DNA of 64,000 nt, from NCBI GenBank assembly GCA_017547245.1, contig JAFYQD010000009.1, positions 16,802 through 80,801 on the forward strand, in the 5' to 3' direction. Each line of letters starts with the position of its first letter. The stretch's first letter is position 1. Shown in pieces: positions 1-64,000 of the stretch. This DNA comes from Oscillospiraceae bacterium (lineage in GTDB: Bacteria > Bacillota > Clostridia > Oscillospirales > Ruminococcaceae). The position numbers were made by a program, and so were the translations under genes. The notes under the pieces were generated by a model, which worked only from the letters and a program-made list of their open reading frames with translations, did not search any database and was not told the origin of the DNA.

Positions 1-1
1 G

Positions 2-1657
2 ATGCGTGAGCGTCTGCGTGCTTCGGGTGTTCGTCCCATCAACAACATCGTTGACATTACCAACTATGTAATGCTGGAATACGGCCAGCCCATGCATGCT
101 TTTGACCACAAGTTTGTTGCCGGCGGCAAGATTGTAGTCCGCAACGCCAAGGACGGCGAAAGCATCACCACCCTGGAAGGTGTTGAACACAAGCTGACCT
201 CCGATATGCTGGCCATCTGTGATATCGAAAAGCCCTCTGCCGTTGCCGGCGTTATGGGCGGTGAATACTCCGGTATCAACGACGACACCAACATGATCGT
301 TTTTGAATCTGCCAACTTCAAGGGCAGCTCGGTCCGTCTGACCGCCAAGGCTTTGGGTATGCGTACCGAAAGCTCCGGCCGTTTTGAAAAGGGTCTGGAT
401 CCCCAGATGTGTATGGCAGCCGTAAACCGTGCCTGCGAACTGGTTGAAATGCTGGGCGCCGGCGAAGTTCTGGATGGCTATATCGACATCGACAACAGCG
501 ATCCCACCCCCAAGACCGTTACCTTTGCTCCCGACTGGATGAACAGCTTCCTGGGCATCGACGTTTCTGCCGAACAGCAGATTGCCTATCTGGAAAGCCT
601 GGGCTTCAAGGTAGAAGGCGACAAGGTTATCGTGCCCTCCTTCCGCAGCGACATTGAAGACAAGGCCGACGTAGCCGAAGAAGTTGCCCGTATGTTCGGC
701 TATGACAAGATTCCTGTTACCGCCATCTCCGGCACCGCCAAGGGCGGCCTGACCGATCGTCAGAAGTTTGACCGTCTGGCCGAACAGACCATGCTCAGCT
801 GCGGCCTTTACGAAATCTACACCTATTCCTTCATCAGCCCCAAGTATTATGACAAGATCAACCTGCCCGAAAACAGCCCCCTGCGCAAGTCGGTCACCAT
901 CACCAATCCTTTGGGCGAAGATACCAGCGTAATGCGTACCACCGCACTGCCCAGCATGCTGGAAGTGCTGTCCCGCAACTACAACAACCGCAATGCCTCG
1001 GCTGCACTGTATGAAATTGCCACCGAATACTATCCCAAGGGCGACGACGAACTGCCTGATGAAGTTCCTCAGCTGATGATGGGTATGTACGGTGCCAAGT
1101 GCGATTTCTATACCCTGAAGGGCATTGTTGAAATTCTGATGGACCGTCTGGGCATTGCCAACTGGGATGTTGAACCCCAGCATGACAACCCCACCTTCCA
1201 CCCCGGCCGCTGCGCCAACCTGCTGGTGGATGGCAATGTAGTTGGTGTATTCGGTGAAGTTCATCCCAAGGTATGCCAGAACTATGAAATCGGTACCAAG
1301 GCTTATGTGGCACAGATCAATGCCGACATGCTGTATGCCGCCGAACGTCCCGAATGCGAATACAAGCCTCTGCCCAAGTTCCCCGCCTCTGCCCGTGACC
1401 TGGCCATCATCTGTGATGACGCTACTCCCGTACGTGATCTGGAACGTGCCATCCGTTCGGCCAGCGGCAAGCTGCTGGAAAAGCTGGAACTGTTTGACGT
1501 ATACCGCGGCCAGCAGATTGAACAGGGCAAAAAGAGTGTTGCCTACAACCTGGTGCTCCGCGCCGCCGACCGCACCCTGACCGTCGAAGAAGCCGACGCA
1601 GTGGTAAAGAAGGTACTGAAGGCTCTGGATGCCATCGGCGCCACCCTGCGCTCCTGA
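2..1657 (+). CDS. pheT: Phenylalanine--tRNA ligase beta subunit, 3' part (5' end outside window)
   Basis: The beta chain of the alpha2-beta2 phenylalanyl-tRNA synthetase, which charges tRNA-Phe in the cytoplasm. The frame is open at the left edge and begins inside the protein, in the conserved stretch RPINNIVDITNYVMLEYGQP of the B3/4 editing domain, so roughly the first 250 residues lie outside. Visible afterwards are a B5 domain (about residues 165-235 of this fragment), the catalytic-like core, and a C-terminal ferredoxin-fold anticodon-binding domain (LPKFPASARDLAIICDD, about 457 onward). pheS is expected just upstream, which cannot be seen. The gene ends at TGA 1655-1657 and is followed by a strong terminator. 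No frameshift or missing motif was noticed in the visible part. Confidence 0.97.
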   Translation: MRERLRASGVRPINNIVDITNYVMLEYGQPMHAFDHKFVAGGKIVVRNAKDGESITTLEGVEHKLTSDMLAICDIEKPSAVAGVMGGEYSGINDDTNMIVFESANFKGSSVRLTAKALGMRTESSGRFEKGLDPQMCMAAVNRACELVEMLGAGEVLDGYIDIDNSDPTPKTVTFAPDWMNSFLGIDVSAEQQIAYLESLGFKVEGDKVIVPSFRSDIEDKADVAEEVARMFGYDKIPVTAISGTAKGGLTDRQKFDRLAEQTMLSCGLYEIYTYSFISPKYYDKINLPENSPLRKSVTITNPLGEDTSVMRTTALPSMLEVLSRNYNNRNASAALYEIATEYYPKGDDELPDEVPQLMMGMYGAKCDFYTLKGIVEILMDRLGIANWDVEPQHDNPTFHPGRCANLLVDGNVVGVFGEVHPKVCQNYEIGTKAYVAQINADMLYAAERPECEYKPLPKFPASARDLAIICDDATPVRDLERAIRSASGKLLEKLELFDVYRGQQIEQGKKSVAYNLVLRAADRTLTVEEADAVVKKVLKALDAIGATLRS

Positions 1658-1677
1658 TAACTACCCCACCAACCTCA

Positions 1678-1716
1678 AACCCCACCTGTCCCCCAAGGTC
1701 AGGTGGGGTTCTTTTG
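1678..1716 (+). terminator. Intrinsic terminator of pheT
   Basis: A perfect 11-bp stem (AACCCCACCTG at 1678-1688 pairing with CAGGTGGGGTT at 1700-1710) with an 11-nt loop, followed by CTTTTG. It sits 20 nt after the pheT stop codon. Confidence 0.85.
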
Positions 1717-1756
1717 TCTCTGCCGTATATTTGAGAAAAAAATTGGAATGATTACC

Positions 1757-1785
1757 TTGAAAATACAACTGTTTTTTGGTATGCT
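1757..1785 (+). promoter_or_regulatory. Promoter of ireB
   Basis: A sigma-A-like promoter: TTGAAA (1757-1762), a 17-bp spacer and TATGCT (1780-1785), about 38 bp before the ireB start. It lies after the pheT terminator, so ireB appears to be its own transcription unit. Confidence 0.65.
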
Positions 1786-1823
1786 GTTTATAGATTTGAC
1801 GCAACCAAAAAGGAGGGGTATCT

Positions 1824-2069
1824 GTGCAGGATCCAACCATTTCCTTCCGCATCCATGAAGACAAAGAAAACGAGATGCGCGAAATTCTGACCACAGTGTA
1901 TGACGCCATGCGCCAAAAGGGGTATAACCCCATTAACCAGCTGGTGGGCTACATTTTGTCGGAAGATCCCACTTACATCACCACCCACAATAACGCCCGC
2001 AGCCTGATCCGCCGCATCGATCGGGATGAGTTGCTGCGCATTCTGGTTAAATCTTATCTGGAAGAATAA
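1824..2069 (+). CDS. ireB: IreB family regulatory phosphoprotein (UPF0297)
   Basis: Small cytoplasmic protein of 81 residues that matches the UPF0297/IreB family (usual length about 80-90). In Enterococcus, IreB is a substrate of the PASTA kinase IreK and a negative regulator of cephalosporin resistance; that role is transferred by family only. Seen here: the family hallmark [20 protein letters not shown] (residues 32-51) and the C-terminal [19 protein letters not shown]. The start is GTG at 1824, chosen because AGGAGGGG at 1811-1818 sits just upstream and no ATG fits. In many Firmicutes ireB is followed by ruvX and a DUF1292 gene; here it stands alone between its own promoter and terminator, so the usual partners are elsewhere. 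Confidence 0.9.
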
Positions 2070-2084
2070 ATCAGATCGTTTTAT

Positions 2085-2117
2085 GGCCGGCGTAGGTGAT
2101 ACACCGGCCTTTTTCTT
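2085..2117 (+). terminator. Intrinsic terminator of ireB
   Basis: GGCCGG (2085-2090) pairs with CCGGCC (2104-2109), with further GT/AC pairing inside, followed by TTTTTCTTTT. It lies 16 nt after the ireB stop. Confidence 0.75.
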
Positions 2118-2144
2118 TTGTCTGTCGGCCATTTTCCCCTTTGG

Positions 2145-2173
2145 TTTACAAGTGGGACGGTTTATGATAGAAT
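2145..2173 (+). promoter_or_regulatory. Promoter of the 101-residue unknown
   Basis: TTTACA (2145-2150), 17-bp spacer, TAGAAT (2168-2173). The implied leader to the start codon at 2267 is about 85 nt; I recognise no riboswitch or T-box in it. Confidence 0.55.
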
Positions 2174-2266
2174 AAAGATTAGTCTTTATGAAATTTTTTC
2201 CGGCAGCAATGCCGATGAACACTCCTCCGCCCAAGGGTGTGGGAATTTTTGAAGGGAGATTGAACC

Positions 2267-2572
2267 ATGGCAGAAAACAAAACCGCCAAAAAGGCAAAGA
2301 TCCTTAGCTATAAAGGCCGTCCCCTGCTGCGCAGCGGCGCACAGATCTATTACGGCGAAATGAGCGAGAAGTATGTTGCTCTGCTGACTGTGCTGAGCGC
2401 AAAGGAAGACAAGGGCCTGCAGGTTGCCGATAAGGTTTCGGTACAAATTCTGGCCACCGACCCCGAACTGCGTCCCCGTGAACGCATTGCCAAGAAGACC
2501 GAAAAGCCCGGCCTGTATGAAGCACTGAACATTGCTACCATCTGGCTGGACCGTATGCTGGCTGAAAAGTAA
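2267..2572 (+). CDS. Conserved-looking hypothetical protein, 101 aa
   Basis: I do not recognise this family. It encodes 101 residues with a Lys-rich start (MAENKTAKKAKILSYKGRPL), no signal peptide, no membrane segment and no cysteine. The middle (about 28-60) reads like a small beta fold (EKYVALLTVLSAKE, DKVSVQILATDP), and the C-terminus is helical and ends IWLDRMLAEK. It has a good ribosome site (GAAGGGAGA just before ATG 2267), its own promoter and its own terminator, and codon use like the neighbouring core genes, which all argue for a real, vertically inherited gene. The lone position between ireB and sdpR gives no functional hint. Confidence 0.75.
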   Translation: MAENKTAKKAKILSYKGRPLLRSGAQIYYGEMSEKYVALLTVLSAKEDKGLQVADKVSVQILATDPELRPRERIAKKTEKPGLYEALNIATIWLDRMLAEK

Positions 2573-2581
2573 AAAGCAAAG

Positions 2582-2612
2582 GCACCTCCAAAATTGGGGG
2601 TGCTTTCTTTTT
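2582..2612 (+). terminator. Intrinsic terminator after the 101-residue gene
   Basis: GCACCTCCA (2582-2590) pairs with TGGGGGTGC (2595-2603), one G-T wobble, followed by TTTCTTTTT. Confidence 0.75.
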
Positions 2613-2644
2613 GAAATCTATTTAGACTTTTTTCAAAATAGTTA

Positions 2645-2673
2645 TTGACGACATTCTTCCCCTGTGCTATTAT
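2645..2673 (+). promoter_or_regulatory. Promoter of sdpR-sdpI
   Basis: Near-consensus promoter TTGACG (2645-2650), exactly 17 bp, TATTAT (2668-2673). The operator palindrome starts at the next base. Confidence 0.85.
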
Positions 2674-2697
2674 GTATTTAGAAAATTTTCTAAATAC
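2674..2697 (+). promoter_or_regulatory. 24-bp perfect palindrome, probable SdpR operator
   Basis: The half-site GTATTTAGAAAA at 2674-2685 is followed directly by its exact reverse complement at 2686-2697. It abuts the -10 box and covers the expected transcription start, the classic place for an ArsR-type autorepressor to block RNA polymerase. Confidence 0.8.
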
Positions 2698-2715
2698 TAT
2701 ACAGGAGGTGGGCCA

Positions 2716-3000
2716 ATGGGCTTTGCTGAAACCTTCAAGGCTCTTTCTGACCCGGTACGGCGTGATATTTTAGGCCTGTTGAAAAAAGAACGACTTTCGG
2801 CAGGAGAAATTGGCAGTCATTTTGATATGACCGGCGCCACCATATCCTATCATCTGGGTATATTAAAAAAGGCCGGACTGGTATTTGAAAGCCGTGAAAA
2901 AAACTTCATTTATTATCAGCTGAACACCTCAGTGGTGGAAGAAGTTATGCTTTGGCTTTCGGAACTGAAAGGAGATGATTCAGATGCTGAAAAAGAATAA
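2716..3000 (+). CDS. sdpR: ArsR/SmtB-family repressor, SdpR-like
   Basis: A 94-residue winged-helix regulator. The N-terminus FKALSDPVRRDILGLLKKER and the recognition region ATISYHLGILKKAGLV are typical of the ArsR family, and pairing with an SdpI-type membrane protein fits the SdpR subgroup, where in Bacillus subtilis the repressor controls sdpRI and is sequestered by SdpI. No cysteine metal-binding motif is visible, so it is unlikely to be a metal sensor. It starts at ATG 2716 behind AGGAGGT. Its 3' end overlaps sdpI by 17 bp, so the two are probably translationally coupled. The perfect palindrome between the -10 box and the start codon predicts autorepression. Confidence 0.88.
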   Translation: MGFAETFKALSDPVRRDILGLLKKERLSAGEIGSHFDMTGATISYHLGILKKAGLVFESREKNFIYYQLNTSVVEEVMLWLSELKGDDSDAEKE

Positions 3001-3631
3001 AAAGCTGATAATTGTTACTACACTTATAACTCTGCTGCCCATTTTGATGGGACTTGTTTTGTGGAATCAGCTGCCTGACCGTGTTCCTACCCATTTTGAT
3101 ATAAACGGACAACCCGATAATTGGGGCAGCAAGGCCTTTGCCGTATTCGGTCTGCCTGCCTTTTTGGCGGCAGTACATCTTATCTGCACTTTGGCTACCG
3201 CCGCCGACCCCCGAAAACAAAACATTTCTGACAAAATGTATGCTCTTGTACTTTGGGTCTGTCCTATTACTTCGGTACTGATGAACAGTGCTATTTTCCT
3301 GATTTCACTTGGCAAGGATATCAATATGAGCACGATTTGCATGATTATGGTGGGTGCCATGTTTATTATAGTGGGCAACTACATGCCCAAATGCCGCCAG
3401 AACTACACCATTGGCATCAAGCTGCCCTGGACCCTTTCCGACGAGGACAACTGGAACAAAACCCACCGTATGGCAGGCTGGCTGTGGATGGCTGTAGGCG
3501 TGGTATTTCTTGTGCTGGCTTTCTTAGGTAAAATAACCCTGTGGCTCTTCTTTGCGGCTATTTTCATTACCGTTATTATCCCTACCATCTATTCTTTCTT
3601 GTATCACCTTAAAAAAGAAAAAGAACAATAA
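2984..3631 (+). CDS. sdpI: SdpI/YhfL-type integral membrane protein (DUF1648 + SdpI)
   Basis: About 215 residues with six likely membrane segments. The N-terminal part carries the DUF1648 signature (LPDRVPTHFDINGQPDNWGS, about residues 30-49), and the C-terminal half is SdpI-like with IKLPWTLSDEDNWNKTHRMA. In B. subtilis SdpI gives immunity to the SdpC killing toxin and signals its presence by holding SdpR at the membrane; here no sdpC-like toxin is next to it, so a general envelope-stress sensing role is equally possible. The start at ATG 2984 is preferred to ATG 2975 because AAAGGAG (2968-2974) would then have a normal 9-nt spacing. Confidence 0.88.
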   Translation: MLKKNKKLIIVTTLITLLPILMGLVLWNQLPDRVPTHFDINGQPDNWGSKAFAVFGLPAFLAAVHLICTLATAADPRKQNISDKMYALVLWVCPITSVLMNSAIFLISLGKDINMSTICMIMVGAMFIIVGNYMPKCRQNYTIGIKLPWTLSDEDNWNKTHRMAGWLWMAVGVVFLVLAFLGKITLWLFFAAIFITVIIPTIYSFLYHLKKEKEQ

Positions 3632-3664
3632 AAAAAGCCCCGACTGTCAAAGTCGGGGCTTTTT
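3631..3664. terminator. Bidirectional terminator between sdpI and uvrA
   Basis: A 15-bp arm (3631-3645, AAAAAAGCCCCGACT) pairs with AGTCGGGGCTTTTT (3651-3664) around a 5-nt loop. A-rich on one side and T-rich on the other, it can end both converging transcripts. Confidence 0.9.
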
Positions 3665-3666
3665 AT

Positions 3667-6486
3667 TTACAGCATCTTTTTGAGATATTGACCGGTGAAG
3701 GAATTGGGGTTGGACGCAACCTCTTCGGGGGTGCCAACGGCCACCACTTCTCCCCCATTGTCACCACCGTTGGGGCCAAGGTCAACAATGTGGTCGGCGG
3801 TCTTGATAACATCAAGGTTGTGCTCGATGACAATTACCGTGTTGCCTGCATCTACCAACAGCTGCAGCACATCAATCAGCTTGTGCACATCGGCGGCATG
3901 CAGCCCTGTGGTGGGTTCGTCCAGGATATAGACCGTACGGCCGGTGGAGCGCTTGGAAAGCTCGGTTGCCAGTTTGACTCGCTGTGCCTCACCGCCCGAA
4001 AGAGTGGTGGCAGGCTGTCCCAGCTTAACATAGCCAAGGCCCACATCATACAAAGTCTGCAGCTTACGCTTGATTTTAGGCTGGTTTTCGAAGAAAGCAA
4101 GGCTCTCTTCCACCGTCATCTCCAGCACGTCATAGATGTTTTTGCCCTTATATTTCACCTCAAGGGTCTCGCGGTTATAGCGTTTGCCCTTGCACACTTC
4201 ACATGGGACATAGATATCGGGCAGGAAGTGCATTTCAATATTGAGTATGCCGTCACCCTCGCAGGCTTCGCAGCGGCCGCCCTTAACATTAAAGGAGAAA
4301 CGGGCCGAAGTATAGCCACGGGTTTTGGCATCGGCAGTCTGGGCAAACAGATTGCGGATATCGGTGAAGACTCCCGTGTAGGTGGCAGGGTTGGAGCGTG
4401 GGGTACGTCCGATGGGCGACTGGTCGATGTCTATGACCTTATCCAGTTCCCACATACCTTCTACCGCTTCGCAAAGGCCGCCGCGGCGTTTTGCGCCATT
4501 GAGTTCGTTGGCCAGCGTGCGGTAAAGCACATCATTGACCAGCGAAGACTTGCCCGAGCCGGAAACACCGGTAACGGCAGTAAAGGTTCCCAACGGAAAA
4601 TCCACATCGATCTTTTTCAGGTTGTTCTGTGCAGCTTTTTTTATGGTAAGTTTCTTACCATTGCCTTGGCGGCGTTTGGCAGGCACAGGCACCATTTTTT
4701 TATGGCTGAGGTACTGCCCTGTAATGGATTCGGGACAGGCAATGATATCTTCCACGCTGCCTGCACAAACCACACGGCCGCCATGTACACCGGCACCGGG
4801 ACCGATATCCACCACATAGTCGGCGGCATGCATGGTGTCCTCGTCATGTTCCACCACAATAACGCTGTTGCCCAGGTCACGCAGACCTTTCAGCGCTTGA
4901 ATCAGCTTGTCGTTGTCACGCTGATGCAGACCGATGCTGGGTTCATCCAGAATGTAAAGCACACCCACCAGCGAAGAACCAATCTGGGTGGCCAAACGGA
5001 TACGCTGGCTTTCACCTCCCGAAAGGGTGCCTGCCGAGCGGGAAAGGGTAAGATATTCCAAACCAACATTTTTCAGGAAACCAAGTCGGCTGCGGATTTC
5101 TTTCAGGATCTGCCCTGCAATGATTTCTTCCCTCTCGGTCATCTCCAGATGATCAAGCAGATCGAGGTGATTGTTGACCGAAAGGTTGCAAAGCTGGGTG
5201 ATGTTTTTACCGCCTACCGTAACGGCCAGCGATTCCTTCTTCAAACGGTCGCCATGGCAATCGGGACATTCTACCGCACTCATCACGGTAGCAATTTCGT
5301 CCTTCATCCAGTCGCTGTTGGTCTCGCGGAAACGGCGTTCCAGATTGTTGGCAATACCCTCAAAATCGGTGTTGTAAGAGCCGGTAAAAGTACCGGATTC
5401 CCGTTTTACCACCAGCTTTTCTCCCCGGGTGCCGTACAGCAGGATATCAATGACCTGTTCGGGCAATTCACCCACAGGGGCATCCAACGAAAAGCCATAC
5501 TTTTCGGCCAAAGCCTCATAGTACATCTGGGCGATGCCGCCATCGGAAAAATACCAGCCGCTGGCCTTGATGGCACCTTCACGGATCGAAAGCTTTTTGT
5601 TGGGCATGATGAGGTCGGGGTCCACCTGCATAAAGGTGCCCAGACCGGTACACTTTTCGCAGGCACCAAAGGGATTGTTGAAAGAGAACATACGGGGGGT
5701 AAGCTCTTCAATGCTGATGTTGTGTTCGGGGCAGGAATAGCTTTGAGAGAACAGCATTTCTTCCCCATTGATCACATCTACCAACACCAGACCACCGGTA
5801 AGGGCAATGGCAGTTTCCAACGAGTCGGCCAGGCGGCTGCGGATTTCTTCCTTTACCACAAGGCGGTCAACCACAATCTCAATGGAGTGCTTGATGTTCT
5901 TTTCCAGAGAAATCTCTTCCGAAAGGTCGTACATATTGCCATCGACACGCACACGCACAAAACCGCTGCGTCGGGCCGAATCGAATTCCTTTTGATGCAT
6001 ACCCTTGCGCTGGCGCACCACGGGAGCCATTACCTGAATGCGGCTGCCCTGGGGCAATTCCAGTATACGGTCCACCATCTGGTCCACGGTCTGCTGCTTG
6101 ATTTCACGTCCGCACACAGGACAATGGGGAATGCCGATGCGGGCATAAAGCAGACGCAGATAGTCATAGATTTCAGTAACGGTGCCTACGGTGGAGCGAG
6201 GGTTTTTGGAGGTAGTCTTCTGGTCAATGGAAATGGCGGGAGAAAGCCCTTCGATGTAGTCTACATCAGGCTTTTCCATCTGCCCCATAAACATACGGGC
6301 ATACGAAGACAAACTTTCCATATAGCGGCGCTGACCATCGGCATAGATGGTATCAAAGGCCAGCGAGGTTTTGCCCGAGCCCGAAAGGCCGGTAAACACC
6401 ACCAGTTTATCACGGGGGATTTCAAGGTCAACATTTTTCAGGTTGTTTTCCCTTGCGCCCTTTATGATGATCTTATCTCTTGCCAA
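3667..6486 (-). CDS. uvrA: Excinuclease ABC subunit A
   Basis: The damage-recognition ATPase of nucleotide excision repair; it loads UvrB at lesions. It has 939 residues, the usual length. Visible in order: first Walker [10 protein letters not shown] (about 32), zinc-binding Cys cluster CPVCG near 120, CxxC pairs in the insertion region near 253-280, the first ABC signature [12 protein letters not shown] with [10 protein letters not shown], second Walker [18 protein letters not shown]...CEVCKGKR zinc finger, second signature [12 protein letters not shown] and [10 protein letters not shown]. The start is TTG (6484-6486) behind AGGAGG; the first residues [18 protein letters not shown] match the family's N-terminus. 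It follows uvrB by 35 bp in the same operon, so it should share the LexA-controlled promoter upstream of uvrB. Confidence 0.98.
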
Positions 6487-6521
6487 TCTTAGGTTCCTCC
6501 TGTTGAAAGTTCCCTTCCCTT

Positions 6522-8516
6522 TTATCGGGGTATGGGAGCACGGGGTATATCGCTTTCTTCCTTCAGTTTTCTGATCTTATCACGCAGATAGGCTGCATGC
6601 TCGAACTCCAGTATTTTTGCGGCATTCTTCATTTCCACCGTCAGCTTGGCAATCAGCTCTTCCCGTTCCTTGTGGGTCAGCTTCTTTCCCTTTTTGGTAC
6701 GGGCATCCACATTGCGGCCTGTGCTGATTTCCAGTATCTCACGCACTTCTTTTTTGATGGTGGTGGGGGTAATGCCGTGTTCTTGGTTGTACTGCTGCTG
6801 GATGGCACGGCGGCGGAAAGTTTCGGTGATGGCACGTTCCATGCTGTCGGTGACCTGGTCGGCATACATGATGACCTTGCCGCCGGAATTTCGGGCAGCA
6901 CGGCCGATGGTCTGCACCAGCGATGTTTCGGAACGCAGGAAGCCTTCCTTATCGGCATCCAGTATGGCTACCAGCGAAACTTCGGGAATATCCAGACCTT
7001 CACGCAGCAGGTTGATGCCAACCAGCACATCAAATTCACCCATACGCAGGTCACGGATGATCTCCATTCGTTCAATGGTATCGATATCATGGTGCATATA
7101 ACGAACCTTGACTCCCATCCGTTCCAGATAGGCGGTAAGGTCTTCGGCCATTTTTTTGGTGAGGGTGGTGATGAGGGTACGTTCACCCTTTGCTGCACGG
7201 TCGTTTACCTCACCCAGCAGATCATCGATCTGTCCCTCCACCGGACGAACCTCAATTTCAGGATCCAGCAGACCGGTGGGACGGATGACCTGTTCCACAA
7301 TCCGGGTGCTGTGCTCCTTTTCAAACTGTCCGGGGGTTGCGCTGACAAAAACGATTTGGTTCAGCTTGTCGTAAAATTCATCAAAGCTGAGGGGACGATT
7401 ATCCAACGCCGACGGCAGACGGAAGCCATAGTTGACCAAATTCTCCTTGCGGGAACGGTCACCGCCATACATACCGCGTACCTGAGGCAGTGTTACATGG
7501 GATTCATCCACAAACAGCACAAAATCTTCGGGGAAATAATCCAGCAGCGTGCAGGGAATGCTGCCCGGCGCACGACCCGAAAGCACACGGGAGTAGTTTT
7601 CAATGCCGCTGCAGTAGCCCACTTCCGCCAGCATTTCCATGTCATAGTTGACACGCTCAGCAATGCGCTGGGCCTCAATCAGCTTGCCTTCGCTGCGGAA
7701 ATATTCCACACGCCGGTCGCATTCGGCCCTAAGCTCCTCGATGGCGCTGGCAATTTTTTCGGCCGAAACAATATAATGGGAGGCGGGATAGATGGCCACA
7801 TGGCTGACCACATTTTTGACCTCTCCGGTAAGGGTGTTGATTTCGCTGATGCGGTCAACTTCGTCACCAAAGAACTCGATGCGGATGGCGGTGTCGCCCG
7901 AATATGCCGGGAAAACCTCCACCACATCGCCGCGGATGCGGAACTTGTTGCGGATAAAGTTGATGTCGTTGCGCTCGTACTGCAGCTCCACCAGTTTATG
8001 AATCAGCTCGTCACGGTCCTTTTCCATTCCCTGCCGCAGCGAAATGACCATGCTGCGGTAGTCGATGGGGTCACCCAGAGTATAGATGCATGAAACACTG
8101 GCCACGATGATGACATCACGACGCTCTGAAAGAGCCGATGTAGCCGAATGGCGCAGTTTTTCAATTTCTTCGTTGATGGAACTGTCCTTTTCGATGTAGG
8201 TATCGGTCTGGGCAATATAAGCTTCGGGCTGATAATAGTCGTAATAGGATACAAAATATTCCACCGCATTGTTGGGGAAGAATTCTTTGAACTCGCTGCA
8301 AAGCTGGGCCGCCAGTGTTTTGTTGTGGGCCAGCACAAGTGTAGGCTTGTTCACCTTCTGAATGATGTTGGCCATGGTAAAGGTTTTACCCGAGCCGGTA
8401 ACACCCATCAGGGTCTGTTCCTTGTCGCCCGAAAGAAGTCCGTTGGCCAAAGCCTCGATGGCCTGAGGCTGGTCGCCGGTAGGCTGATAGCTGCTTTTCA
8501 GTTCAAAACGGTCCAC
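6522..8516 (-). CDS. uvrB: Excinuclease ABC subunit B
   Basis: The helicase-like central subunit of nucleotide excision repair; it receives damage from UvrA and recruits UvrC. It has 664 residues. Visible: Walker [11 protein letters not shown] near 40, the DNA-wedging beta-hairpin region [11 protein letters not shown] near 92-102, the helicase motif DESHVTLPQ near 338, the C-terminal helicase motifs including QTIGRAARN, and the C-terminal UVR motif (about 620-655) that contacts UvrC. The start is GTG at 8514-8516 with AGGGAG upstream; the first residues [19 protein letters not shown] match UvrB N-termini. It is first gene of the uvrB-uvrA operon, with two candidate promoters and a LexA box upstream, so damage-inducible expression is expected. 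Confidence 0.98.
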
Positions 8517-8551
8517 GGATCTCTCTCCCTTCGCTGCAACGTTACCAGTTA

Positions 8552-8580
8552 ACTGTACCTTGATTAAAAATGTTTGTCAA
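8552..8580 (-). promoter_or_regulatory. Proximal uvrB promoter (P2)
   Basis: On the minus strand: TTGACA (8575-8580), 17-bp spacer, TACAGT (8552-8557). It lies downstream of the LexA box. Confidence 0.6.
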
Positions 8581-8595
8581 CACACTATTTGTTAT

Positions 8596-8607
8596 GAACA
8601 TTTGTTC
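8596..8607 (-). promoter_or_regulatory. LexA (DinR) box of uvrBA
   Basis: GAACAAATGTTC read on the minus strand (GAAC-N4-GTTC), the core of the Gram-positive SOS box. It lies just downstream of the -10 of the distal uvrB promoter, over its expected start site, and upstream of the proximal promoter's -35. Confidence 0.85.
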
Positions 8608-8609
8608 TA

Positions 8610-8638
8610 ATTGTACGCTTTTTGCCCGTCTTTGTCAA
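8610..8638 (-). promoter_or_regulatory. Distal uvrB promoter (P1)
   Basis: On the minus strand: consensus TTGACA (8633-8638), 17-bp spacer, TACAAT (8610-8615). One mismatch from full sigma-A consensus. Confidence 0.8.
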
Positions 8639-8660
8639 TTCAGGCAACCATCTGTTGCTA

Positions 8661-8689
8661 TTGTACCCCACACACAAATCGAGTATAAT
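8661..8689 (+). promoter_or_regulatory. Promoter of the acetyltransferase gene
   Basis: TTGTAC (8661-8666), 17-bp spacer, consensus TATAAT (8684-8689), divergent from the uvrB promoters and 33 bp before the start codon. Confidence 0.7.
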
Positions 8690-8722
8690 TTGAGCAGGAA
8701 AAGCCACGAAAGGATGATGAAA

Positions 8723-9316
8723 ATGACTGACCGTGAAAAGCGGGATTCCGGGCTTCTGTTCGACTATACCGCCGACCCGGAAATGGGCCGAGAGCATTGG
8801 AGCTGCAACGACAAATGCTTTGAATACAACAATACAAAACCCTCGCTGATTGAAAAGCGCAAGGCCATGATGAAAGAGCTGTTGGGCAAAACCGGTGAGG
8901 ATTTCACCATCCACTCCCCTTTCTGGTGCGACTATGGATACAATATTGAAATTGGCGAGAACTTTTTTGCCAACCACAACTGTGTCTTTTTGGACGGCGG
9001 CAAAATAATCTTTGGCGACAATGTATTTATTGCCCCGCACTGCGGCTTTTACACAGCAGGACACCCCATCGACTATGAGCGGCGCAACGCCCACCTGGAA
9101 TATAGCCATCCCATCATCGTTGGGGACAACGTCTGGTTTGGCGGCGGCTGCCATATTATGCCCGGTGTGACCATCGGCAGCAATGTTGTCATCGGCGCAG
9201 GCAGTGTGGTAACCAAAGACATTCCCGACAACGTGGTGGCGGTGGGTAACCCCTGCAAGGTGGTACGCGCCATCACCGACGAGGATAAAAAGACTGTTTT
9301 TTCCTACAACAAATAA
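8723..9316 (+). CDS. Maltose/galactoside O-acetyltransferase-like hexapeptide-repeat enzyme
   Basis: Likely moves an acetyl group from acetyl-CoA to a sugar or sugar-like hydroxyl in the cytoplasm (LacA/Maa family). About 197 residues. The N-terminal mac domain is visible (RKAMMKELLGKTGEDFTIHS), followed by left-handed beta-helix hexapeptide repeats (IEIGENFFANHNCVFLDGG, VFIAPHCGFYTAGHPID) with the catalytic His in TAGHP, and the closing VVAVGNPCKVVR. The start is taken at ATG 8723, nine bases after GAAAGG; in-frame ATGs at 8714 and 8717 are too close to that site. Monocistronic, divergent from uvrB. The true acceptor sugar cannot be told from sequence. Confidence 0.88.
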   Translation: MTDREKRDSGLLFDYTADPEMGREHWSCNDKCFEYNNTKPSLIEKRKAMMKELLGKTGEDFTIHSPFWCDYGYNIEIGENFFANHNCVFLDGGKIIFGDNVFIAPHCGFYTAGHPIDYERRNAHLEYSHPIIVGDNVWFGGGCHIMPGVTIGSNVVIGAGSVVTKDIPDNVVAVGNPCKVVRAITDEDKKTVFSYNK

Positions 9317-9318
9317 CC

Positions 9319-9357
9319 AAAACAGCCCCACTTCATTGCGAAGCAGGGCTGTTTTTC
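9319..9357. terminator. Bidirectional terminator after the acetyltransferase
   Basis: AAAACAGCCC (9319-9328) pairs with GGGCTGTTTT (9346-9355), with an inner CTTC/GAAG stem. It separates two converging genes and can serve both. Confidence 0.85.
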
Positions 9358-9366
9358 TTTTTCGGG

Positions 9367-9732
9367 TTACTTAGCCTCTACACCCGAGGTTGCAATTACG
9401 CTGATGCCGCAGTCGGGCAGCACGCAAATTTCCTGATCACGGGCAACGGGGGCCTGTACACGCTGTACATTGATAAACCCCATATATTCCATCATTTTAT
9501 CCTTGGGTACAGCAACCTGAGTACGAACAGGCACCAAAGGCTGGTCGCCGCCCAGCACACGCACAGTGGTGGTCAGCATACGTTTGGGGTTTACGGCCTC
9601 ATTCTTTGCATATTCCAGACCACGGGCACAGCTGTTGCCGCTTACCGAAAGAATCTCTTCCCCCTCCACTTCTACCGTAAGGGGACAGCCCATAGGGCAG
9701 GTAATACAGATAAAATTCTTGATTTCTTTCAT
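9367..9732 (-). CDS. DUF1667 protein (cysteine-rich, flavoprotein-operon partner)
   Basis: A 121-residue cytoplasmic protein with the DUF1667 N-terminus: CITCPMGCPLTVEVEGEEI, then GNSCARGLEYAKNEAVNPKR, so four cysteines that could bind an iron-sulfur cluster or metal. The function of DUF1667 is unknown; the family is typically found beside GlpA-like and thioredoxin-reductase-like flavoproteins, exactly as here, so it may be an electron-transfer subunit (inference). It is the last gene of the leftward operon, 14 bp after the HAD gene. The start is ATG 9732 (GAGG eight bases upstream) rather than GTG 9741, which would overlap the ribosome site. Confidence 0.88.
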   Translation of the reverse strand: MKEIKNFICITCPMGCPLTVEVEGEEILSVSGNSCARGLEYAKNEAVNPKRMLTTTVRVLGGDQPLVPVRTQVAVPKDKMMEYMGFINVQRVQAPVARDQEICVLPDCGISVIATSGVEAK

Positions 9733-9746
9733 ATCAAACACCTCGG

Positions 9747-10547
9747 TTACAGATAGCGTGAAATATCCAGCAACGAATCAAAAATACAGGTTGGCTTTAC
9801 GGTCGAGGCTGCCACATCTTCCATGGTAGCCTCGCCGGTAAGGACCAAAAATCCCTTGGCGCCGTTGTTTACACCGGTGGCCACATCGGTATAGATACGG
9901 TCACCCACAAAGGCCACCTGTTCTTTTTTTGCATTGGTAAGGCCAAGCACCATATCCACCGTTTCGGCAAAGGGTTTGCCCAGATAACGGGGTTCCACCC
10001 CGGTGGATTTGGTAATCAAAGCACACATGGCACCGCAGTCTGGAATGAACCCATCTTCGGTGGGACAATTGATGTCCAGGTGGGTGGCCAGAAACAGCGC
10101 TCCGCCACGGATATAGGTACAGGCCTTTTCCAGTTTTTCGTAGGTAAGGGTGGTATCAAACCCCATCACAACAATGTCAGGCTTCTCTTCGGTCAAGCAG
10201 ATGCCGCCCTCACGGAAGCTTTCTTCCAGAAGAGGGGTTCCCACCAGATAGACCTTTTTCCCCGGATGATTCTGCTGCAGCCATGCGATGGTAACATCAC
10301 CGGAAGTGATGATATCCTTCTGCTGCACCACACAGCCCATACGCTCCAGCTTTTTCTGATAAAAAGACGGGATGCGTGAGGAGTTGTTGGTGAAGAAAAC
10401 GAAACGCCGGCCGCTTTCTTTCACCTTTTGGATGAATTCCAGCGATCCTTCGATCAGCCTGTCACCCAGATAAAAAGTGCCGTCCATATCCAGCACAAAC
10501 AACTCAACATCCTGCAAAGCCTGTTGTTTTTCTTTCATTTCAGCCAT
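9747..10547 (-). CDS. HAD-superfamily phosphatase, subfamily IIA (NagD/PGP-like)
   Basis: A 266-residue haloacid-dehalogenase-fold phosphatase. Motif I is DMDGTFYLGD, motif II FFTNNSSR, a Lys in YLGKP, and motif III/IV GDRIYTDVATG; the cap lies between motifs II and III, as in the C2a subclass (NagD, phosphoglycolate/glycerol-phosphate phosphatases). The gene overlaps the end of the glycerol-1-phosphate dehydrogenase gene by 8 bp, so the two are probably translated together; this suggests, without proving, that it acts on glycerol-1-phosphate or a related small phosphate ester. The start at ATG 10547 is chosen over in-frame starts further upstream because those lie within the preceding gene and GGAGAG precedes this one. 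Confidence 0.85.
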   Translation of the reverse strand: MAEMKEKQQALQDVELFVLDMDGTFYLGDRLIEGSLEFIQKVKESGRRFVFFTNNSSRIPSFYQKKLERMGCVVQQKDIITSGDVTIAWLQQNHPGKKVYLVGTPLLEESFREGGICLTEEKPDIVVMGFDTTLTYEKLEKACTYIRGGALFLATHLDINCPTEDGFIPDCGAMCALITKSTGVEPRYLGKPFAETVDMVLGLTNAKKEQVAFVGDRIYTDVATGVNNGAKGFLVLTGEATMEDVAASTVKPTCIFDSLLDISRYL

Positions 10548-11718
10548 AGATTCTCTCCGTAATAATATCGGCGATTTCATTGATGCGTTCCTTTTCCACC
10601 GCAAGCTGCAGCACACTATAGCGGCTGCGCACCTTCCATGCGCCAATCAGGCTTTCACGGAACAGCGCACGTTCGATGCCAATGTCGGTGGGCAGTACGG
10701 GAGCTCCAGCCATTTTCAGCAGCTCTTCCATCTGTTGGCGGCTGGGACAGGAAGCCATGGCTTCGGCAGGAATTTTATCAGCCAGAAGTTCAAACACCTG
10801 ACAGATGATGGGGGTGGCAATGCCCACCTTGATGCCGTGGAATTCGGGGAAACGGTTGTGGGCGATGTAGTACATCTCCCAATAGTGGCTGAGCATATGC
10901 TCGGCACCCGAAGCAGGGCGTGAAACACCGCAAAGTCCCATAGCCACACCGGTAAGGGTGAGAGCTTCAATCAGATACTGGATGGCCATTTCGTCACGGA
11001 CCGCCAGACCTGCAGCATTGTCGATGGCTTTTTTCAAAGCCTTTTCCACCAGCTGAACGATGGTGTCGCAGTAATATTCGCCCACCAGTTCACGGGCCAT
11101 CTTCCACTCTGCCAAAGCGGTGGCCTTGCCCAACACATCACCAAAGCCTGCCTGTATCATGCGCATGGGGGCATCTTTCATGATGTCGGTATCGCCCACA
11201 ATGCCATATGCCAATTTGGCCACAAACGAGATTTTGAACCCGTTGCAGATCATGGGTGCGCCATCCGATGCATAGCCGTCCATAGAAGGAGCGGTGCAGA
11301 CAATGATATAGGGCACACCGGTGCGTGCCGACATATATTTGCACATGTCATTGATAGAACCCGAGCCAACCGCCACAATCAATGCGGTGTTGGGTTCCAT
11401 CTCCATAAAAAGGCGTCCCAGCGCCTTTTCATCGGGAATAAGCATTTCTTTTCCGGTTTTGAAAACAAAGGACTTAACAATATGACCCTCTTTTTTCAGC
11501 AGGTCAAAGGTTTTCTGCCCCGCTGCGGCAAAGGTATTGTCATCGCTGACCATCAGAATCTTTTTACCCTTAAAGGGAGCAGCCATGGGCAGGATTTCGG
11601 GCAGAACGCCTTTGCCGATGGCAATGTGCTGAATATCAAGCTTATGATGTCTGCCGCAGGAACAGTCAAACTCCATGCCGGCCATCTCGTTGATGTTCAT
11701 TTCCAAAATATTCTTCAT
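10540..11718 (-). CDS. sn-Glycerol-1-phosphate dehydrogenase (AraM/EgsA family)
   Basis: Reduces dihydroxyacetone phosphate to sn-glycerol-1-phosphate with NAD(P)H in the characterised bacterial homologue AraM of Bacillus subtilis (394 residues; here 392). The Rossmann part carries VGSGSINDMCKYMSARTGVP, followed by TAPSMDGYASDGAP, the family's signature; metal-binding histidines are expected in GAEHMLSHYWE and FPEFHGIKVG, both present. The N-terminal CSCGRHH is also typical of this group. It sits between a flavoprotein gene (12 bp upstream) and the overlapping HAD phosphatase gene. Most bacteria do not need G1P for membrane lipids, so the product is probably a metabolite being oxidised or salvaged; the exact substrate could be another polyol phosphate. 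Confidence 0.87.
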   Translation of the reverse strand: MKNILEMNINEMAGMEFDCSCGRHHKLDIQHIAIGKGVLPEILPMAAPFKGKKILMVSDDNTFAAAGQKTFDLLKKEGHIVKSFVFKTGKEMLIPDEKALGRLFMEMEPNTALIVAVGSGSINDMCKYMSARTGVPYIIVCTAPSMDGYASDGAPMICNGFKISFVAKLAYGIVGDTDIMKDAPMRMIQAGFGDVLGKATALAEWKMARELVGEYYCDTIVQLVEKALKKAIDNAAGLAVRDEMAIQYLIEALTLTGVAMGLCGVSRPASGAEHMLSHYWEMYYIAHNRFPEFHGIKVGIATPIICQVFELLADKIPAEAMASCPSRQQMEELLKMAGAPVLPTDIGIERALFRESLIGAWKVRSRYSVLQLAVEKERINEIADIITERIYG

Positions 11719-11730
11719 AAAAGGTCACCC

Positions 11731-13107
11731 TTATTTCTCTTCAGGATAGACCGAAACGGTCAGTTCGGTTTTGGCGGCACCCTTGCGCTGGCTATCCTTC
11801 TTGATGACCAGCAAACCGCCCTGATCTATTTTCATTTTGCCCTTGTTGATGTTTTCCTGATAGATGGCATCAAAGGTGTCACGCAGCTCGGCTTTGATCA
11901 GGACCTGTTCCATCTCGCCGGGAATCATCTTTAGCTTTTTGCCGCGATAGAATACCCAGTCGCCGCAGCTTACTTCTATAACCGCATTGGTAACAGGCTT
12001 TTTGACACGGAAATAAAGGGTCAGATCACCTTCGGCATCATCACCGGCGGTGATGACCTGAGGAACAACATAACGCACCTCGCCGGCGCTGCAGGTGGGA
12101 ATTTCTTCACGGAAGCGGGGCAGCTGTTTGTAGATGTAATTGGCGGCAGCATCGCCTGCACGGCAGCTTTCCATGGTAACATAGTCAACCAGATCGTGGA
12201 CATGAACCACATTGCCGCAGGCAAACACCCAGGGCAGACTGGTCTGCATATGTTCGTTGACCACAGGACCACCGGTGACAGGGTCAATGCGGATGCCGGC
12301 ACGGCGGGTCAGCTCATTTTCCGGGATAAGACCAACCGACAACAGCAGGGTATCGCATTCCACCAGCTCTTCGGTGCCGGGAATGGGCTTTTTATTTTCA
12401 TCCACCTTGGCAACGGTAACACCGGTCAAGCGCTCCTTGCCGTGAATCATGGTAACGGTATGGCTAAGACGCAGGGGGATGTTAAAATCTTCAAGGCACT
12501 GGACAATGTTGCGGGTAAGGCCGTTGGTAAAGGATTCAATTTCGCAAACCATACGGACATTGATGCCTTCCAACGCAAGGCGGCGGGCCATAATAAGGCC
12601 GATGTCACCCGAGCCGAGGATGACCACATCCTTACCCATCTTATAGCCTTCCAGGTTGATGTAACGCTGGGCAAGACCTGCAGTGAAAACACCGGAGGGA
12701 CGGGTGCCGGGAACATTGATGGCGCCGCGGCTGCGTTCACGGCAGCCCATGGAAAGCACCAAAGCACCACAGCCGATGCGGCGCACACCGCACTTGCTGC
12801 CGGTGATGACAATGGACTGATCCTGATTGATGGAAAGAACGGTTGCACCGCAAACAACAGAAATATTGCGTTCCTTCACCATATCAACAAAGTTTTCGGC
12901 ATATTCGGGGCCGGAAAGTTCTTCGCCAAAAATCTGCACACCAAAACCGGTGTGGATGCACTGGCCAAGAATGCCGCCCAGCTTTTCTTTGCGTTCAACA
13001 ATCAGAATATCTTTTATTCCGCGGTCGTATGCCTGTACGGCAACGGCAAGGCCGGCAGGGCCGCCGCCCACGACCACAAGATCATAGCGTTCTTTCAGTT
13101 CAAACAT
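11731..13107 (-). CDS. FAD/NAD(P)-dependent oxidoreductase, thioredoxin-reductase-like
   Basis: A 458-residue flavoprotein with an N-terminal FAD-binding GGGPAGLAVAVQAYDRG (about 13-29), a GQCIHTGFG segment, and a second dinucleotide site VVILGSGDIGLIMARRLALE (about 163-182). The family is the NAD(P)/FAD oxidoreductase of glycerol-3-phosphate-dehydrogenase-like clusters (HcnB/OoxA-like). The C-terminal ~110 residues form an extra region of unknown role. In the operon it follows the GlpA-like gene with an 8-bp overlap and precedes the G1P dehydrogenase, suggesting it receives electrons from its neighbour and passes them to NAD(P) or a carrier. The start ATG 13107 has GGAGG nine bases upstream. 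Substrate unknown. Confidence 0.85.
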   Translation of the reverse strand: MFELKERYDLVVVGGGPAGLAVAVQAYDRGIKDILIVERKEKLGGILGQCIHTGFGVQIFGEELSGPEYAENFVDMVKERNISVVCGATVLSINQDQSIVITGSKCGVRRIGCGALVLSMGCRERSRGAINVPGTRPSGVFTAGLAQRYINLEGYKMGKDVVILGSGDIGLIMARRLALEGINVRMVCEIESFTNGLTRNIVQCLEDFNIPLRLSHTVTMIHGKERLTGVTVAKVDENKKPIPGTEELVECDTLLLSVGLIPENELTRRAGIRIDPVTGGPVVNEHMQTSLPWVFACGNVVHVHDLVDYVTMESCRAGDAAANYIYKQLPRFREEIPTCSAGEVRYVVPQVITAGDDAEGDLTLYFRVKKPVTNAVIEVSCGDWVFYRGKKLKMIPGEMEQVLIKAELRDTFDAIYQENINKGKMKIDQGGLLVIKKDSQRKGAAKTELTVSVYPEEK

Positions 13108-14602
13108 CCTGCTCGGCCTCCTTCATCTTGGTTTTTTCGGTAAGGATATAAGAACCGGGGGTGGATTGAACCACTTCGGCAGGATCGATGCCCAGTTCTT
13201 CGGCCAGAATATTGACCACGTGAGAGGAACAGAATCCGCCCTGACAGCGACCCATGCCGGTTCTGGTGCGGCGTTTTACGCCATCTACCGAACGGGCACC
13301 GCAGGGACGGCGGATGGCATCACGCACTTCGCCTTCGGTGATGGTTTCGCAGCGGCAGACAATGCGGCCATAAGAAGGATCCTTGGCCACCAGCTCTTGC
13401 TGATCTTCAAACGAAAGATCACGGAAGCGCAGATGTTTGCGCTTGGGATCAAAGTTGGGGTTGAGCTTTGCCTCCAGATCGGCCGCAATCAATTCGGCCA
13501 GATACAGGCCGATGGCAGGCGAACTGGTCAGTCCGGGAGATTCAATGCCTGCTGCATTGTAGAAGCCCTTGACGGGGGTTCTGCCCACAATAAAGTCGTG
13601 GTCAGCACGGTCGGTGGTGGCACGCAGACCGGTATAGGCCTTGATAACGGCAGGCAGATTGATTTCGGGCACCAGACGACGGGCACCTTCACAAACCTGA
13701 TCCATTCCGGGAATGGTGGTGGAGGTGTCTTCTCTGTCCTGACGGGGGTTAAGGCTGGGCCCAAGCAGCAGGTTTCCGTCTACGGTGGGGGTAACAATGA
13801 TACCCTTGCTCATTTCGCCGGGAATGCGAAAAACCACATGACAAACGGTCATGCCTTCACTCTTATCCAGCAGCATATATTCACCCGAACGGGGTACGAT
13901 GCGGAAGCTCTGCTGATGTGCTTCAATGATTTCGTCACCAACGGCACATTCCACAGCCATTTCGTAAAGCTTGTCGGCATAAATGCCGGCGGCGTTTACC
14001 ACGGTACGGGCCTGCAGGTGATGTTCACCGGCATGCACAACAAAGGTTTTATCCTCTTCCCTTTCAATTGAGGTAACGGGAGAAGAAAGATAAAGCACCG
14101 CACCGTTATGTATGGCGTTTTCCATGGCGCCCTGGGTCAGCTCGTGGGGGCATACAACGCCGCTTTCGGAACTGAGCAGAGCACTTTTCAGGTTGGGCCC
14201 AAGGGAGGGTTCCAATCCGCCCAGTTCCCACGAGTCCAGCAGCTGCAGACCCTTTACACCGTTTTCCTTACCCTGCTTCAGCAGCTTTTTCAGTATTTCT
14301 TTTTCTTCCATGTTGTGGGCAACCACCATGGAGCCGATCATCTCAAAGGGAACGTCCAGATCGGAAGTGACCTTGCGCATCATCTGGCAGCCTTCCACAT
14401 TAAAGCGAGCCTTCAGCGAACCGGGAACGGGGTCAAAACCGCCGTGCACAATGCCGCTGTTGGCACCGCTGGCGCCCATGCCGACATCTTCTCTGGCTTC
14501 CAGCACGCATACCGACAGCTGAAATTTGGTCAGTTCGCGGGCAATAAAAGCGCCTATTACGCCGCCGCCCACTACTACAACATCAAAAGATCCGTTTGTC
14601 AT
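13100..14602 (-). CDS. GlpA-like FAD-dependent dehydrogenase with C-terminal BFD-type [2Fe-2S] domain
   Basis: A 500-residue flavoprotein of the DAO fold. The N-terminus has VVVVGGGVIGAFIARELTKF; GMGASGANSGIVHGGF and GIESPGLTSSPAIGLYLAE are typical of the anaerobic glycerol-3-phosphate dehydrogenase/L-2-hydroxyglutarate oxidase group. The C-terminal BFD domain (about 410-475) has four Cys in CRCETITEG and MGRCQGGFC, expected to hold a [2Fe-2S] cluster. No GlpB/GlpC genes are adjacent; instead the next gene encodes a pyridine-nucleotide flavoprotein and the operon ends with DUF1667, a common arrangement in Clostridia. The likely job is oxidation of glycerol-3-phosphate or a similar hydroxy compound (inference). 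ATG 14602 is preceded by GGGAGG. Confidence 0.87.
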   Translation of the reverse strand: MTNGSFDVVVVGGGVIGAFIARELTKFQLSVCVLEAREDVGMGASGANSGIVHGGFDPVPGSLKARFNVEGCQMMRKVTSDLDVPFEMIGSMVVAHNMEEKEILKKLLKQGKENGVKGLQLLDSWELGGLEPSLGPNLKSALLSSESGVVCPHELTQGAMENAIHNGAVLYLSSPVTSIEREEDKTFVVHAGEHHLQARTVVNAAGIYADKLYEMAVECAVGDEIIEAHQQSFRIVPRSGEYMLLDKSEGMTVCHVVFRIPGEMSKGIIVTPTVDGNLLLGPSLNPRQDREDTSTTIPGMDQVCEGARRLVPEINLPAVIKAYTGLRATTDRADHDFIVGRTPVKGFYNAAGIESPGLTSSPAIGLYLAELIAADLEAKLNPNFDPKRKHLRFRDLSFEDQQELVAKDPSYGRIVCRCETITEGEVRDAIRRPCGARSVDGVKRRTRTGMGRCQGGFCSSHVVNILAEELGIDPAEVVQSTPGSYILTEKTKMKEAEQDV

Positions 14603-14668
14603 ATCTTTAAGCCTCCCACTTGCTGTTAGGGGTAATGAAAGGGCGCAGTTGCAGCCCTTTGGTAAAAA

Positions 14669-16324
14669 TCAGTTCTGAGGTTTGAAATTCATCTGTTCAT
14701 AGGTCATCCAACCGCCGGTGACATTGCGGGCATCAAAGCCGTTGTTGGCCAGAATGCGATAGGCAATGTGGGCACGCAGACCAACCTTGCAGTATTCGAT
14801 GATTTCCTTATCGGGGTCCAGTTCGTCCAGACGTTCACGCAGGTCATCCACAGGAATGTTGATGGCGCCTTCCACATGGCCGGCGGCATATTCCTGAGGG
14901 GTGCGCACATCCAGAAGAATGGTGGTTTCAGGATCACGGTTGAGGGCATATTCCCAATCCACCAGCTTGGAAGTGCCATCCAGCACATTGGTGGCAATAT
15001 AGCCCAGCATATTGACAGGATCTTTGGCCGAGGCAAAGGGAGGAGCATAGGCCAGTTCCAGTTCAGGCAGATCACGCACATTGCCGCCCAGACGCATCAC
15101 GGTGGCGATGACATCCACACGTTTATCCACACCCGACCGACCTACCATCTGGCAGCCCAGAATGGTGCCCTTTTCGTCAAACAGCAGTTTGGATTCGATG
15201 GTGGTGGCACCGGGATAATAGGTTGCATGGTTGAAAGGATGGGCGCAGGCCTTAAGGTACTTGATTCCCTTGGCCTTCAAAGCACGTTCGTTCAGACCGG
15301 TGCAGGCTGCGGTAAGGCCGAATGCCTTGAGGATGCTGGTGCCCTGAGTGGCCTTGTAATGGGCATCCAGTCCGCAGATAACATCTGCCACAATGCGGCC
15401 CTGTTTGTTGGCAGGACCGGCCAGCGGAACGGCAGTATCATCGCCCGAAACAAAATCCTTGACCTGAACGGCATCGCCCACAGCGTATACATCGGCTGCG
15501 TTGGTGCGCATCTGGTCATCCACAATGATGTGACCCTTGGGGCCAAGCTCAATGCCGCTGCCCTGCAGGAAGGCGGTGGCAGGACGAACACCGATGGCCA
15601 GAATGATCATCTCAGCGGTAATCTTGCGGCCGGACACAGTTTCAACCACCGAGGCGGTTTCTTCATCGGTGATGGATTTAAGCCCGTCACCCAGCACCAG
15701 CTTGACACCGTTCTTGTCCAGTTCTTTTTCCAGAATGCAGGCCATATCGCCATCCAGCGGAGGCATTACATGGTCGGCAGCTTCTACCAGCGTTACGCCA
15801 ATGCCCTTTTCACGCAGGTTTTCGGCCATTTCCAGACCGATAAAACCGCCGCCCACCACAACAGCGCTTGCAGGCTTGTCGTGGTCAACAATGGCCTTGA
15901 TGCGGTCCATATCGGGCAGATTGCGCAGGGTGAAAATGCGCTGCGAATCATTGCCGGGGAAATCGGGCACAAAAGGCTCGGCACCGGGAGAAATGACCAG
16001 CACATCATAGTCTTCCTGATAGACACCCTTTTCCAGACTGTTTACCGTTACCTGCTTGGCAGCGGTATCCACAGCGGTAACTTCGCTGAAGTTGCGGATA
16101 TCGATGCGGAAGCGACGGTGCATGGCGGCAGGTGTCTGTACAATCAGCGCATTGCGCTTTTCAATAACCTCGCTGATGTGGTAGGGCAAACCACAATTGG
16201 CAAAGGAAATATATTCATCACGTTCAAACATAACAATGTGGGCGTTTTCGTCCAAGCGACGCAGACGGCAAGCTGCCGAAGCACCGCCGGCCACTCCGCC
16301 GACAATCAGGATCTTCTTACTCAT
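14669..16324 (-). CDS. CoA-disulfide/persulfide reductase with C-terminal rhodanese domain
   Basis: A 551-residue fusion. The first ~450 residues are a pyridine nucleotide-disulfide oxidoreductase: FAD site VGGVAGGASAACRLRR (about 8-23), the single redox Cys in SFANCGLPYHISE (about 43), an NAD site VVVGGGFIGLEMAENLRE, and AVGDAVQVKDF. The last ~100 residues are a rhodanese domain with LLDVRTPQEYAAGHVEGAIN and active Cys in EYCKVGLRAHIAYR. This is the architecture of CoADR-Rhd and NADH-dependent persulfide reductase (Npsr), which reduce CoA disulfide, CoA persulfide or polysulfide. The start ATG 16324 is chosen for its AGGAGAG site and because the FAD motif follows at once. It is the first gene of the redox operon, 57 bp after radC. 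Confidence 0.92.
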   Translation of the reverse strand: MSKKILIVGGVAGGASAACRLRRLDENAHIVMFERDEYISFANCGLPYHISEVIEKRNALIVQTPAAMHRRFRIDIRNFSEVTAVDTAAKQVTVNSLEKGVYQEDYDVLVISPGAEPFVPDFPGNDSQRIFTLRNLPDMDRIKAIVDHDKPASAVVVGGGFIGLEMAENLREKGIGVTLVEAADHVMPPLDGDMACILEKELDKNGVKLVLGDGLKSITDEETASVVETVSGRKITAEMIILAIGVRPATAFLQGSGIELGPKGHIIVDDQMRTNAADVYAVGDAVQVKDFVSGDDTAVPLAGPANKQGRIVADVICGLDAHYKATQGTSILKAFGLTAACTGLNERALKAKGIKYLKACAHPFNHATYYPGATTIESKLLFDEKGTILGCQMVGRSGVDKRVDVIATVMRLGGNVRDLPELELAYAPPFASAKDPVNMLGYIATNVLDGTSKLVDWEYALNRDPETTILLDVRTPQEYAAGHVEGAINIPVDDLRERLDELDPDKEIIEYCKVGLRAHIAYRILANNGFDARNVTGGWMTYEQMNFKPQN

Positions 16325-16380
16325 AAAGACCACTCTCCTTTTTCTAAAAGCCGCAGCAGACACGGCTGTTATTATCAAAG

Positions 16381-17067
16381 TCAATCACGAACCGGAACAA
16401 TGCCGGCATCGGCCAAAGAATAATAATCTTCCCGAGCCACAACAATGTGGTCGGCCAGACTGATACCCACACCTTTAAGCGCAGTATAAAGGCTGCGTGT
16501 CAGGCTGATATCCTGCGAGGAAGGAATGGCAAAACCATTGGGATGATTGTGGGCCAGCACAACGGCCGTTGCCCCGGTGCGCATGGCCTCTTCGGCCACC
16601 TGACGGGGAATGACCGGCACCTGGTCAAGGCTGCCTTCGCTTAGCATACGGCAGGCCAGCAGCCGACCGGTATTATCCAGCGAAAGCAGATAGGTGCGTT
16701 CCACACGGCAGCCAACATAGCGGCTGACCAAAAACTGACCCAGCTTCATGGTGCTGTCCAGCACACAGCCCCGTTCGCTTTGGTCGGTCAGGTAAATGCG
16801 CAGCATCTGCGGAACCATCTTCAGCAAAGCTGCGGCAACAGGCCCAATTCCCGGCACCTTCAGCAATTCTTCATAAGGGGCATCCAGTACCCCGGAAAAG
16901 CTGCCAAAGGTGTTGATGAGGCGATGGGCAAGTTCGTTGGTGTCGCAACGCGGAATGGCGTGGTACAGCAAAATCTCCAGCACTTCATGCTTTTCAAAGT
17001 GGTCCAGGCCTTTTTCCAGCATGCGTTTACGCAACCTATCACGATGTCCTTTGTGCAGTTCTTCCAT
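16381..17067 (-). CDS. radC: RadC/MPN-domain protein
   Basis: A 228-residue RadC-family protein: an N-terminal helix-hairpin-helix-like region (about 1-95, VPGIGPVAAALLK) and a C-terminal JAB/MPN metalloprotease-like domain with HNHPNG followed by SSQDISLTRSL, giving the His-x-His...Asp zinc triad. The family was once thought to be a repair protein, but its function is unsettled. It is complete, starts at ATG 17067, and lies divergent from the RluA-family gene. It is transcribed into the downstream redox operon; no terminator was found in the 57-bp gap, so read-through is possible. Confidence 0.93.
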   Translation of the reverse strand: MEELHKGHRDRLRKRMLEKGLDHFEKHEVLEILLYHAIPRCDTNELAHRLINTFGSFSGVLDAPYEELLKVPGIGPVAAALLKMVPQMLRIYLTDQSERGCVLDSTMKLGQFLVSRYVGCRVERTYLLSLDNTGRLLACRMLSEGSLDQVPVIPRQVAEEAMRTGATAVVLAHNHPNGFAIPSSQDISLTRSLYTALKGVGISLADHIVVAREDYYSLADAGIVPVRD

Positions 17068-17170
17068 GCCAAAAATACCCCATAATCAGTAACATATAAT
17101 CGGTTTAAATTATACACCAAAACAAAGTTTTTGCATAGTGTTTCAGGCTGCTGCAAAGGACTTAAATATG

Positions 17171-17179
17171 TGATATAAT
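17171..17179 (+). promoter_or_regulatory. Extended -10 promoter of the RluA-family gene
   Basis: TGATATAAT: an extended -10 (TGn) directly joined to consensus TATAAT (17174-17179). The -35 region (17151-17156, CTGCAA) is poor, as is common with extended -10 promoters. Confidence 0.65.
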
Positions 17180-17244
17180 AGAAAAAATCAATCTTTGATT
17201 TACTATTGCAAAGTTATGTAATATTTGCTTCAAAGGAGTATTCC

Positions 17245-18183
17245 ATGAAGGCATTTTTTATCACCGCCAATGATGCAGGACAACGTGTGGACAAGTTCCT
17301 TACCAAGGCTGCACCTGCCCTGCCCCAGTCCATGCTGTACAAGGCCATACGCAAAAAAGACATCAAGCTCAACCGCAAACGGTGCGAGATATCCACCCGC
17401 CTGACCGAAGGGGATGTGTTGGAAGTATATCTGCCCGATGATGTATTTGCCCTGCCCGGAAGCGACCGGCTTGCTTTTATGCGTGCTTCGGCCGAATTGG
17501 ACATCGTTTATGAAGATGAAAACATCCTGTTGGTAAACAAACCGCAGGGGCTTATTGTACACGAAGATGACAAGGAAGTGGTGGATACCCTCATCAACCG
17601 CATTCTGCGTTGTCTTTATGACCGCGGCGAATATGACCCCGAAGCCGAAAACAGCTTTGTGCCCGCCCTTTGCAACCGCATTGACCGCAACACTGCCGGT
17701 CTGGTGCTGGCTGCCAAAAACGCCCCCAGCCTGCGTGTTTTGAATCAGAAAATAAAAGACCGTGAAATCACCAAGCTTTACCGCTGTCTGGTGTTTGGCA
17801 CCCCCAGCCCTGCCCATGCGGTAAAAAAAGCCTTTTTGAAAAAAGACAGCGACAAAAACCAGGTAACACTCTATGACCACCCTGTGGAAGACGGCCGCAC
17901 CTGCATTACCGAATACACCCTGCTGGAAAAGCGAGGGCCCATCAGCCTTCTGGAAGTAAACCTGCACACCGGACGCACCCATCAGATACGCGCCCATATG
18001 GCATGGTTGGGTCACCCCTTGGTGGGCGACACCAAATACGGCACCATAAAACAAAATCAGGGATTTGGATTCCGTTATCAGGCTCTGTGTGCCTGGAAAA
18101 TGACCTTCTCTTTTTCCACCGATGCCGGCCATCTGGAATACCTGAAAAACAGGAGCTTTGAAGTACCCACCCTCCCCTTCTGA
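17245..18183 (+). CDS. RluA-family 23S rRNA pseudouridine synthase
   Basis: Converts specific uridines in 23S rRNA (or tRNA) to pseudouridine. 312 residues: an N-terminal S4 RNA-binding domain (QRVDKFLTKAAPALPQSMLY and KKDIKLNRKR, about 10-60) then the catalytic domain with NRIDRNTAGLVLAAKN, where the Asp is the nucleophile, and HTGRTHQIRAHMAWLGHPLV near the end. In family consensus the first motif is HRLDxxTSG; the change to NRIDRNTAG is shared by some RluC/RluD relatives. The start at ATG 17245 has AAAGGAG at 17232-17238 and excludes 13 poorly supported upstream codons. Which rRNA positions it modifies cannot be told. Confidence 0.93.
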   Translation: MKAFFITANDAGQRVDKFLTKAAPALPQSMLYKAIRKKDIKLNRKRCEISTRLTEGDVLEVYLPDDVFALPGSDRLAFMRASAELDIVYEDENILLVNKPQGLIVHEDDKEVVDTLINRILRCLYDRGEYDPEAENSFVPALCNRIDRNTAGLVLAAKNAPSLRVLNQKIKDREITKLYRCLVFGTPSPAHAVKKAFLKKDSDKNQVTLYDHPVEDGRTCITEYTLLEKRGPISLLEVNLHTGRTHQIRAHMAWLGHPLVGDTKYGTIKQNQGFGFRYQALCAWKMTFSFSTDAGHLEYLKNRSFEVPTLPF

Positions 18184-18191
18184 CAGCGCAA

Positions 18192-18227
18192 AAACACCCT
18201 ATCCTTGCGGATAGGGTGTTTCTTTTT
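18192..18227. terminator. Bidirectional terminator between the pseudouridine synthase gene and polC
   Basis: A perfect 13-bp stem: AAACACCCTATCC (18192-18204) and GGATAGGGTGTTT (18209-18221), TTGC loop, followed by CTTTTTT. Both genes converge on it. Confidence 0.92.
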
Positions 18228-21200
18228 TAGAAGCCAAACAGCGTCATCTGGCTGGTGGCAGGCATATCGCCCAATGCACCCACCGAACGCAGCAAATCAA
18301 CAGTGGACTGACCTACGCCGGCACGGGTAACAATCTCGTCCGCCGAGGTGTATGGGCCCTGTTTGGTAGCCTCATACAACGACCTGGCAGCGGTGTCGCC
18401 CAAACCCTTAAGCGCATTGAAAGGCATACGGATTTTGCCGTCTTCCACCACATACTGGGTGGCTTTGGATTTATAAATATCCACCGGCAGGAACTCGATG
18501 CCGCGGCCAAGGCATTCGCCGATGATCTGCAGATTCATCAGCTGGGCGTCCTCCTTGGCGGTACGGTCCAGACCCTTTGCCTGCAAAGCTTTGATCTTCT
18601 GGCGAACAGCGCCCTTGCCTTCCACAGCGCTTTCTGCGTCAAAGTCTTCGCCGCGCACCGTAAGGAATACGCAATAGAATTCCTTGGGACGATAAAGCTT
18701 GTACCAACCCAGGCGTACAGCAGCCATAACATAGGCGGCGGCATGGGCCTTGGGGAACATGTACTTGATTTTAAGGCAGCTGTCGATGTACCACTCTTCA
18801 ACACCGCAGTCACGCATTTCCTGCTTCATTTCATCGGTCAGCAGTTTGGTGGCCTTACCCTTACGGGTAATTTCCATGATCTTAAACGCATTCTTGGGTT
18901 TTACGCCCTTGTGCATCAGATAGGTCATGATGCTGTCACGGGTACCGATAACCTCGGAAATGGTGCAGGTACCTGCCTTGATCAGTTCCTGTGCATTGCC
19001 CAGCCAAACGTCAGTGCCGTGGCTAAGGCCGGAAATCTGCAGCAGGTCAGAGAAGCCCTTGGGCTGAGATTCCACCAGCATGCCGCGCACAAAGTTGGTG
19101 CCCATTTCTGGCAGTGCCAGACTGCCGGTGTTGCAGCCGATGTCCTCTTCGGTAACACCCATGGGTTCCGGGGTGGTAAACAGCTTGTATACCTCGGGGT
19201 CGTTGATGGGAACATCCTTGATTTTGATGCCGGTCATGTCCTCCAGATATTTATACTGGGTGGGAACGTCGTGACCAAGGTTATCCAGCTTAAGGATGGT
19301 ATCGTGCAGCGAATGGAAGTCAAAGTGTGTGGTTACCACCGAAGAGTCGACCGCATCGGCAGGATGCTGGACAGGGGTAAAGTCGTAAACATCATAGTCG
19401 TTGGGTACAACAACCATGCCGCCGGGGTGCTGGCCGGTTGTGCGCTTGATACCGGTACAGCCCTTGGCAAGGCGGTTTTCTTCGGCTTTGTGCACCGTCA
19501 TACCCTTGGCTTCCAGATACTTTTTAACAAAGCCATAGGCCGTTTTTTCGGCCACGCTGGAGGTGGTGCCGGCCTTGAACACATGGTCGGAACCGAACAG
19601 TTCTTCGGTGTACTGGTGGGCACGGGTCTGATATTCGCCCGAGAAGTTAAGGTCGATATCAGGCGATTTGTCACCATCAAAGCCAAGGAAGGTCTCGAAG
19701 GGAATTTCGTGGCCATCCTGAATGTAAACCGTGCCGCAGTTGGGGCAGTTCTTTACCGGAAGGTCAAAGCCCGAACCCACCGAACCATCGGTGATAAATT
19801 CGCTGTGTTTGCAGTTGGGACAGACATAGTGGGGCGCCAGCGGGTTTACTTCCGAAATGCCTGCCATATGTGCCACAAAGGAAGACCCAACCGAACCACG
19901 GGAGCCAACCAGATAACCATCTTCTTCCGATTTACTTACCAGCTTCTGGGCGATGACATACAATACCGCAAACCCGTTTTTAATGATGGAAGTAAGCTCC
20001 TTGTCCAGACGCTTTTCCACAATTTCAGGCAGAGGATCGCCATAACGATTTTTGGCATTGGTCCAAACACGGTTCTGCAGATCCTCTTCCGCGCCATCGA
20101 TGGAAGGCGGATAGGTGCCATCGGGGATGGGCTTGAGGGTATCGGTAAGGGATGCGATGTAATTGGGGTTTTCAACAACCACCTTATGGGCGGTTTCTTC
20201 GCCCAGATAGGCAAATTCCTCCAGCATCTGGTCGGTGGACTTGAAGTAAAGGGGTGCCTGTTGGTCGGCATCCTTAAAGCCCTGACCTGCCATTAAAATG
20301 CGGCGGTATACTTCGTCACGGGGTTTGAGGAAGTGCACGTCGCCGGTGGCACAGACCGGTTTGTTCAGTTCTTTGCCCAAACGGACGATGGTGCGCACAT
20401 GGTCGTGCAAGGCTTCCACATCAGGCACCATGCGTTCACGCAGCATATATTCGTTGTTGCCTTCGGGCTGTATTTCAAGATAGTCGTAGAAGGAAGCAAT
20501 CTCGCAAAGGTCTTCCCAGCTCTTGCCTGCCAGAATGGCACGGTAGAGTTCGCCGGCTTCACAGGCCGAACCGATGATAAGGCCCTCACGATGCTGCATC
20601 AACACCGACTTGGGGATACGGGGACGCTTGTAAAAATAGTTGAGGTGGGCAAAGGAAACCAGCTTATACAGGTTTTTCAGTCCGGCCTGATTTTTGACCA
20701 AAATGACCACATGGTAGGTGTTGCCCTTCCACAGGTCTGTGCCTGCCGCAGCGTTATTCAGGTGGCCCACTGTGCTGCAGTCTTCCACCTTTTCCTTGGC
20801 TTTTTGCACCAATGCCAAAAACACCTTGGCCAGCATTTCGGCATCGTCGTTGGCACGGTGATGGCGGAACTTGCCCAGCTTCAGGTGTTCGGCCACCAGG
20901 TTCAGCTTGACCTTTTTCAGGTCAGGCAGCAGTGCACGGGAAAGGGGAACCGTGTCAATGGATGCATATGGGAAAGCAACACCGCAACGGCCTGCGGCGG
21001 CCTTCATAAAGCTCATATCGAAGGGCGCATTGTGGGCAATCAGCACCTTGGCATCGCCGCAGAACTGCATAAATGCCGCCAAAGCCTCAGCCTCACTGGG
21101 GGCATCGGCCACCATTTCATCGGTGATACCGGTCAGCTCCACAATGTTTTCGGGGATATTCTTTTCAGGGTTGACAAAGGTATCGAAGCGGTCGACCACT

Positions 21201-22636
21201 TCGCCGTTTTTGATACGCACCGCACCAATTTCGGTCAGGCGCTCGGTGCCGGCCGAAAGACCGGTGGTCTCCACGTCAAAGGCAATCAGCTCGCCATCCA
21301 GCAGCTGGTCATAGCCGCCATCGGCAATGCCGGTCATATCATTGACAAGATAGCCTTCCACTCCATAGATGATCTTAAAGGGAGCAAATTCTTCTCCGTT
21401 TTCTTCGGCCTTGGCTTTGCGGTCTTTGTTGACCCCCTTGGCGGCGGCAGCAGCTTCGGGGAAGGACTGTACCACGCCGTGGTCGGTGATGGCAATGGCA
21501 TTGTGTCCCCACTTATCGGCCTGTTTTACCAAATCGCTGGCAGAAACAACAGCATCCATGGCCGACATAACGGTATGGGCATGCAGTTCCACACGCTTTT
21601 GGGCACTGGTGTCCTTTTCACTTTTCAGTTTAACAGAAGTGATGCAGCGGGGCTCGATGATGCTTTCACGCTCGTACTTGTCATAAACAACATCGCCGCG
21701 GATTACAATCACCATGCCCTTTTTCAGCTGTTTGTAGATACCGGCCTCCCCTTCGGCAACCAGAGCCTTCATCATATGAGAGCCGGTGTAATCGGTAAAG
21801 CAAATCAGGAACAGAATGCGTCCGCCTCTGATTTCCTTGGTTTCGACTTCAAAAATTTCACCCCAAACAGACACCAGACCACTTTCGGGGGTGATATCGC
21901 TGAGGGGGGCAAGCTTGCCTTTGATGGGTCGTCCCATCAGCACATGTTCGGTGCCGAGGGCAAAGGGCAGGCCCTCGCTTTCAAAGCTGAACTGTTTGAC
22001 CGGCTTGGCCTTGGGCTTTGCCGCAGGCTTGGCAGTTTCTTCGGGATACCGGTCGGAAAGACCGCTGTAATCTCCCGTGGCCTCCCATGGGGGCATATCA
22101 TCCTCGGTGGGCAAAGGCGGCAGCTCGTCCGACTCCTGCACAGCCTGAGCGGCAGAAGGACGGTCAACCAGTTCCAGCACACCTTCCATTTTTACCTGAG
22201 GAACAAAGCCAAACTGGCGGCTTACCAACTGCTGCAGCTTGGCGGTAAAGTTTTGTTTTTCCAGCAGGGCGGCACCGCCATGGCGCAGACCGATGGTCAG
22301 CAGACCGTCGGCATATTTTACTTCAGCACTGTTGAAAAAGCCGTTGACCACAACACCCTCTTCACGCAAAAAGGCCAAAAGGCTTTCAAAATACTGTTCC
22401 GAAAACAGCTGTGCGGCATAAACAGGACGAAGAACCACTTCATCTACCTGCAAAAAAGCGCGCAGAACACCACAGGCCTGGTGCAGCTGCTGATAAGCCA
22501 CCAGACCATCGGGTGCAATATGTACAGTCACTTTTCGTTTGTCGTCTGAAACCGACAGTCCATCCACACGGGCTGCCTGCAGCGGCTGGATCAACCCATT
22601 GGCCGCCGCACCAAACAACTGCAGCAGGGTGCTCAT
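18227..22636 (-). CDS. polC: DNA polymerase III PolC-type alpha subunit with proofreading exonuclease
   Basis: The main replicative polymerase of low-GC Gram-positives. 1469 residues, the usual length. In order: N-terminal domain, an OB fold (about 215-335), PHP domain start with ELHAHTVMSAMDAVVS, a DEDDh 3'-5' exonuclease inserted in the PHP domain (AFDVETTGLSAGTERLTEIG, then HNAPFDMSF and HHRANDDAEM), the PHP remainder, the palm with the catalytic PDIDLNFSGE and the zinc-binding cysteines (CPNCKHSEF, CPNCGTVYI) just before it, fingers, and a C-terminal duplex-binding region. It is last in the pyrH-to-polC block, 34 bp after ispG, and ends at a convergent terminator. GGAGG precedes ATG 22636. 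Confidence 0.98.
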   Translation of the reverse strand: MSTLLQLFGAAANGLIQPLQAARVDGLSVSDDKRKVTVHIAPDGLVAYQQLHQACGVLRAFLQVDEVVLRPVYAAQLFSEQYFESLLAFLREEGVVVNGFFNSAEVKYADGLLTIGLRHGGAALLEKQNFTAKLQQLVSRQFGFVPQVKMEGVLELVDRPSAAQAVQESDELPPLPTEDDMPPWEATGDYSGLSDRYPEETAKPAAKPKAKPVKQFSFESEGLPFALGTEHVLMGRPIKGKLAPLSDITPESGLVSVWGEIFEVETKEIRGGRILFLICFTDYTGSHMMKALVAEGEAGIYKQLKKGMVIVIRGDVVYDKYERESIIEPRCITSVKLKSEKDTSAQKRVELHAHTVMSAMDAVVSASDLVKQADKWGHNAIAITDHGVVQSFPEAAAAAKGVNKDRKAKAEENGEEFAPFKIIYGVEGYLVNDMTGIADGGYDQLLDGELIAFDVETTGLSAGTERLTEIGAVRIKNGEVVDRFDTFVNPEKNIPENIVELTGITDEMVADAPSEAEALAAFMQFCGDAKVLIAHNAPFDMSFMKAAAGRCGVAFPYASIDTVPLSRALLPDLKKVKLNLVAEHLKLGKFRHHRANDDAEMLAKVFLALVQKAKEKVEDCSTVGHLNNAAAGTDLWKGNTYHVVILVKNQAGLKNLYKLVSFAHLNYFYKRPRIPKSVLMQHREGLIIGSACEAGELYRAILAGKSWEDLCEIASFYDYLEIQPEGNNEYMLRERMVPDVEALHDHVRTIVRLGKELNKPVCATGDVHFLKPRDEVYRRILMAGQGFKDADQQAPLYFKSTDQMLEEFAYLGEETAHKVVVENPNYIASLTDTLKPIPDGTYPPSIDGAEEDLQNRVWTNAKNRYGDPLPEIVEKRLDKELTSIIKNGFAVLYVIAQKLVSKSEEDGYLVGSRGSVGSSFVAHMAGISEVNPLAPHYVCPNCKHSEFITDGSVGSGFDLPVKNCPNCGTVYIQDGHEIPFETFLGFDGDKSPDIDLNFSGEYQTRAHQYTEELFGSDHVFKAGTTSSVAEKTAYGFVKKYLEAKGMTVHKAEENRLAKGCTGIKRTTGQHPGGMVVVPNDYDVYDFTPVQHPADAVDSSVVTTHFDFHSLHDTILKLDNLGHDVPTQYKYLEDMTGIKIKDVPINDPEVYKLFTTPEPMGVTEEDIGCNTGSLALPEMGTNFVRGMLVESQPKGFSDLLQISGLSHGTDVWLGNAQELIKAGTCTISEVIGTRDSIMTYLMHKGVKPKNAFKIMEITRKGKATKLLTDEMKQEMRDCGVEEWYIDSCLKIKYMFPKAHAAAYVMAAVRLGWYKLYRPKEFYCVFLTVRGEDFDAESAVEGKGAVRQKIKALQAKGLDRTAKEDAQLMNLQIIGECLGRGIEFLPVDIYKSKATQYVVEDGKIRMPFNALKGLGDTAARSLYEATKQGPYTSADEIVTRAGVGQSTVDLLRSVGALGDMPATSQMTLFGF

Positions 22637-22670
22637 TGGTCTTCCTCCGTTATCTTAAAACGCCATGCTT

Positions 22671-23720
22671 TTACATGGATTCAAGTTCTTCTCTAAGCAC
22701 TTCCAGAATCCCTTCCATGGGATATTTTTTCAGTGCAACGCCCTTTTTGAACAACAGGTATTCTCCGTCACCGCCGGCAATGCCGATGTCGGCCTGTTTG
22801 CCCTCCCCTACACCGTTGACCACACATCCCATTACGGCTACGGTCAGGGGTTTGCGGATATCGGACACCATCTGTTCCACCTTATCGGCCAGGGTAAGCA
22901 CGTCCACCTTGCAGCGGCCACAGGTTGGGCAGGAAACCACCTCTACCCTGTCTCGGCGCAAACCGCAGGCCAACAGGATATCCTTTGCCGCACGAATCTC
23001 TTCCACCGGGTCGGCGGTAAGGGAAACACGCAGGGTGCTGCCGATGCCGTCCAGCAGCAGACTGCCAATGCCTACGGCCGACTTTACCAAGCCCATGCGC
23101 AGGGTGCCTGCTTCGGTAACACCGATGTGCTGGGGTATGTCACTTTGTGCGGCAAACAGGCGGCAGGCTTCCACCATGGTGGGAACATGGGAAGCCTTGA
23201 TGGATACCACCACATCTTCAAAATCAAAGCGGCGCAGCATCTCTACCTGTGCCATAGCGCTTTCGGCAAGGGCGGCCGCCGTGGGCAATCCACCATGTTT
23301 TGCCAAAACCTCGGCCGCAACCGAACCGGAATTTGCCCCCACACGGATGGGCACGCCGGCCTGACGGCAGGCATCGGCAACCATCTTCACCTGTTCGGGA
23401 GAAGAAAGATTGCCGGGGTTGAGGCGTATTTTATCGGCACCGGCCGCAACCGACTCCAGCGCCATCTTATAATCGTAATGAATGTCGGCCACAACAGGGA
23501 TGGAAAGGCTTTCTTTCAGGGAAGAAAGCAACTTTACCCCCTGGGCATTGGGCACGGTAACACGGACAATTTCGCATCCGGCCTGTTCCAACGCTTTGGC
23601 CTGGGCAATATTTCCCTCGATATCTTCAAGGGCGCAGCAAAGCATCGACTGGATGGCCACAGGATGGCCTCCGCCGATGATCACATTGCCAATTTTAACT
23701 TCTTTCTCAATTCGGGACAT
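22671..23720 (-). CDS. ispG: 4-hydroxy-3-methylbut-2-enyl diphosphate synthase
   Basis: Penultimate step of the MEP isoprenoid pathway: MEcPP to HMBPP, using a [4Fe-4S] cluster and reduced flavodoxin or ferredoxin. 349 residues; TIM barrel with VADIHYDYKMALESVAAGAD and IRLNPGN, then the cluster-binding SCPTCGRC (about 266-273) and MGCVVNGVGEGKQADIGIAG. The gene lies 16 bp after rseP and before polC. It belongs to the same pathway as ispE and ispDF at 33.9-35.9 kb; dxs, dxr and ispH are not in the window. Confidence 0.97.
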   Translation of the reverse strand: MSRIEKEVKIGNVIIGGGHPVAIQSMLCCALEDIEGNIAQAKALEQAGCEIVRVTVPNAQGVKLLSSLKESLSIPVVADIHYDYKMALESVAAGADKIRLNPGNLSSPEQVKMVADACRQAGVPIRVGANSGSVAAEVLAKHGGLPTAAALAESAMAQVEMLRRFDFEDVVVSIKASHVPTMVEACRLFAAQSDIPQHIGVTEAGTLRMGLVKSAVGIGSLLLDGIGSTLRVSLTADPVEEIRAAKDILLACGLRRDRVEVVSCPTCGRCKVDVLTLADKVEQMVSDIRKPLTVAVMGCVVNGVGEGKQADIGIAGGDGEYLLFKKGVALKKYPMEGILEVLREELESM

Positions 23721-23736
23721 AAAAAACTCCTGTCAA

Positions 23737-24759
23737 TCAGCCAACAATCAGCTTGAAAATATCGTTGAAGGTGATGGCCACAATCAGCCCCATCAGCAGT
23801 ATAAAGCCAACCGCATGAATGATGCTTTCATACTTCTGGGGAACGGGACGGCGGATAATGAGCTCGATGAGCACAAACAGAATGCGGCCACCATCCAGCG
23901 CAGGAATGGGCAGCAGGTTGAAAACGCCCACATTGATTGTAATGAAAGACACCAACATCACCAGCGACTGCAAACCGGCCGAGGCCGCCTCGCCAATGGC
24001 CGAGGAGGTACCCACCGGCCCGGAAAGCTGATTTAGACCGTACCGCCCGGTTATGATATCGCCCAGCGAAAACCATACCTGTTTGGCAATGGAAACGGTC
24101 CAGTCAAAGGTATAACCCAAGGAATTAAACAGATTCTTTTCTTCACCAAAAAATTGAAAATCCAGCACCATCGAGGTGGTGCCGTCCGAAAGTTCGGTGG
24201 TGTCGAAAGCCACGCCTTCCAACAGCACCTTTTCGCCCTGACGCATTACCTCAAAATCGATAACGCCGTCCTGGTCACGCACCATCTGAAAGATGGCATC
24301 GTTATAACCGCTGACTCTTTGGCCGTTGACACCAACAATGGTGTCATAGGGCTGCAGCCACCGGGAAGAAACCGCTTCGGGATAAAAATTGGCCACAGTG
24401 GTGGTGCCAATCAGCTGCATCTGCCCCACCAGCGTACCCACAAGAATAAAACCGAGAACCAGATTCATAAACGCACCGGCAGCCAGCACGATAAGGCGCT
24501 GCCAGGCCGGTTTGTTGCAGAAAGCGCGGTCTTCCGCGCTTTCCTCGTTTTCACCTTCCATTGAAACAAAGCCGCCAATGGGCAGCAGGCGCAGACGATA
24601 GTCGGTCTCGCCCTTGGTAAACTTAAGCAGAGCGGGACCCATACCCAGCGAAAACTCATTCACTTTAACGCCAAACAACTTTGCCGCCACAAAATGACCC
24701 AGTTCATGAATCATAATGATAACGCCAAACACCAGAATTGTAATAAGAATTGTTTTCAT
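23737..24759 (-). CDS. rseP: Site-2 intramembrane zinc metalloprotease RseP/RasP
   Basis: Cleaves membrane-bound anti-sigma factors and signal-peptide remnants inside the membrane. 340 residues from ATG 24759. Visible: the zinc-binding HELGHFVAAK in the first membrane segment, the GFVSMEGE loop, a PDZ domain (about 120-190, LQPYDTIVGVNGQRVSGYND), and the third metal ligand in PIPALDGGRILF near the C-terminus. A GTG at 24774 overlaps the ribosome site AAGGAG, so ATG 24759 is preferred although its spacing of about 14 nt is long. In most Firmicutes dxr lies between cdsA and rseP; here only 47 bp separate the coding regions. Confidence 0.95.
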   Translation of the reverse strand: MKTILITILVFGVIIMIHELGHFVAAKLFGVKVNEFSLGMGPALLKFTKGETDYRLRLLPIGGFVSMEGENEESAEDRAFCNKPAWQRLIVLAAGAFMNLVLGFILVGTLVGQMQLIGTTTVANFYPEAVSSRWLQPYDTIVGVNGQRVSGYNDAIFQMVRDQDGVIDFEVMRQGEKVLLEGVAFDTTELSDGTTSMVLDFQFFGEEKNLFNSLGYTFDWTVSIAKQVWFSLGDIITGRYGLNQLSGPVGTSSAIGEAASAGLQSLVMLVSFITINVGVFNLLPIPALDGGRILFVLIELIIRRPVPQKYESIIHAVGFILLMGLIVAITFNDIFKLIVG

Positions 24760-24806
24760 CTTGGCAGAGTTCACTCCTTAACGCAGCCCATTTGCCTGAC
24801 AAAAAA

Positions 24807-25658
24807 TCAAAGCACAGGCAGATAGCGCAACATCAAATATACCATTGGAGCAATAAACAGCAGGCTGTCAAAACGGTCAAGAATACCGCCGTGGCCCGGG
24901 AAAATGGCGCCAAAATCCTTGATGCCAAAGCGGCGCTTTACAATCGAAGCCGAGAGATCGCCCAGTACACCAAGCAAGGCAAGCACAGGGGTAACAAGAG
25001 CGACATAAAGATAGTTTATGTTCCAAACATAGGATAAATGTCCGTAAACAATACCTCTGTTGTACAGGGTGGCAAACAACAGGGCTATCAAAAGGTTGCC
25101 CACAACGGCAGTAGCTAAACCGCCGTAAAGACCTTCCACCGACTTTTTGGGGCTGATGACCGGGGCCAAACGGTGCTTGCCAAAGGCACTGCCCACAAAA
25201 TAGCCGCCAATGTCGCACAACCAGGCCGAAGCAAAAATAAGGAAAGAATAGTAGAGGCCGGCCCACATGATGGGAGTGGCGTTGCGAATAAGCACAACAC
25301 AATTGAGCGAAAGGGTAACCCCTACCACAATCATAACCAGCAAACCAACATTGGCAATGTCCAATTCTGCATGATTGCGGATAACCTCAACAAACACAAG
25401 AATGATGTACAGCAGTGCCATTGCGCCAACAGCGACCATTCCCCAAAACTGGGTGGCAACGGGAACCAGCAAAGCAAAAAGCATGCTTTCAACCACCAGT
25501 ACCTTGTGTTTGGCAAGACCAACAGCACCGGCTGCCTCCTGTGCCGCCAATGCTGCCACAACACCTACAGCAATATTAAACACAAGGGTTTGATAGAAGC
25601 AAAGAACAACAGCCAAAACGCCAAGACCAACCAAGGCGGTTATAACTCTTGCTTTCAA
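24807..25658 (-). CDS. cdsA: Phosphatidate cytidylyltransferase
   Basis: Makes CDP-diacylglycerol from phosphatidic acid and CTP, the branch point of phospholipid synthesis. 283 residues with about seven or eight membrane segments. The family signature is near the C-terminus: GDLSASIVKRRFGIKDFGAI followed by FPGHGGILDRFDSLLF. The start codon is TTG (25656-25658) with GGGAG upstream; no ATG fits better. It sits between uppS and rseP in the conserved envelope block. Confidence 0.95.
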   Translation of the reverse strand: MKARVITALVGLGVLAVVLCFYQTLVFNIAVGVVAALAAQEAAGAVGLAKHKVLVVESMLFALLVPVATQFWGMVAVGAMALLYIILVFVEVIRNHAELDIANVGLLVMIVVGVTLSLNCVVLIRNATPIMWAGLYYSFLIFASAWLCDIGGYFVGSAFGKHRLAPVISPKKSVEGLYGGLATAVVGNLLIALLFATLYNRGIVYGHLSYVWNINYLYVALVTPVLALLGVLGDLSASIVKRRFGIKDFGAIFPGHGGILDRFDSLLFIAPMVYLMLRYLPVL

Positions 25659-25695
25659 TATACTCCCTCATTTCTGTCTGAATAATAGAATAGTT

Positions 25696-26427
25696 TTATA
25701 CGCCGCCAAAACGACGATTGCGTCGGGCATATTCCCAACAGGCCTGTGCAAGGTGCTCCCGATTAAAATCGGGCCAAAGCACATCCATAAACACAAACTC
25801 GGCATAGGCCGACTGCCATACCAAAAAATTGGAAAGACGTTCTTCTCCGCTGGGGCGGATAATCAGGTCAGGGTCGGGCTGACCGCAGGTGTAAAGATGG
25901 TCGGCGACGGTCTGCTCGGTGATATCCTTGGCAGACAATTCCCCGTTGCTTACCTTTTGGGCCAGCAGCTGTGCTGCACGCACCAGTTCGGCACGGCCGC
26001 CATAGTTGACGGCAATGTTTACCTCCATTCCGGTGTTGTCGGCACTGTCCGCTTCAACCTTTTCCATCAGCTGACGCAGATCGGGCGCCAAAGGAGTTTT
26101 ATCCCCCAAAAAACGCAGACGACCGTTTTCTTCCCGGTGGAATTTGTCCAAACGCTTCAGATAGCTGCGCAACAATTCCATGATGGCATCCACTTCTGCC
26201 TTGGGACGCTTCCAGTTTTCAGTGGAAAAAGCGTAGGCGGTTACCACCTCGATGCCCATTTCACGGCAGTCTTTTACAATCTGCTCGAAAACTTCGGCAC
26301 CTTTTTTGTGGCCGGCCGAACGGGGCAACCCCTGTTTTTGGGCCCAACGGCCGTTTCCATCCATAATAATTCCCACATGTTTCGGCATAAACTCACGGGG
26401 AGGAAGAGTATTTCCCTGCTGTTCCAT
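25696..26427 (-). CDS. uppS: Undecaprenyl (polyprenyl) diphosphate synthase
   Basis: Cis-prenyltransferase that builds undecaprenyl diphosphate, the lipid carrier for cell-wall synthesis. About 243 residues. Visible: HVGIIMDGNGRWAQKQGLPR (the catalytic Asp and the diphosphate-binding loop), TAYAFSTENWKRP, and the C-terminal DLIIRPSGEERLSNFLVWQS. The start at ATG 26427 is preferred because the earlier in-frame ATG (26451) overlaps the only good ribosome site, AAAAGGAG; the spacing is then 12 nt, a little long. It follows frr after a hairpin that may attenuate transcription into the lipid genes. Confidence 0.95.
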   Translation of the reverse strand: MEQQGNTLPPREFMPKHVGIIMDGNGRWAQKQGLPRSAGHKKGAEVFEQIVKDCREMGIEVVTAYAFSTENWKRPKAEVDAIMELLRSYLKRLDKFHREENGRLRFLGDKTPLAPDLRQLMEKVEADSADNTGMEVNIAVNYGGRAELVRAAQLLAQKVSNGELSAKDITEQTVADHLYTCGQPDPDLIIRPSGEERLSNFLVWQSAYAEFVFMDVLWPDFNREHLAQACWEYARRNRRFGGV

Positions 26428-26452
26428 GGAATGGCACAACTCCTTTTTCATG

Positions 26453-26482
26453 CAAAAGAAGGGCGGCGGTGTGCCACCCTTC
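26453..26482 (-). terminator. Hairpin between frr and uppS, possible partial terminator
   Basis: On the minus strand GAAGGG pairs with CCCTTC (26477-26482 with 26458-26463), two further GC pairs after one mismatch, and TTTT follows at 26454-26457. It overlaps the leader of uppS, so it may tune how much transcription continues rather than fully stop it. Confidence 0.5.
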
Positions 26483-26512
26483 CCGCAAAATATTCAAGCG
26501 AACAAAGCTCTG

Positions 26513-27067
26513 TTACAGTTCCAGGATTTCCTTTTCCTTGGCAGCAGCTTCGGTGTCGATATCCTTGCAGTACTGATCGGTCAGCTTCTGGATATCGTTT
26601 TCGTAGTTCTTCTGATCGTCTTCGGTAATTTCACTGTTCTTCTTCATGGTCTTGAACTTATCGTTGGCATCGCGGCGGATGGAACGAATGGCGACCTTGG
26701 CTTCTTCGGCCAGCTTGCGGACGCTCTTGCACAGTTCCTTACGACGTTCCTCGGTCAGAGGGGGGAAAGCGATGCGCAGAACAATACCGTCGTTGGTGGG
26801 GTTGATGCCAATATCGGAAGCCTGGATGGCCTTTTCGATAGACTTCATGGAAGACTTATCCCAGGGCTGGATAACCAGAATGCGAGCTTCGGAAACCGAA
26901 ACAGCGGCCATCTGATTGATGGGGGTGGGGGTGCCATAGTAGTCTACGCGGATCTTATCCAGAACAGCGGGGTTGGCACGGCCTGCACGGATGGAGGAAA
27001 ACTCACCGCGCATGTTGTTCATGGTCTTGGTCATCTTAGTATCAAATTCAACCAAATGCTCTTTCAT
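26513..27067 (-). CDS. frr: Ribosome recycling factor
   Basis: Splits post-termination ribosomes together with EF-G. 184 residues, the usual length, from ATG 27067, which is preceded by GGAGG; the longer reading upstream has no support. Visible: FSSIRAGRANPAVLDKIRVD near 25-45, YYGTPTPINQMA, and the helical C-terminus with SIRRDANDKFKTMKK. It lies between pyrH and uppS as in most Firmicutes. Confidence 0.97.
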   Translation of the reverse strand: MKEHLVEFDTKMTKTMNNMRGEFSSIRAGRANPAVLDKIRVDYYGTPTPINQMAAVSVSEARILVIQPWDKSSMKSIEKAIQASDIGINPTNDGIVLRIAFPPLTEERRKELCKSVRKLAEEAKVAIRSIRRDANDKFKTMKKNSEITEDDQKNYENDIQKLTDQYCKDIDTEAAAKEKEILEL

Positions 27068-27142
27068 AGAAACCTCCACAAATTGTTGATCTGTTATTAT
27101 TTTGGGCCGGCAGGGCTGCACCCAAACCGGTAATGTACGATT

Positions 27143-27853
27143 TTAGTTTTCCGAAACGATGGTGCCAATGGCTTCGCCCTTGACGGCACGCAGAATGTTG
27201 TCGGGATCCTTCATGGAAAATACCATAACAGGGGTTTTGTTGTCACGGCACATAGAAGCGGCGGTCATATCCATAACAGCCAGCTGCTTGGCCAGCACTT
27301 CGCTGAAGGTCAGGTTTTCGTAACGGACAGCATCGTCATACTTGTTGGGATCCTTGTCGTATACGCCATCCACCATGGTGGCCTTCAGGAAAATCTGAGC
27401 GTCAATTTCGGCAGCACGAAGGGCCGAAGCGGTATCGGTGCTGAAGAAGGGGTTGCCGGTGCCGCAGCCAAAAATAACTACACGGCCCTTCTGCAGATGA
27501 CGAACTGCACGGTTGCGGATGTAGGGTTCGGCAATGGCCTGCATGGAAATGGCGGTCTGTACACGAACAGCAACGCCTTCCTTTTCCAGTGCGTCGGCAA
27601 CAGCCAGACAGTTCATAACAGTGGCCAGCATGCCGATGTGGTCGGCACGGGTGTGATCCATATCACCGCTGCTGCGGCCGCGCCAGAAGTTGCCGCCACC
27701 GATAACGATACCAATTTCACAACCTTCCTGCACACAGCGTGCAATGCTTGCTGCAATGGGCTTTATTACGTCAAAATCCAAGCCAACTTTCTTTTCGCCG
27801 GCCAGGGCCTCACCACTCAATTTCAAAAGAACTCGCTTGTACTTCAAAGCCAT
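27143..27853 (-). CDS. pyrH: Uridylate kinase
   Basis: Phosphorylates UMP to UDP in pyrimidine synthesis; the bacterial hexameric amino-acid-kinase-fold type. 236 residues from ATG 27853 (GGAGGAAG upstream). Visible: [25 protein letters not shown], and the UMP/ATP site [20 protein letters not shown]. In many Firmicutes it follows rpsB-tsf; here it has its own promoter and starts the pyrH-to-polC run. Confidence 0.97.
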
Positions 27854-27912
27854 AAAAGCTTCCTCCTGTTTATGGCGGGCCACAGGATCTGTCCGCACTA
27901 TAATCATCTACT

Positions 27913-27941
27913 ATTTTACATAATAAACCACCGATTGTAAA
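27913..27941 (-). promoter_or_regulatory. Promoter of the pyrH-frr-uppS-cdsA-rseP-ispG-polC block
   Basis: On the minus strand: TTTACA (27936-27941), 17-bp spacer, TAAAAT (27913-27918), about 60 bp before the pyrH start codon. Confidence 0.7.
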
Positions 27942-28031
27942 GAGCAAAGCTGACCTGCCTTTGTTAAATAATCATAAATAAAACCGACCAAAAAATCGTT
28001 CCATATGAACAAATCACCATAACAAAGGCAT

Positions 28032-28072
28032 AAAAATCCCCTCCCTGCCCCAAAGGCAAAGAGGGGATTTTT
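28032..28072 (-). terminator. Terminator of the two-component operon
   Basis: AAAAATCCCCTC (28032-28043) pairs with GAGGGGATTTTT (28061-28072), with an inner TGCC/GGCA stem. On the minus strand the T-rich arm follows the stem. The last codon of the kinase gene touches the arm. Confidence 0.85.
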
Positions 28073-29601
28073 TATTTTGACATAGGCAGACAGAACCAGA
28101 AGGTACTGCCCTCCCCTTCGCTGCTTTCAACACCGCAGCGGCCTCCGTGTTTTTCCACAATGCTTTTTACAATGCTGAGGCCAAGACCTGTTCCCACACG
28201 GGAACGACGATGGATTTTATCCACCTTGTAATAACGCTGCCAGATGTCCTTCAGGCGGTCGGCCGGAATACCCTGACCACTGTCTGAAACATTGATGCGA
28301 ACCCAATCCTTTTCAATCAGTTGTTCTATCCGCACCAAATGGTCTTGACCGGTATTGGTCAGAGCGTTGCCGATCAGGTTATACACCACCTGAGAAAGTC
28401 GGAGTTCGTCACCCTCTACCCAGGCATCCTGCCCGGCCGAAAAAACAATTCTATATCCTTCCTTTTCGGTCATGCGGGCACAGCGGCGCACCATATCCTC
28501 TACGGCTTGGGTCAGGTTAACTGTTTCGATTTCCATTTCGTCTGCGCTGGCTTCCATTTTGCTCAGGTCAAGCACATCTTCCACCAAACGGCTGAGTCGG
28601 TTTGCTTCATCGATGATAACCTGAACATTTTCCGGGGTGTTTTCACCCGGAAGGTCACGCATTACCTCGCCATAACCCACAATCATGGTAAGGGGTGTGC
28701 GCAGGTCGTGGCTAATATTGGCCATCAGTTCACGGCGCAGCTGTTCGGTTTTGTTCAGTTCCACGGCCGCTTCATTCAGGGTATCACGCAGCTCGGTAAT
28801 TTCACGATAGCCATGGGTATCGAAGGTCACATCATAGTTGTGACGGGTCAATTCCTTGGCCGATTCGTTGATATCAATGATGGGTTTGGCAACGCTGCGA
28901 GCCATAATCCAGGCCAAAACAGCAGCAGCAACCACCAAAAAGATGACCACAAACACCATCTGCTGACGCAGCACCAACACGGTGCTGTCCAAAGGAGTTA
29001 TGGTCGTTCCAATCAGCACATAGCGGTCGTTGCCGTTGGCATCTTGTGCATGGGCAACGTAAGCCAGACTTTCCACATTTACATTGTTTACAGGCAAATC
29101 GGGCAAATAATCGGGAAAGTCGGGGAGTTTTTCTTGATTAAGATTGTCGTGGGATAATGATTCCGGTCTTTTTCCATCTGGCACCTTGCCAAAAATGGCA
29201 ACATCGTTTTCTTCTTTGCGGATGGCTATCTGGTCATCGGATGCATCGGCCTCCGCCAAAAACTCATCAATCTGCTGGGACGACATACGATGTACCATAC
29301 AGTTACGGAAGCGCTGGGCGCTCCAGACATTTTCGCCCTGGTCGTCCAGAATATGTATGCAGCAATCCTCGTGCATGGCCACATTGTTCAGCAGATTTTC
29401 AAATTCACGGCTGCCCGACTGCTTCAGCACCATATCGGCCAGTTGTTCCACGCGGTTGATGCGGTCATTTTCATAGCTTTGTTCCAAAGCATAACTTTGC
29501 ACAAAGGTGATGGCCATTACCACAATCAGCACAAACACCAGCAGATAGATAAATATTTTCCATGTAATACCGTGGTTACGGGGTTTCAAAACGATAGCCA
29601 A
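28072..29601 (-). CDS. Membrane sensor histidine kinase (HisKA/HATPase)
   Basis: Autophosphorylates on His in response to an external signal and passes the phosphate to the regulator encoded just upstream. 509 residues: TM1 at about 15-35 (IFIYLLVFVLIVVMAITF), an extracytoplasmic sensor of about 170 residues, TM2 at about 212-232, HAMP linker, HisKA with LMANISHDLRTPLTMIVGYG (phospho-acceptor His), then the ATPase N-box (VVYNLIGNALTNT), DSGQGIP and GTGLGLSIVKSIVEKHGG. The start is TTG 29601 or possibly TTG 29589; it overlaps the regulator gene by about 26 bp. The sensor region contains two Cys in HEDCCIHILD. The stimulus cannot be read from sequence. Confidence 0.93.
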   Translation of the reverse strand: MAIVLKPRNHGITWKIFIYLLVFVLIVVMAITFVQSYALEQSYENDRINRVEQLADMVLKQSGSREFENLLNNVAMHEDCCIHILDDQGENVWSAQRFRNCMVHRMSSQQIDEFLAEADASDDQIAIRKEENDVAIFGKVPDGKRPESLSHDNLNQEKLPDFPDYLPDLPVNNVNVESLAYVAHAQDANGNDRYVLIGTTITPLDSTVLVLRQQMVFVVIFLVVAAAVLAWIMARSVAKPIIDINESAKELTRHNYDVTFDTHGYREITELRDTLNEAAVELNKTEQLRRELMANISHDLRTPLTMIVGYGEVMRDLPGENTPENVQVIIDEANRLSRLVEDVLDLSKMEASADEMEIETVNLTQAVEDMVRRCARMTEKEGYRIVFSAGQDAWVEGDELRLSQVVYNLIGNALTNTGQDHLVRIEQLIEKDWVRINVSDSGQGIPADRLKDIWQRYYKVDKIHRRSRVGTGLGLSIVKSIVEKHGGRCGVESSEGEGSTFWFCLPMSK

Positions 29602-30250
29602 CTCCCCTCAGGGTAACAATCAGGCGGCTGTATTCTCCCAGCTGCTTACGCAGCAGTTTAATGTGGGTATCCAGGGTGCGTTCATCGCCATAAAAATCGT
29701 AGCCCCATACCTCGGTGATAAGTTTTTCACGGCTGAGGGCCAGATTGCGGTTACGTGCCATATAAAACAACAATTCGTAGCCACGGGGCGAAAGCTCTAC
29801 ACGCTTGCCGGCAATGTCCACGGTGCGGGCCAAAAAGTTGATGTGCAGTTGGCCCACGGTCAATGTTTCGGAAGTATCGGGGGCACCCATGCGACTGCGC
29901 TTGATGATGGCTTCGATGCGCATCATCAGCTCTTTGGGAGAAAAAGGCTTGACCACATAGTCATCCACCCCCACCTCAAAACCGTGGATGCGGTCATATT
30001 CTTCACCCCGGGCCGAAAGCATCAGCACCGGTGTTTCGGAAAAACTGCGGATTTCGCGGCAGGCCGAAAAGCCATCCAGTTCGGGCATCATAACATCCAT
30101 GATAATCAGGTCATAACGGTTGGCACGGCAAAGCTCCACCGCCTGACGTCCATCCTGGGCTTCGGTTACTTTATGTCCTTCATAGCAGGCATATTTTCGA
30201 ATCATTTCGCGGATGCGTTCTTCATCATCGGCAATCAGAATATGGTACAT
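29576..30250 (-). CDS. OmpR/PhoB-family response regulator
   Basis: 224 residues: a receiver domain with the acidic pair DDEE (about 8-11), the phospho-acceptor Asp in LIIMDVMMPELDG, and the Lys in VVKPFSPKEL; then a winged-helix DNA-binding domain (about 125-222) ending with YDFYGDERTLDTHIKLLRKQ and LRGVGYRFE. It is the first gene of a regulator-kinase operon. ATG 30250 has GGGAGG upstream. Targets unknown; the next genes in the same direction upstream (ApbE) are not obviously linked. Confidence 0.95.
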   Translation of the reverse strand: MYHILIADDEERIREMIRKYACYEGHKVTEAQDGRQAVELCRANRYDLIIMDVMMPELDGFSACREIRSFSETPVLMLSARGEEYDRIHGFEVGVDDYVVKPFSPKELMMRIEAIIKRSRMGAPDTSETLTVGQLHINFLARTVDIAGKRVELSPRGYELLFYMARNRNLALSREKLITEVWGYDFYGDERTLDTHIKLLRKQLGEYSRLIVTLRGVGYRFETP

Positions 30251-30365
30251 AACAAACCTCCCTTGGCGGTTTATCTATTTTTCTTAACCAATTTTATCGG
30301 CCAAAGGTGACGTTTGTGTGAATAATAAGGTGCAATTTTTTGAAAAAAAGCCCTAAAATGTGAAG

Positions 30366-31433
30366 TTATTTCTGTTCAAGGCTGTCTCCGCGCAGCATGG
30401 GAAGAATGGCGTTGCTGCATTGAATGCTGCCATCAGACATAACCCACAATACGCCAAGGTCATATTGTTCGGCAAGCTGTTTTCCGCTTTCCAAATCCAT
30501 TACAAACAATGCTGTGGAAAACAGGTCTGCCTGACCCGAATGTGGTGTAACCACAGTAACCGAACAGTAATGGTCGGCAGGCATCAGCGTAACGGGGTCG
30601 ATGATATGGTGGACACGCTTTTCGCCCACCATATAGTAGCGCTGATAGTCACCGCTGGTGACCACCGAACTGTCGTTGACCGACACCACATCAAGCAATT
30701 CGCTTTGTTCAGCCAGCACAGCGCCCGAAGCAGGGTTCTGAATGCCGATATTCCAGTAGTCATTTCCGTTTTTGGGCTGACCGCAGGTGCGCACATTGCC
30801 GCCGCTGCTAATGGAAAAGCTTTCCCATCCCATCTGCTGCAGTTCCTGTGCCACCAGTTCTGTGGCATAACCCTTGGCCACCGCACCCACATCCAGCGAG
30901 GCGCCCTTTTCCTTCAGCCAAACCGTTCCTGCCTGTTGGTCTATCTCCAACAGATGGGTGCCGCAAAGCTGTGCTGCGTCCTCCAGTTCCTGCCCAGAGG
31001 GAAGCTTTGCATTTTCATTTTCCGGGCTGTATCGGGCAATATAATCCTGCCACACACTGATAAGCGGTCCCATGGTGATATCCACCGCACCGTCGGTTTT
31101 CTGCTGCCACTCCATACTGAACAAAATGAGTTCCATTACTTGGGGATCGACCTTTATCGGCTCCACACCTGCCATTGCATTGACTGCGGCAATGCCGTTG
31201 GTCAGGCCATGGTCCTCAAACTTATCAAACAAGTTGTTAAGCCGGCGAAAGCGGTCGTGTGCATATTGGGCGTAACCGTCAAACTCTTCCTGTGTTTTGG
31301 CAAACCCCACCACACGAATAATGGTATCGAATGTGTCGAAAAACTGATATTGAAATTTTTGCTGTTTGGGTGCGCAGCCAAACAAACATCCGCACATCAG
31401 CACAGCCAAACAAAAAGAAAGAATACGTTTCAT
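30366..31433 (-). CDS. apbE: FAD:protein FMN transferase (ApbE), lipoprotein
   Basis: Attaches FMN through a phosphoester bond to Thr/Ser of target flavoproteins outside the membrane. 355 residues. The N-terminal signal with a lipobox (LMCGCLFGC, Cys about 20) predicts a membrane-anchored lipoprotein. Core motifs: SLDVGAVAKGYATELVAQEL, SISSGGNVRTCGQP, SSVVTSGDYQRYYMVGEKRV and HHIIDPVTLMP. It faces a divergently transcribed lipoprotein that carries a degenerate FMN-binding motif, a candidate target. AGGAGG precedes ATG 31433. No RNF/NQR operon is in the window. Confidence 0.95.
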   Translation of the reverse strand: MKRILSFCLAVLMCGCLFGCAPKQQKFQYQFFDTFDTIIRVVGFAKTQEEFDGYAQYAHDRFRRLNNLFDKFEDHGLTNGIAAVNAMAGVEPIKVDPQVMELILFSMEWQQKTDGAVDITMGPLISVWQDYIARYSPENENAKLPSGQELEDAAQLCGTHLLEIDQQAGTVWLKEKGASLDVGAVAKGYATELVAQELQQMGWESFSISSGGNVRTCGQPKNGNDYWNIGIQNPASGAVLAEQSELLDVVSVNDSSVVTSGDYQRYYMVGEKRVHHIIDPVTLMPADHYCSVTVVTPHSGQADLFSTALFVMDLESGKQLAEQYDLGVLWVMSDGSIQCSNAILPMLRGDSLEQK

Positions 31434-31644
31434 AAATCCGCTTCCTCCTGGGAACGATAATCGGGGAAACCGAACATGCCGTATTTTGAGTCTTTTTTTG
31501 CGGCATTATTCATCGTTTTCCTTCCCCGGCATCAAAGAACCATACAACGTAAGTATAGCAGAAAGGCAATCAAAGGCAAAGCAAAACCCCATAAAAACAG
31601 CCGCCGGCAACTGCCCAGCGGCAACCCATTTGGAGGGAAAAACA

Positions 31645-32367
31645 ATGAAACGAATTTTGGCCCTGACCTCCGCCGTGTTACTGACATTGTCGCTGGCAGC
31701 CTGCAGCAACACTCAAAACAAACTTCCTTCTTCAAACGCAGACAACGGTGCATCAAGCAAACCCCAGACCACCCCGAATGACAACAACGAAACAAACACC
31801 ACCGTCAAGACCAAAACCGGTCTTGGCATGGTCATCTCGCTGGAAGGCAGCCAGGGTGCCACCGAAAATGCCCCTGCCGCTGTTCATAGTGAAATCACCG
31901 TCTGTGCCGCAAACTTTGATGACAAAGGCAAAATTCTGGACGTTGTGTTTGACGTAGCCGAACCCGGTGTGGAATTTGATGAAGCCGGAGCCCTTGCCAC
32001 CGACATTGGCAAACCTGTTATGACCAAACGTCAGATGGGTGACAACTATGGCATGAAAGAAGCTTCGGACATTGGCAAAGAGTGGTACCAGCAGGTAGAC
32101 GCTTTGCAGGAATGGATGATTGGGCAGTCGGTGCAGGAAGTGCTGGGCATGAAAACCAGCACCCAGAACGGATATGAGTATGCCGATGAATCCGACCTTA
32201 CTTCTTCGGTGACCATTTCTATCGGTCAGTTTCTTGATGCTTTGAAGTCCGCCTATGACAACGCCGAAGGCAACCAGACCTCCGGCATGAGCAACAACAG
32301 CGAGGAGCAAAGCAGCCAGACCGAAGAAAAACCTTCATCATCCGAAAGCACATCAAGCGCACAATAA
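31645..32367 (+). CDS. Lipoprotein with FMN_bind-like domain, candidate ApbE substrate
   Basis: 240 residues with a signal peptide and lipobox LSLAACSN, a Ser/Asn/Thr-rich linker (about 22-55), a folded domain (about 57-205) and a Ser/Glu-rich tail. The domain reads like the family around Treponema-type membrane immunogens: VCAANFDDKGKILDVVFDVA, then YGMKEASDIGKEWYQQVDAL. Near its end lies DLTSSVTISIGQFLDALKSA, which lines up with the FMN_bind motif D-x-x-S-G-A-T-x-[ST] except that Gly-Ala is Ser-Val; the Thr that would carry FMN is kept. Together with the divergent apbE gene this suggests an FMN-bearing extracytoplasmic redox protein (inference). GGAGGG precedes ATG 31645. Confidence 0.72.
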   Translation: MKRILALTSAVLLTLSLAACSNTQNKLPSSNADNGASSKPQTTPNDNNETNTTVKTKTGLGMVISLEGSQGATENAPAAVHSEITVCAANFDDKGKILDVVFDVAEPGVEFDEAGALATDIGKPVMTKRQMGDNYGMKEASDIGKEWYQQVDALQEWMIGQSVQEVLGMKTSTQNGYEYADESDLTSSVTISIGQFLDALKSAYDNAEGNQTSGMSNNSEEQSSQTEEKPSSSESTSSAQ

Positions 32368-32403
32368 AAACAGCCTGCATCAAATGATGCAGGCTGTTTT
32401 ATG
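32367..32403. terminator. Bidirectional terminator after the lipoprotein gene
   Basis: A perfect 15-bp stem: AAAACAGCCTGCATC (32367-32381), AAAT loop, GATGCAGGCTGTTTT (32386-32400). It serves the lipoprotein gene and the converging transporter gene. Confidence 0.92.
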
Positions 32404-32410
32404 GTGCTTG

Positions 32411-33745
32411 TTATCTCCAGGAGAAGGTGAAGAGGCCGTATACGTACAGGAAAACGATGATGCCGGGTACGATATACTGGAAATGAGGCTTCATCCAGTT
32501 CTTTACCTTCAGGCCCTTGCCGCTGTTGGCTTCATTCAGGAAGTTATCCCAACCCCAGCCCCACTTGTTGCAGCAGAACAGGGCAAACATCAGGGAGCCG
32601 ATGGGCAGCAGGTTGGTGGAAACCAGGAAGTCCCACAGATCCAGCCAGGCAGAACCGGGAGCAAAGGGCTGGAAGCTGAATACGCTGTAGCCCAAAGCGG
32701 TGGTCAGAGCCAGCAGGAAGATGCCGATGCCGCACACGGTGCAGCCCTTGGGACGGTTCCAGCCGGTCAGTTCGCGAACGCAGGCCAGGATGTTTTCAAA
32801 TACAGCCAGTTCGGTAGAGAAGGCTGCAAATACCATGAACAGGAAGAACAGGGTGCCCCACAGGCGGCCGCCTTCCATGTTTACAAATACGGTAGCCATG
32901 GTGTCAAACAGCAGAGCGGGGCCGGCACCGACTTCCATATTGTAGGTAAAGCAAGCGGGGAAAATGATCAGGCCGGCGGTGATGGCTACAAAAGTATCCA
33001 GACAGATAATATTGACCGATTCGCCCAGCAGAGAACGATCCTTGTCAAGATAGCTGCCAAAGATGGCCATAGAGCCAATACCCAGCGACAGGGTGAAGAA
33101 GGCCTGGTTCATGGCAGCAACAACGGTGCTGCCGGTGATCTTGGAGAAATCGGGCAGCAGATAGAAGGACAGACCTTCCTTTGCGCCGCTGAGGGTGCAG
33201 CTGCGGATGGCCAGAACAACCATCAGAACAAACAGTGCAACCATCATGTACTTGGTAACGCGTTCCAGACCGCCCTGCAGGTTGAAGCTGAGAACAACAA
33301 AACCAACAACAACAGCAATCAGCAGGAACAGTACGTTAACGCCGGGCTTGGTGATCATACCAACAAAGTTGAGGCCAATCTGCTGGCCAATCAGGAACTT
33401 ATAGAAGTAGTAGATCATCCAACCGGTTACTACAGAATAGAAAGCCATCAGGCAGATGTTGCCAAACAGGGCAAGATAGCCGTGGGCATGCCACTTCTGG
33501 CCGGGCTTCTGCAGCTTCTGGTACATTTTTACGGGGCTGGCCTGGGAAGCACGACCCATGGCAAACTCCATAACCATTACAGGCAGACCCATCAGGATCA
33601 GGCAGAGGACGTAAATCAGCACGAAACCGCCGCCGCCATTCTGACCGGTCAGCCAGGGGAACTTCCAAACATTACCGCAGCCAATGGCACAACCTGCACT
33701 CAACAGGATGAAGCCCAAACGGCTGCCAAGTCTTTCTCTGTTCAT
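32411..33745 (-). CDS. Sodium-dependent transporter, NSS (SNF) family
   Basis: Na+-coupled uptake of an amino acid or related amine across the cytoplasmic membrane. 444 residues, about 11 membrane segments, a typical size for bacterial NSS members. TM1 shows the family's unwound substrate site, SAGCAIGCGNVWKFPWLTGQ (Gly-x-Gly-Asn then Trp-x-Phe-Pro). MEFAMGRASQ near 60-69 is also typical. It is monocistronic, with a likely promoter at 33801-33829. The substrate (Trp, Tyr, Leu, Ala or another) cannot be assigned from sequence alone. Confidence 0.93.
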   Translation of the reverse strand: MNRERLGSRLGFILLSAGCAIGCGNVWKFPWLTGQNGGGGFVLIYVLCLILMGLPVMVMEFAMGRASQASPVKMYQKLQKPGQKWHAHGYLALFGNICLMAFYSVVTGWMIYYFYKFLIGQQIGLNFVGMITKPGVNVLFLLIAVVVGFVVLSFNLQGGLERVTKYMMVALFVLMVVLAIRSCTLSGAKEGLSFYLLPDFSKITGSTVVAAMNQAFFTLSLGIGSMAIFGSYLDKDRSLLGESVNIICLDTFVAITAGLIIFPACFTYNMEVGAGPALLFDTMATVFVNMEGGRLWGTLFFLFMVFAAFSTELAVFENILACVRELTGWNRPKGCTVCGIGIFLLALTTALGYSVFSFQPFAPGSAWLDLWDFLVSTNLLPIGSLMFALFCCNKWGWGWDNFLNEANSGKGLKVKNWMKPHFQYIVPGIIVFLYVYGLFTFSWR

Positions 33746-33800
33746 CTTAAATACCTCTCAAACATTCTTACTTTCCGCTTTAAATGGGAAAAGTAAGTAC

Positions 33801-33829
33801 ATTATACATCATTTCATTCAAAAAGTCGA
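33801..33829 (-). promoter_or_regulatory. Promoter of the NSS transporter gene
   Basis: On the minus strand: TCGACT (33824-33829, 4 of 6 consensus bases), 17-bp spacer, consensus TATAAT (33801-33806). Confidence 0.55.
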
Positions 33830-33846
33830 CTGTTTGCAAATTTTTA

Positions 33847-33879
33847 TGCAAAAAAACCGGAACATTTCTGTTCCGGTTT
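33847..33879 (-). terminator. Terminator of the ispDF-ispE operon
   Basis: An 11-bp perfect stem, AAACCGGAACA (33854-33864) with TGTTCCGGTTT (33869-33879), TTTC loop; read on the minus strand it is followed by a run of T, 7 nt after the ispE stop. Confidence 0.88.
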
Positions 33880-33885
33880 GGTCTT

Positions 33886-34731
33886 TTATGCTTCAGCAGA
33901 CACAGAATGGCAGTAATAAACCTCTATTCCCTGCTGTTTCAGGGTTTCGTATCCTGTGCGGGAGGTCTGTTCGTCACCATAAATACCGAACACTGCCGAA
34001 CCACTGCCGGTCATGCAGACACCCAGCGCTCCGGTCTGCAGCAGTGCCACACGGGTCTGCAGTATGGGTTCTTTGGGGTCGGTCACCGCCTCAAAGCTGT
34101 TGAAAAGGTTGGAACCTACCCCCATCTCTTCCCCTCGTTCCAGCGCCTGAATCAGCGGAGCAAGGTCACGGGGCTGACGGGGTGTTTCATCCCTGTTCAG
34201 CTTGCGGTACATTTCTCCTGTAGAAAAAGCCACCTGAGGTTTGACCACATTGAACCAGAAAGTATCCCCTGCTGTCAAAGGCATGATGCGTTCGCCAATG
34301 CCATCGGCCTGCAGCAGACCGCCTGCAATGCAGGCAGGAACATCGGCACCCAATTCGGCACCGATGGCCATCAGTTTTTCCTGTGGGATGTTCAGTTCAA
34401 ACAAGGCATTCAGACCTTTGAGTACGGCAGCACAGTCTGCGCTGCCGCCGCCAAGGCCTGCCATGGAAGGGATATGCTTTTCCACCCTGATTTCCACAGG
34501 GCCAAAGCTATATTCACGGGCAAGGCGGTTGCGGGCCTTTACCGCCAGATTATCGTCATTCTTCAGCCCTTCAACACTGCACCAGAAGCTGTTTTCTTCG
34601 GCCTTATTGAGCACAACAAGGTCATGCAGGCTGATAAACTGAAAAATACTGCGCAGATTGTGGTATCCGTCGCAGCGGCGTTCCAGCACATCCAGCGAAA
34701 GGTTAAGTTTGGCATAAGCCTTTATCTCCAT
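33886..34731 (-). CDS. ispE: 4-diphosphocytidyl-2-C-methyl-D-erythritol kinase
   Basis: GHMP-family kinase of the MEP pathway: phosphorylates CDP-ME at the 2-hydroxyl. 281 residues from ATG 34731. Motifs: AYAKLNLSLDVLERRCDGYH at the N-terminus, the ATP-binding IPSMAGLGGGSADCAAVLKG, and the C-terminal MTGSGSAVFGIYG. The start overlaps the ispDF stop by one base (TGATG), so translation is coupled; a GTG at 34740 is too close to the ribosome site. In many bacteria ispE is separate from ispD/F; here the three activities lie in one two-gene operon. Confidence 0.96.
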   Translation of the reverse strand: MEIKAYAKLNLSLDVLERRCDGYHNLRSIFQFISLHDLVVLNKAEENSFWCSVEGLKNDDNLAVKARNRLAREYSFGPVEIRVEKHIPSMAGLGGGSADCAAVLKGLNALFELNIPQEKLMAIGAELGADVPACIAGGLLQADGIGERIMPLTAGDTFWFNVVKPQVAFSTGEMYRKLNRDETPRQPRDLAPLIQALERGEEMGVGSNLFNSFEAVTDPKEPILQTRVALLQTGALGVCMTGSGSAVFGIYGDEQTSRTGYETLKQQGIEVYYCHSVSAEA

Positions 34732-35900
34732 CAGTTCCACCCCTCTTTTTCGGCGGTAACAATACAGAAAACGCTGATGCCCTCGCCACGGCCAAAAGCG
34801 GTAAGCCCTTCACCGGTGGTGGCGGTAATGCCCACCTGTTGGGCAGACAGCCCCAACAGTTCGCCAATGGATTTCTTCATTTCCTCAATTTTTCCGCTGA
34901 GGTGGGGCGTTTTGCACTCAATGGTAAAGGAAACATGGGTGATAACAGTATTCTTAAGGTCCGAAAGAGCCTCGGCCAGATAGGCGCGGCTGTCGGTGAT
35001 TCCGCAACGGCACATCTCGTCGGCACGGGCGCCCAGTACATTCCTGCCGCTGATACCCGAAACTGCGTTGGTCAGTGCGTGCAGCACCACATCACCGTCG
35101 CTGTTGGCCTCCAGCGCAGGGTATTCGGGGAAATCCACTCCGCCCAGCACCATGCTGCCCCGGTTTCCCATGCGGTGGCTGTCCTGCCCGATGGCAGTGA
35201 TGGTATGAAGACTTTTTTTGCCCCATCCACGCTGCTGCGCAATAGCTTCGGCCAAAACGATATCCTCCCTTACGGTAACCTTGATGTTGTTTTTGTCACT
35301 TTCAATCAGATGTACATCGATCCCCTGTCCCTCGGCAATCATGCAGTCATCGGTGATGGAAGGGTCTTCCATGTTGGTTTTGGCATAGGCTTCCAGAATC
35401 AGCCTGCGGTCAAAGCACTGGGGGGTCTGCACCTGCCATGTGGTGGGACGGTTGGTGGTCTGGCGCACCACACCCTGCTCATCACACAGTTTGATGGTGT
35501 CGGCGGCCTTTACTCCGGCGGCGGCAGCGCCGTATTCCACGGCGGCATGGGCGCAGCGGCCGATCACCTCTCCGGTGATGAAGGGACGGGCGCCATCATG
35601 GATAAGCACCACATCACCGGTGGCTGCCTGTATGCCGTTAAGCGATGAATAGGGGCGGCTTTTTCCGCCTGCCACAAGGCGCACCGAATCGTCATGAGAA
35701 AACATACCCTTGCCGTTTTCCAGCTGGTGGGGAGGCAAAACCAAAATGACTTCATCCACTTCGGGGCATTCGGAAAAGGCCCTGACCGGATAGGTAAGCA
35801 GCGGACGGCCGCACAAATCCAGACAAAGCTTATCTTCTCCAAAACGGGAACTGCTGCCCGCCGCAAGGATAAGAGCTGAAATTTTCTTGTTTCCGATCAA
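34731..35900 (-). CDS. ispDF: Bifunctional IspD/IspF protein with a divergent IspF half
   Basis: 389 residues. The first ~225 form IspD (MEP cytidylyltransferase): ALILAAGSSSRFGEDK, HDGARPFI, TTWQVQTPQCFDR and the C-terminal SDKNNIKVTVREDI. From about 237 on it is IspF (MEcPP synthase): GQDSH keeps the metal-binding Asp and His, HALTN keeps the next His, and ATTGEGLTAFGRGEGISV matches the C-terminal motif. However the usual GDIG-x-x-FPD loop is replaced by RNVLGARADEM and SDADV by SDGDV, so the IspF half is unusually diverged; activity is likely but unproven. The start is TTG 35900 behind AAGGGGAG. It is co-transcribed with ispE. Confidence 0.9.
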   Translation of the reverse strand: MIGNKKISALILAAGSSSRFGEDKLCLDLCGRPLLTYPVRAFSECPEVDEVILVLPPHQLENGKGMFSHDDSVRLVAGGKSRPYSSLNGIQAATGDVVLIHDGARPFITGEVIGRCAHAAVEYGAAAAGVKAADTIKLCDEQGVVRQTTNRPTTWQVQTPQCFDRRLILEAYAKTNMEDPSITDDCMIAEGQGIDVHLIESDKNNIKVTVREDIVLAEAIAQQRGWGKKSLHTITAIGQDSHRMGNRGSMVLGGVDFPEYPALEANSDGDVVLHALTNAVSGISGRNVLGARADEMCRCGITDSRAYLAEALSDLKNTVITHVSFTIECKTPHLSGKIEEMKKSIGELLGLSAQQVGITATTGEGLTAFGRGEGISVFCIVTAEKEGWN

Positions 35901-35968
35901 AATTATCTCCCCTTATTGCAGGTGATAAAACACATTCCGGGCAACCTTTGTGCCCGGAACGGATTGGA

Positions 35969-37540
35969 TTAAACTGCGTGGTCACGCAGAAGTTTGTATT
36001 CAATGGAATCACGAAGGGCCTGCCAGCTGGCATCGATGATGTCGGCCGAAACCCCCACGGTGGTCCAGGTGCTTTCACCATCGGTGGAAACGATGAGAAC
36101 ACGTACCGGAGCAGCGGTTGCCGCTGCACTTTCGATAACACGCACCTTAAAGTCGACCAGACGCACCTTGTGCAGCGAAGGATAGAATACCTCCAGCGCA
36201 CGGCGCAGCGCCACGTCCAGTGCATGAACAGGGCCGTCGCCTTCTGCGGCGGTCATTTCAATGCGGTCATCCACCTTTACCTTTACGGTAGCCATGGCAG
36301 AACGTTCCACATGAACAGCAGGCTGTTCGCCCAGAATTTTGAAGTATTCCAGCTCAAAGGCAGGGCGATATTTACCCAGATATTTGAGTGCAAAAATTTC
36401 AAGGCTGGCATCGGCCGATTCGAACTGATAGCCTTCCAGTTCACGCTCCTTCAGCATCTCGATAAACTCTGCGGTTTCAATGCTGTTGCGGGTGATGGAA
36501 GAATCCAGCTCGCTCATACGGGCGGCAATGGCGGTACGGCCCGAAACCTCGCTGAGCAGCAGGTTGCGGCTGTTGCCCACCTGGTCGGGATCAATATGTT
36601 CAAAGGAATGGGGATTCTTGGTAACGCCGTCCACATGCATGCCGCCCTTGTGGGCAAATGCACTTTTGCCTACATAAGGCAGACTGCCCGGCAGCATGAG
36701 GTTGGCCACTTCGGCAATATATCGGGCGGTTTTGGTCAGGCGCTTCATCTTTTCGGGAGGAATGCACTCGTAACCGCATTTGAGCTGCAGGTTGGCGATG
36801 ATGGTGGAAAGATTGGCGTTGCCGCAGCGCTCGCCAAAACCGATGTAAGTGCCCTGTACATGGGTAGCACCGGCTTCCACAGCCATCATGCTGTTGGCAA
36901 CAGCGCAGCCGATATCGTTGTGGCAATGTACACCCACAGCGGTATCCACCTGTTCCACAACAATTTTGGTGATTTGCGCAACTTCCGAGGGGAAAGCCGC
37001 ACCGTTGGTGTCGCACAGCACAACGCACTCTGCGCCGGCCTGTGCTGCCGCCTGAACGGTTTTCAGCGCATACTCAGGGTTGGCCTTATATCCGTCAAAA
37101 AAGTGTTCTGCGTCGTAAATTACCTCTTTGCCGTGATCCTTAAAAAAGCGCACGGTGTCGGAGATCATGGCAAGGTTTTCTTCCAAAGTGGTGCCCAGAA
37201 CCTGAGAAACATGCATATCCCAGCTTTTGCCGAAAATGCAGACCGCCTTGGTTCCGGCCTCCAGCAGGCTGAGGCAGCCTTTATCCTGTTCGGCAGTAAT
37301 GCTGTGGTGGCGAGTAGAACCAAAGGCCACCAGTGTGGCATGACGAAGTTGCATCTTTTCCACTGCATGGAAAAACTCGGCATCCTTGGGGTTAGAGAAG
37401 GGATTGCCGGCCTCAATATAGCTGATACCCAGCTTATCCAGTTTTGTTACGATATTCAGTTTATCTTCCAGCGAAAAGCTGATGCCCTCACCTTGGGCAC
37501 CGTCGCGCAGGGTCGTATCCAAAATTTTTACCGTTTTCAT
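35969..37540 (-). CDS. cimA: (R)-citramalate synthase
   Basis: Joins pyruvate and acetyl-CoA to citramalate, the first step of the threonine-independent route to isoleucine. 523 residues from ATG 37540. The HMGL-like TIM barrel opens with KILDTTLRDGAQGEGISFSL, and later shows HCHNDIGCAVANSMMAVEAG and GTYIGFGERCGNANL; the C-terminal ~120 residues are a LeuA-type regulatory dimer domain (DGPVHALDVALRRAL). The GAQGEG catalytic motif and length fit the CimA/LeuA2 group rather than isopropylmalate synthase. It is monocistronic. Feedback inhibition by isoleucine is expected from the family. Confidence 0.93.
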   Translation of the reverse strand: MKTVKILDTTLRDGAQGEGISFSLEDKLNIVTKLDKLGISYIEAGNPFSNPKDAEFFHAVEKMQLRHATLVAFGSTRHHSITAEQDKGCLSLLEAGTKAVCIFGKSWDMHVSQVLGTTLEENLAMISDTVRFFKDHGKEVIYDAEHFFDGYKANPEYALKTVQAAAQAGAECVVLCDTNGAAFPSEVAQITKIVVEQVDTAVGVHCHNDIGCAVANSMMAVEAGATHVQGTYIGFGERCGNANLSTIIANLQLKCGYECIPPEKMKRLTKTARYIAEVANLMLPGSLPYVGKSAFAHKGGMHVDGVTKNPHSFEHIDPDQVGNSRNLLLSEVSGRTAIAARMSELDSSITRNSIETAEFIEMLKERELEGYQFESADASLEIFALKYLGKYRPAFELEYFKILGEQPAVHVERSAMATVKVKVDDRIEMTAAEGDGPVHALDVALRRALEVFYPSLHKVRLVDFKVRVIESAAATAAPVRVLIVSTDGESTWTTVGVSADIIDASWQALRDSIEYKLLRDHAV

Positions 37541-37630
37541 TCCCGCGAAAACCTCCATGGTGGATAGTACCATCATTGTACATATTTTGACGGCCGAATG
37601 CAACCCACAAGGCAACGAAAACATTTAAAC

Positions 37631-37666
37631 AGACAACCCGGCGGAGTTCTATCCGCCGGGTTGTCT
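37631..37666 (-). terminator. Terminator of hppA
   Basis: A 15-bp perfect stem, AGACAACCCGGCGGA (37631-37645) and its complement (37652-37666), six-base loop. The T-tract on the minus side is short (GTTTAAATG), but the stem is very stable. It also lies just upstream of cimA. Confidence 0.75.
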
Positions 37667-37699
37667 GTGGTCTATTTTCAAATTATGAAGGGTATCAAA

Positions 37700-39778
37700 T
37701 TAAAACAGGCTGAAGTTGATGAATACCGAAGCAAATACGATGGCAACGATAGACAGCAGCTTGATCAGAATGTTGATGGAAGGACCGGAGGTATCCTTGA
37801 AGGGGTCACCTACGGTATCGCCAACAACAGCAGCCTTGTGGCAATCGGAGCCCTTGCCGCCGTGGTGGCCGCCTTCGATGTACTTCTTGGCATTATCCCA
37901 AGCGCCGCCGGCGTTGGACATCATGATGGCCAGAGCAAAACCGGAAATGGTAGCGCCAGCCAGCATACCGGCAACACCGTTTACGCCCAGAACCAGGCCA
38001 ACGATGATGGGGCAAACCAGAGTGAGGATAGCGGGAGCCATCATTTCCTTCTGGGAAGCCTTGGTGCACAGGTCAACACAGGTGGTGTAGTCAGGCTTGC
38101 CTTCACCGGTCATGATGCCGGCGATTTCACGGAACTGACGACGAACTTCGATAACGATGCTCTGGGCAGCACGGCCAACCGATTCCATGGTCATGGCACC
38201 GAAAACGAAGGGCAGCATAGCGCCAACGAACAGGCCAACCAGAACAGCAGGATTGATGATGCTCAGGTCGAATACAAAGTCGGGCTTGATGGTCTTGACC
38301 TGATCAACAAAGGAAGCGATCAGAGCCAGAGCGGTAAGAGCAGCGGAGCCGATGGCAAAGCCCTTGCCGGTAGCGGCAGTGGTGTTGCCCAGGGCGTCCA
38401 GAGCGTCGGTACGTTCACGAACCTGGGGTTCCAGGCCGGCCATTTCGGCAATGCCGCCGGCGTTATCGGCTACGGGGCCGTAAGCGTCGGTAGCCAGGGT
38501 GATGCCCAGGGTGGACAGCATGCCAACAGCAGACATACCAATACCAAACATGCCGTTGTCGCCGCCGCCGGGGGCAAAGTAAGCGATCAGAACAGCGATG
38601 CCAACAATGATTACAGGGATAGCGGTGGAAACCATGCCCAGGCTGAGGCCGCCGATGATGATGGTGGCAGAACCGGTTTCAGAGTTGCCGGCCAGCTTCT
38701 GGGTGGGCTTGAAAGTATCGGAAGTGTAGTATTCGGTGATCTTGCCGATCAGTACACCGGCAATCAGACCGGCCAGAATGGCAACATAGATGCCCATATT
38801 GCCTTCACCCAGGCAGATGTTTACCAGGAAGTAAGCAGCAACAGCTACGATGATGGAGCTGATGTTGGTGCCGCGGCTCAGGGTCTTGAGCAGGTTCTTC
38901 TGAGAAGCATCTTCACCGGTCTTTACAAAGAAGGTGCCGATGATGGAAGCGAGAATGCCAACGGCGGAAAGAGCCATGGGCAGAGCAAAACCGGCAATGC
39001 CATAGCCGGCAGCAACACCCAGAGCAGCAGCCGAAATACGGGCGCCTGCATAGGATTCATACAGGTCGCTGCCCATACCGGCAACGTCGCCTACGTTATC
39101 GCCTACGTTGTCGGCAATAACAGCGGGGTTACGGGGGTCATCTTCGGGGATACCGGCTTCAACCTTACCAACCAGGTCAGCGCCAACGTCAGCAGCCTTG
39201 GTAAAGATACCGCCGCCAACACGGGCAAACAGAGCCATGGCCGAAGCACCCATACCAAAGGTTACCATGGGGGTGGCAATAGCCTGGGCACGGGTTACGG
39301 GGTCGAGGTCACGGAACCACCAGTTGAGGAAGTAGTACCAGATAGCGGTATCCAGCATACCCAGACCAACTACAACAAAGCCCATAACAGCACCGGCAGA
39401 GAATGCTATGTTCAGGCCCTTGTTCAGGGAGTTACGTGCAGCATTGGCGGTACGTGCGTTGGCGTTGGTGGCAATCTTCATGCCAAAGTAGCCGGAAAGG
39501 GCGGAGAAGAAACCGCCGGTAATAAAAGCAACGGGAATAAAAGCATTAACATAGCCCAGGAAGGCCAGAACGGTCAGAACGGCAACTACAATGGCAAATA
39601 CCACTGCAACACCCTTATACTGACGAGCCAGGAAGGCATTGGCACCGGTACGGATATAGCCGGCCAGTTCCTTCATGCGGTCAGTACCTTCGCTTTCTTT
39701 CATGACGCGCTTTGCCAGAATCAGTGCGAAAATAATGGCAGCGGCAGCGCCAATGGGGGTCAAAAACATCAGATCCAT
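37700..39778 (-). CDS. hppA: Membrane-bound pyrophosphatase, K+-dependent type
   Basis: Hydrolyses cytoplasmic PPi and pumps Na+ and/or H+ outward. 692 residues, about 16 membrane segments. Catalytic motifs: DVGADLVGKVEAGIPEDDPR (substrate site) followed by NPAVIADNVGDNVGDVAGMG, and near the end DTVGDPFKDTSGPSINI. The subtype marker reads GNTTAATGKGFAIGSAALTA: Ala follows NTT where K+-independent proton pumps have Lys, so this is the K+-dependent class. Na+ and H+ transport cannot be distinguished with certainty here. Monocistronic, with a promoter at 39837-39865. Confidence 0.96.
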   Translation of the reverse strand: MDLMFLTPIGAAAAIIFALILAKRVMKESEGTDRMKELAGYIRTGANAFLARQYKGVAVVFAIVVAVLTVLAFLGYVNAFIPVAFITGGFFSALSGYFGMKIATNANARTANAARNSLNKGLNIAFSAGAVMGFVVVGLGMLDTAIWYYFLNWWFRDLDPVTRAQAIATPMVTFGMGASAMALFARVGGGIFTKAADVGADLVGKVEAGIPEDDPRNPAVIADNVGDNVGDVAGMGSDLYESYAGARISAAALGVAAGYGIAGFALPMALSAVGILASIIGTFFVKTGEDASQKNLLKTLSRGTNISSIIVAVAAYFLVNICLGEGNMGIYVAILAGLIAGVLIGKITEYYTSDTFKPTQKLAGNSETGSATIIIGGLSLGMVSTAIPVIIVGIAVLIAYFAPGGGDNGMFGIGMSAVGMLSTLGITLATDAYGPVADNAGGIAEMAGLEPQVRERTDALDALGNTTAATGKGFAIGSAALTALALIASFVDQVKTIKPDFVFDLSIINPAVLVGLFVGAMLPFVFGAMTMESVGRAAQSIVIEVRRQFREIAGIMTGEGKPDYTTCVDLCTKASQKEMMAPAILTLVCPIIVGLVLGVNGVAGMLAGATISGFALAIMMSNAGGAWDNAKKYIEGGHHGGKGSDCHKAAVVGDTVGDPFKDTSGPSINILIKLLSIVAIVFASVFINFSLF

Positions 39779-39836
39779 GTGATACCCTCTTTTCTCTCGT
39801 TCAGAATGTTTGAAAACTCGATGGTTAACAATTGTT

Positions 39837-39865
39837 ATGCTACTTCATTTATGATTACTTGTCAA
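39837..39865 (-). promoter_or_regulatory. Promoter of hppA
   Basis: On the minus strand: consensus TTGACA (39860-39865), 17-bp spacer, TAGCAT (39837-39842), about 58 bp before the start codon. Confidence 0.72.
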
Positions 39866-40047
39866 TATACAAATCATCTAAAACTGTAGTTTATGAATTA
39901 TAATCCTGCATATTTTCAGTATTTAGTTCATTTTTCGTTGATTTGGGGTGTATAACGGTTTATTTTTGCAATTTCCCTAAACTAAAAATTCATTATTTGC
40001 ATTTGTATATAAATATTCTCAAATGCAAACTTACAACCATGAAACAT

Positions 40048-40076
40048 TTGACTCAACCGTCTAAAAAGACTACAAT
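40048..40076 (+). promoter_or_regulatory. Promoter of the chromate-transporter pair and nth
   Basis: TTGACT (40048-40053), 17-bp spacer, TACAAT (40071-40076), 31 bp before the GTG start at 40108. Confidence 0.78.
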
Positions 40077-40107
40077 AGATTAAAATCAACCCGAAAGGAA
40101 CGTTCCT

Positions 40108-40683
40108 GTGAAAAACGCATCTTCAACCAACAAATACTGGGAACTTTTTTCCACTTTTTTTAAGATAGGAGCCTTTACCTTTGGCGGCGGTTATGCCATG
40201 ATACCGCTTATTCAGCGTGAAACGGTAGAAAACCACGAATGGATTTCGGAAGAAGACATGATGAATATGGTGGCCATTGCCGAATCGACCCCCGGTGTAC
40301 TGGCGGTAAACAGCGCCACCTTTGTGGGCTGCCGTGTTGCAGGCTTCTGGGGTGCCGTATGCGCCACCTTTGGCGTGGTGCTTCCCTCCTTTGTTCTTAT
40401 CTGCATCCTCAGCCTCTTCTACCTCAGCTTTCTGCAGAACAAATGGGTGGCTGCAGCTTTCAGCGGTATCCGCTGCGCTGTGGTTTTGCTGATGGCCAAC
40501 GCTGTGGTCAAGCTTTCCAAACAGGTCGAGTTCTCCTTTATATATATACTGCTGGCCGTACTGGCCTTTGTGCTGGCTGTCTTTACCAACATTGACACCA
40601 TCCTGATTCTGATTGCAGCCGGAGTCATCGGCGTATTCTATGCCACATGGAAGAAAAACAGCACCGACCGAAAGGAGGCCTAG
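40108..40683 (+). CDS. Chromate transporter family protein, first half-size subunit
   Basis: 191 residues forming one CHR domain of about five or six membrane segments. The opening FKIGAFTFGGGYAMIPLIQR and the loop AIAESTPGVLAVNSATFVGC are the family's signature. Short CHR proteins come as tandem pairs that assemble into one carrier; the second half is the next gene. The substrate in anaerobic Clostridia is uncertain: the family is named for chromate efflux, but sulfate-like anions are possible. GTG 40108 is the start, with GAAAGGAACG upstream. Confidence 0.92.
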   Translation: MKNASSTNKYWELFSTFFKIGAFTFGGGYAMIPLIQRETVENHEWISEEDMMNMVAIAESTPGVLAVNSATFVGCRVAGFWGAVCATFGVVLPSFVLICILSLFYLSFLQNKWVAAAFSGIRCAVVLLMANAVVKLSKQVEFSFIYILLAVLAFVLAVFTNIDTILILIAAGVIGVFYATWKKNSTDRKEA

Positions 40684-40687
40684 TAAC

Positions 40688-41272
40688 ATGGCAGCTTTTC
40701 TGGAAATGTTCTGGGTTTTCTTTAAGATAGGTCTTTTCACCATTGGCGGCGGCTATGCCATGATACCCATGATCACCGACCAGGTGGTGGGCAAAGGCTG
40801 GCTTTCCCTTCCCCAACTGATTGACTTCATTGCCGTAAGCGAAAGCACCCCCGGCCCCTTTGCCGTAAACATTGCCACCTTTGTGGGCATGGAACAGGCA
40901 GGTGTTCTTGGGGCAATCTTTACCACACTTGGTGTAATACTCCCCTCGTTTATTATTATCTACCTTATCTCAACCCTGTTTTATGACCGTTTTATCGGCA
41001 ACCACATTGTGCAGGGGGCCCTTTCGGGCATTCGTCCTGCGGTGCTGGGGCTGATTGCCTCGGCAGCACTGACCGTACTGCTGAGCGCCGTTTTCGGCGG
41101 AGCTGAAATCACCCAGGGCGTGGGAGCTTTGATAGAAGGCTTCCGCCTGCCCAGCCTGATTATTCTGCTGATCCTTATTGTAATCAAGCGTTTTAAGAAA
41201 AAGATTCATCCCATCCTGCTTATTTCTGTTGCGGCAGCACTGGGTATTCTGTTCAGCCTTCTTCCCTTCTGA
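40688..41272 (+). CDS. Chromate transporter family protein, second half-size subunit
   Basis: 194 residues, one CHR domain, homologous to the preceding gene: FKIGLFTIGGGYAMIPMITD and AVSESTPGPFAVNIATFVGM. ATG 40688 follows the first subunit's stop by 4 bp, with AAAGGAGG at 40671-40678 inside the first gene. The two probably form a heterodimer in the membrane. Downstream nth begins 15 bp after its end, apparently in the same transcript. Confidence 0.92.
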   Translation: MAAFLEMFWVFFKIGLFTIGGGYAMIPMITDQVVGKGWLSLPQLIDFIAVSESTPGPFAVNIATFVGMEQAGVLGAIFTTLGVILPSFIIIYLISTLFYDRFIGNHIVQGALSGIRPAVLGLIASAALTVLLSAVFGGAEITQGVGALIEGFRLPSLIILLILIVIKRFKKKIHPILLISVAAALGILFSLLPF

Positions 41273-41287
41273 TTGAAAGGAGACCAT

Positions 41288-41968
41288 ATGAAACACTCCA
41301 AAAAGTCTTTGCGCGAGCGTGCGGTAAAAATTGTTGACGCGCTGGAGCAGGTTTACCCTGCCAAATGCTCGCTGGATTATACCAAACCCCATGAACTGCT
41401 GATTGCCGTCCGCCTTTCGGCACAATGCACCGACGCCCGTGTAAACATGGTCACCGGTGACCTGTTTGCTGCCTATCCTACGCCTCAGGCATTTGCCGAA
41501 GCCAAAGTAGAGGATGTGGAAGAACTGATCAAATCCTGCGGACTCTATAAAACCAAGGCCAAAGACCTTGTGGGCATTGGCAGGATGCTGGTGGAGGACT
41601 ATAACGGTGTTGTCCCCGATACCATTGAGGAGCTGGTTAAGCTGCCCGGTGTTGGCCGCAAAACCGCCAACCTTGTGGTGGGTGACATCTACGGCAAACC
41701 TGCCGTAGTCTGCGACACCCATTGCATCCGCATCACTAACCTGCTGGGCCTGACCGAAGGCAAAGACCCGTTGAAGGTGGAAATGCAGCTTCGTGACATT
41801 CTGCCCATGGAACGGGCCAACGATTTCTGTCATCGTCTGGTGCTGTTTGGCCGTGACACCTGCATTGCACGCCGTCCCCAGTGCCAAAACTGTCCGCTGA
41901 AGGAACTGTGCGACTATGGAAAGAATCCGCAACCTGCAGCCAAAAAGAAAACCGAAGCCAAAAAATGA
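41288..41968 (+). CDS. nth: Endonuclease III
   Basis: Base-excision-repair DNA glycosylase/AP lyase for oxidised pyrimidines. 226 residues. Helix-hairpin-helix LPGVGRKTANLVVGDI holds the catalytic Lys; CDTHCIRITNLLGL holds the catalytic Asp; the [4Fe-4S] cluster Cys pattern C-x6-C-x2-C-x5-C is complete in CIARRPQCQNCPLKELC. A Lys/Ala-rich tail follows. ATG 41288 has AAAGGAG upstream. Confidence 0.96.
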   Translation: MKHSKKSLRERAVKIVDALEQVYPAKCSLDYTKPHELLIAVRLSAQCTDARVNMVTGDLFAAYPTPQAFAEAKVEDVEELIKSCGLYKTKAKDLVGIGRMLVEDYNGVVPDTIEELVKLPGVGRKTANLVVGDIYGKPAVVCDTHCIRITNLLGLTEGKDPLKVEMQLRDILPMERANDFCHRLVLFGRDTCIARRPQCQNCPLKELCDYGKNPQPAAKKKTEAKK

Positions 41969-41976
41969 AAACATAA

Positions 41977-42010
41977 AAGCCCCCATCCAAACGGATGGGG
42001 GCTTGCTTTT
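41977..42010. terminator. Bidirectional terminator between nth and the DEAD-box gene
   Basis: A 12-bp stem, AAGCCCCCATCC (41977-41988) with GGATGGGGGCTT (41993-42004), AAAC loop, T-rich on both outer sides. Confidence 0.88.
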
Positions 42011-43155
42011 TACCAAAGGGAGTCAACCAGCTTCATGGTGTCCTTGACCACAGGGGCAAGTTCAATCACTTCGCTGTGGGTCAGGGTGAGCATGCGGCGC
42101 ATCTTTGTTTCTTCTTCGGCAGAATAGAACAGATAGGAAACGCCGGTTTTCTGGGCACGGCCGGTACGGCCGATGCGGTGGATGTAGTATTCGTTTTCCT
42201 GAGGCATATCGTAGTTGAATACGGCCTCCACATCGTCCACGTCGATGCCGCGTGCCGCAACGTCGGTGGCAATCAGCATATGGAATTTGCCATCCTTGAA
42301 CTTGGCAAGAATGGAGTTGCGTTCCGACTGCTTCATATCACCGTGGATGCATTCGGCCTTCAGGCCCTTTTCGGCCAACTGTTCGCTGAGGCGAGCGGTG
42401 GTGTACTTGGTGTTGCAGAAGACCATAACCCGGGTAAAGCCTTCGCTTTCCATCAGGCTGCACAGGTTTGCCAGCTTCTGGCGGCCCATGCACTTCATGA
42501 TATACTGCTTGATCTGGGGACGGCTTTCTTCCACAGGACGCACGGTAACTTCTTCGGCATCACGCTGGTACATCCAACCGATATCCATAACCTCACGGCT
42601 GATGGTAGCCGAGAACATTGCCACCTGCCGGCGGGCAGGCATGCTGTCAATCAGTTTGCGTACATCCTGATAAAAGCCCATGCTGAGCATTTCGTCGGCT
42701 TCGTCCAAAACAATGGTGGTAACCTTATTCAGGTTTACGTTGCGGCGCTTCATATGGTCCATCAGACGGCCGGGGGTGGCAACCACAATTTGGGCGCCCT
42801 TTTTGAAGCCTTCAATCTGTTTGCCCATGGGCATGCCGCCGGTGGCTGCCACAATGCGCAGGCCGGGCAGGAACTGGGAAAGTTCACGAAGTTCATCACG
42901 GATCTGCATGGCAAGTTCACGGGTGGGGGCCAGAATAACCGCCTGGGGATAATTGGCTTTGCGGTCAATTTTTTCGATGATGGGAACACCAAAGGCCACG
43001 GTTTTGCCGGTGCCGGTGGGGGCCTTGGCAATGATGTCCTTGCCCTGCTGCATCACAGGGATGGCGTTCTGCTGGATTTCGGTAAGGGCAGTAAAGCCCA
43101 TGGCATCCAATGCCTTCTGTATTTCGGGAATTATGTTAATGGACAGGTCGGTCAA
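42010..43155 (-). CDS. DEAD-box ATP-dependent RNA helicase
   Basis: 381 residues comprising only the two RecA-like helicase domains, without the long C-terminal RNA-binding extension of CshA or DbpA. Motifs: Q motif (FTALTEIQQNAIPVM), I APTGTGKT, Ia PTRELAMQ, II DEADEMLSMGF, III SATI, V TDVAARGIDVDDVEAVFNYD, VI HRIGRTGRA. It probably unwinds rRNA or mRNA in ribosome assembly or cold adaptation (family knowledge). The start is TTG 43155, where AAAGGAAAG lies upstream and the N-terminus MTDLSINIIPEIQKALDAMG fits the family. Confidence 0.95.
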   Translation of the reverse strand: MTDLSINIIPEIQKALDAMGFTALTEIQQNAIPVMQQGKDIIAKAPTGTGKTVAFGVPIIEKIDRKANYPQAVILAPTRELAMQIRDELRELSQFLPGLRIVAATGGMPMGKQIEGFKKGAQIVVATPGRLMDHMKRRNVNLNKVTTIVLDEADEMLSMGFYQDVRKLIDSMPARRQVAMFSATISREVMDIGWMYQRDAEEVTVRPVEESRPQIKQYIMKCMGRQKLANLCSLMESEGFTRVMVFCNTKYTTARLSEQLAEKGLKAECIHGDMKQSERNSILAKFKDGKFHMLIATDVAARGIDVDDVEAVFNYDMPQENEYYIHRIGRTGRAQKTGVSYLFYSAEEETKMRRMLTLTHSEVIELAPVVKDTMKLVDSLW

Positions 43156-43268
43156 ATTGATTCTTTCCTTTCATTTTTTGGCTTATGCCTGCGTTTTCTC
43201 GCTATTGTTCTTTCTATTTAATCGCAGCCATTATACCAAAAACAGTTGTGGTTGTCCAATGCCAAAAA

Positions 43269-43655
43269 TCAGCCTTCAAAGCGTCTGCGCAGCCGTCGGC
43301 ACAGCACCATAACAGGCAGACAAAGCAGACACCACAGCGCCGAATAAAGGAGGCAAATCTGTCCCTTGAAGTGAAACGGCTGGTTGGAATAATCCCACAC
43401 CTTCATTTTAAGCAGCCTGTTGAACATCAGTCCTGCCGAAAGCTCCACCATGGTAATAACACCACCTCCTGCCAGACACTGCTTCCACAGCCGCAGATGG
43501 GATATTTTCCGGCTGAGGCGATAAAGCAGACCAAAGCAAACTCCACCCGTAGCGGTCATGGTCCAGCTGGTGTACCCTCTCCACAACAGTTCCAGGGCGG
43601 TATAGCCCACCGACCCCACCACATAAACCAATGCATTTTCTTTTTTGCCGAGCAT
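43269..43655 (-). CDS. CmpB-like putative ABC-transporter type IV membrane protein
   Basis: 128 residues with about four membrane segments. The C-terminal part VELSAGLMFNRLLKMKVWDY followed by SNQPFHFKGQICLLYSALW matches the PF06541 family (putative ABC-transporter type IV), common in Firmicutes and of unknown function. No ATPase gene is adjacent. It is shorter than many members, which have duplicated domains, but appears complete: ATG 43655, with AAGGGAAG upstream. Monocistronic. Confidence 0.8.
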   Translation of the reverse strand: MLGKKENALVYVVGSVGYTALELLWRGYTSWTMTATGGVCFGLLYRLSRKISHLRLWKQCLAGGGVITMVELSAGLMFNRLLKMKVWDYSNQPFHFKGQICLLYSALWCLLCLPVMVLCRRLRRRFEG

Positions 43656-43714
43656 AATGGCAGCACTTCCCTTCTGTTTGGATTAGTGTTGCCGCCCAAA
43701 AACAAAATAGTCCC

Positions 43715-43743
43715 TTGGTTTTATGTCAGCCGCATGGTAAACT
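43715..43743 (+). promoter_or_regulatory. Promoter of trmD
   Basis: TTGGTT (43715-43720), 17-bp spacer, TAAACT (43738-43743), 40 bp before the start codon. Confidence 0.5.
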
Positions 43744-43783
43744 GTATTGCAGAAAAGCATTGCATTCAAGAAAGGAAAAGCGT

Positions 43784-44518
43784 ATGAAGATTTCGGTTCT
43801 CACCATCTTCCCCGAAAGCTTTGAAAGCTTTTTGGCCACACCGGTGGTCAAGCGTGCCATTGACAAGGGATTGGCTGAAATAGAAATTGTAGACCTGCGT
43901 GAATATGCCGGCGGAAGCTTCCGCCACATTGACGATTCCCCCTATGGCGGCGGACCGGGTATGATAATGCGCTGCCAGCCCATTCTGGATGCTCTTGCCG
44001 CAGCACGCACCCAACAAAGCCACGCCGTTATGCTTTCCCCCAAGGGGCGGCGGTATGACCAGAAGTGCGCACGCCGCTATGCCGCCATGGACCACATTAT
44101 ACTGTTGTGCGGTCATTATGAGGGGATCGACGCCCGTGTGGAGTCCCACTTTGACGAACAGCTTTCGCTTGGGGATTATATCCTGACCGGCGGCGAACTG
44201 GCCGCACAGGTGGTCATCGACTCGGTGGTACGCCTGCTCAAAGGGGCGCTGCGTGAAACCGCCACCACCGACGAATCCCACGAAAACGGCCTGCTGGAAT
44301 ATCCCCAGTATACCCATCCCGCTGTTTATGAGGGTGAGGCTGTACCGGAAGTACTGCTTTCAGGCAACCACAAAGCCATAGAAGACTGGCGCCGCACACA
44401 GGCACTGCTTATCACCCGCCAAAACCGCCCCGACCTGTTTGAGGCCTATCCCCTTTCGAACCATGACAAAGAACTGCTGAAAACCGCAGACCAAAAAGCA
44501 GACCAAGCTCTTGAATAA
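43784..44518 (+). CDS. trmD: tRNA (guanine-37-N1)-methyltransferase
   Basis: SAM-dependent SPOUT-class enzyme that methylates G37 next to the anticodon and prevents +1 frameshifting. 244 residues from ATG 43784. Visible: ISVLTIFPESFESF, DDSPYGGGPGMIMRCQPILD, the knot region LLCGHYEGIDARV and LGDYILTGGELAAQVVIDSV, and the C-terminal PQYTHPAVYEGEAVPEVLLS. Elsewhere in Firmicutes it follows rpsP-rimM; here it is alone, with its own promoter and terminator. Confidence 0.97.
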   Translation: MKISVLTIFPESFESFLATPVVKRAIDKGLAEIEIVDLREYAGGSFRHIDDSPYGGGPGMIMRCQPILDALAAARTQQSHAVMLSPKGRRYDQKCARRYAAMDHIILLCGHYEGIDARVESHFDEQLSLGDYILTGGELAAQVVIDSVVRLLKGALRETATTDESHENGLLEYPQYTHPAVYEGEAVPEVLLSGNHKAIEDWRRTQALLITRQNRPDLFEAYPLSNHDKELLKTADQKADQALE

Positions 44519-44531
44519 CTTTCATAGATTT

Positions 44532-44571
44532 AAGCCGAGTGTTTTCCCGATGGAATGCACTCGGCTTTTTT
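44532..44571 (+). terminator. Terminator of trmD
   Basis: AAGCCGAGTG (44532-44541) pairs with CACTCGGCTT (44558-44567), inner TTCC/GGAA stem, followed by TTTTT. Confidence 0.88.
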
Positions 44572-44583
44572 GAACTAAAAATA

Positions 44584-44649
44584 GGAGCATAGCCAAAGAT
44601 ACATATATATGCTCCATTTTCATTGTAATTTTCCTATGGTTTTCATAGG
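44584..44649. promoter_or_regulatory. Inverted repeats upstream of the LysR gene
   Basis: Two inverted repeats: GGAGCAT (44584-44590) with ATGCTCC (44609-44615), and CCTATG (44633-44638) with CATAGG (44644-44649). They lie upstream of the lysR promoter and are candidates for autoregulatory LysR binding, although the usual T-N11-A pattern was not confirmed. Confidence 0.35.
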
Positions 44650-44668
44650 ATTTGCCTATTGAATTCCC

Positions 44669-44697
44669 GGCACAATCATAATATAATTTGGTAAGTA
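44669..44697 (+). promoter_or_regulatory. Promoter of the LysR gene
   Basis: TTGAAT (44669-44674), 17-bp spacer, consensus TATAAT (44692-44697). Confidence 0.75.
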
Positions 44698-44722
44698 TTA
44701 GAAAAGCAGGAGAATTTTTGCT

Positions 44723-45640
44723 GTGAACACAAACATTTTGAGATATGTTGTCGCCGTTGCCAAAGAAAAAAGCTTTACCGCTGCGGCCAAAAAACTGTCT
44801 GTTGCACAGCCTTCTTTAAGTCAGAGTATCCGCTCTTTAGAAAAACAACTGGGTGCCCAACTGTTTGACCGCAGCGCCAATCCTCTTACCCTTACCCGTG
44901 CCGGAGAGATTTATATCAAATGGGCCGAACAAACCCTGCGCACCCAATTGCAGATTGAACGCCAGATTACCGACACCGTAGAGGGCACCGACACCATTTT
45001 AAGAATAGGGGCTTCGGCCGAAAGAACCCGTTTTCTTCTTTCGCCGATAATGAAACGTTTTTATGAACTGCGCCCACGCTGCATTGTTCAAATCCATGAT
45101 GTTACCACATCCCAGCTGGTTCGCCTTCTGGAATCGGAAGAAATCGACCTCATGATCGGCACCTTTGAAGTAGACCAAATGCGCTATGCCAGCACCCCCA
45201 TCTGTGATGAGCAGATACTTCTGGCCGTTCCTGCCAGCTTTGACATGGATCTGCCCATGCCCACCCTCAACAATCGCTATCCTGAGGTGGATTTGACCCT
45301 TTTCAAAGATGCTCCGTTTTTGTCTTTGCATTCGGAACAAACGCTGGGCACCACCCTGCGCCAGTTCTGTGCCGCCAGCGGCTTTGTTCCCAACATCCGT
45401 CTGGAATGCCATCTGCTGAGCAATCTGCATAACATGATTGCCGACGGCATCGGCGTTGGGCTGGTGGGCGAACCCTATGTCCGCTATCTGCAGAATGATG
45501 ACAACCGTGTGCGTTATTATTCACTGAAAGGAATGCAGGCCACCCGTCATATTTCGGCGATATACCGCAGCGACCACTATCTTTCTTTGGATGCCCTGAG
45601 TCTGATTAACCTTCTGCAGCGTCAGGCATTGCCGCTTTGA
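44723..45640 (+). CDS. LysR-family transcriptional regulator
   Basis: 305 residues. N-terminal winged helix: LRYVVAVAKEKSFTAAAKKL and QPSLSQSIRSLEKQLGAQLF (about 7-50); the rest is a periplasmic-binding-protein-like effector domain (about 92-300). GTG 44723 is the start, with AGGAG at 44708-44712. No metabolic gene is divergent or adjacent on the same side: downstream is a terminator and a converging VWA gene, so its target is unclear. The reductase/AcnX operon 3 kb away is a speculative candidate. Confidence 0.93.
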   Translation: MNTNILRYVVAVAKEKSFTAAAKKLSVAQPSLSQSIRSLEKQLGAQLFDRSANPLTLTRAGEIYIKWAEQTLRTQLQIERQITDTVEGTDTILRIGASAERTRFLLSPIMKRFYELRPRCIVQIHDVTTSQLVRLLESEEIDLMIGTFEVDQMRYASTPICDEQILLAVPASFDMDLPMPTLNNRYPEVDLTLFKDAPFLSLHSEQTLGTTLRQFCAASGFVPNIRLECHLLSNLHNMIADGIGVGLVGEPYVRYLQNDDNRVRYYSLKGMQATRHISAIYRSDHYLSLDALSLINLLQRQALPL

Positions 45641-45685
45641 TTGCAGCTTTCATTTTTTTATACTTTTTAAATCATACATAAAGAG

Positions 45686-45722
45686 GCCGCAGCCATCGAA
45701 GCATCGATGACTGCGGCTTTTT
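45686..45722. terminator. Terminator between the LysR and VWA genes
   Basis: GCCGCAG (45686-45692) pairs with CTGCGGC (45711-45717); after one mismatch CATCGA pairs with TCGATG; TTTTT follows. Sits between converging genes. Confidence 0.82.
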
Positions 45723-45737
45723 AAGTTATGGCTGCAC

Positions 45738-46373
45738 TTATTTTCCCCGCTTTGCAACATCCTCATCAATCTGCTTCTTCCACTTTTTCTCCAGAACCGC
45801 ACCGCTGCGCACGGCGCAAACGGCTTCACCCAGCACATCAAAATTAAGAGCAGTACCAACCGAATCGCATTTATAGTTTGCGGCAAAGTCGGCGCCAATG
45901 CCAAACCGTTCCGCCTCAGCAGCCGCATCAATGTTGGCTCCAAGGAAGAGAAATTCCCAGCCGTACCTTGTTTTTTGCCGTTCTACCATACTCTTTACTT
46001 TTTCGTAGGAATAGCGGCGGCTGGCATTTTCCATGCCGTCGGTGGTAATGACAAACAGTGTCTTGGTAGGGCGGTCTTCCTGTCTGGCATACTTGTGCAC
46101 ATTTCCAATGTGATGGATTGCCCCACCAACCGCATCCAGCAGAGCGGTGCAGCCACGGACAAAGTATTCCTTCTCGGTCATTGGAGGGATCTTATCCAAC
46201 GGCAGGCGGTCATGAATAACCTCGCATTCGCTATCAAACAGCAGTGTGGATACCAACACTTCGCCCTCTTCTTTTTTCTGCTTCTCAATCATCGAGTTGA
46301 ACCCTCCGATGGTGTCCTTTTCCAGTCCGCTCATTGAACCGCTGCGATCCAAAATAAATACCAATTCAGTCAT
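45738..46373 (-). CDS. von Willebrand factor A domain protein
   Basis: 211 residues forming a single VWA domain with no signal peptide, so cytoplasmic. The metal-ion-dependent adhesion site is intact at the start: FILDRSGSMSG (D-x-S-x-S), with the later Thr in CTALLDAVGG and Asp in ITTDGMENAS. Bacterial cytosolic VWA proteins of this type (TerY-like) occur with macro-domain, kinase or phosphatase genes in stress and conflict loci; a macro-domain gene lies two genes upstream on the same strand. The ribosome site AAAGGAGG is part of a long hairpin (46378-46433), which may control translation. Confidence 0.88.
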   Translation of the reverse strand: MTELVFILDRSGSMSGLEKDTIGGFNSMIEKQKKEEGEVLVSTLLFDSECEVIHDRLPLDKIPPMTEKEYFVRGCTALLDAVGGAIHHIGNVHKYARQEDRPTKTLFVITTDGMENASRRYSYEKVKSMVERQKTRYGWEFLFLGANIDAAAEAERFGIGADFAANYKCDSVGTALNFDVLGEAVCAVRSGAVLEKKWKKQIDEDVAKRGK

Positions 46374-46377
46374 TAAA

Positions 46378-46433
46378 AAAGCCTCCTTTAATTTCGATTA
46401 CGCTTTGATTATAGCGTCGAAAAAGGAGGCTTT
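46378..46433 (-). promoter_or_regulatory. Hairpin that can hide the VWA gene's ribosome-binding site
   Basis: AAAGCCTCCTTT (46378-46389) and its exact complement AAAGGAGGCTTT (46422-46433) form a 12-bp stem; inside, CGCT and AGCG can add a short stem. On the minus-strand RNA the downstream arm contains the AAAGGAGG of the VWA gene and the upstream arm masks it; TTTTTTA follows, so it could also act as a terminator of the 233-residue gene upstream. Confidence 0.7.
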
Positions 46434-46470
46434 GGTCGCTTGTAGGGCGACAAATATTTTGTTATTACAG

Positions 46471-47172
46471 TTAGTCACGATGGCATTTTCCCGATGCACC
46501 ACCGTTCCCGCCACGTTGACATCCATATCGGTGACCGTGACCATAGTACCAGCGTCCGTATCGGTAACCATAATGCGGAGGACAGGAAGCACAGTTGCCA
46601 TCACAGTGTCCGTTATCTTCCTTGCCTCTTCCAACATTACATATCGCTGAAAGAAAAGCAAGAAAACTATTTCTTCTATGCTTTTTTGTATTAAAAGTTT
46701 CTTCCTGTTTGTTTGCATCAATAAATGCTTCAATTACAGTCAGATCCTCAAGCATTTGATCCACCTTAGCATCCATCTCATTGGGTTCAGGAATCGGGAA
46801 ACCGTCATTGTCAAGTTTGATGCCATTTTTTCGAGCTATTGCTTTCAAATCTTGTTCGTTAAGGGACAAAGATATGGTATCCAATTCATCGGCTGTAAAA
46901 GCGGTAGATGCTGTTTTGGCAAGTTCCGGAATCAAGCTTTCCTTTACACAACAATCCAACTCAACAACTTCTTCAGCGGTAAATCTCACCCCCGTCACCA
47001 GTGCTTTTTTTACCAAACGGGTTGCCACTTTTTCATCCATAAAAGCCATGGCGATTTCGCACACTTCGGAAGAGGGCCCGAAGCTTTTTAATTTTGAAAC
47101 ATTGGAGATTTGTGTGCTGTCAGCCCATTCATAAAAGCGATCATAAAAGGTTTCCCAGTTCAATAAATCCAC
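46471..47172 (-). CDS. Hypothetical protein with Gly/His/Tyr/Cys-rich tail, 233 aa
   Basis: I do not recognise this family. The first ~155 residues look mostly helical and acidic (TFYDRFYEWADSTQ, DELDTISLSLNEQDLKAIAR). The last ~45 are unusual: CDGNCASCPPHYGYRYGRWY, then YGHGHRYGCQRGGNGG and CHRD, with six cysteines in the last ~65 residues and many His, Tyr and Gly; this could bind zinc or nucleic acid. It has no signal peptide. GTG 47172 or TTG 47163 is the start; the latter leaves better spacing from AAAGGCGG. It lies between the macro-domain and VWA genes, all leftward, so it may belong with them. Confidence 0.7.
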   Translation of the reverse strand: MDLLNWETFYDRFYEWADSTQISNVSKLKSFGPSSEVCEIAMAFMDEKVATRLVKKALVTGVRFTAEEVVELDCCVKESLIPELAKTASTAFTADELDTISLSLNEQDLKAIARKNGIKLDNDGFPIPEPNEMDAKVDQMLEDLTVIEAFIDANKQEETFNTKKHRRNSFLAFLSAICNVGRGKEDNGHCDGNCASCPPHYGYRYGRWYYGHGHRYGCQRGGNGGASGKCHRD

Positions 47173-47196
47173 CCGCCTTTGTATAATTCTTGTGCT

Positions 47197-47216
47197 CCCA
47201 ACAAACTTTGGTCAAA
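47197..47216. repeat. 20-bp direct repeat, copy 1
   Basis: CCCAACAAACTTTGGTCAAA, identical to the copy at 47445-47464 that encodes the C-terminus of the macro-domain protein. Read on the minus strand this copy also spells FDQSLLGA, so it looks like a remnant of a second copy of that gene's end. Confidence 0.85.
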
Positions 47217-47263
47217 ACGTAATCGGGATTCAAAGAGGCTTTGGACGCTTATGGAGCAACATT

Positions 47264-47356
47264 TTATTTTTTGTTTTTCATGATTAGACCAATGATAAAT
47301 TTAGCCGCCCCTGCGGCTACCAAAAACAATCCAAGTTTCCAAAGAATAGAATACAT
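47264..47356 (-). CDS. Possible 30-residue single-membrane-helix protein
   Basis: A small open frame from ATG 47356 to TAA 47264, reading MYSILWKLGLFLVAAGAAKF and ending IIGLIMKNKK: one membrane helix and a basic tail. It fits the look of small membrane proteins or type I toxin-like peptides. Against it: no clear ribosome-binding site. It lies between the two 20-bp direct repeats. Uncertain. Confidence 0.3.
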   Translation of the reverse strand: MYSILWKLGLFLVAAGAAKFIIGLIMKNKK

Positions 47357-47366
47357 AGTATGACGA

Positions 47367-47394
47367 TAAAAAGGTGTTTTTTAGAATCACACCT
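47367..47394 (-). terminator. Weak terminator after the macro-domain gene
   Basis: On the minus strand AGGTGT (47389-47394) pairs with ACACCT (47372-47377) across an 11-nt loop, followed by TTTTT (47367-47371). Confidence 0.6.
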
Positions 47395-47437
47395 ATCTTA
47401 CCTATATCTCTCCCTTCTGCGTAGTATTTGTTATTAA

Positions 47438-48511
47438 TTAAGCCCCCAACAAACTTTGGTCAAAGCTGAACAGGGTGCTGTTTATTTCAAAGATGTCATA
47501 GTTCTTCTGCATGATGAAGTATTCAATGATAATGTCAAATTTGCTGCTGCGGCTAAGAGCATATCCTGCTCGACCGATAAAATCTTTGGTCTCCTCTAAA
47601 TCCAGTTCCAACGCAATGGCAAAGGCAAGGGCAGTTGTCTTGGATGGTTTGTAGTTGGGATTGTTGCGAATTTTAGAAAACAGCTTACGATCCACATTGG
47701 CTTTTTTATAGATTTCCGAATCCTTTTTTCCGGTGCGGTCGATCAGCTTCAGCAAAGTTTCGGAAAATCCTGCATCGGTCTGCTCCAACAGATCATCCAA
47801 TTCATTCTTTGCCTTGACCTCGCCGTACACACCGGGAGCCGCACACATAGGGGCGCAGCACTCATCCATAACCTCCAGCCTGCGGCTGCGGAACCGTTTC
47901 TGCAGCGTCTCTTCTATCTGCTGCAGCGGCATTTCATCCACCGCATGCTTATCGGTCACGCCATATTCATCCAGAATCTTTTCCTGAACATAGTTGGCGT
48001 CTATGTAACTGGCGATCGAATGGAACAGCTTTTGGGAAAGCTCAAAGGCGGAACTGCCGAAGATAACCAAATATATCTCCATTTCATGGTCAACCAAAAA
48101 GCTGCTGAAAGCATTGAGGGCGATCTGTAAAGCCAGCGGTTTGGGAAAGCCATGGTTACCGGCTGAAAGCAAAGGGAAGGCAATTGACTCGCAGCCTTGT
48201 TCCAAAGCCGCCTGCAAAGCGCGGTCATAGCATTGGCGAAGCTGTTGTTCTTCCCCAAAGCTGCCGCCCCTCCACACGGGTCCAACAGCGTGGATTACAT
48301 AGTTTGCATCCAAGCCAAAACCTGGTGTAACGGCCACATCGCCTACGGAAATATCACCAACCATCTGACGGGCTGACAACAGCTGCGGCCCTGCCTTTTT
48401 ATGAATGCCGGCATCACAGCCATAGCCGACCACCGGTTTGGGGTTGGCTGTATTGACAATGGCATCCACCTGCACATTCACAATGTCGTTTCTGACAATT
48501 TGGATAGGCAT
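47438..48511 (-). CDS. Macro-domain (ADP-ribose-binding) protein with C-terminal helical/HTH-like region
   Basis: 357 residues. The N-terminal ~165 form a macro domain: VRNDIVNVQVDAIVNTANPK, GYGCDAGIHKKAG, VIHAVGPVW, and SIAFPLLSAGNHGFPKPLAL, expected to bind or hydrolyse ADP-ribose derivatives. The C-terminal ~120 residues (SETLLKLIDRTGKKDSEIYK, then KANVDRKLFSKIRNN and KTTALAFAIALELD) resemble a DNA-binding helix-turn-helix region found fused to macro domains in Firmicutes. With the VWA gene downstream it makes a small locus of the kind seen in stress and conflict systems. ATG 48511 is preceded by GGGAGG. Confidence 0.88.
   Translation of the reverse strand: MPIQIVRNDIVNVQVDAIVNTANPKPVVGYGCDAGIHKKAGPQLLSARQMVGDISVGDVAVTPGFGLDANYVIHAVGPVWRGGSFGEEQQLRQCYDRALQAALEQGCESIAFPLLSAGNHGFPKPLALQIALNAFSSFLVDHEMEIYLVIFGSSAFELSQKLFHSIASYIDANYVQEKILDEYGVTDKHAVDEMPLQQIEETLQKRFRSRRLEVMDECCAPMCAAPGVYGEVKAKNELDDLLEQTDAGFSETLLKLIDRTGKKDSEIYKKANVDRKLFSKIRNNPNYKPSKTTALAFAIALELDLEETKDFIGRAGYALSRSSKFDIIIEYFIMQKNYDIFEINSTLFSFDQSLLGA
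47445..47464. repeat. 20-bp direct repeat, copy 2
   Basis: Identical to 47197-47216; here it is the end of the macro-domain gene. The two copies are 248 bp apart and bracket the possible 30-residue frame. Confidence 0.85.
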
Positions 48512-48641
48512 TCATCTCCCTCCCTTCTACAGACATATAATAACATATTTATTGTCTCATTGACAGGATAGCCAACTTCTTCTTTTTTCGTTTTCCACCT
48601 CCTTTCTCCTCTTGTTTTTCAAGGGTTCATCCCGGGTTTAT

Positions 48642-48670
48642 TGACGTGCATCAACTTCCAATCTATACTT
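48642..48670 (+). promoter_or_regulatory. Promoter of the reductase-AcnX operon
   Basis: TTGACG (48642-48647), 17-bp spacer, TATACT (48665-48670), 56 bp before the start codon. Confidence 0.82.
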
Positions 48671-48725
48671 ATATTTGTAAGAAGTTTGATTCTTCTTCCA
48701 AATAAAAAGTAAGGAGAGATTCGAG

Positions 48726-50786
48726 ATGGATGCCAAGTATGAAGCATTGTTTACCCCTTGGAAAATAGGCAATGTAGAAATCAAAAACCGCATCGTCATG
48801 TGCCCCATGGGCGGCACATCTCTGTTCGGCTGGTTTGAGCTGACCGGCTGCAAGTTCGACAAGGAAGCCGCAAAGCTTTTTATCGAACGAGCCAACAACA
48901 ATGTCGGTCTGATCATTCCCGGCATTGCCCCCCTGCGTGATACATTCTGGGGCAAGTGGCTGTGGCAGAATGAAAAGATGTTTGAAGACCTGAAGGAATT
49001 TATGGATGAGATCCATAAGACCGGAGCCAAACTGTTCGTTCAGCTTACTGCCGGTATGGGCCGCAGCTGGGCCATCACCGAACTGGTAGGTCCTCTGCAT
49101 AAAAACAAACTTACCCGTGCTGTTCTCAAGCCCATTTTGGACACCAGCCACGAACTGGCTTCCCCCAGCCCCCAGCCTTCCCGTTGGGCTCCTGACATCA
49201 TCTGTCCCGAAATGACCAAGGAACAGATCCATGAGATTATTGAAGCCTTTGCCAAAACCGCCAAGCTGTGTAAAGAAGCCGGCGTTGACGGTGTGGAAGT
49301 TCATGCTGTGCACGAAGGCTATCTGTTGGACCAGTTCGCCATTGAATTTTTCAACAAGCGCACCGACGAATACGGCGGCAGCTTTGAAAACCGCTATCGC
49401 TTTGCCGCAGAGGTTGTGCATGCCATCAAGGAAGCCTGCGGCGAAGACTTCCCCGTTTCGCTGCGATACAGTGTAGAATCCAAGCTGAAGGGCTTTGCCG
49501 AAGGCATTGTTCCCGGTGACGATGCCCCCGAACAGGGCCGCGGCATGGAAGAATCGGAACGTGCAGCCAAGTATCTGCAGGATGCCGGTTACGATATGCT
49601 GAACGCCGACAATGGCACCTATGACAGCTGGTACTGGGCACATCCCCCCATGTATATGCCCCAGAACTGCAACCTGGATGATGTAGCACACATCAAGCAG
49701 GTTGTGGACATCCCCGTGGTCTGTGCAGGCCGTATGGAACCCGATGTGGCTGCCGAAGCCATTGCCGCCGGCAAGATTGACGGCATGGGTGTTGCCCGCC
49801 AGTTCCTGGCTGACCCCGAATGGATTACCAAGCTGATTGAAGACCGTCTGGAGGACATTCGTCCCTGCATTTGCTGCCATTCCGGCTGCTTCAACTTCTC
49901 CTCCTCCAAGGGCCACTACAACACTCAGGACCTGACCGACACCATGGGGCTGGCCCGCTGCGCCATCAACGCAGAAACCATGCAGTCCAAAAAGCATTAC
50001 ATAAAGCCTGCCAAAAAGACCAAGAACGTGGCCATTATCGGCGGCGGCATCGGTGGTATGGAGGCCGCTTTGGTTTGTGCCAAGCGTGGCCATAAGGTAA
50101 CCCTGTATGAAAAGAGCGGTGAACTGGGCGGTGTATTCATTGCTGCCGCAGCACCCTCCTTTAAGGAAAAGGATCGTTCTTTGATTGCATGGTATAAGCG
50201 TGAGCTGACCAGATATCCCATCGAAGTCAAGCTGAACAGCGAGGTCAAATCTCTGGCCGATGTTAAGGCTGACGAAGTCATCGTTGCTACCGGTTCCACC
50301 CCCAACCGCATTCCCATCCCCGGTTTCGACAAGGGCATTCAGGCGGTCGACTTCCTGCTGGGCAAGGCTCCCGTAGGCGAAAAGGTCACCATCATTGGCG
50401 GCGGCCTTACCGGCTGCGAAATTGCCTATGAACTTTATCTGCAAGGCAAGCAGCCCACCATTGTGGAAATGCAGGACGACCTTGTTACCACCCCCGGCGT
50501 ATGTCTGGCCAACACCAGCTTCCTGCGCGATTTCTTCAAGACCAACAATGTTCCTGTCCATCTGGAAACCTCGGTCAGCGAAATTCTGGACGACGGTGTA
50601 ATGGTTAAGGACAAGAACGGCATGGCCTACAAGATTGCTGCCGACAACGTTATTCTTTCGGTAGGCTATAAACCTGCACCCATGGCTGCAAAGGCAAAGA
50701 ACATCCACATCATCGGTGATGCCGACAAGGTGGGCAACCTGCGTTCGGTCATCTGGGGTGCCTGGGATGTATGTATGAAAATCTAA
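48726..50786 (+). CDS. Old-Yellow-Enzyme-type NADH:flavin oxidoreductase / 2-enoate-reductase-like (FMN, 4Fe-4S, FAD)
   Basis: 686 residues. The N-terminal ~375 are an OYE TIM barrel that binds FMN (PWKIGNVEIKNRIVMCPMGG at the start, HAVHEGYLLDQF and NKRTDEYGGSFENRYRFAAE in the middle). Then come the [4Fe-4S] cysteines in CICCHSGCFN with a fourth in LARCAIN. The last ~250 residues carry FAD and NAD(P) sites (IIGGGIGGMEAALVCAKRGH, IIGGGLTGCEIAYELYLQGK). This is the architecture of 2-enoate reductase, BaiCD/BaiH and FldZ, which reduce C=C bonds of enoates with NADH in anaerobes. It is first gene of an operon with both aconitase X subunits, suggesting that its substrate is the alkene made by that dehydratase. 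AAGGAG precedes ATG 48726. Confidence 0.92.
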   Translation: MDAKYEALFTPWKIGNVEIKNRIVMCPMGGTSLFGWFELTGCKFDKEAAKLFIERANNNVGLIIPGIAPLRDTFWGKWLWQNEKMFEDLKEFMDEIHKTGAKLFVQLTAGMGRSWAITELVGPLHKNKLTRAVLKPILDTSHELASPSPQPSRWAPDIICPEMTKEQIHEIIEAFAKTAKLCKEAGVDGVEVHAVHEGYLLDQFAIEFFNKRTDEYGGSFENRYRFAAEVVHAIKEACGEDFPVSLRYSVESKLKGFAEGIVPGDDAPEQGRGMEESERAAKYLQDAGYDMLNADNGTYDSWYWAHPPMYMPQNCNLDDVAHIKQVVDIPVVCAGRMEPDVAAEAIAAGKIDGMGVARQFLADPEWITKLIEDRLEDIRPCICCHSGCFNFSSSKGHYNTQDLTDTMGLARCAINAETMQSKKHYIKPAKKTKNVAIIGGGIGGMEAALVCAKRGHKVTLYEKSGELGGVFIAAAAPSFKEKDRSLIAWYKRELTRYPIEVKLNSEVKSLADVKADEVIVATGSTPNRIPIPGFDKGIQAVDFLLGKAPVGEKVTIIGGGLTGCEIAYELYLQGKQPTIVEMQDDLVTTPGVCLANTSFLRDFFKTNNVPVHLETSVSEILDDGVMVKDKNGMAYKIAADNVILSVGYKPAPMAAKAKNIHIIGDADKVGNLRSVIWGAWDVCMKI

Positions 50787-50801
50787 GAAGGAGGATTCAT
50801 T

Positions 50802-52076
50802 GTGTATCTGACTGATGAACAACAGGCCATACTGTCCGGCTCTAAGGGCGAGACTATGGCCAAGGTCATGAAGACCCTTGTAATGTACGGTGAAACCTTT
50901 GGCGCAGACAAGATGGTTCCCGTCACTTCCAAATACAACCATCTGGTAACTTCCTTTGGTCTGAAGATGATGAAACCGGTATTTGACCTGATGCAGCAGC
51001 TTATCGATGCCGGTGCCATCTCTCAGCAGAAGTTTTCGGTTGACCCCCGTCCTTTGGACAAGAACGTTCCTGCCAACTTCCTGATGAATTTCATCTTCAA
51101 CAACTTCATGTATTCCACCCAGGAAAGCTATGAAGCACAGCTGAAGGAACTGGGCCTTATGAACGAAGACGCCTTCACCTGCGCCTGCTATCTGGACGCT
51201 GTGGGCAACAAACCCGGCAAGGGTGACGTGCTCAGCTGGGCCGAATCTTCTGCCGTTGTGTATGCCAACTCGGTACTGGGCGCACGCTGCAACCGCAACA
51301 GCGGCATCATGGATATTATGGGATCCATTGCAGGATTTGTTCCCCATTTTGGTCTGCTGACCGACGAGGGACGCAAGGCAACCTGGCTTGTAAAGGTTGA
51401 ATGCCAAAAGAAGCCTGAGGCACAGCTGCTGGGCAGTGCCATCGGCATGAAGGTCATGGAAGATGTTCCCTACATCACCGGCATGAACCAGTGGCTGGGC
51501 GACGAACTGAACGACCAGAATTGTGCCTATCTGAAGGACTTTGGCGCAGCCACCGCCTCCAACGGCGCAGTTGGCCTTTACCACATTGCAGGCCTTACTC
51601 CCGAAGCCAAGGAGCTGGGCGATGCTTTGGTCAAGGAAGACGCTCAGGTTTACGTGATTGACGACGCCGAACTGGAACGGGTAAAGAACAATTACCCCGT
51701 TATGTGGAAGAACGCCGATGCCACTCCCAAGCTCTGCTTCATCGGTTGTCCTCACCTTTCCATGCAGCAGCTGATCGACTGGACCGTACGCGTGGAAGAA
51801 GGCCTGAAGGCCAGCGGCAACAACAAGGTGGTTATTCCTACCGTCTTCACCACCGCTCCCGCAGTAAAGAAGGAATTTGAAAAGACCGAATATGCCGCAC
51901 GTCTTAAAAACACCGGTGTAATCCTGTCTTACATCTGTCCCCTGATGTATATGAACAATCCTTTGGCAGGCAAGATGCCGGTCATCACCTGCTCCAACAA
52001 GCTGCGCACCTACACCACCGCCCGTTTCTATACCGAAGATGAGATTCTTGTAAAGATCACGAAGGGAGGCAAGTAA
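50802..52076 (+). CDS. Aconitase X, large (catalytic) subunit
   Basis: 424 residues of the AcnX/DUF521 family, distantly related to aconitase. Start LTDEQQAILSGSKGETMAKV; the core has KPGKGDVLSWAESSAVVYAN followed by SVLGARCNRNSG; later GCPHLSMQQLIDW and CSNKLRTYTTARFYT. Known members are cis-3-hydroxy-L-proline dehydratase (bacteria) and phosphomevalonate dehydratase (archaea), both Fe-S lyases that remove water. Cysteines in CFIGCPHLS, ARCNRNSG and ITCSNK are candidates for the cluster. The start is GTG 50802 with AAGGAGG at 50788-50794, 15 bp after the reductase gene. The substrate here is unknown. Confidence 0.88.
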   Translation: MYLTDEQQAILSGSKGETMAKVMKTLVMYGETFGADKMVPVTSKYNHLVTSFGLKMMKPVFDLMQQLIDAGAISQQKFSVDPRPLDKNVPANFLMNFIFNNFMYSTQESYEAQLKELGLMNEDAFTCACYLDAVGNKPGKGDVLSWAESSAVVYANSVLGARCNRNSGIMDIMGSIAGFVPHFGLLTDEGRKATWLVKVECQKKPEAQLLGSAIGMKVMEDVPYITGMNQWLGDELNDQNCAYLKDFGAATASNGAVGLYHIAGLTPEAKELGDALVKEDAQVYVIDDAELERVKNNYPVMWKNADATPKLCFIGCPHLSMQQLIDWTVRVEEGLKASGNNKVVIPTVFTTAPAVKKEFEKTEYAARLKNTGVILSYICPLMYMNNPLAGKMPVITCSNKLRTYTTARFYTEDEILVKITKGGK

Positions 52077-52077
52077 G

Positions 52078-52521
52078 ATGAAAGAGTTCAAAGGAAGAGT
52101 TGTAACTCCCGGTACTGTAACCGCCCCTGCGCTGGTTTCCCACGGCGGTCTGAACACCCTCGCCTCCTTCCAGAAGGCTCTGCAGTTTGGCGACAAAAAG
52201 GCCACCTGCGGCGACCAGAACAACCCTGACCTGTTTGGCAAGGAAATGCTGGGCACCGCCCTGTGCCTGCCCCAGACCATCGGCTCCACCACCGGCGGTT
52301 TGGTTCTCTACTGTGCCTGTGCCATGGGCCGCCAGCCTGCTTGTATGCTGTTCTCCAAGCCCATCGATTCTCTTGCCGCTGCCGGTTCCATTCTGGCCTC
52401 GGTTTGGCTGGATGGTATCAGCATGCCTGTTGTGGACAGCCTTGGCGAAGAGTTTTTGGAATATGTTAAGGATGGCATGACCATCCATGTAAAAGATGAC
52501 GGTGTCATCTGCGTGGAATAA
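52078..52521 (+). CDS. Aconitase X, small (swivel) subunit
   Basis: 147 residues of the DUF126/AcnX small-subunit family: GRVVTPGTVTAPALVSHGGL, the GKEMLGTALCLPQTIGSTTG segment and FSKPIDSLAAAGSILASVWL. In many bacteria the two subunits are fused; here they are separate genes, with ATG 52078 one base after the large-subunit stop and GGGAGG just upstream, so translation is coupled. It provides the swivelling domain that closes the active site. Confidence 0.88.
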   Translation: MKEFKGRVVTPGTVTAPALVSHGGLNTLASFQKALQFGDKKATCGDQNNPDLFGKEMLGTALCLPQTIGSTTGGLVLYCACAMGRQPACMLFSKPIDSLAAAGSILASVWLDGISMPVVDSLGEEFLEYVKDGMTIHVKDDGVICVE

Positions 52522-52540
52522 CAAAACACAAATGAACAAA

Positions 52541-52578
52541 AAACAGAGGCAGCCGAATTCGGCTGCCTCTGCTTTTTT
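52541..52578. terminator. Bidirectional terminator after the AcnX genes
   Basis: A 26-bp perfect palindrome (52545-52570) with half-site AGAGGCAGCCGAA, A-rich before and TTTTTTT after; it ends the AcnX operon and the converging hydrolase gene. Confidence 0.9.
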
Positions 52579-53377
52579 ATCTTAGAAAATCAAGAATCAA
52601 ATTGTTGAAATCATCGGCCTCTTCATATAGGCCATGTCCCCATTGCGGATAGATATAGAGTTTGGCATTGGGAATGCGGTCCGCAAGTTCTTTGGAAGCT
52701 TCCACTCCTAATACCCTGTCCTGTCCACCACCTATCACAAGGGTTGGGCAAACAATATGTTCCAACCGCTCGGCGGCATCATGGGTCAAACAGGCTTTGG
52801 CCTGCAGAAAGAACCTGTGGTAGGATTTGGGCTTGGTAAACGCTCCGGTAATGGGTATCAGCCACTTGTTTTTGCGATAGTAGGCATCAGAATAGATAAG
52901 TCTTACATTGCTGTCCATAAAAGCGGTGTGGTCTTGCCTCTCGGCCAGCCGAGCCCATTCCTCTACCGATTCGTTCATCAGGCTGTTGGCCTTAGGGGCG
53001 GTAACCACCAACACCAGTTTTTCCACCTTTTCCGGATGATCGGCTGCAAGGTGCTGGGCAATCATACCGCCCATGGAGACACCCACCACTACGGCCTTTT
53101 CAATGCCAAGGACATCCATAGCAGCTGCCATGTCATCGGCCATATCGCGGGTGGTAACCCCTTCGGCAAGATTATTCTTGCGACTGAACATATAAACGGT
53201 GTAGTCCTTGGCAAAGTTGCGGTAAAGAAAAGACATTGGCAGAGCTGTTCCCTTTACGGTACGCAGACCATCCCCCAGCCCCGGCAGCATGATGAGAGTT
53301 TTCTTTCCTCTGCCAAAACGAATATAGTCCATTTGGCTGCCGCCTATGTTAACCTTTGCATTCCGGGCAGAAAACAT
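52577..53377 (-). CDS. Alpha/beta-hydrolase fold protein
   Basis: 266 residues. Seen: oxyanion region MLPGLGDGL, nucleophile elbow GVSMGGMIAQ (Ser about 103), catalytic Asp in GGGQDRVLG and His in PQWGHGLYEE, so the triad is complete. No signal peptide, so cytoplasmic. The group includes esterases, carbon-carbon hydrolases and 3-oxoadipate enol-lactonase-like enzymes; substrate unknown. ATG 53377 is preferred to GTG 53380 because of AAAGGTG spacing. It converges on the AcnX operon and is the last core-like gene before the accessory island. Confidence 0.87.
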   Translation of the reverse strand: MFSARNAKVNIGGSQMDYIRFGRGKKTLIMLPGLGDGLRTVKGTALPMSFLYRNFAKDYTVYMFSRKNNLAEGVTTRDMADDMAAAMDVLGIEKAVVVGVSMGGMIAQHLAADHPEKVEKLVLVVTAPKANSLMNESVEEWARLAERQDHTAFMDSNVRLIYSDAYYRKNKWLIPITGAFTKPKSYHRFFLQAKACLTHDAAERLEHIVCPTLVIGGGQDRVLGVEASKELADRIPNAKLYIYPQWGHGLYEEADDFNNLILDFLR

Positions 53378-53380
53378 CAC

Positions 53381-53754
53381 ATCACCTTTCCTATGCCTTT
53401 GTTAAAACAATTATAGCACAATAAGGAAAATCAAAAAAGAGACGTGGAAGTTGGGGTTTATGGGATGGCGATAAGTGTAAATAAACCGCTGACCTCTTGA
53501 ATGCCATCGCTCCCGAGGTCCTGGACTCGGTGGAAGTGGCTTAAAAAGTTAGACAAAACCACACAAAATGGACATTTCACAGTCCATATCGTTCCAACTG
53601 GTACATGGTATTTCGCCATGATTCTGGTACTAATTCTGGTACTAAAAGTTCCGCAAAAACAAAGTGTTCCGCACACCCGTTTTTGGCGGTTCGATTTAGC
53701 ATCAATTGTTCCGAGGGTCATGAACCTAAAAACAGTTGAAAGGAACGACAGATA
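53381..53754. other. Non-coding island boundary, 374 bp
   Basis: No convincing gene. On the plus strand a short frame fragment reads TADLLNAIAPEVLDSVEVA and stops at 53541, looking like the end of a lost gene. Then come a 2 x 12-bp tandem repeat (53621-53644) and several TGTTCCG/AGTTCCG words (53647, 53665, 53707). Base composition and gene content change here from core to accessory, so this is a plausible left end or scar of an integrated element; no att repeat could be proved because the right end is outside. Confidence 0.5.
53621..53644. repeat. Tandem repeat, 2 x 12 bp
   Basis: ATTCTGGTACTA occurs twice in direct succession (53621-53632, 53633-53644); a related GGTAC word lies at 53600-53604. 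Confidence 0.85.
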
Positions 53755-54690
53755 ATGAACTACATCACTGCAAACCAAGCCGCAGAGCGTTGGGGCGTTT
53801 CCGAAGGAATTGTCCGCCGCTATTGCAGAGACGAACGTATCCCAGATGCCTATCAGGAGTTTGGCACCTGGTACATACCCGAGAACGCAGTCAGGCCCAC
53901 ACGAAAGAAAAAGGAAGCCTCTCAGCTTCCCAAACTTCTTAAAACACTTATCAAGCAGCGCGACGGCAGAATGTATCGCGGCCTCTATGAATACCTGCAG
54001 ATCAATATGGTCTACAGCAACGGACGCATGGCCAGCAATCGACTCACCCGTGATCAGATTGAAGTGTTGTATAAGACCGACCGGATTTTCACCAACAAAG
54101 AGTCCATCAAGGTCAATGACATCATCGAAGCTCGCAACCACTTCCTCTGTGTGGATATGATCCTGTCCAACGCCATGAAGCCGCTGACACAGACTTTCAT
54201 CCAGCAACTGCAGTCCACCCTGCTCAGTGAGAGTTGTCGCCATAAGCGCCATGCTCCCATTGCCGCCGGGTATCGCAAGACAGCTACGACACCCAAATTT
54301 GGTAAGACTACGCCACCTACAGATATCTCCGCTGCCATCAATCAGTTGTTCAAGGAGTACGAAGCGCAGAAAGATATCGGCTTCCACGAGATTCTGGATC
54401 TCCATGTACGGTTTGAGCGCATCCGTCCCTTTGAAGATTGCAACGGTCGCATTGGACGTCTGTTGATGCTCAAGGAATGCCTGCGGCACGAGGTCACGCC
54501 CTTCGTCATAGACGATAAGCGCCGCACCGGCTATCTGGATGGCATCCGTCAGTGGGACGAAGATCGCAGCATTCTGATGGATGTCTGTATGGAAGCTCAG
54601 ATGCGGTTCGAGGCTCAGATCGCCCTGCAGGGCCTCCTGGAGTGCCAGTCGCAACACATGAGAGCCTATCACAAAGGAGGTAGTCGATAA
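53755..54690 (+). CDS. Fic-fold protein with N-terminal HTH, apparently lacking the catalytic His
   Basis: 311 residues. The N-terminus (about 1-48) is an excisionase/MerR-like DNA-binding helix (NQAAERWGVSEGIVRRYCRD, then FGTWYIPENAV). The rest is a Fic domain; Fic enzymes normally AMPylate proteins using the motif HPFxDGNGRxxR. Here that segment reads HVRFERIRPFEDCNGRIGR: the His is Arg and Gly is Cys, while Asn-Gly-Arg-x-x-Arg stay. The inhibitory helix, usually S-x-x-x-E-[GN], reads SNGRMASN, so the Glu is also gone. The protein may be an inactive or repurposed Fic. ATG 53755 follows GAAAGGAACG. It overlaps the DUF6061-like gene by one base. Confidence 0.85.
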   Translation: MNYITANQAAERWGVSEGIVRRYCRDERIPDAYQEFGTWYIPENAVRPTRKKKEASQLPKLLKTLIKQRDGRMYRGLYEYLQINMVYSNGRMASNRLTRDQIEVLYKTDRIFTNKESIKVNDIIEARNHFLCVDMILSNAMKPLTQTFIQQLQSTLLSESCRHKRHAPIAAGYRKTATTPKFGKTTPPTDISAAINQLFKEYEAQKDIGFHEILDLHVRFERIRPFEDCNGRIGRLLMLKECLRHEVTPFVIDDKRRTGYLDGIRQWDEDRSILMDVCMEAQMRFEAQIALQGLLECQSQHMRAYHKGGSR

Positions 54691-54929
54691 TGTTCTTTTA
54701 TAAGTGTCACTTTGACTTCGATACCAACCGCGTAGAGGCTATTCTCTCCGATGGCAGCTATCTTTCTATCGATTGCATTGCCGTGGAGAACGAGCTTGCC
54801 GAAACATGGCTCGACCGCCGCGAACTGGACTTCCTGATCTATAACGAACCGGAGTCCTATGTGGAACTCATCCTGACCGGTCGTATGGAAAAATACCTCA
54901 ATACCGTCCGCGAGGGACAGAAGTTCTAA
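54690..54929 (+). CDS. DUF6061-like small protein
   Basis: 79 residues: FDTNRVEAILSDGSYLSIDC, then RRELDFLIYNEPESYVELIL. This matches, from memory, the DUF6061 family of small proteins found on integrative elements of gut Firmicutes; its role is unknown. The start ATG overlaps the Fic stop (TAATG), so the two are translated together, which hints at a partner or immunity-like role. A terminator follows. Confidence 0.75.
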   Translation: MFFYKCHFDFDTNRVEAILSDGSYLSIDCIAVENELAETWLDRRELDFLIYNEPESYVELILTGRMEKYLNTVREGQKF

Positions 54930-54935
54930 GCAAAA

Positions 54936-54968
54936 GAAAGCGGCAGGATAAATTCCTGCCGCTTTCTT
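54936..54968 (+). terminator. Terminator of the Fic/DUF6061-like unit
   Basis: A perfect 13-bp stem, GAAAGCGGCAGGA (54936-54948) and its complement (54954-54966), TAAAT loop; short T-tract. Confidence 0.8.
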
Positions 54969-55001
54969 CATGGACACTGTTCCGTAAATATGTTTTCGCA
55001 C

Positions 55002-55030
55002 TTGACAAATCACATGATTTATGTAAAAAT
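55002..55030 (+). promoter_or_regulatory. Promoter with embedded operator for the DUF5986-like/ImmA pair
   Basis: Consensus TTGACA (55002-55007), then TAAAAA or AAAAAT at 55024-55030. Between them lies the inverted repeat AAATCA-CA-TGATTT (55007-55020), well placed for a repressor such as the XRE domain encoded two genes on. Confidence 0.65.
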
Positions 55031-55064
55031 GATAGTGGAATCTATTCTGCGGAGGTAATCCACC

Positions 55065-55793
55065 ATGACATTTACCGTTTCTGACAACCACGTTGAGTTT
55101 GATCTGGACCTGATTGTCCGCGCCATTGAAAAGGCGATCGGAGAGGATGTACCCAATCAACTTCGGGAACACCATCTGGAAACGAACAACTACATCGGCC
55201 TGATGCGTGGCGACTTCATCAATGAAAATCTTCGGAACTTTGCGCTCGCTGACGGCTATGAGCTCATCCCGATTCAACGCTATGGGTGGCGGGGACGGTT
55301 GCTCGTGAATCGCGAGCAGCAGATTACCCTCAGCATCGTAACGCAGGCGAACTTACATATGATCCCGCTCAAGAAGCGCGCTCGCCCTCATTATACCATG
55401 TCCATCCTCAAGGTGCAAAATGGTGATCTGCAAGGACAGTTCACTCAGCAGACACTGTTCCCCACGAACCCCTTCGACACCGAAACCCTTGAGGCGGATT
55501 ACGAAACGATGATGGCCGGCGCAATTGATCCTGCCGAGGGTTACCATCATTATTTTGTGGCTTACCGAGCAGAAGCTAACGACCTTGTTGATGTGAAGTT
55601 AGTCCTGATGGATCCCATGTTCAACGTCGTGCAGGAAGAGTCCCTGAACCATCTGATCAAGCCCGACTTTGCTCGACTGACAGAGGATACCTCTACTGAT
55701 GCCGCTGTAGTCGCCGAAGAAACCCACCGCAGAGCCACACGACAGTTGACCAAACTCAAACTCGGCCTGCGAAAAGCAGAAGAACAAGCATAA
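55065..55793 (+). CDS. DUF5986-like protein
   Basis: 242 residues, no signal peptide or membrane segment. It resembles the DUF5986 family (from memory), which occurs just before XRE/ImmA-IrrE genes on mobile elements; function unknown. Visible: LDLIVRAIEKAIGEDVPNQL at the N-terminus, MRGDFINENLRNFALADGYE in the middle, and a basic C-terminal helix (RRATRQLTKLKLGLRKAEEQ). Gene order (this gene first, XRE/ImmA second, 28 bp apart) resembles a toxin-antitoxin or repressor/anti-repressor pair. GGAGGT precedes ATG 55065. Confidence 0.72.
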   Translation: MTFTVSDNHVEFDLDLIVRAIEKAIGEDVPNQLREHHLETNNYIGLMRGDFINENLRNFALADGYELIPIQRYGWRGRLLVNREQQITLSIVTQANLHMIPLKKRARPHYTMSILKVQNGDLQGQFTQQTLFPTNPFDTETLEADYETMMAGAIDPAEGYHHYFVAYRAEANDLVDVKLVLMDPMFNVVQEESLNHLIKPDFARLTEDTSTDAAVVAEETHRRATRQLTKLKLGLRKAEEQA

Positions 55794-55821
55794 CACATTA
55801 CCGTGATAGGGAGAAAAGGAA

Positions 55822-57015
55822 ATGGAGAAGAAATCCTTTCAAGGAGGTCAGCTGAAGAGCGCCCGATTACTTCGTGGGCTTACGGTTACTGCGCTGGCAA
55901 ACGAAACGGGTATTAGCAAGCAGAGCATATCACTTTATGAGAATAATGAGAACAAACCTGACTATGAGCGCGGCTATAAATTAGCCGCCGCTCTGCAGGT
56001 GCCGTATGAATTCTTCCTGCAGAAAGATGCTTGCCCAACGCAAACAGCAGCGACATATTTTCGTTCACTTGCCAGCACTTCAAAATTGAGCAGAACATCT
56101 CAGAGCATTAAGCTGGAATATATCGCCAAAATATACGAGGCACTTTTAAATTACATTGACTTTCCTACGCTAAATCTTCCCGATGTGGAATTCATTGGAT
56201 CTGAAAACGATTTTGATGAAGAAGAAAATCATCGGACGCTAATTGAGTTAGAACAGATTGCTGCCGATGTTCGCACTTTATGGGGGCTCGGCGATGGGCC
56301 AATCGATGATCTTCAATATGCATTGGAGTCGAACGGAATTGTTGTTACCGGTTTTGATGCTTCCGAAAATAAGATCGATGCTTTTAGCCAAAGAATCATC
56401 ACAAGTACAGGCGAAGTGTGCATTGTTGCATTAAATCAGGGTGAAAAACCCGAAGGAAGAATCAGATTTGATATGGCTCACGAATTAGCCCATATCCTAA
56501 TCCATCCCTGGAGTGAAGATCTCGATTGCATTTCTAAAGAAGAGTTTAAGCAAAGAGAAACTCAAGCCAACATTTTTGCAGGAGCTTTTCTTCTTCCGCG
56601 GGAAAGCTTTTCAAAGGATATCATGGCGCATCCAACAGATTTGAAATATTATCAATGGTTAAAGAAGAAATGGAAGGTCTCCATCCAAGCAATGATTTAT
56701 CGTAGCCACCAACTCAAAATCATTTCTTCTAATCAATACCAATACATGATGCGTCAAATCTCCAAAAACGGTTGGCGACATAGCGAGCCAGGAGATACGC
56801 CTTACTTCATTGGTGAAAATATTTTCCAAGGTGCAATTGATCTGTTGAAGGAAGAGAACGTTCTTAACTCCAAGGCAATAATGGCTCTTTTTTCTAAGTA
56901 CGGAGTTTCTCTATATCCTACCGAAATTGAAAATCTACTCAATTTGTCTGCCAATACATTAGAGGATAAAGAGAACACCGCAAGAATTATTTATTTAAAG
57001 CATCCCATAGGATAA
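55822..57015 (+). CDS. XRE-family regulator fused to ImmA/IrrE metallopeptidase
   Basis: 397 residues. The N-terminal HTH (about 8-68) has LKSARLLRGLTVTALANETG and SKQSISLYENNENKPDYERG. The middle (about 150-300) is an ImmA/IrrE (DUF955) zinc peptidase with the motif DMAHELAHILIHP (HExxH) and a later Glu in RETQANIFAGAFLLPRESF. Such proteins regulate or cleave a partner repressor in ICEs, prophages and toxin-antitoxin loci; the partner here is probably the upstream DUF5986-like gene. The C-terminal ~90 residues are of unknown function. AAAAGGA precedes ATG 55822. Confidence 0.92.
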   Translation: MEKKSFQGGQLKSARLLRGLTVTALANETGISKQSISLYENNENKPDYERGYKLAAALQVPYEFFLQKDACPTQTAATYFRSLASTSKLSRTSQSIKLEYIAKIYEALLNYIDFPTLNLPDVEFIGSENDFDEEENHRTLIELEQIAADVRTLWGLGDGPIDDLQYALESNGIVVTGFDASENKIDAFSQRIITSTGEVCIVALNQGEKPEGRIRFDMAHELAHILIHPWSEDLDCISKEEFKQRETQANIFAGAFLLPRESFSKDIMAHPTDLKYYQWLKKKWKVSIQAMIYRSHQLKIISSNQYQYMMRQISKNGWRHSEPGDTPYFIGENIFQGAIDLLKEENVLNSKAIMALFSKYGVSLYPTEIENLLNLSANTLEDKENTARIIYLKHPIG

Positions 57016-57065
57016 GTCCTCTGTAGTTGGAGATTGAATTCACAAGTAAGATTGGAGTGAATGTG

Positions 57066-57629
57066 ATGGCAAGTGCATATTATAACAATATGATTCGTCG
57101 GGTCCTTGATGCATCGTATAGCGATTGTTGGGAGGATGCTGTTTACGAATGGGAAATCGTTGATTACGAAGAAGATGAAGACTGTGAGTCCGTATGCATT
57201 TGCGGGAAACAAGGAATCCGGTATTTATATACTATCAGAAACAGAGAAACTCGGATTCAACTATATCCCATAGGATCATCGTGCATTCGAAAATTTGAGA
57301 GAGACGATATGGATGAAGAAATAGCCGTTTTAGAGGGAATGTTCAACCTTTACCGAGCTATACGAAACAGAGAACGCATCGAGTTGTCGTCCAAGTATTT
57401 TAGCAAACGGTTACTCAGGGCATTGTTTGACGAGGGAGCCTTTCCAGCTAATCAATACAACAAGTTTAGTGGTTGGAATGATTATGACTTTATGCTAACA
57501 ATGTTCAACAAGCGAGACAAAGCATCAATAACAGCGGCGCAGCACAGTAAGATTCGGGGAATTATTGCCTATTCTATCAAGCCGTTCCTTGAACGAAAAC
57601 TGAGAACAAAAACACGAGGCTCGCTGTGA
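57066..57629 (+). CDS. Mobile-element hypothetical protein with Cys motif, 187 aa
   Basis: I do not recognise a named family, though similar proteins occur on phages and integrative elements. A CESVCICGKQGIRYLYTIRN segment (about 43-62) followed by YPIGSSCIRKFERDDMDEEI gives four cysteines in a pattern that could bind zinc. The C-terminal half is basic and helical (SSKYFSKRLLRALFDEG, QHSKIRGIIAYSIKPFLERK). ATG 57066 is chosen for its ribosome site (TTGGAGTG). It lies 50 bp after the XRE/ImmA gene and is followed by two hairpins. Confidence 0.68.
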   Translation: MASAYYNNMIRRVLDASYSDCWEDAVYEWEIVDYEEDEDCESVCICGKQGIRYLYTIRNRETRIQLYPIGSSCIRKFERDDMDEEIAVLEGMFNLYRAIRNRERIELSSKYFSKRLLRALFDEGAFPANQYNKFSGWNDYDFMLTMFNKRDKASITAAQHSKIRGIIAYSIKPFLERKLRTKTRGSL

Positions 57630-57638
57630 AAGCGAGCC
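57618..57638 (+). terminator. Hairpin at the end of the Cys-motif gene
   Basis: GGCTCGCT (57618-57625) and AGCGAGCC (57631-57638) with a 5-nt loop, overlapping the stop codon. It precedes the stronger terminator at 57649. Confidence 0.6.
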
Positions 57639-57648
57639 CCAGCAGTCG

Positions 57649-57677
57649 AAAACCGGCCGAACACGGCCGGTTTTTCT
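57649..57677. terminator. Bidirectional terminator between the Cys-motif and XRE genes
   Basis: An 11-bp stem, AAAACCGGCCG (57649-57659) with CGGCCGGTTTT (57664-57674), AACA loop, T-run after. Confidence 0.88.
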
Positions 57678-57929
57678 TCATTCTATTTCTTGATCTAAGC
57701 CAACAAAGAAGGCTTCAAAAGTACAGTTGTAAATCTTACGAAGTTCGATAATGACGCTGGCTCTAATATTCAGCTCACCGGCTTCATACTTTGCATACGT
57801 AGTTCTGCCGATATCACAACCACGACGCTGCAATTCTGCACACAGCTTCTCCTGCGAGATACCCTTATCAATGCGCAATCTACGGAGGTTATCTCCCATA
57901 TTACGATCGCGACGAATCTTCTGCTCCAT
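57678..57929 (-). CDS. Small XRE-family repressor
   Basis: 83 residues, essentially one Cro/CI-type helix-turn-helix: NLRRLRIDKGISQEKLCAEL, then GRTTYAKYEAGELNIRASVI. It is divergent from the SLOG-domain gene, and the shared 110-bp region carries a long inverted repeat, so it probably represses both. ATG 57929 follows GAGGTGA. Confidence 0.88.
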   Translation of the reverse strand: MEQKIRRDRNMGDNLRRLRIDKGISQEKLCAELQRRGCDIGRTTYAKYEAGELNIRASVIIELRKIYNCTFEAFFVGLDQEIE

Positions 57930-57948
57930 TATCTCACCTCACATACGA

Positions 57949-58022
57949 TTGACCAGTATTGGTTGCAACCGCCATTATCGTATGCTATATTGAGATAAAA
58001 TATTGTCCGCGATACTGGTCAA
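57949..58022. promoter_or_regulatory. Paired operator half-sites between the XRE and SLOG genes
   Basis: TTGACCAGTAT (57949-57959) and its exact complement ATACTGGTCAA (58012-58022) flank the promoter, 52 bp apart. Inside are CATACGAT/ATCGTATG (57942-57949, 57977-57984) and the palindrome GGTTGCAACC (57961-57970). This looks like a two-operator looping arrangement. Confidence 0.7.
57963..57991 (+). promoter_or_regulatory. Promoter of the SLOG-domain gene
   Basis: TTGCAA (57963-57968), 17-bp spacer, TATATT (57986-57991), with operator half-sites on both sides. Confidence 0.65.
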
Positions 58023-58044
58023 CCGCGTGACGGAGGGAAGAAAA

Positions 58045-58482
58045 ATGTCTGCCTGCACTTTCTTTGGGCATCGTGATTGTCCGAGTTCAATTAAGCCCAA
58101 ACTGCGTGAGGTTCTTGTTGATCTAATCGAGAACCATGCCGTAGATATGTTTTACGTTGGCCAACAAGGAGCATTTGATGGGATTGTGCGCTCTGTTCTG
58201 AAAGAGTTGGTATCGGTATACCCCCACATCCATTATGCCGTTGTTCTGGAGCGTTTGCCCCCAAAACGAGACAAGTTCGATACCCGCAATTACTCCGACA
58301 CCATGCTCCCGGAGGGCATTGAAACTGTCCATCCGCGTTTTGCTATCTCATGGCGCAACAAATGGATGATAAAGCAATCCGACTATGTCGTGACCTACAT
58401 TACCCATTCCTGGGGCGGCGCCGCACAATTTGCAGAGAAAGCAACACGGCATAAAAAAACTGTCATCAATCTTTCTCTATAA
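58045..58482 (+). CDS. SLOG-domain protein (YpsA/DprA-like Rossmann fold)
   Basis: 145 residues. ACTFFGHRDCPSSIKPKLRE at the start, YVGQQGAFDGIVRSVLKEL in the middle (Gly-rich ligand loop) and VVTYITHSWGGAAQFAEKA near the end match the SLOG superfamily seen in YpsA and in nucleotide-signal-linked conflict systems. Its ligand could be a nucleotide or ADP-ribose derivative (inference). No effector is fused to it. GGAGGG at 58032 precedes ATG 58045; the XRE repressor gene is divergent. Confidence 0.82.
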   Translation: MSACTFFGHRDCPSSIKPKLREVLVDLIENHAVDMFYVGQQGAFDGIVRSVLKELVSVYPHIHYAVVLERLPPKRDKFDTRNYSDTMLPEGIETVHPRFAISWRNKWMIKQSDYVVTYITHSWGGAAQFAEKATRHKKTVINLSL

Positions 58483-58583
58483 AGAGTTCCTTCCCATCAT
58501 GTATAATAAAAATCATCGTTCTGTCTTTATGTATTATATGCCGAGCACCAACTTCTTTCATACACATAGCAAAAGCTTCGAGA

Positions 58584-58612
58584 TTGAAAAATTAATCGAA
58601 TTGAGATATAAT
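58584..58612 (+). promoter_or_regulatory. Strong promoter before a short terminated transcript
   Basis: TTGAAA (58584-58589), 17-bp spacer, consensus TATAAT (58607-58612). Confidence 0.78.
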
Positions 58613-58618
58613 TAGATA

Positions 58619-58676
58619 ACGGTAGGCCTTGTGCCTGCATTGCCAGCCGTACGGTATTTCCGTGCGGCTTATTTTA
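58619..58676 (+). ncRNA. Candidate ~58-nt small RNA or attenuated leader
   Basis: Starting about 7 nt after the -10 box, the RNA would fold into two hairpins: GTAGGC with GCCTGC (58622-58638), then AGCCGTACGG (58645-58654) with CCGTGCGGCT (58660-58669), followed by TTATTTTATC. The second is a good intrinsic terminator. No open frame fits. It may be a stand-alone sRNA, an antitoxin-type RNA or an attenuator for the genes at 58747-60862. Confidence 0.5.
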
Positions 58677-58746
58677 TCCTGCACTGAATATACTGTGTTT
58701 CAAAGCGGCAATACTTAATGTCAACACAGTAATTCAGGAGGGAAAG

Positions 58747-58896
58747 ATGAATCGAAATTATTTTTGGCTTTATGCTAATATTGATGATGTAATCGATATT
58801 GAGCCATATACAGAAAAGGAGGATACAATCGATGACGGAGCAGATGTTACTTCGGTTTGCGATGATTCTGCAAAGCCAAGCTCCCAGTACTCTTAA
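58747..58896 (+). CDS. Small acidic protein, 49 aa, overlapping the PIN-like gene
   Basis: ATG 58747 sits behind a strong AGGAGG (58737-58742) and is followed by 49 sense codons: MNRNYFWLYANIDDVIDIEP, then a run of Asp/Glu, ending SSQYS. Its last 65 bp overlap the PIN-like gene in another frame, and the PIN gene's own ribosome site (58816-58822) is inside it. The arrangement suggests either a leader peptide that couples translation or a small antitoxin-like acidic partner. I recognise no family. Confidence 0.5.
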   Translation: MNRNYFWLYANIDDVIDIEPYTEKEDTIDDGADVTSVCDDSAKPSSQYS

Positions 58897-60862
58897 CAAA
58901 TATATCTGTAAGCTTGTTGAAGCAGTCCTATTGGAGCAACAGGCAGGCTTAACCCTGTATGCTCTTAGTCAGGCAATCAATTCTCAATTTAACCTCGCTT
59001 TTACAGAAGAAGAAATTGAGACAGCCATCGCCAAAAAGGGACAAACTCGAATTCTGCTTGTTAATGGAGTGTATTCGCTCTCACCTTCCACCATTCAATC
59101 GCTCGCTGCGCAATCCTCTCTATCCGGAAAGCTGGATTCCATCATCTCAAAATTTGTTAGCACAGAGGCAATTGATGCGCCTGTCTCTGATGTGACATCG
59201 CTTTTGCTAAAATACTTGTATTATTGCTTTAACTCAAATGTTGATAATCTCCTATCTCTGTTTGAAGAGAAAATTACATACAGCGTAAAATCGTTTGAAG
59301 CAAGCACCGAGGAGATTTCGATTATTAACGCTTTTGTCGCATGGGATGATAGCGAAAAAGACGCTATTGTCTACAGTTTGATCGCAACATGTTACGAGTA
59401 CTGCATGCTTACAATCAAAAAAGACAACATTCTTTCGGCTGAACTTTTCAAAGGGAAACGCTTTTATTTGGACGCAAATATCATATTTAGAATGGCTGGT
59501 GTTAATAATGAGGAGCGCAAAACTGTTACCACAGGCTTTGTACATCATTGTCAAAAAGCCGGCATCGAACTTTATTGCACAAGTACAACATTAGATGAGG
59601 TCTATCGTGTAATTACGTCCCAGATAGAGTTCATCCGCGGCATCGCGGGCTCATCAATGCCTGTTAGTAGCAGTGTACTTGAGTCAATTAATCCCTCTAT
59701 GGAGATTAATGACTTCTACAAAATATACTACGAATGGTGTCTTGTACCCGGGAACAAATCCGGAGATTACGTTTCATTTAATCGTTACCTTTTTGATCTT
59801 GTGCAGGACACTTTGCGTCAGCTAAAAATCAAAGAATCAAGTGCTTATAAAGTCGGTTCGTCATCAAAGCCTTTTGCTGAGCACACAACAAGCCTAAAGG
59901 CATACAAAAACAATAAGCGCAAGTGGCGATACACTTCCACCGCTTCCGCAGAGACCGATATTACCAACATACTGGATACCTTAGCCTGGCGAAAAGGGAC
60001 AGGCTCAAGCATTTGGCAAACGAATGATTTCATCGTATCTGCCGATCAGCTATTAATCGGTTGGACGGATAACGCATTCCCCGGCGTCCCCATCGTCGTC
60101 CTCCCCAGCGTATGGCTCTCAATTATTCTGCGTTTTACAGGACGCACCGATGATGACTACAAGTCATTCTGCCTTTTCCTAACCCAACGGCAGCATATTG
60201 GTGATAGCAAATCTATTGATCCCATTCAGCTGTTGCGGAACATCAATTCCAAAACAAGCCAAACAGAAATTAAAGAACAAATCATTGTCGAAATCACGCA
60301 GAACAAAGCTCAATATACGTTTGAAACAGCCGATGACTATGACGCAAACACAGATCGTGCATTTGATAAAGTTCTGGAAGAGTTCTATGGCAAAACGGAA
60401 CAACAGATCAATGATATGCGCGAGGAAATGCGTCAGCAGTTGTCATCCTTGGCCAATGATTCTCAAGAACGAATTGAGGAATGTACACGAATAAGTGCAG
60501 AGGCAGAGCGTGAAAGAACATTGGTTACGCTTTCGAAGAAGCAGGCTGCAGATATAGTGAGCAAGTTCAGAAAAATCAGCAACTATGGGTGGATACTATA
60601 TCTTTTGGCAGGTCTAATGCTCATAGCAGGAATTTGTATCTATGCATTCGAGATATCTCCGCTCTATCCATGGCTCTTAAGCATTCTTCCTACAAAACTT
60701 CATTCTGTAGAGGTCTTTATGGCCGTTTGGGCATTTACCTCTGTTGGAATTGGCTTAATTTTTGCTGCGTTTAACAAAGTAATAGCGCTTCTTGGCAGCG
60801 AGAAAAGAGAAGCGGATTTGTATGATCGCTTCTACAAGAAAAACAAAGGCATGATCTCCTAA
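58832..60862 (+). CDS. PIN-like domain protein with coiled coil and two C-terminal membrane helices
   Basis: 676 residues, family not recognised. The start ATG 58832 has AAGGAGG nine bases upstream; an upstream TTG at 58799 is rejected. Residues 1-100 look like a winged-helix/helical region. A PIN-like nuclease fold is suggested from about 208: KRFYLDANIIFRMAG (Asp 214), TSTTLDEVYRV (Glu 256), TDITNILDTL, and NDFIVSADQLLIG (Asp 399, 405), the usual acidic residues of this RNase fold. About 515-575 is a likely coiled coil rich in Glu/Gln. Two hydrophobic helices (about 587-605 and 627-648) end the protein, so the nuclease part would face the cytoplasm, anchored to the membrane. AT-rich composition. 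Could be a defence effector (inference). Confidence 0.72.
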   Translation: MTEQMLLRFAMILQSQAPSTLNKYICKLVEAVLLEQQAGLTLYALSQAINSQFNLAFTEEEIETAIAKKGQTRILLVNGVYSLSPSTIQSLAAQSSLSGKLDSIISKFVSTEAIDAPVSDVTSLLLKYLYYCFNSNVDNLLSLFEEKITYSVKSFEASTEEISIINAFVAWDDSEKDAIVYSLIATCYEYCMLTIKKDNILSAELFKGKRFYLDANIIFRMAGVNNEERKTVTTGFVHHCQKAGIELYCTSTTLDEVYRVITSQIEFIRGIAGSSMPVSSSVLESINPSMEINDFYKIYYEWCLVPGNKSGDYVSFNRYLFDLVQDTLRQLKIKESSAYKVGSSSKPFAEHTTSLKAYKNNKRKWRYTSTASAETDITNILDTLAWRKGTGSSIWQTNDFIVSADQLLIGWTDNAFPGVPIVVLPSVWLSIILRFTGRTDDDYKSFCLFLTQRQHIGDSKSIDPIQLLRNINSKTSQTEIKEQIIVEITQNKAQYTFETADDYDANTDRAFDKVLEEFYGKTEQQINDMREEMRQQLSSLANDSQERIEECTRISAEAERERTLVTLSKKQAADIVSKFRKISNYGWILYLLAGLMLIAGICIYAFEISPLYPWLLSILPTKLHSVEVFMAVWAFTSVGIGLIFAAFNKVIALLGSEKREADLYDRFYKKNKGMIS

Positions 60863-60904
60863 AAAGATGCGGGAACTTCTGAATTGAAGTTCCCGCATCT
60901 TTTT
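60861..60904. terminator. Bidirectional terminator after the PIN-like gene
   Basis: A perfect 19-bp stem (60861-60879 with 60886-60904), TGAATT loop, A-run before and T-run after. Confidence 0.93.
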
Positions 60905-60966
60905 GTACATAAAACTAACCGAGTTAACCCGCCAGCATCAATGTAGTATTCTGTTTTTTCCCTGTT

Positions 60967-62481
60967 TCAACCTTTATTTCCAGAAAAATCTTCTACCAAA
61001 GCGTTAATAAGAGGATCTGCATCTCCACCTAACTTATCGATAATAACACGGAAAACTTGTTCGAGAATCTTTTTCTCTGTTTTATTGAGCGTTTTGAGAG
61101 CATTGATCGCTTTATACGCTGTCGCGCCTTTGAGGGTACCAATAAGCATGTCCAGTTCATCAAATGCAATTTCCTGATAATATGCCCCGGACTCATCTGC
61201 AATTGCGGAATTAGAAACCGCTTTTTGTACAGATGATAGTTTTTGTGAAAGTCGGGTTTTCGCGGTAATATCGGCACCATTTTCGATGGCATCTACCACA
61301 TCCCGAACAGTCCCTTTGGCTCTTTCCAGTTCCTCCGACAATTCCCGGTTTCGCTTCAAAGATGCCGCTCTTATTTCCTTCGTGATCTCCGCCGCGACCT
61401 TTTGCAACTGTTCAGTTAACACAAAATAAGCAGGTGTCTTCTCAAAATTATCGCGACGAGCATTGGGGATCAATTGTGTGCTTGAAACAAAAACTTCACC
61501 GATTGACCACCCATTAAAGCGAGCATCCTTAAAAACAGTGTTCAGCGTTTGTCCATCGCCAATTTGAATATTTCCTTTTCTTAAACGAATGCCCTTAACA
61601 CTCTTGTCGTAAATACTTCCATGGTAGTTTGTTTTTCCGAGCCAAGCTATTGCCAATACGCTACCATCATTTTGCTTAATTTTGACAAGTTCAATATCAC
61701 TCATACTATCAAACAAGTTTTTTCCTTTATCGACCAAAAAGCTATCTTTATAAGGCTTATAGATCGGCTTGGCAGTATTGCCAAAGGAAACAAGGATATT
61801 GTAAGAATTAACGTCAAGTCCTTCGGTCCGCAAACGTCTGGTAATCTCCTCTCCCCAAACAAAGGCATCCGGATCATACGGAACCGGTGCATTTTGAGAA
61901 ATATAAGAAATTACATTCTCGTAGTCATTAAGTCCAGACGCTTCATCTACCTCGTCCAAGATAACCCTAAAATAGTGAGATGCGCTGTTTTCTGGATATT
62001 GCTCAACAGAATATACTTGTCCAAGAACATCGGTAATCGTAACGTCTCTGTCATCTTTAGCGGTCAAGAGCTGTGACAGCTTTCTGGAATCGATCACTAT
62101 TCTGGTTCCAACATTTTCTGCCGTGACACTGGTTTCAAAAGTTAGTTTCGAGCAATACCCCAGCGCAGCCAATCTGCCAATACCACGGAAGCCTCTGTCA
62201 AACTCAGATGTTTTTTTAGAATTACCGATGCTTATCAGAGTCTGTTCTGCCTCCTGGGCAGAAAGTCCGGTTCCGTTATCAGAAATAACGATGGATCTTT
62301 CTGCCGGAGACAAGTGAATGACGATCTCTGCAACTTTTTCTTCCAGAAGCCCTTGACGCACCGCATTATCAATCGCATCTGCAGCATTCTGTATATACTC
62401 ACGAAAAACCACATATGGATCTGCATACATACCGGTTGTCAACGATTCAAGCGTGTGCTTTCCTATAATAATATTGCTCAT
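60967..62481 (-). CDS. Hsp90/GHKL-type ATPase domain protein
   Basis: 504 residues. The N-terminal ~190 form a GHKL ATPase: N-box FREYIQNAADAID (Glu 28, Asn 32), G1 box ISDNGTGLSA, and G2 GFRGIGRLAALG. The middle domain has QLIPNARRDNFEKTP near residues 345-360, a segment typical of HtpG-like clients that read the gamma-phosphate. The C-terminal ~150 residues are helical with coiled-coil character and no known signature. It differs from HtpG (about 620-650 residues) in length and C-terminus. It starts one base after the stop of the radical-SAM-like gene, with GGAGGG inside that gene, so the two form one translational unit. Defence-related Hsp90-like ATPases are known; this exact pair is not one I recognise. 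Confidence 0.85.
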   Translation of the reverse strand: MSNIIIGKHTLESLTTGMYADPYVVFREYIQNAADAIDNAVRQGLLEEKVAEIVIHLSPAERSIVISDNGTGLSAQEAEQTLISIGNSKKTSEFDRGFRGIGRLAALGYCSKLTFETSVTAENVGTRIVIDSRKLSQLLTAKDDRDVTITDVLGQVYSVEQYPENSASHYFRVILDEVDEASGLNDYENVISYISQNAPVPYDPDAFVWGEEITRRLRTEGLDVNSYNILVSFGNTAKPIYKPYKDSFLVDKGKNLFDSMSDIELVKIKQNDGSVLAIAWLGKTNYHGSIYDKSVKGIRLRKGNIQIGDGQTLNTVFKDARFNGWSIGEVFVSSTQLIPNARRDNFEKTPAYFVLTEQLQKVAAEITKEIRAASLKRNRELSEELERAKGTVRDVVDAIENGADITAKTRLSQKLSSVQKAVSNSAIADESGAYYQEIAFDELDMLIGTLKGATAYKAINALKTLNKTEKKILEQVFRVIIDKLGGDADPLINALVEDFSGNKG

Positions 62482-62482
62482 G

Positions 62483-64000
62483 TTATCCCTCCAGGAATTG
62501 CGAGAACTTTATCTGAATATTCTTGAAAATAGCTTCAGATGTGCTGTTTAGCAATTTCTGGCCAAGCTCTTGGTCATTCATGGTCGCAATTTTTTGCTTA
62601 AAGGCTTCAAAGTTCTGTTCAAGCAAAGTAGCAAGATTCAGCATATTCAATTCACTAATCGCTTTTCGAGCAACGCGATGATCATACTCATTAAGAATCT
62701 TTACATCAACAAAACGACGGTAAATCCTTATCAGCTCAAAATCAACATAGCCGATACCATTTTTCATACAAATGGCATGCCACTTTTGAAGTTGTTTGTC
62801 CGCATCGTAGTCGGTTTCACTCAGATTATTTAGGATATCTCGTACACCTACCTGTCCAAAAAACGAGACAAAATTCTTAAATGGACTTTGAAGTGTGCTG
62901 CCACAAATAAACTCAATGATATCTTTGTAGATATCCGGGAACTCAACCGTTATATAATTTTTCAACAAAGAGAATGTTGGCGAGGCCGGTTCGAGCATTC
63001 CCATAAGGGCAATGACTCGGGGAGTTGTCAAATACAAAAGATATAGCTTTTTGTGGAGATCCGAGGGAATTCCCAACAGCTTTTCAGGCAAAAATTCGTT
63101 GTCTCCGATCAGGGCGACAAACGGGTCAACATTCCCCTCAAGCTGGTCATAAAGGCGATTCCATTCATTAATTCTGCGCTGATTCTTGTCCCAAGCACTC
63201 TTACGGATAGCAAGCTCCTCTGCAGTTTCAGTTGTTCTGCCTCTACCACCCTCACTAAAATGTCCGCGAGCGGCAATCAGTTTATCTGGCATACACAGGT
63301 AACGAACAAATTCATCTGCATCTTTGCCAAAGTCCGCTTCAAAAAACGATCTGCTGCCAACACCCTTGCCTTGCGTAGGGATTAGCATACACTGTACAGC
63401 TCTCAAAAATTTTGCATTCCACTTTGAACCAACATAGCCACGCTCATGGGCGGACAGCGGAATATAACGCATAGGGAAAGAAAATGCGCTGATTCTTGAT
63501 CCTTCCGGTAAACCTTCGTTCATTTCGTCCTTCAAATCAAGAGTAATCCGCATTCTGTTATACAGATCCGCAGGTGTATCTGCAGCATACTGATGGCCCT
63601 TACCGCCAAAATCTTCACTGTTGTAAAGAACATAGTTTGACAGTTCCGTTATTCCATATTTCGCGCAAAGTCTCAACGCGCGCTCATAGGTCTCACGATC
63701 TTCAATATGGTCAAATGCAATTCTCGCGGGGCGCAACGCAATTTCACCTAATCTCTTTGCTTTTGCCTCGGTTAAAAACATTGCATCAAGGCCCTGGTTA
63801 AAGTCAACGTATCGGCGAACGGTCTTTCCGCTCTTAGGATTCACATAGGTGGCTCCCTTACCAAAACCAGCCTCGATAATATCGTCAATAATTTGATTGA
63901 ACTTGGGAGAGCGCAAAACATTGTTATCCATCAGGAGCAAATCTTTTTGCGGACCATACTTTGCATCAATCTTTTTGATTTTTTCTTTGATATCCATATA
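62483..64000 (-). CDS. Radical-SAM-type protein, N-terminus beyond the right edge
   Basis: At least 504 residues; the frame is open to the window edge and an ATG at 63997 is probably internal. The visible part starts in the barrel after the expected CxxxCxxC motif: LLLMDNNVLRSPKFNQIIDD, VDFNQGLDAMFLTEAKAKRL and RPARIAFDHIED are typical of radical-SAM TIM barrels, and FSFPMRYIPLSAHERGYVG follows. The cluster-binding cysteines themselves must lie outside, so the assignment is by the rest of the fold. The C-terminal ~250 residues (about 255-504) are of unknown function. It precedes the Hsp90-like ATPase with a one-base gap; the two products likely act together. Confidence 0.72.
   Translation of the reverse strand, partial: YMDIKEKIKKIDAKYGPQKDLLLMDNNVLRSPKFNQIIDDIIEAGFGKGATYVNPKSGKTVRRYVDFNQGLDAMFLTEAKAKRLGEIALRPARIAFDHIEDRETYERALRLCAKYGITELSNYVLYNSEDFGGKGHQYAADTPADLYNRMRITLDLKDEMNEGLPEGSRISAFSFPMRYIPLSAHERGYVGSKWNAKFLRAVQCMLIPTQGKGVGSRSFFEADFGKDADEFVRYLCMPDKLIAARGHFSEGGRGRTTETAEELAIRKSAWDKNQRRINEWNRLYDQLEGNVDPFVALIGDNEFLPEKLLGIPSDLHKKLYLLYLTTPRVIALMGMLEPASPTFSLLKNYITVEFPDIYKDIIEFICGSTLQSPFKNFVSFFGQVGVRDILNNLSETDYDADKQLQKWHAICMKNGIGYVDFELIRIYRRFVDVKILNEYDHRVARKAISELNMLNLATLLEQNFEAFKQKIATMNDQELGQKLLNSTSEAIFKNIQIKFSQFLEG

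Follow-up and report, generated by a model that had tools for sequence, protein, structure and literature searches.

A radical-SAM protein and an Hsp90-like ATPase as the apparent core of a widespread, defence-like system

Relation to described systems

Known prokaryotic self marks on DNA comprise methylation, phosphorothioation and 7-deazaguanines. One radical-SAM enzyme, QueE, may be encoded in Dpd clusters, which place 7-deazaguanine in DNA. The window, the whole 64,000-nucleotide stretch of DNA analysed here, ends in a gene pair encoding a radical-SAM (rSAM) protein and an Hsp90-like ATPase, and relatives of the pair are found with four kinds of partner module: ParB-c5-SNF2-ParB (module I), NurA-HerA (module II), DISARM-type DrmA-DrmB-NERD-helicase (module III) and a PbeC/DndD-like ATPase set (module IV).

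Module III is the likeness to DISARM. Its relatives carry DrmA (2.2e-170) and DrmB (1.8e-56), each scored on one representative and extended by local profiles, and the helicase matches RTasNERD-Hel (3.4e-71, one representative). The methyltransferase of DISARM is DrmM, whereas module III has the rSAM protein and Hsp90-like ATPase with the NERD-helicase, and a methylase is confirmed in one of 19 such loci among the best 80 of 489 rSAM relatives. Five partner families were tested by representatives for DrmC, and none matched. PADLOC would probably score a module III locus as a partial DISARM. Module IV resembles Dnd, Ssp and Pbe through its PbeC/DndD-like ATPase (PbeC, 2.9e-131, one representative); DGQHR (DndB-family) proteins recur among the rSAM loci (2.9e-37, one representative), and the logic of a non-methyl self mark would be shared. 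The loci differ in having an rSAM enzyme, a class to which DndC is reported not to be related (PMC10853773). Two proteins recall Dpd: the DGQHR protein resembles DpdB at 1e-15 (57.5 bits, where the cut-off is 300), and the SNF2 protein of module I, represented by one protein, is nearest ZorD (2.4e-46), DpdE (1.7e-38) and DrmD. The QueE model is absent from the matches listed for four full-length rSAM proteins.

Other comparisons concern single components. The YprA-helicase systems ARMADA, BRIGADE and TALON share DrmA-type helicases, and a NERD nuclease is part of TALON. A PglX-like methylase belongs to ARMADA; the main text describing these systems mentions neither "radical SAM" nor Hsp90 nor GHKL (PMC12458937). 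In the MORC and paraMORC study, GHKL ATPases also lie beside SF2 helicases, some of them SNF2, in restriction-like operons, but they are linked with methylases and nucleases, whereas the ATPase family of the window is nearest to the structure of HtpG (PMC2292703). The phage family phrog_9298, a "radical SAM domain protein", is matched by system and stand-alone rSAM members alike (nine of nine homologues scanned), although the stand-alone members are mostly about 300 residues long and come without the ATPase. No description of an rSAM-ATPase system was found in the searchable text of open-licence PubMed Central papers.

The gene pair and its proteins

Table 1. Coordinates of the gene pair in the window
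Feature	Positions	Strand	Basis
Hsp90-like (GHKL) ATPase, 504 aa	60967-62481	-	ORF, Pfam HATPase_c_3, motifs
GGAGGG ribosome site for the ATPase	62492-62487	-	Read directly; within the end of the rSAM gene
rSAM protein, C-terminal 505 residues	62483-64000	-	ORF open at 64000

The two genes are tightly coupled. Direct reading places the rSAM stop codon TAA (62485-62483) one base (62482) ahead of the ATPase ATG (62481-62479), which bears out the arrangement given by a sequence-only reading of the window, including a ribosome site inside the upstream gene. Window base 64000 is also the end of the 80,801-base contig, which cuts the rSAM gene. The nearest full-length relative (L011, a G249 protein) has 692 aa and is 68% identical to the window fragment; by comparison with it, about 175 N-terminal residues lie beyond the contig end, so the ATG at 63997 is internal and not the true start. 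The last motif cysteine of this relative falls 12 residues before the first window residue (alignment A1), and the CxxxCxxC motif is expected 34-57 bases past the contig end.

Assignment to the radical-SAM superfamily was proposed in that reading from barrel motifs, with a missing cysteine motif named as grounds for abandoning it. All 60 aligned relatives contain GCxxxCxxC; in the window copy it would fall outside the contig. The window fragment alone has no significant Pfam match, and the two relatives scored stay below the Pfam Radical_SAM cut-off of 29.5, with 0.0024 (18.5 bits) and 0.00017 (22.2 bits). As judged from sequence, membership is still placed by the motif, phrog_9298 and public annotation. 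The nearest profile matches are weak, the MiaB/RimO group among them. As for a possible N-terminal B12-binding domain, profile comparison with the B12-type rSAM of locus L220 reached 97% over residues 53-360, and Pfam B12-binding scored 0.026, below its cut-off, in one relative. The C-terminal part of about 250 residues, noted from the window alone, is real: the Clostridia relative has it too, and the remaining six rows of alignment A1 have a much shorter one.

Searches with named families agree with the sequence-only reading, which could match the pair to no named system. PADLOC-DB 2.0.0 has no matching model for five full-length rSAM proteins, and no NCBIfam family exceeds chance level or its cut-off for the full-length proteins tested. 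PADLOC contains viperin models; identification as viperin was rejected when none matched the same five proteins at E up to 0.01.

The ATPase assignment holds. HATPase_c_3 of Pfam is matched at 5.8e-11 (43 bits; cut-off 25), and the N, G1 and G2 boxes described as intact prove to be so: E28, N32 and D35 of the N box, D68 of G1, and G97, R99, G100 and G102 of G2 do not vary among the 58 aligned proteins, of which the window's is one. R343 is equally invariant, and G70 and G72 are kept in 56 and 57 of the 58. The family profile finds the HtpG N-domain structure 2ior as its nearest solved structure (4.2e-13). HtpG itself was rejected on score (34.7 against a 371-bit cut-off).

The pair is conserved well beyond the window. 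Its loci were counted at 79 rSAM genes taken from the best 80 of 489 confirmed relatives, a choice that over-represents near relatives, with ORFs called mechanically and fragments near contig ends lowering the counts. Side-by-side conservation, on which the proposal of a functional unit had been made to depend, holds in 58 of these 79 best-matching loci, where a same-strand ATPase gene adjoins the rSAM gene; 57 of the 58 pairs overlap or lie within 30 bp. The adjacent ATPase is absent in the other 21 of the 79, two of which have less than 300 bp of contig left. Protein distances of the partners co-vary (r = 0.874 over 51 pairs, a value that none of 1000 permutations attained). Within the same best-matching set, the ATPase adjoins 49 of 53 long rSAM genes versus 9 of 26 short ones (p 1.3e-7, a value that ignores common descent).

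Partner modules and methylases in place of the rSAM

Among the 79 best-matching loci, module I accompanies 28, module II eight, module III 19 and module IV six, while 11 have DGQHR alone and seven have no known module. The four modules are mutually unrelated, all DNA-handling and swapped around one rSAM-ATPase core. At least 14 changes among the four labels are needed on the rSAM tree of these best-matching relatives, a quick tree with long branches, some of which meet, from which L074 was left out as too short; there the window's nearest kin carry modules III and I. These partner types (DISARM, HerA, Pbe/Dnd, ZorD/DpdE-like) agree with the sequence-only suggestion of an unnamed defence or modification system, in which defence is read from context.

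Searches were also begun from the partners. Members linked to the rSAM were the source of the HerA (A6) and ParB (A5) profiles, and the rSAM-first set already contained three of the five HerA and seven of the eight ParB viral contigs; the proportions are therefore biased towards the rSAM. With that bias, an rSAM gene is present in 15 of 17 ParB-module loci: all seven plasmid records, all eight viral contigs (one with a divergent rSAM) and neither of two weak genome matches, one of them on a contig of 9.4 kb. Plasmid-searched DrmB and HerA relatives are remote, with best identities of about 30% and 36%; two of the plasmid HerA relatives adjoin SbcD and SMC genes, which supports the HerA reading but contributes nothing on slot replacement.

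The best functional clue is the replacement of the rSAM by methyltransferase-like genes in related modules. Sixteen loci were found from HerA, 11 among 398 genomes and five on viral contigs. Methylase-like genes occur in all nine HerA-NurA loci without the rSAM (Pfam-confirmed in four, by motif and size in five), and a methylase motif occurs in the operon of none of the seven with it; by hand arithmetic that ignores kinship, such a split has a chance of 1/C(16,7), about 9e-5. The DrmA-first search gave 11 loci, with the rSAM in one (L195). In the same c9-DrmA-DrmB-NERD-helicase order, the rSAM-ATPase pair of L195 corresponds to a D12 adenine methylase (4e-45) in L196. In a distant module I locus, L228, which lacks the rSAM, an N6_N4 methylase (8.4e-51) lies close to ParB-SNF2.

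Methylase-like motifs are sparse where the rSAM is present: six ORFs in five of the 79 best-matching loci, counted among unassigned ORFs of at least 180 aa. Of the 19 module III loci in that set, only L037 has a confirmed methylase, of the N6_N4 type and 1.7 kb downstream of the pair; L029 and L041 have motif-only ORFs, and the other 16 have no motif ORF of at least 180 aa. An rSAM can nevertheless sit beside a methylase, since L219 and L220 carry both an N6 methylase-like gene (confirmed in L220) and a different, B12-type rSAM. Nor need DrmAB have a methylase, since in four of the ten rSAM-free DrmA loci (L200-L202 and L233) no confirmed one was seen among the part of the genes tested. PF02384 (N6_Mtase) has no match inside eight DrmA stretches, whose methylases belong to other families; it matches elsewhere in seven of the eight genomes. 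In two haloarchaeal DrmB loci a phospholipase D gene is present, and none of the genes is annotated as a methylase. Published work has host DNA methylation restraining DrmAB (PMC9142583); where a DrmAB operon lacks a methylase, some other mark may therefore be required. Slot replacement can also stem from common context rather than common function.

Stand-alone relatives of the rSAM were looked at as well. The rSAM gene has a DNA methylase no more than 300 bp away in three (L186, L240 and L244) of nine annotated phage or plasmid records that carry such a relative, and in none of the other six. Methylases beside the stand-alone rSAM genes of viral contigs were judged unconvincing, with a methylase-like motif anywhere in the locus in only 15 of 65.

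A putative self-marking arm and its rivals

The pair, its tight coupling, the co-variation, the four modules, their repeated change and the methylase-like replacements are shown by sequence comparison; a defence role, DNA as the substrate and a self mark as the product are presumed on that basis. The preferred reading, given a probability of about one half, is that rSAM and ATPase form the self-marking arm of a restriction-like immunity, their mark standing in for DNA methylation. In most cases with help from the ATPase, the rSAM enzyme would modify the host's own DNA and so fill the role of the DNA methyltransferase in DISARM and related systems. The joined module (ParB-SNF2-ParB, NurA-HerA, DrmA-DrmB with NERD-helicase, or the PbeC/DndD-like ATPase set) would recognise, unwind and destroy unmarked DNA. 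The rSAM might have in the ATPase its ATP-driven clamp or loader, possibly acting on the C-terminal extension of the rSAM, which tends to occur where the ATPase does. Given the possible B12-binding-like N-terminal domain, a first guess at the reaction is a carbon-centred transfer, for example methylation of an unreactive carbon. More tentatively, a novel radical-SAM DNA mark, perhaps B12-dependent, made with the Hsp90-like ATPase could label DNA as "self" for no fewer than four restriction modules that differ in mechanism; if the core that makes this mark moves between modules, marking and destruction would be freely interchangeable parts.

Radical-SAM antiviral enzymes exist: prokaryotic viperins make antiviral small molecules. 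The pair might likewise be an effector or sensor, making such a molecule or modifying a protein, with the helicase and nuclease modules as separate defence genes clustered beside it. Loci with DGQHR only or no known module (11 and seven of the 79 best-matching) fit such a role, as does the DNA looping proposed for GHKL ATPases of restriction operons (PMC2292703). The absence of a viperin match, the regular company of ParB module and rSAM, even allowing for a profile biased to rSAM-linked members, and the methylase-like genes in the rSAM's place make it unlikely. Chemistry of this class can act on DNA in another sense: spore photoproduct lyase is a radical-SAM enzyme that reverses a lesion. An rSAM that removes a modification, or converts invader DNA into a form attacked by the partner module, could explain phage homologues beside phage methylases, but it leaves unexplained why methyltransferases occupy the same place in closely matching operons (L195 versus L196, and the HerA loci), and is improbable.

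MiaB modifies tRNA, and the weak MiaB/RimO matches would suit an rSAM that modifies tRNA or rRNA in a system acting on translation. The identifiable partners, c5, c11 and most of c20 aside, are instead DNA helicase, translocase and nuclease families, and an RNA target is highly improbable. For the window itself there is a slim chance that the pair is a decayed or orphan remnant without a partner module. HerA, ParB2 (1e-10) and DrmA (1e-30) have no match in the window organism's genome, but this assembly is 56% complete and its contig stops inside the rSAM gene, so that the pair's own module would lie past the contig end; neither reading frame is broken, and the ATPase keeps its motifs. A PIN-like gene of the window (58799-60862) was rejected as the PIN-like partner found beside the rhizobial systems for want of BLASTP similarity. 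A second, weak rSAM match in the same genome (G000:C6, 1.9e-4) covers model positions 144-186 only.

If the self-marking reading holds and the core marks DNA, the list of self-mark chemistries extends beyond those known. One core joined to four restriction modules would be a natural experiment on which features of a mark each module reads. The rSAM family is common (489 confirmed relatives), yet PADLOC-DB has no model for the members tested. The pair is spread over many bacterial phyla, reaches the archaea in at least one case, and is apparently the core of a widespread, defence-like system without a name. Cultured carriers include Novosphingobium aromaticivorans with plasmid pNL1.

The gene pair and its coupling

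The radical-SAM gene of the window (rSAM) is cut because the window ends where the contig ends. The ribosome site of its Hsp90-like (GHKL) ATPase partner lies inside the preceding rSAM ORF. A 692-residue relative, 68% identical to the window rSAM, supplies the missing part (locus L011, same stretch as L022); this part contains GCGNKCGFC, with the final cysteine 12 residues beyond the window edge. Among 60 aligned rSAM relatives, GCxxxCxxC occurs in all 60 and DFNQGxD in 59. The partner belongs to the Hsp90/MutL type of ATPases; the best solved-structure match of its family profile is the HtpG N-domain (4.2e-13). Because the key residues are invariant in 58 of 58 aligned proteins, the ATPase of the window is predicted to be an active enzyme.

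Features of the window, with match values where available
Feature	Position	Strand	Remarks
Truncated rSAM ORF	62483-64000	-	open at base 64000
ATPase gene, 504 residues	62481-60967	-	starts one base past the rSAM ORF
687-residue protein	58799-60862		convergent with the ATPase gene; weak, sub-threshold PIN_3 and DUF6088 matches; apparent terminal membrane helices (by eye)
Small SLOG/YpsA-like protein	58003-58482		0.0011, below cut-off; same island
RmrT-like and RmrA-like pair	55065-57015		2.6e-26 and 2.7e-129; toxin-antitoxin-type defence unit (PADLOC)
Fic/DOC protein	53755-54690		1.5e-9; PADLOC candidate PDC-S04 match, 4e-69
Macro-domain-like protein	47438-48511		by eye; cluster 22, four members in four loci

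At least 489 rSAM relatives were confirmed in a collection of 84,980 species, one genome each. The window rSAM part is matched in 6 of 295 genomes drawn from its order, its own genome counted and some matches being weak. The best 80 of the 489 gave 79 loci, which span many bacterial phyla and one Thorarchaeon. An ATPase adjoins rSAM on the same strand in 58 of these 79 loci, with an overlap or a gap of at most 30 bp in 57 of the 58. As counted, it lies downstream in 53 loci and upstream in five (four of module II and one of module IV, both described below); ATPases flank rSAM on both sides in L077, L081, and L087. Distances between rSAM proteins and between their ATPases are correlated (r 0.874, 51 pairs, 0 of 1000 permutations). 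Kinship ignored, an ATPase is present with 49 of 53 rSAM proteins of at least 530 residues versus 9 of 26 shorter ones, which suggests that the C-terminal extension of rSAM docks the ATPase. Thus, the core is rSAM itself, often accompanied by the ATPase.

Modules joined to rSAM

Neighborhoods were defined by comparing locus ORFs among themselves, giving ORF clusters (c5, c9, and so on), and against profiles built in this analysis. Within the 79 loci (best 80 of 489), module I, found in 28, reads ParB - c5 (~137 residues) - SNF2 helicase - ParB - rSAM - ATPase, sometimes with DGQHR ahead of rSAM; in some loci, the ParB set is on the other side or strand. Module II (8 loci) reads NurA - HerA - ATPase - rSAM; some loci carry an additional ATPase. 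Module III (19 loci) consists of UvrD-like c9 - c11 - DrmA - DrmB - NERD-helicase - rSAM - ATPase, and some loci lack c11. Module IV (6 loci, some incomplete) is c20 - helicase - PbeC/DndD-like ATPase - c21 - rSAM. The remaining loci hold DGQHR alone (11) or no known module (7); several are near contig ends.

DrmA, DrmB, NERD-helicase, c9, PbeC, SNF2, and DGQHR were identified with PADLOC, Pfam, and NCBIfam on one or a few representatives each. HerA and NurA representatives have no Pfam match. HerA was assigned from motifs, weak PADLOC HerA matches (6.1e-5), and remote homologues whose annotated neighbors are SbcD and SMC genes; NurA was assigned from motifs by eye and its position ahead of HerA. 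The c20 proteins of L047, L052, L069, and L071 have 1,026-1,308 residues, and that of L069, unexpectedly for such an operon, matches both sigma-70 region 4 and the C-terminal domain of the RNA polymerase alpha subunit.

On a quick maximum-likelihood rSAM tree of 78 loci plus the window (79 rows), at least 14 changes are required among the four module labels. The window rSAM falls among module III loci (L030, L040) and module I loci (L024, L022), a position that points to no single module.

Methylase-like genes in the place of rSAM

A reverse search started from module genes instead of rSAM. DrmA is matched in 8 of 394 genomes sampled from the order (1e-30) and in 3 of 398 sampled from the phylum (1e-80). 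One such locus, L195, reads ATPase - c9 - c11 - DrmA - DrmB - NERD-helicase - rSAM - ATPase. Another, L196, reads c9 - DrmA - DrmB - NERD-helicase - D12 adenine methylase (4e-45) - DndB-family protein, with no separate c11. The rSAM-ATPase pair of L195 stands where L196 has the D12 methylase. A methylase was confirmed near DrmA-DrmB in 6 of 10 loci without rSAM (L196-L199, L232, L234); that of L234 belongs to a type I restriction set. The other four (L200-L202, L233) have no methylase among the subset of locus genes tested; L200 carries an NPPY ORF. PF02384 alone gave zero matches within the eight order-level DrmA stretches. An Hsp70-like gene is present in L200 and L201.

HerA is matched in 11 of 398 genomes and in five viral contigs, three of them already recovered in the search from rSAM. 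In the seven HerA loci with ATPase-rSAM, the operon lacks a methylase motif; L247 has one motif-bearing ORF nine ORFs upstream. All nine HerA loci without rSAM of this family hold methylase-like genes, either an N6-methylase-like gene of 1,083-1,127 residues, one of 311-431 residues, or both. These are Pfam-confirmed in L220, L222, L223, and L225 and assigned by motif in L219, L221, L224, L226 (shorter pieces only), and L251. A recurring NurA-HerA operon that pairs the long N6-methylase-like gene with another methylase-like one (L221-L225, L251) looks like a separate restriction system. L219 and L220 share the order NurA - HerA - N6 methylase-like - DUF3800 - a different, clearly B12-type rSAM.

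Starting from ParB, rSAM is also present in all 7 plasmid records and all 8 viral contigs (seven of these contigs already recovered in the search from rSAM); the ParB and HerA profiles were made from rSAM-linked members and are biased towards rSAM-bearing loci. Two weak ParB matches among 398 genomes are without rSAM: L227, on a 9.4-kb contig, and L228, which holds an N6_N4 methylase. Within the rSAM loci of the species collection (best 80 of 489), six unassigned ORFs of at least 180 residues in 5 of 79 carry methylase-like motifs; that of L037 is confirmed by profile, and the other five are motif only.

DrmAB of DISARM is reported to act on unmodified DNA and to be restrained by host methylation (PMC9142583), so a DrmAB operon without a methylase may need another brake; counting against this, a confirmed methylase is also missing from 4 of the 10 DrmA loci without rSAM. 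The same reasoning applies to HerA-NurA and, more weakly, to ParB-SNF2. Placed where a methylase would be expected, the rSAM-ATPase pair is proposed to act as this brake and would make a radical-made self mark in place of methylation. The nearest NCBIfam matches of rSAM are weak (B12-binding rSAM enzymes, RimO/MiaB; none for L022 and L048), and profile comparison aligns it with the B12-type rSAM of L220 at 97% probability, which hints at carbon or sulfur transfer and does not decide the chemistry. No description of the system was found in openly licensed PubMed Central papers, and a name may have been published elsewhere.

Mobile elements and island neighbors

The order DGQHR - rSAM - ATPase occurs on plasmids of rhizobia, Novosphingobium, and Roseomonas. 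Viral contigs carry both whole systems and stand-alone rSAM genes: 15 of 80 viral rSAM loci have a system gene of the counted kinds and 65 have none. Nine annotated phage or plasmid records bearing a stand-alone relative were inspected: a DNA methylase lies within 300 bp of rSAM in three (L186, L240, L244) and 2.7 kb away in L242. For most stand-alone copies on viral contigs, no methylase motif is present nearby. On the archaeal plasmid L186, the rSAM is annotated with an intein homing endonuclease, and three genes with a DNA methyltransferase annotation come after it. An annotated phosphoadenosine phosphosulfate reductase or sulfotransferase lies a few kb from the stand-alone rSAM in L184, L186, L240, and L242.

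In the window island, the RmrT/RmrA-like pair is of the RosmerTA type. Another cluster 22 (macro-domain-like) member lies near a module II system (L013, 3288-4334). Next to alphaproteobacterial systems, another Hsp90-like ATPase accompanies a PIN-like gene; the 687-residue window protein was ruled out as a counterpart of the rhizobial PIN-like partner, similarity by BLASTP being absent. The PIN-like pairs occur in either orientation (L017, L018, L083, L088, L099, L181-L183).
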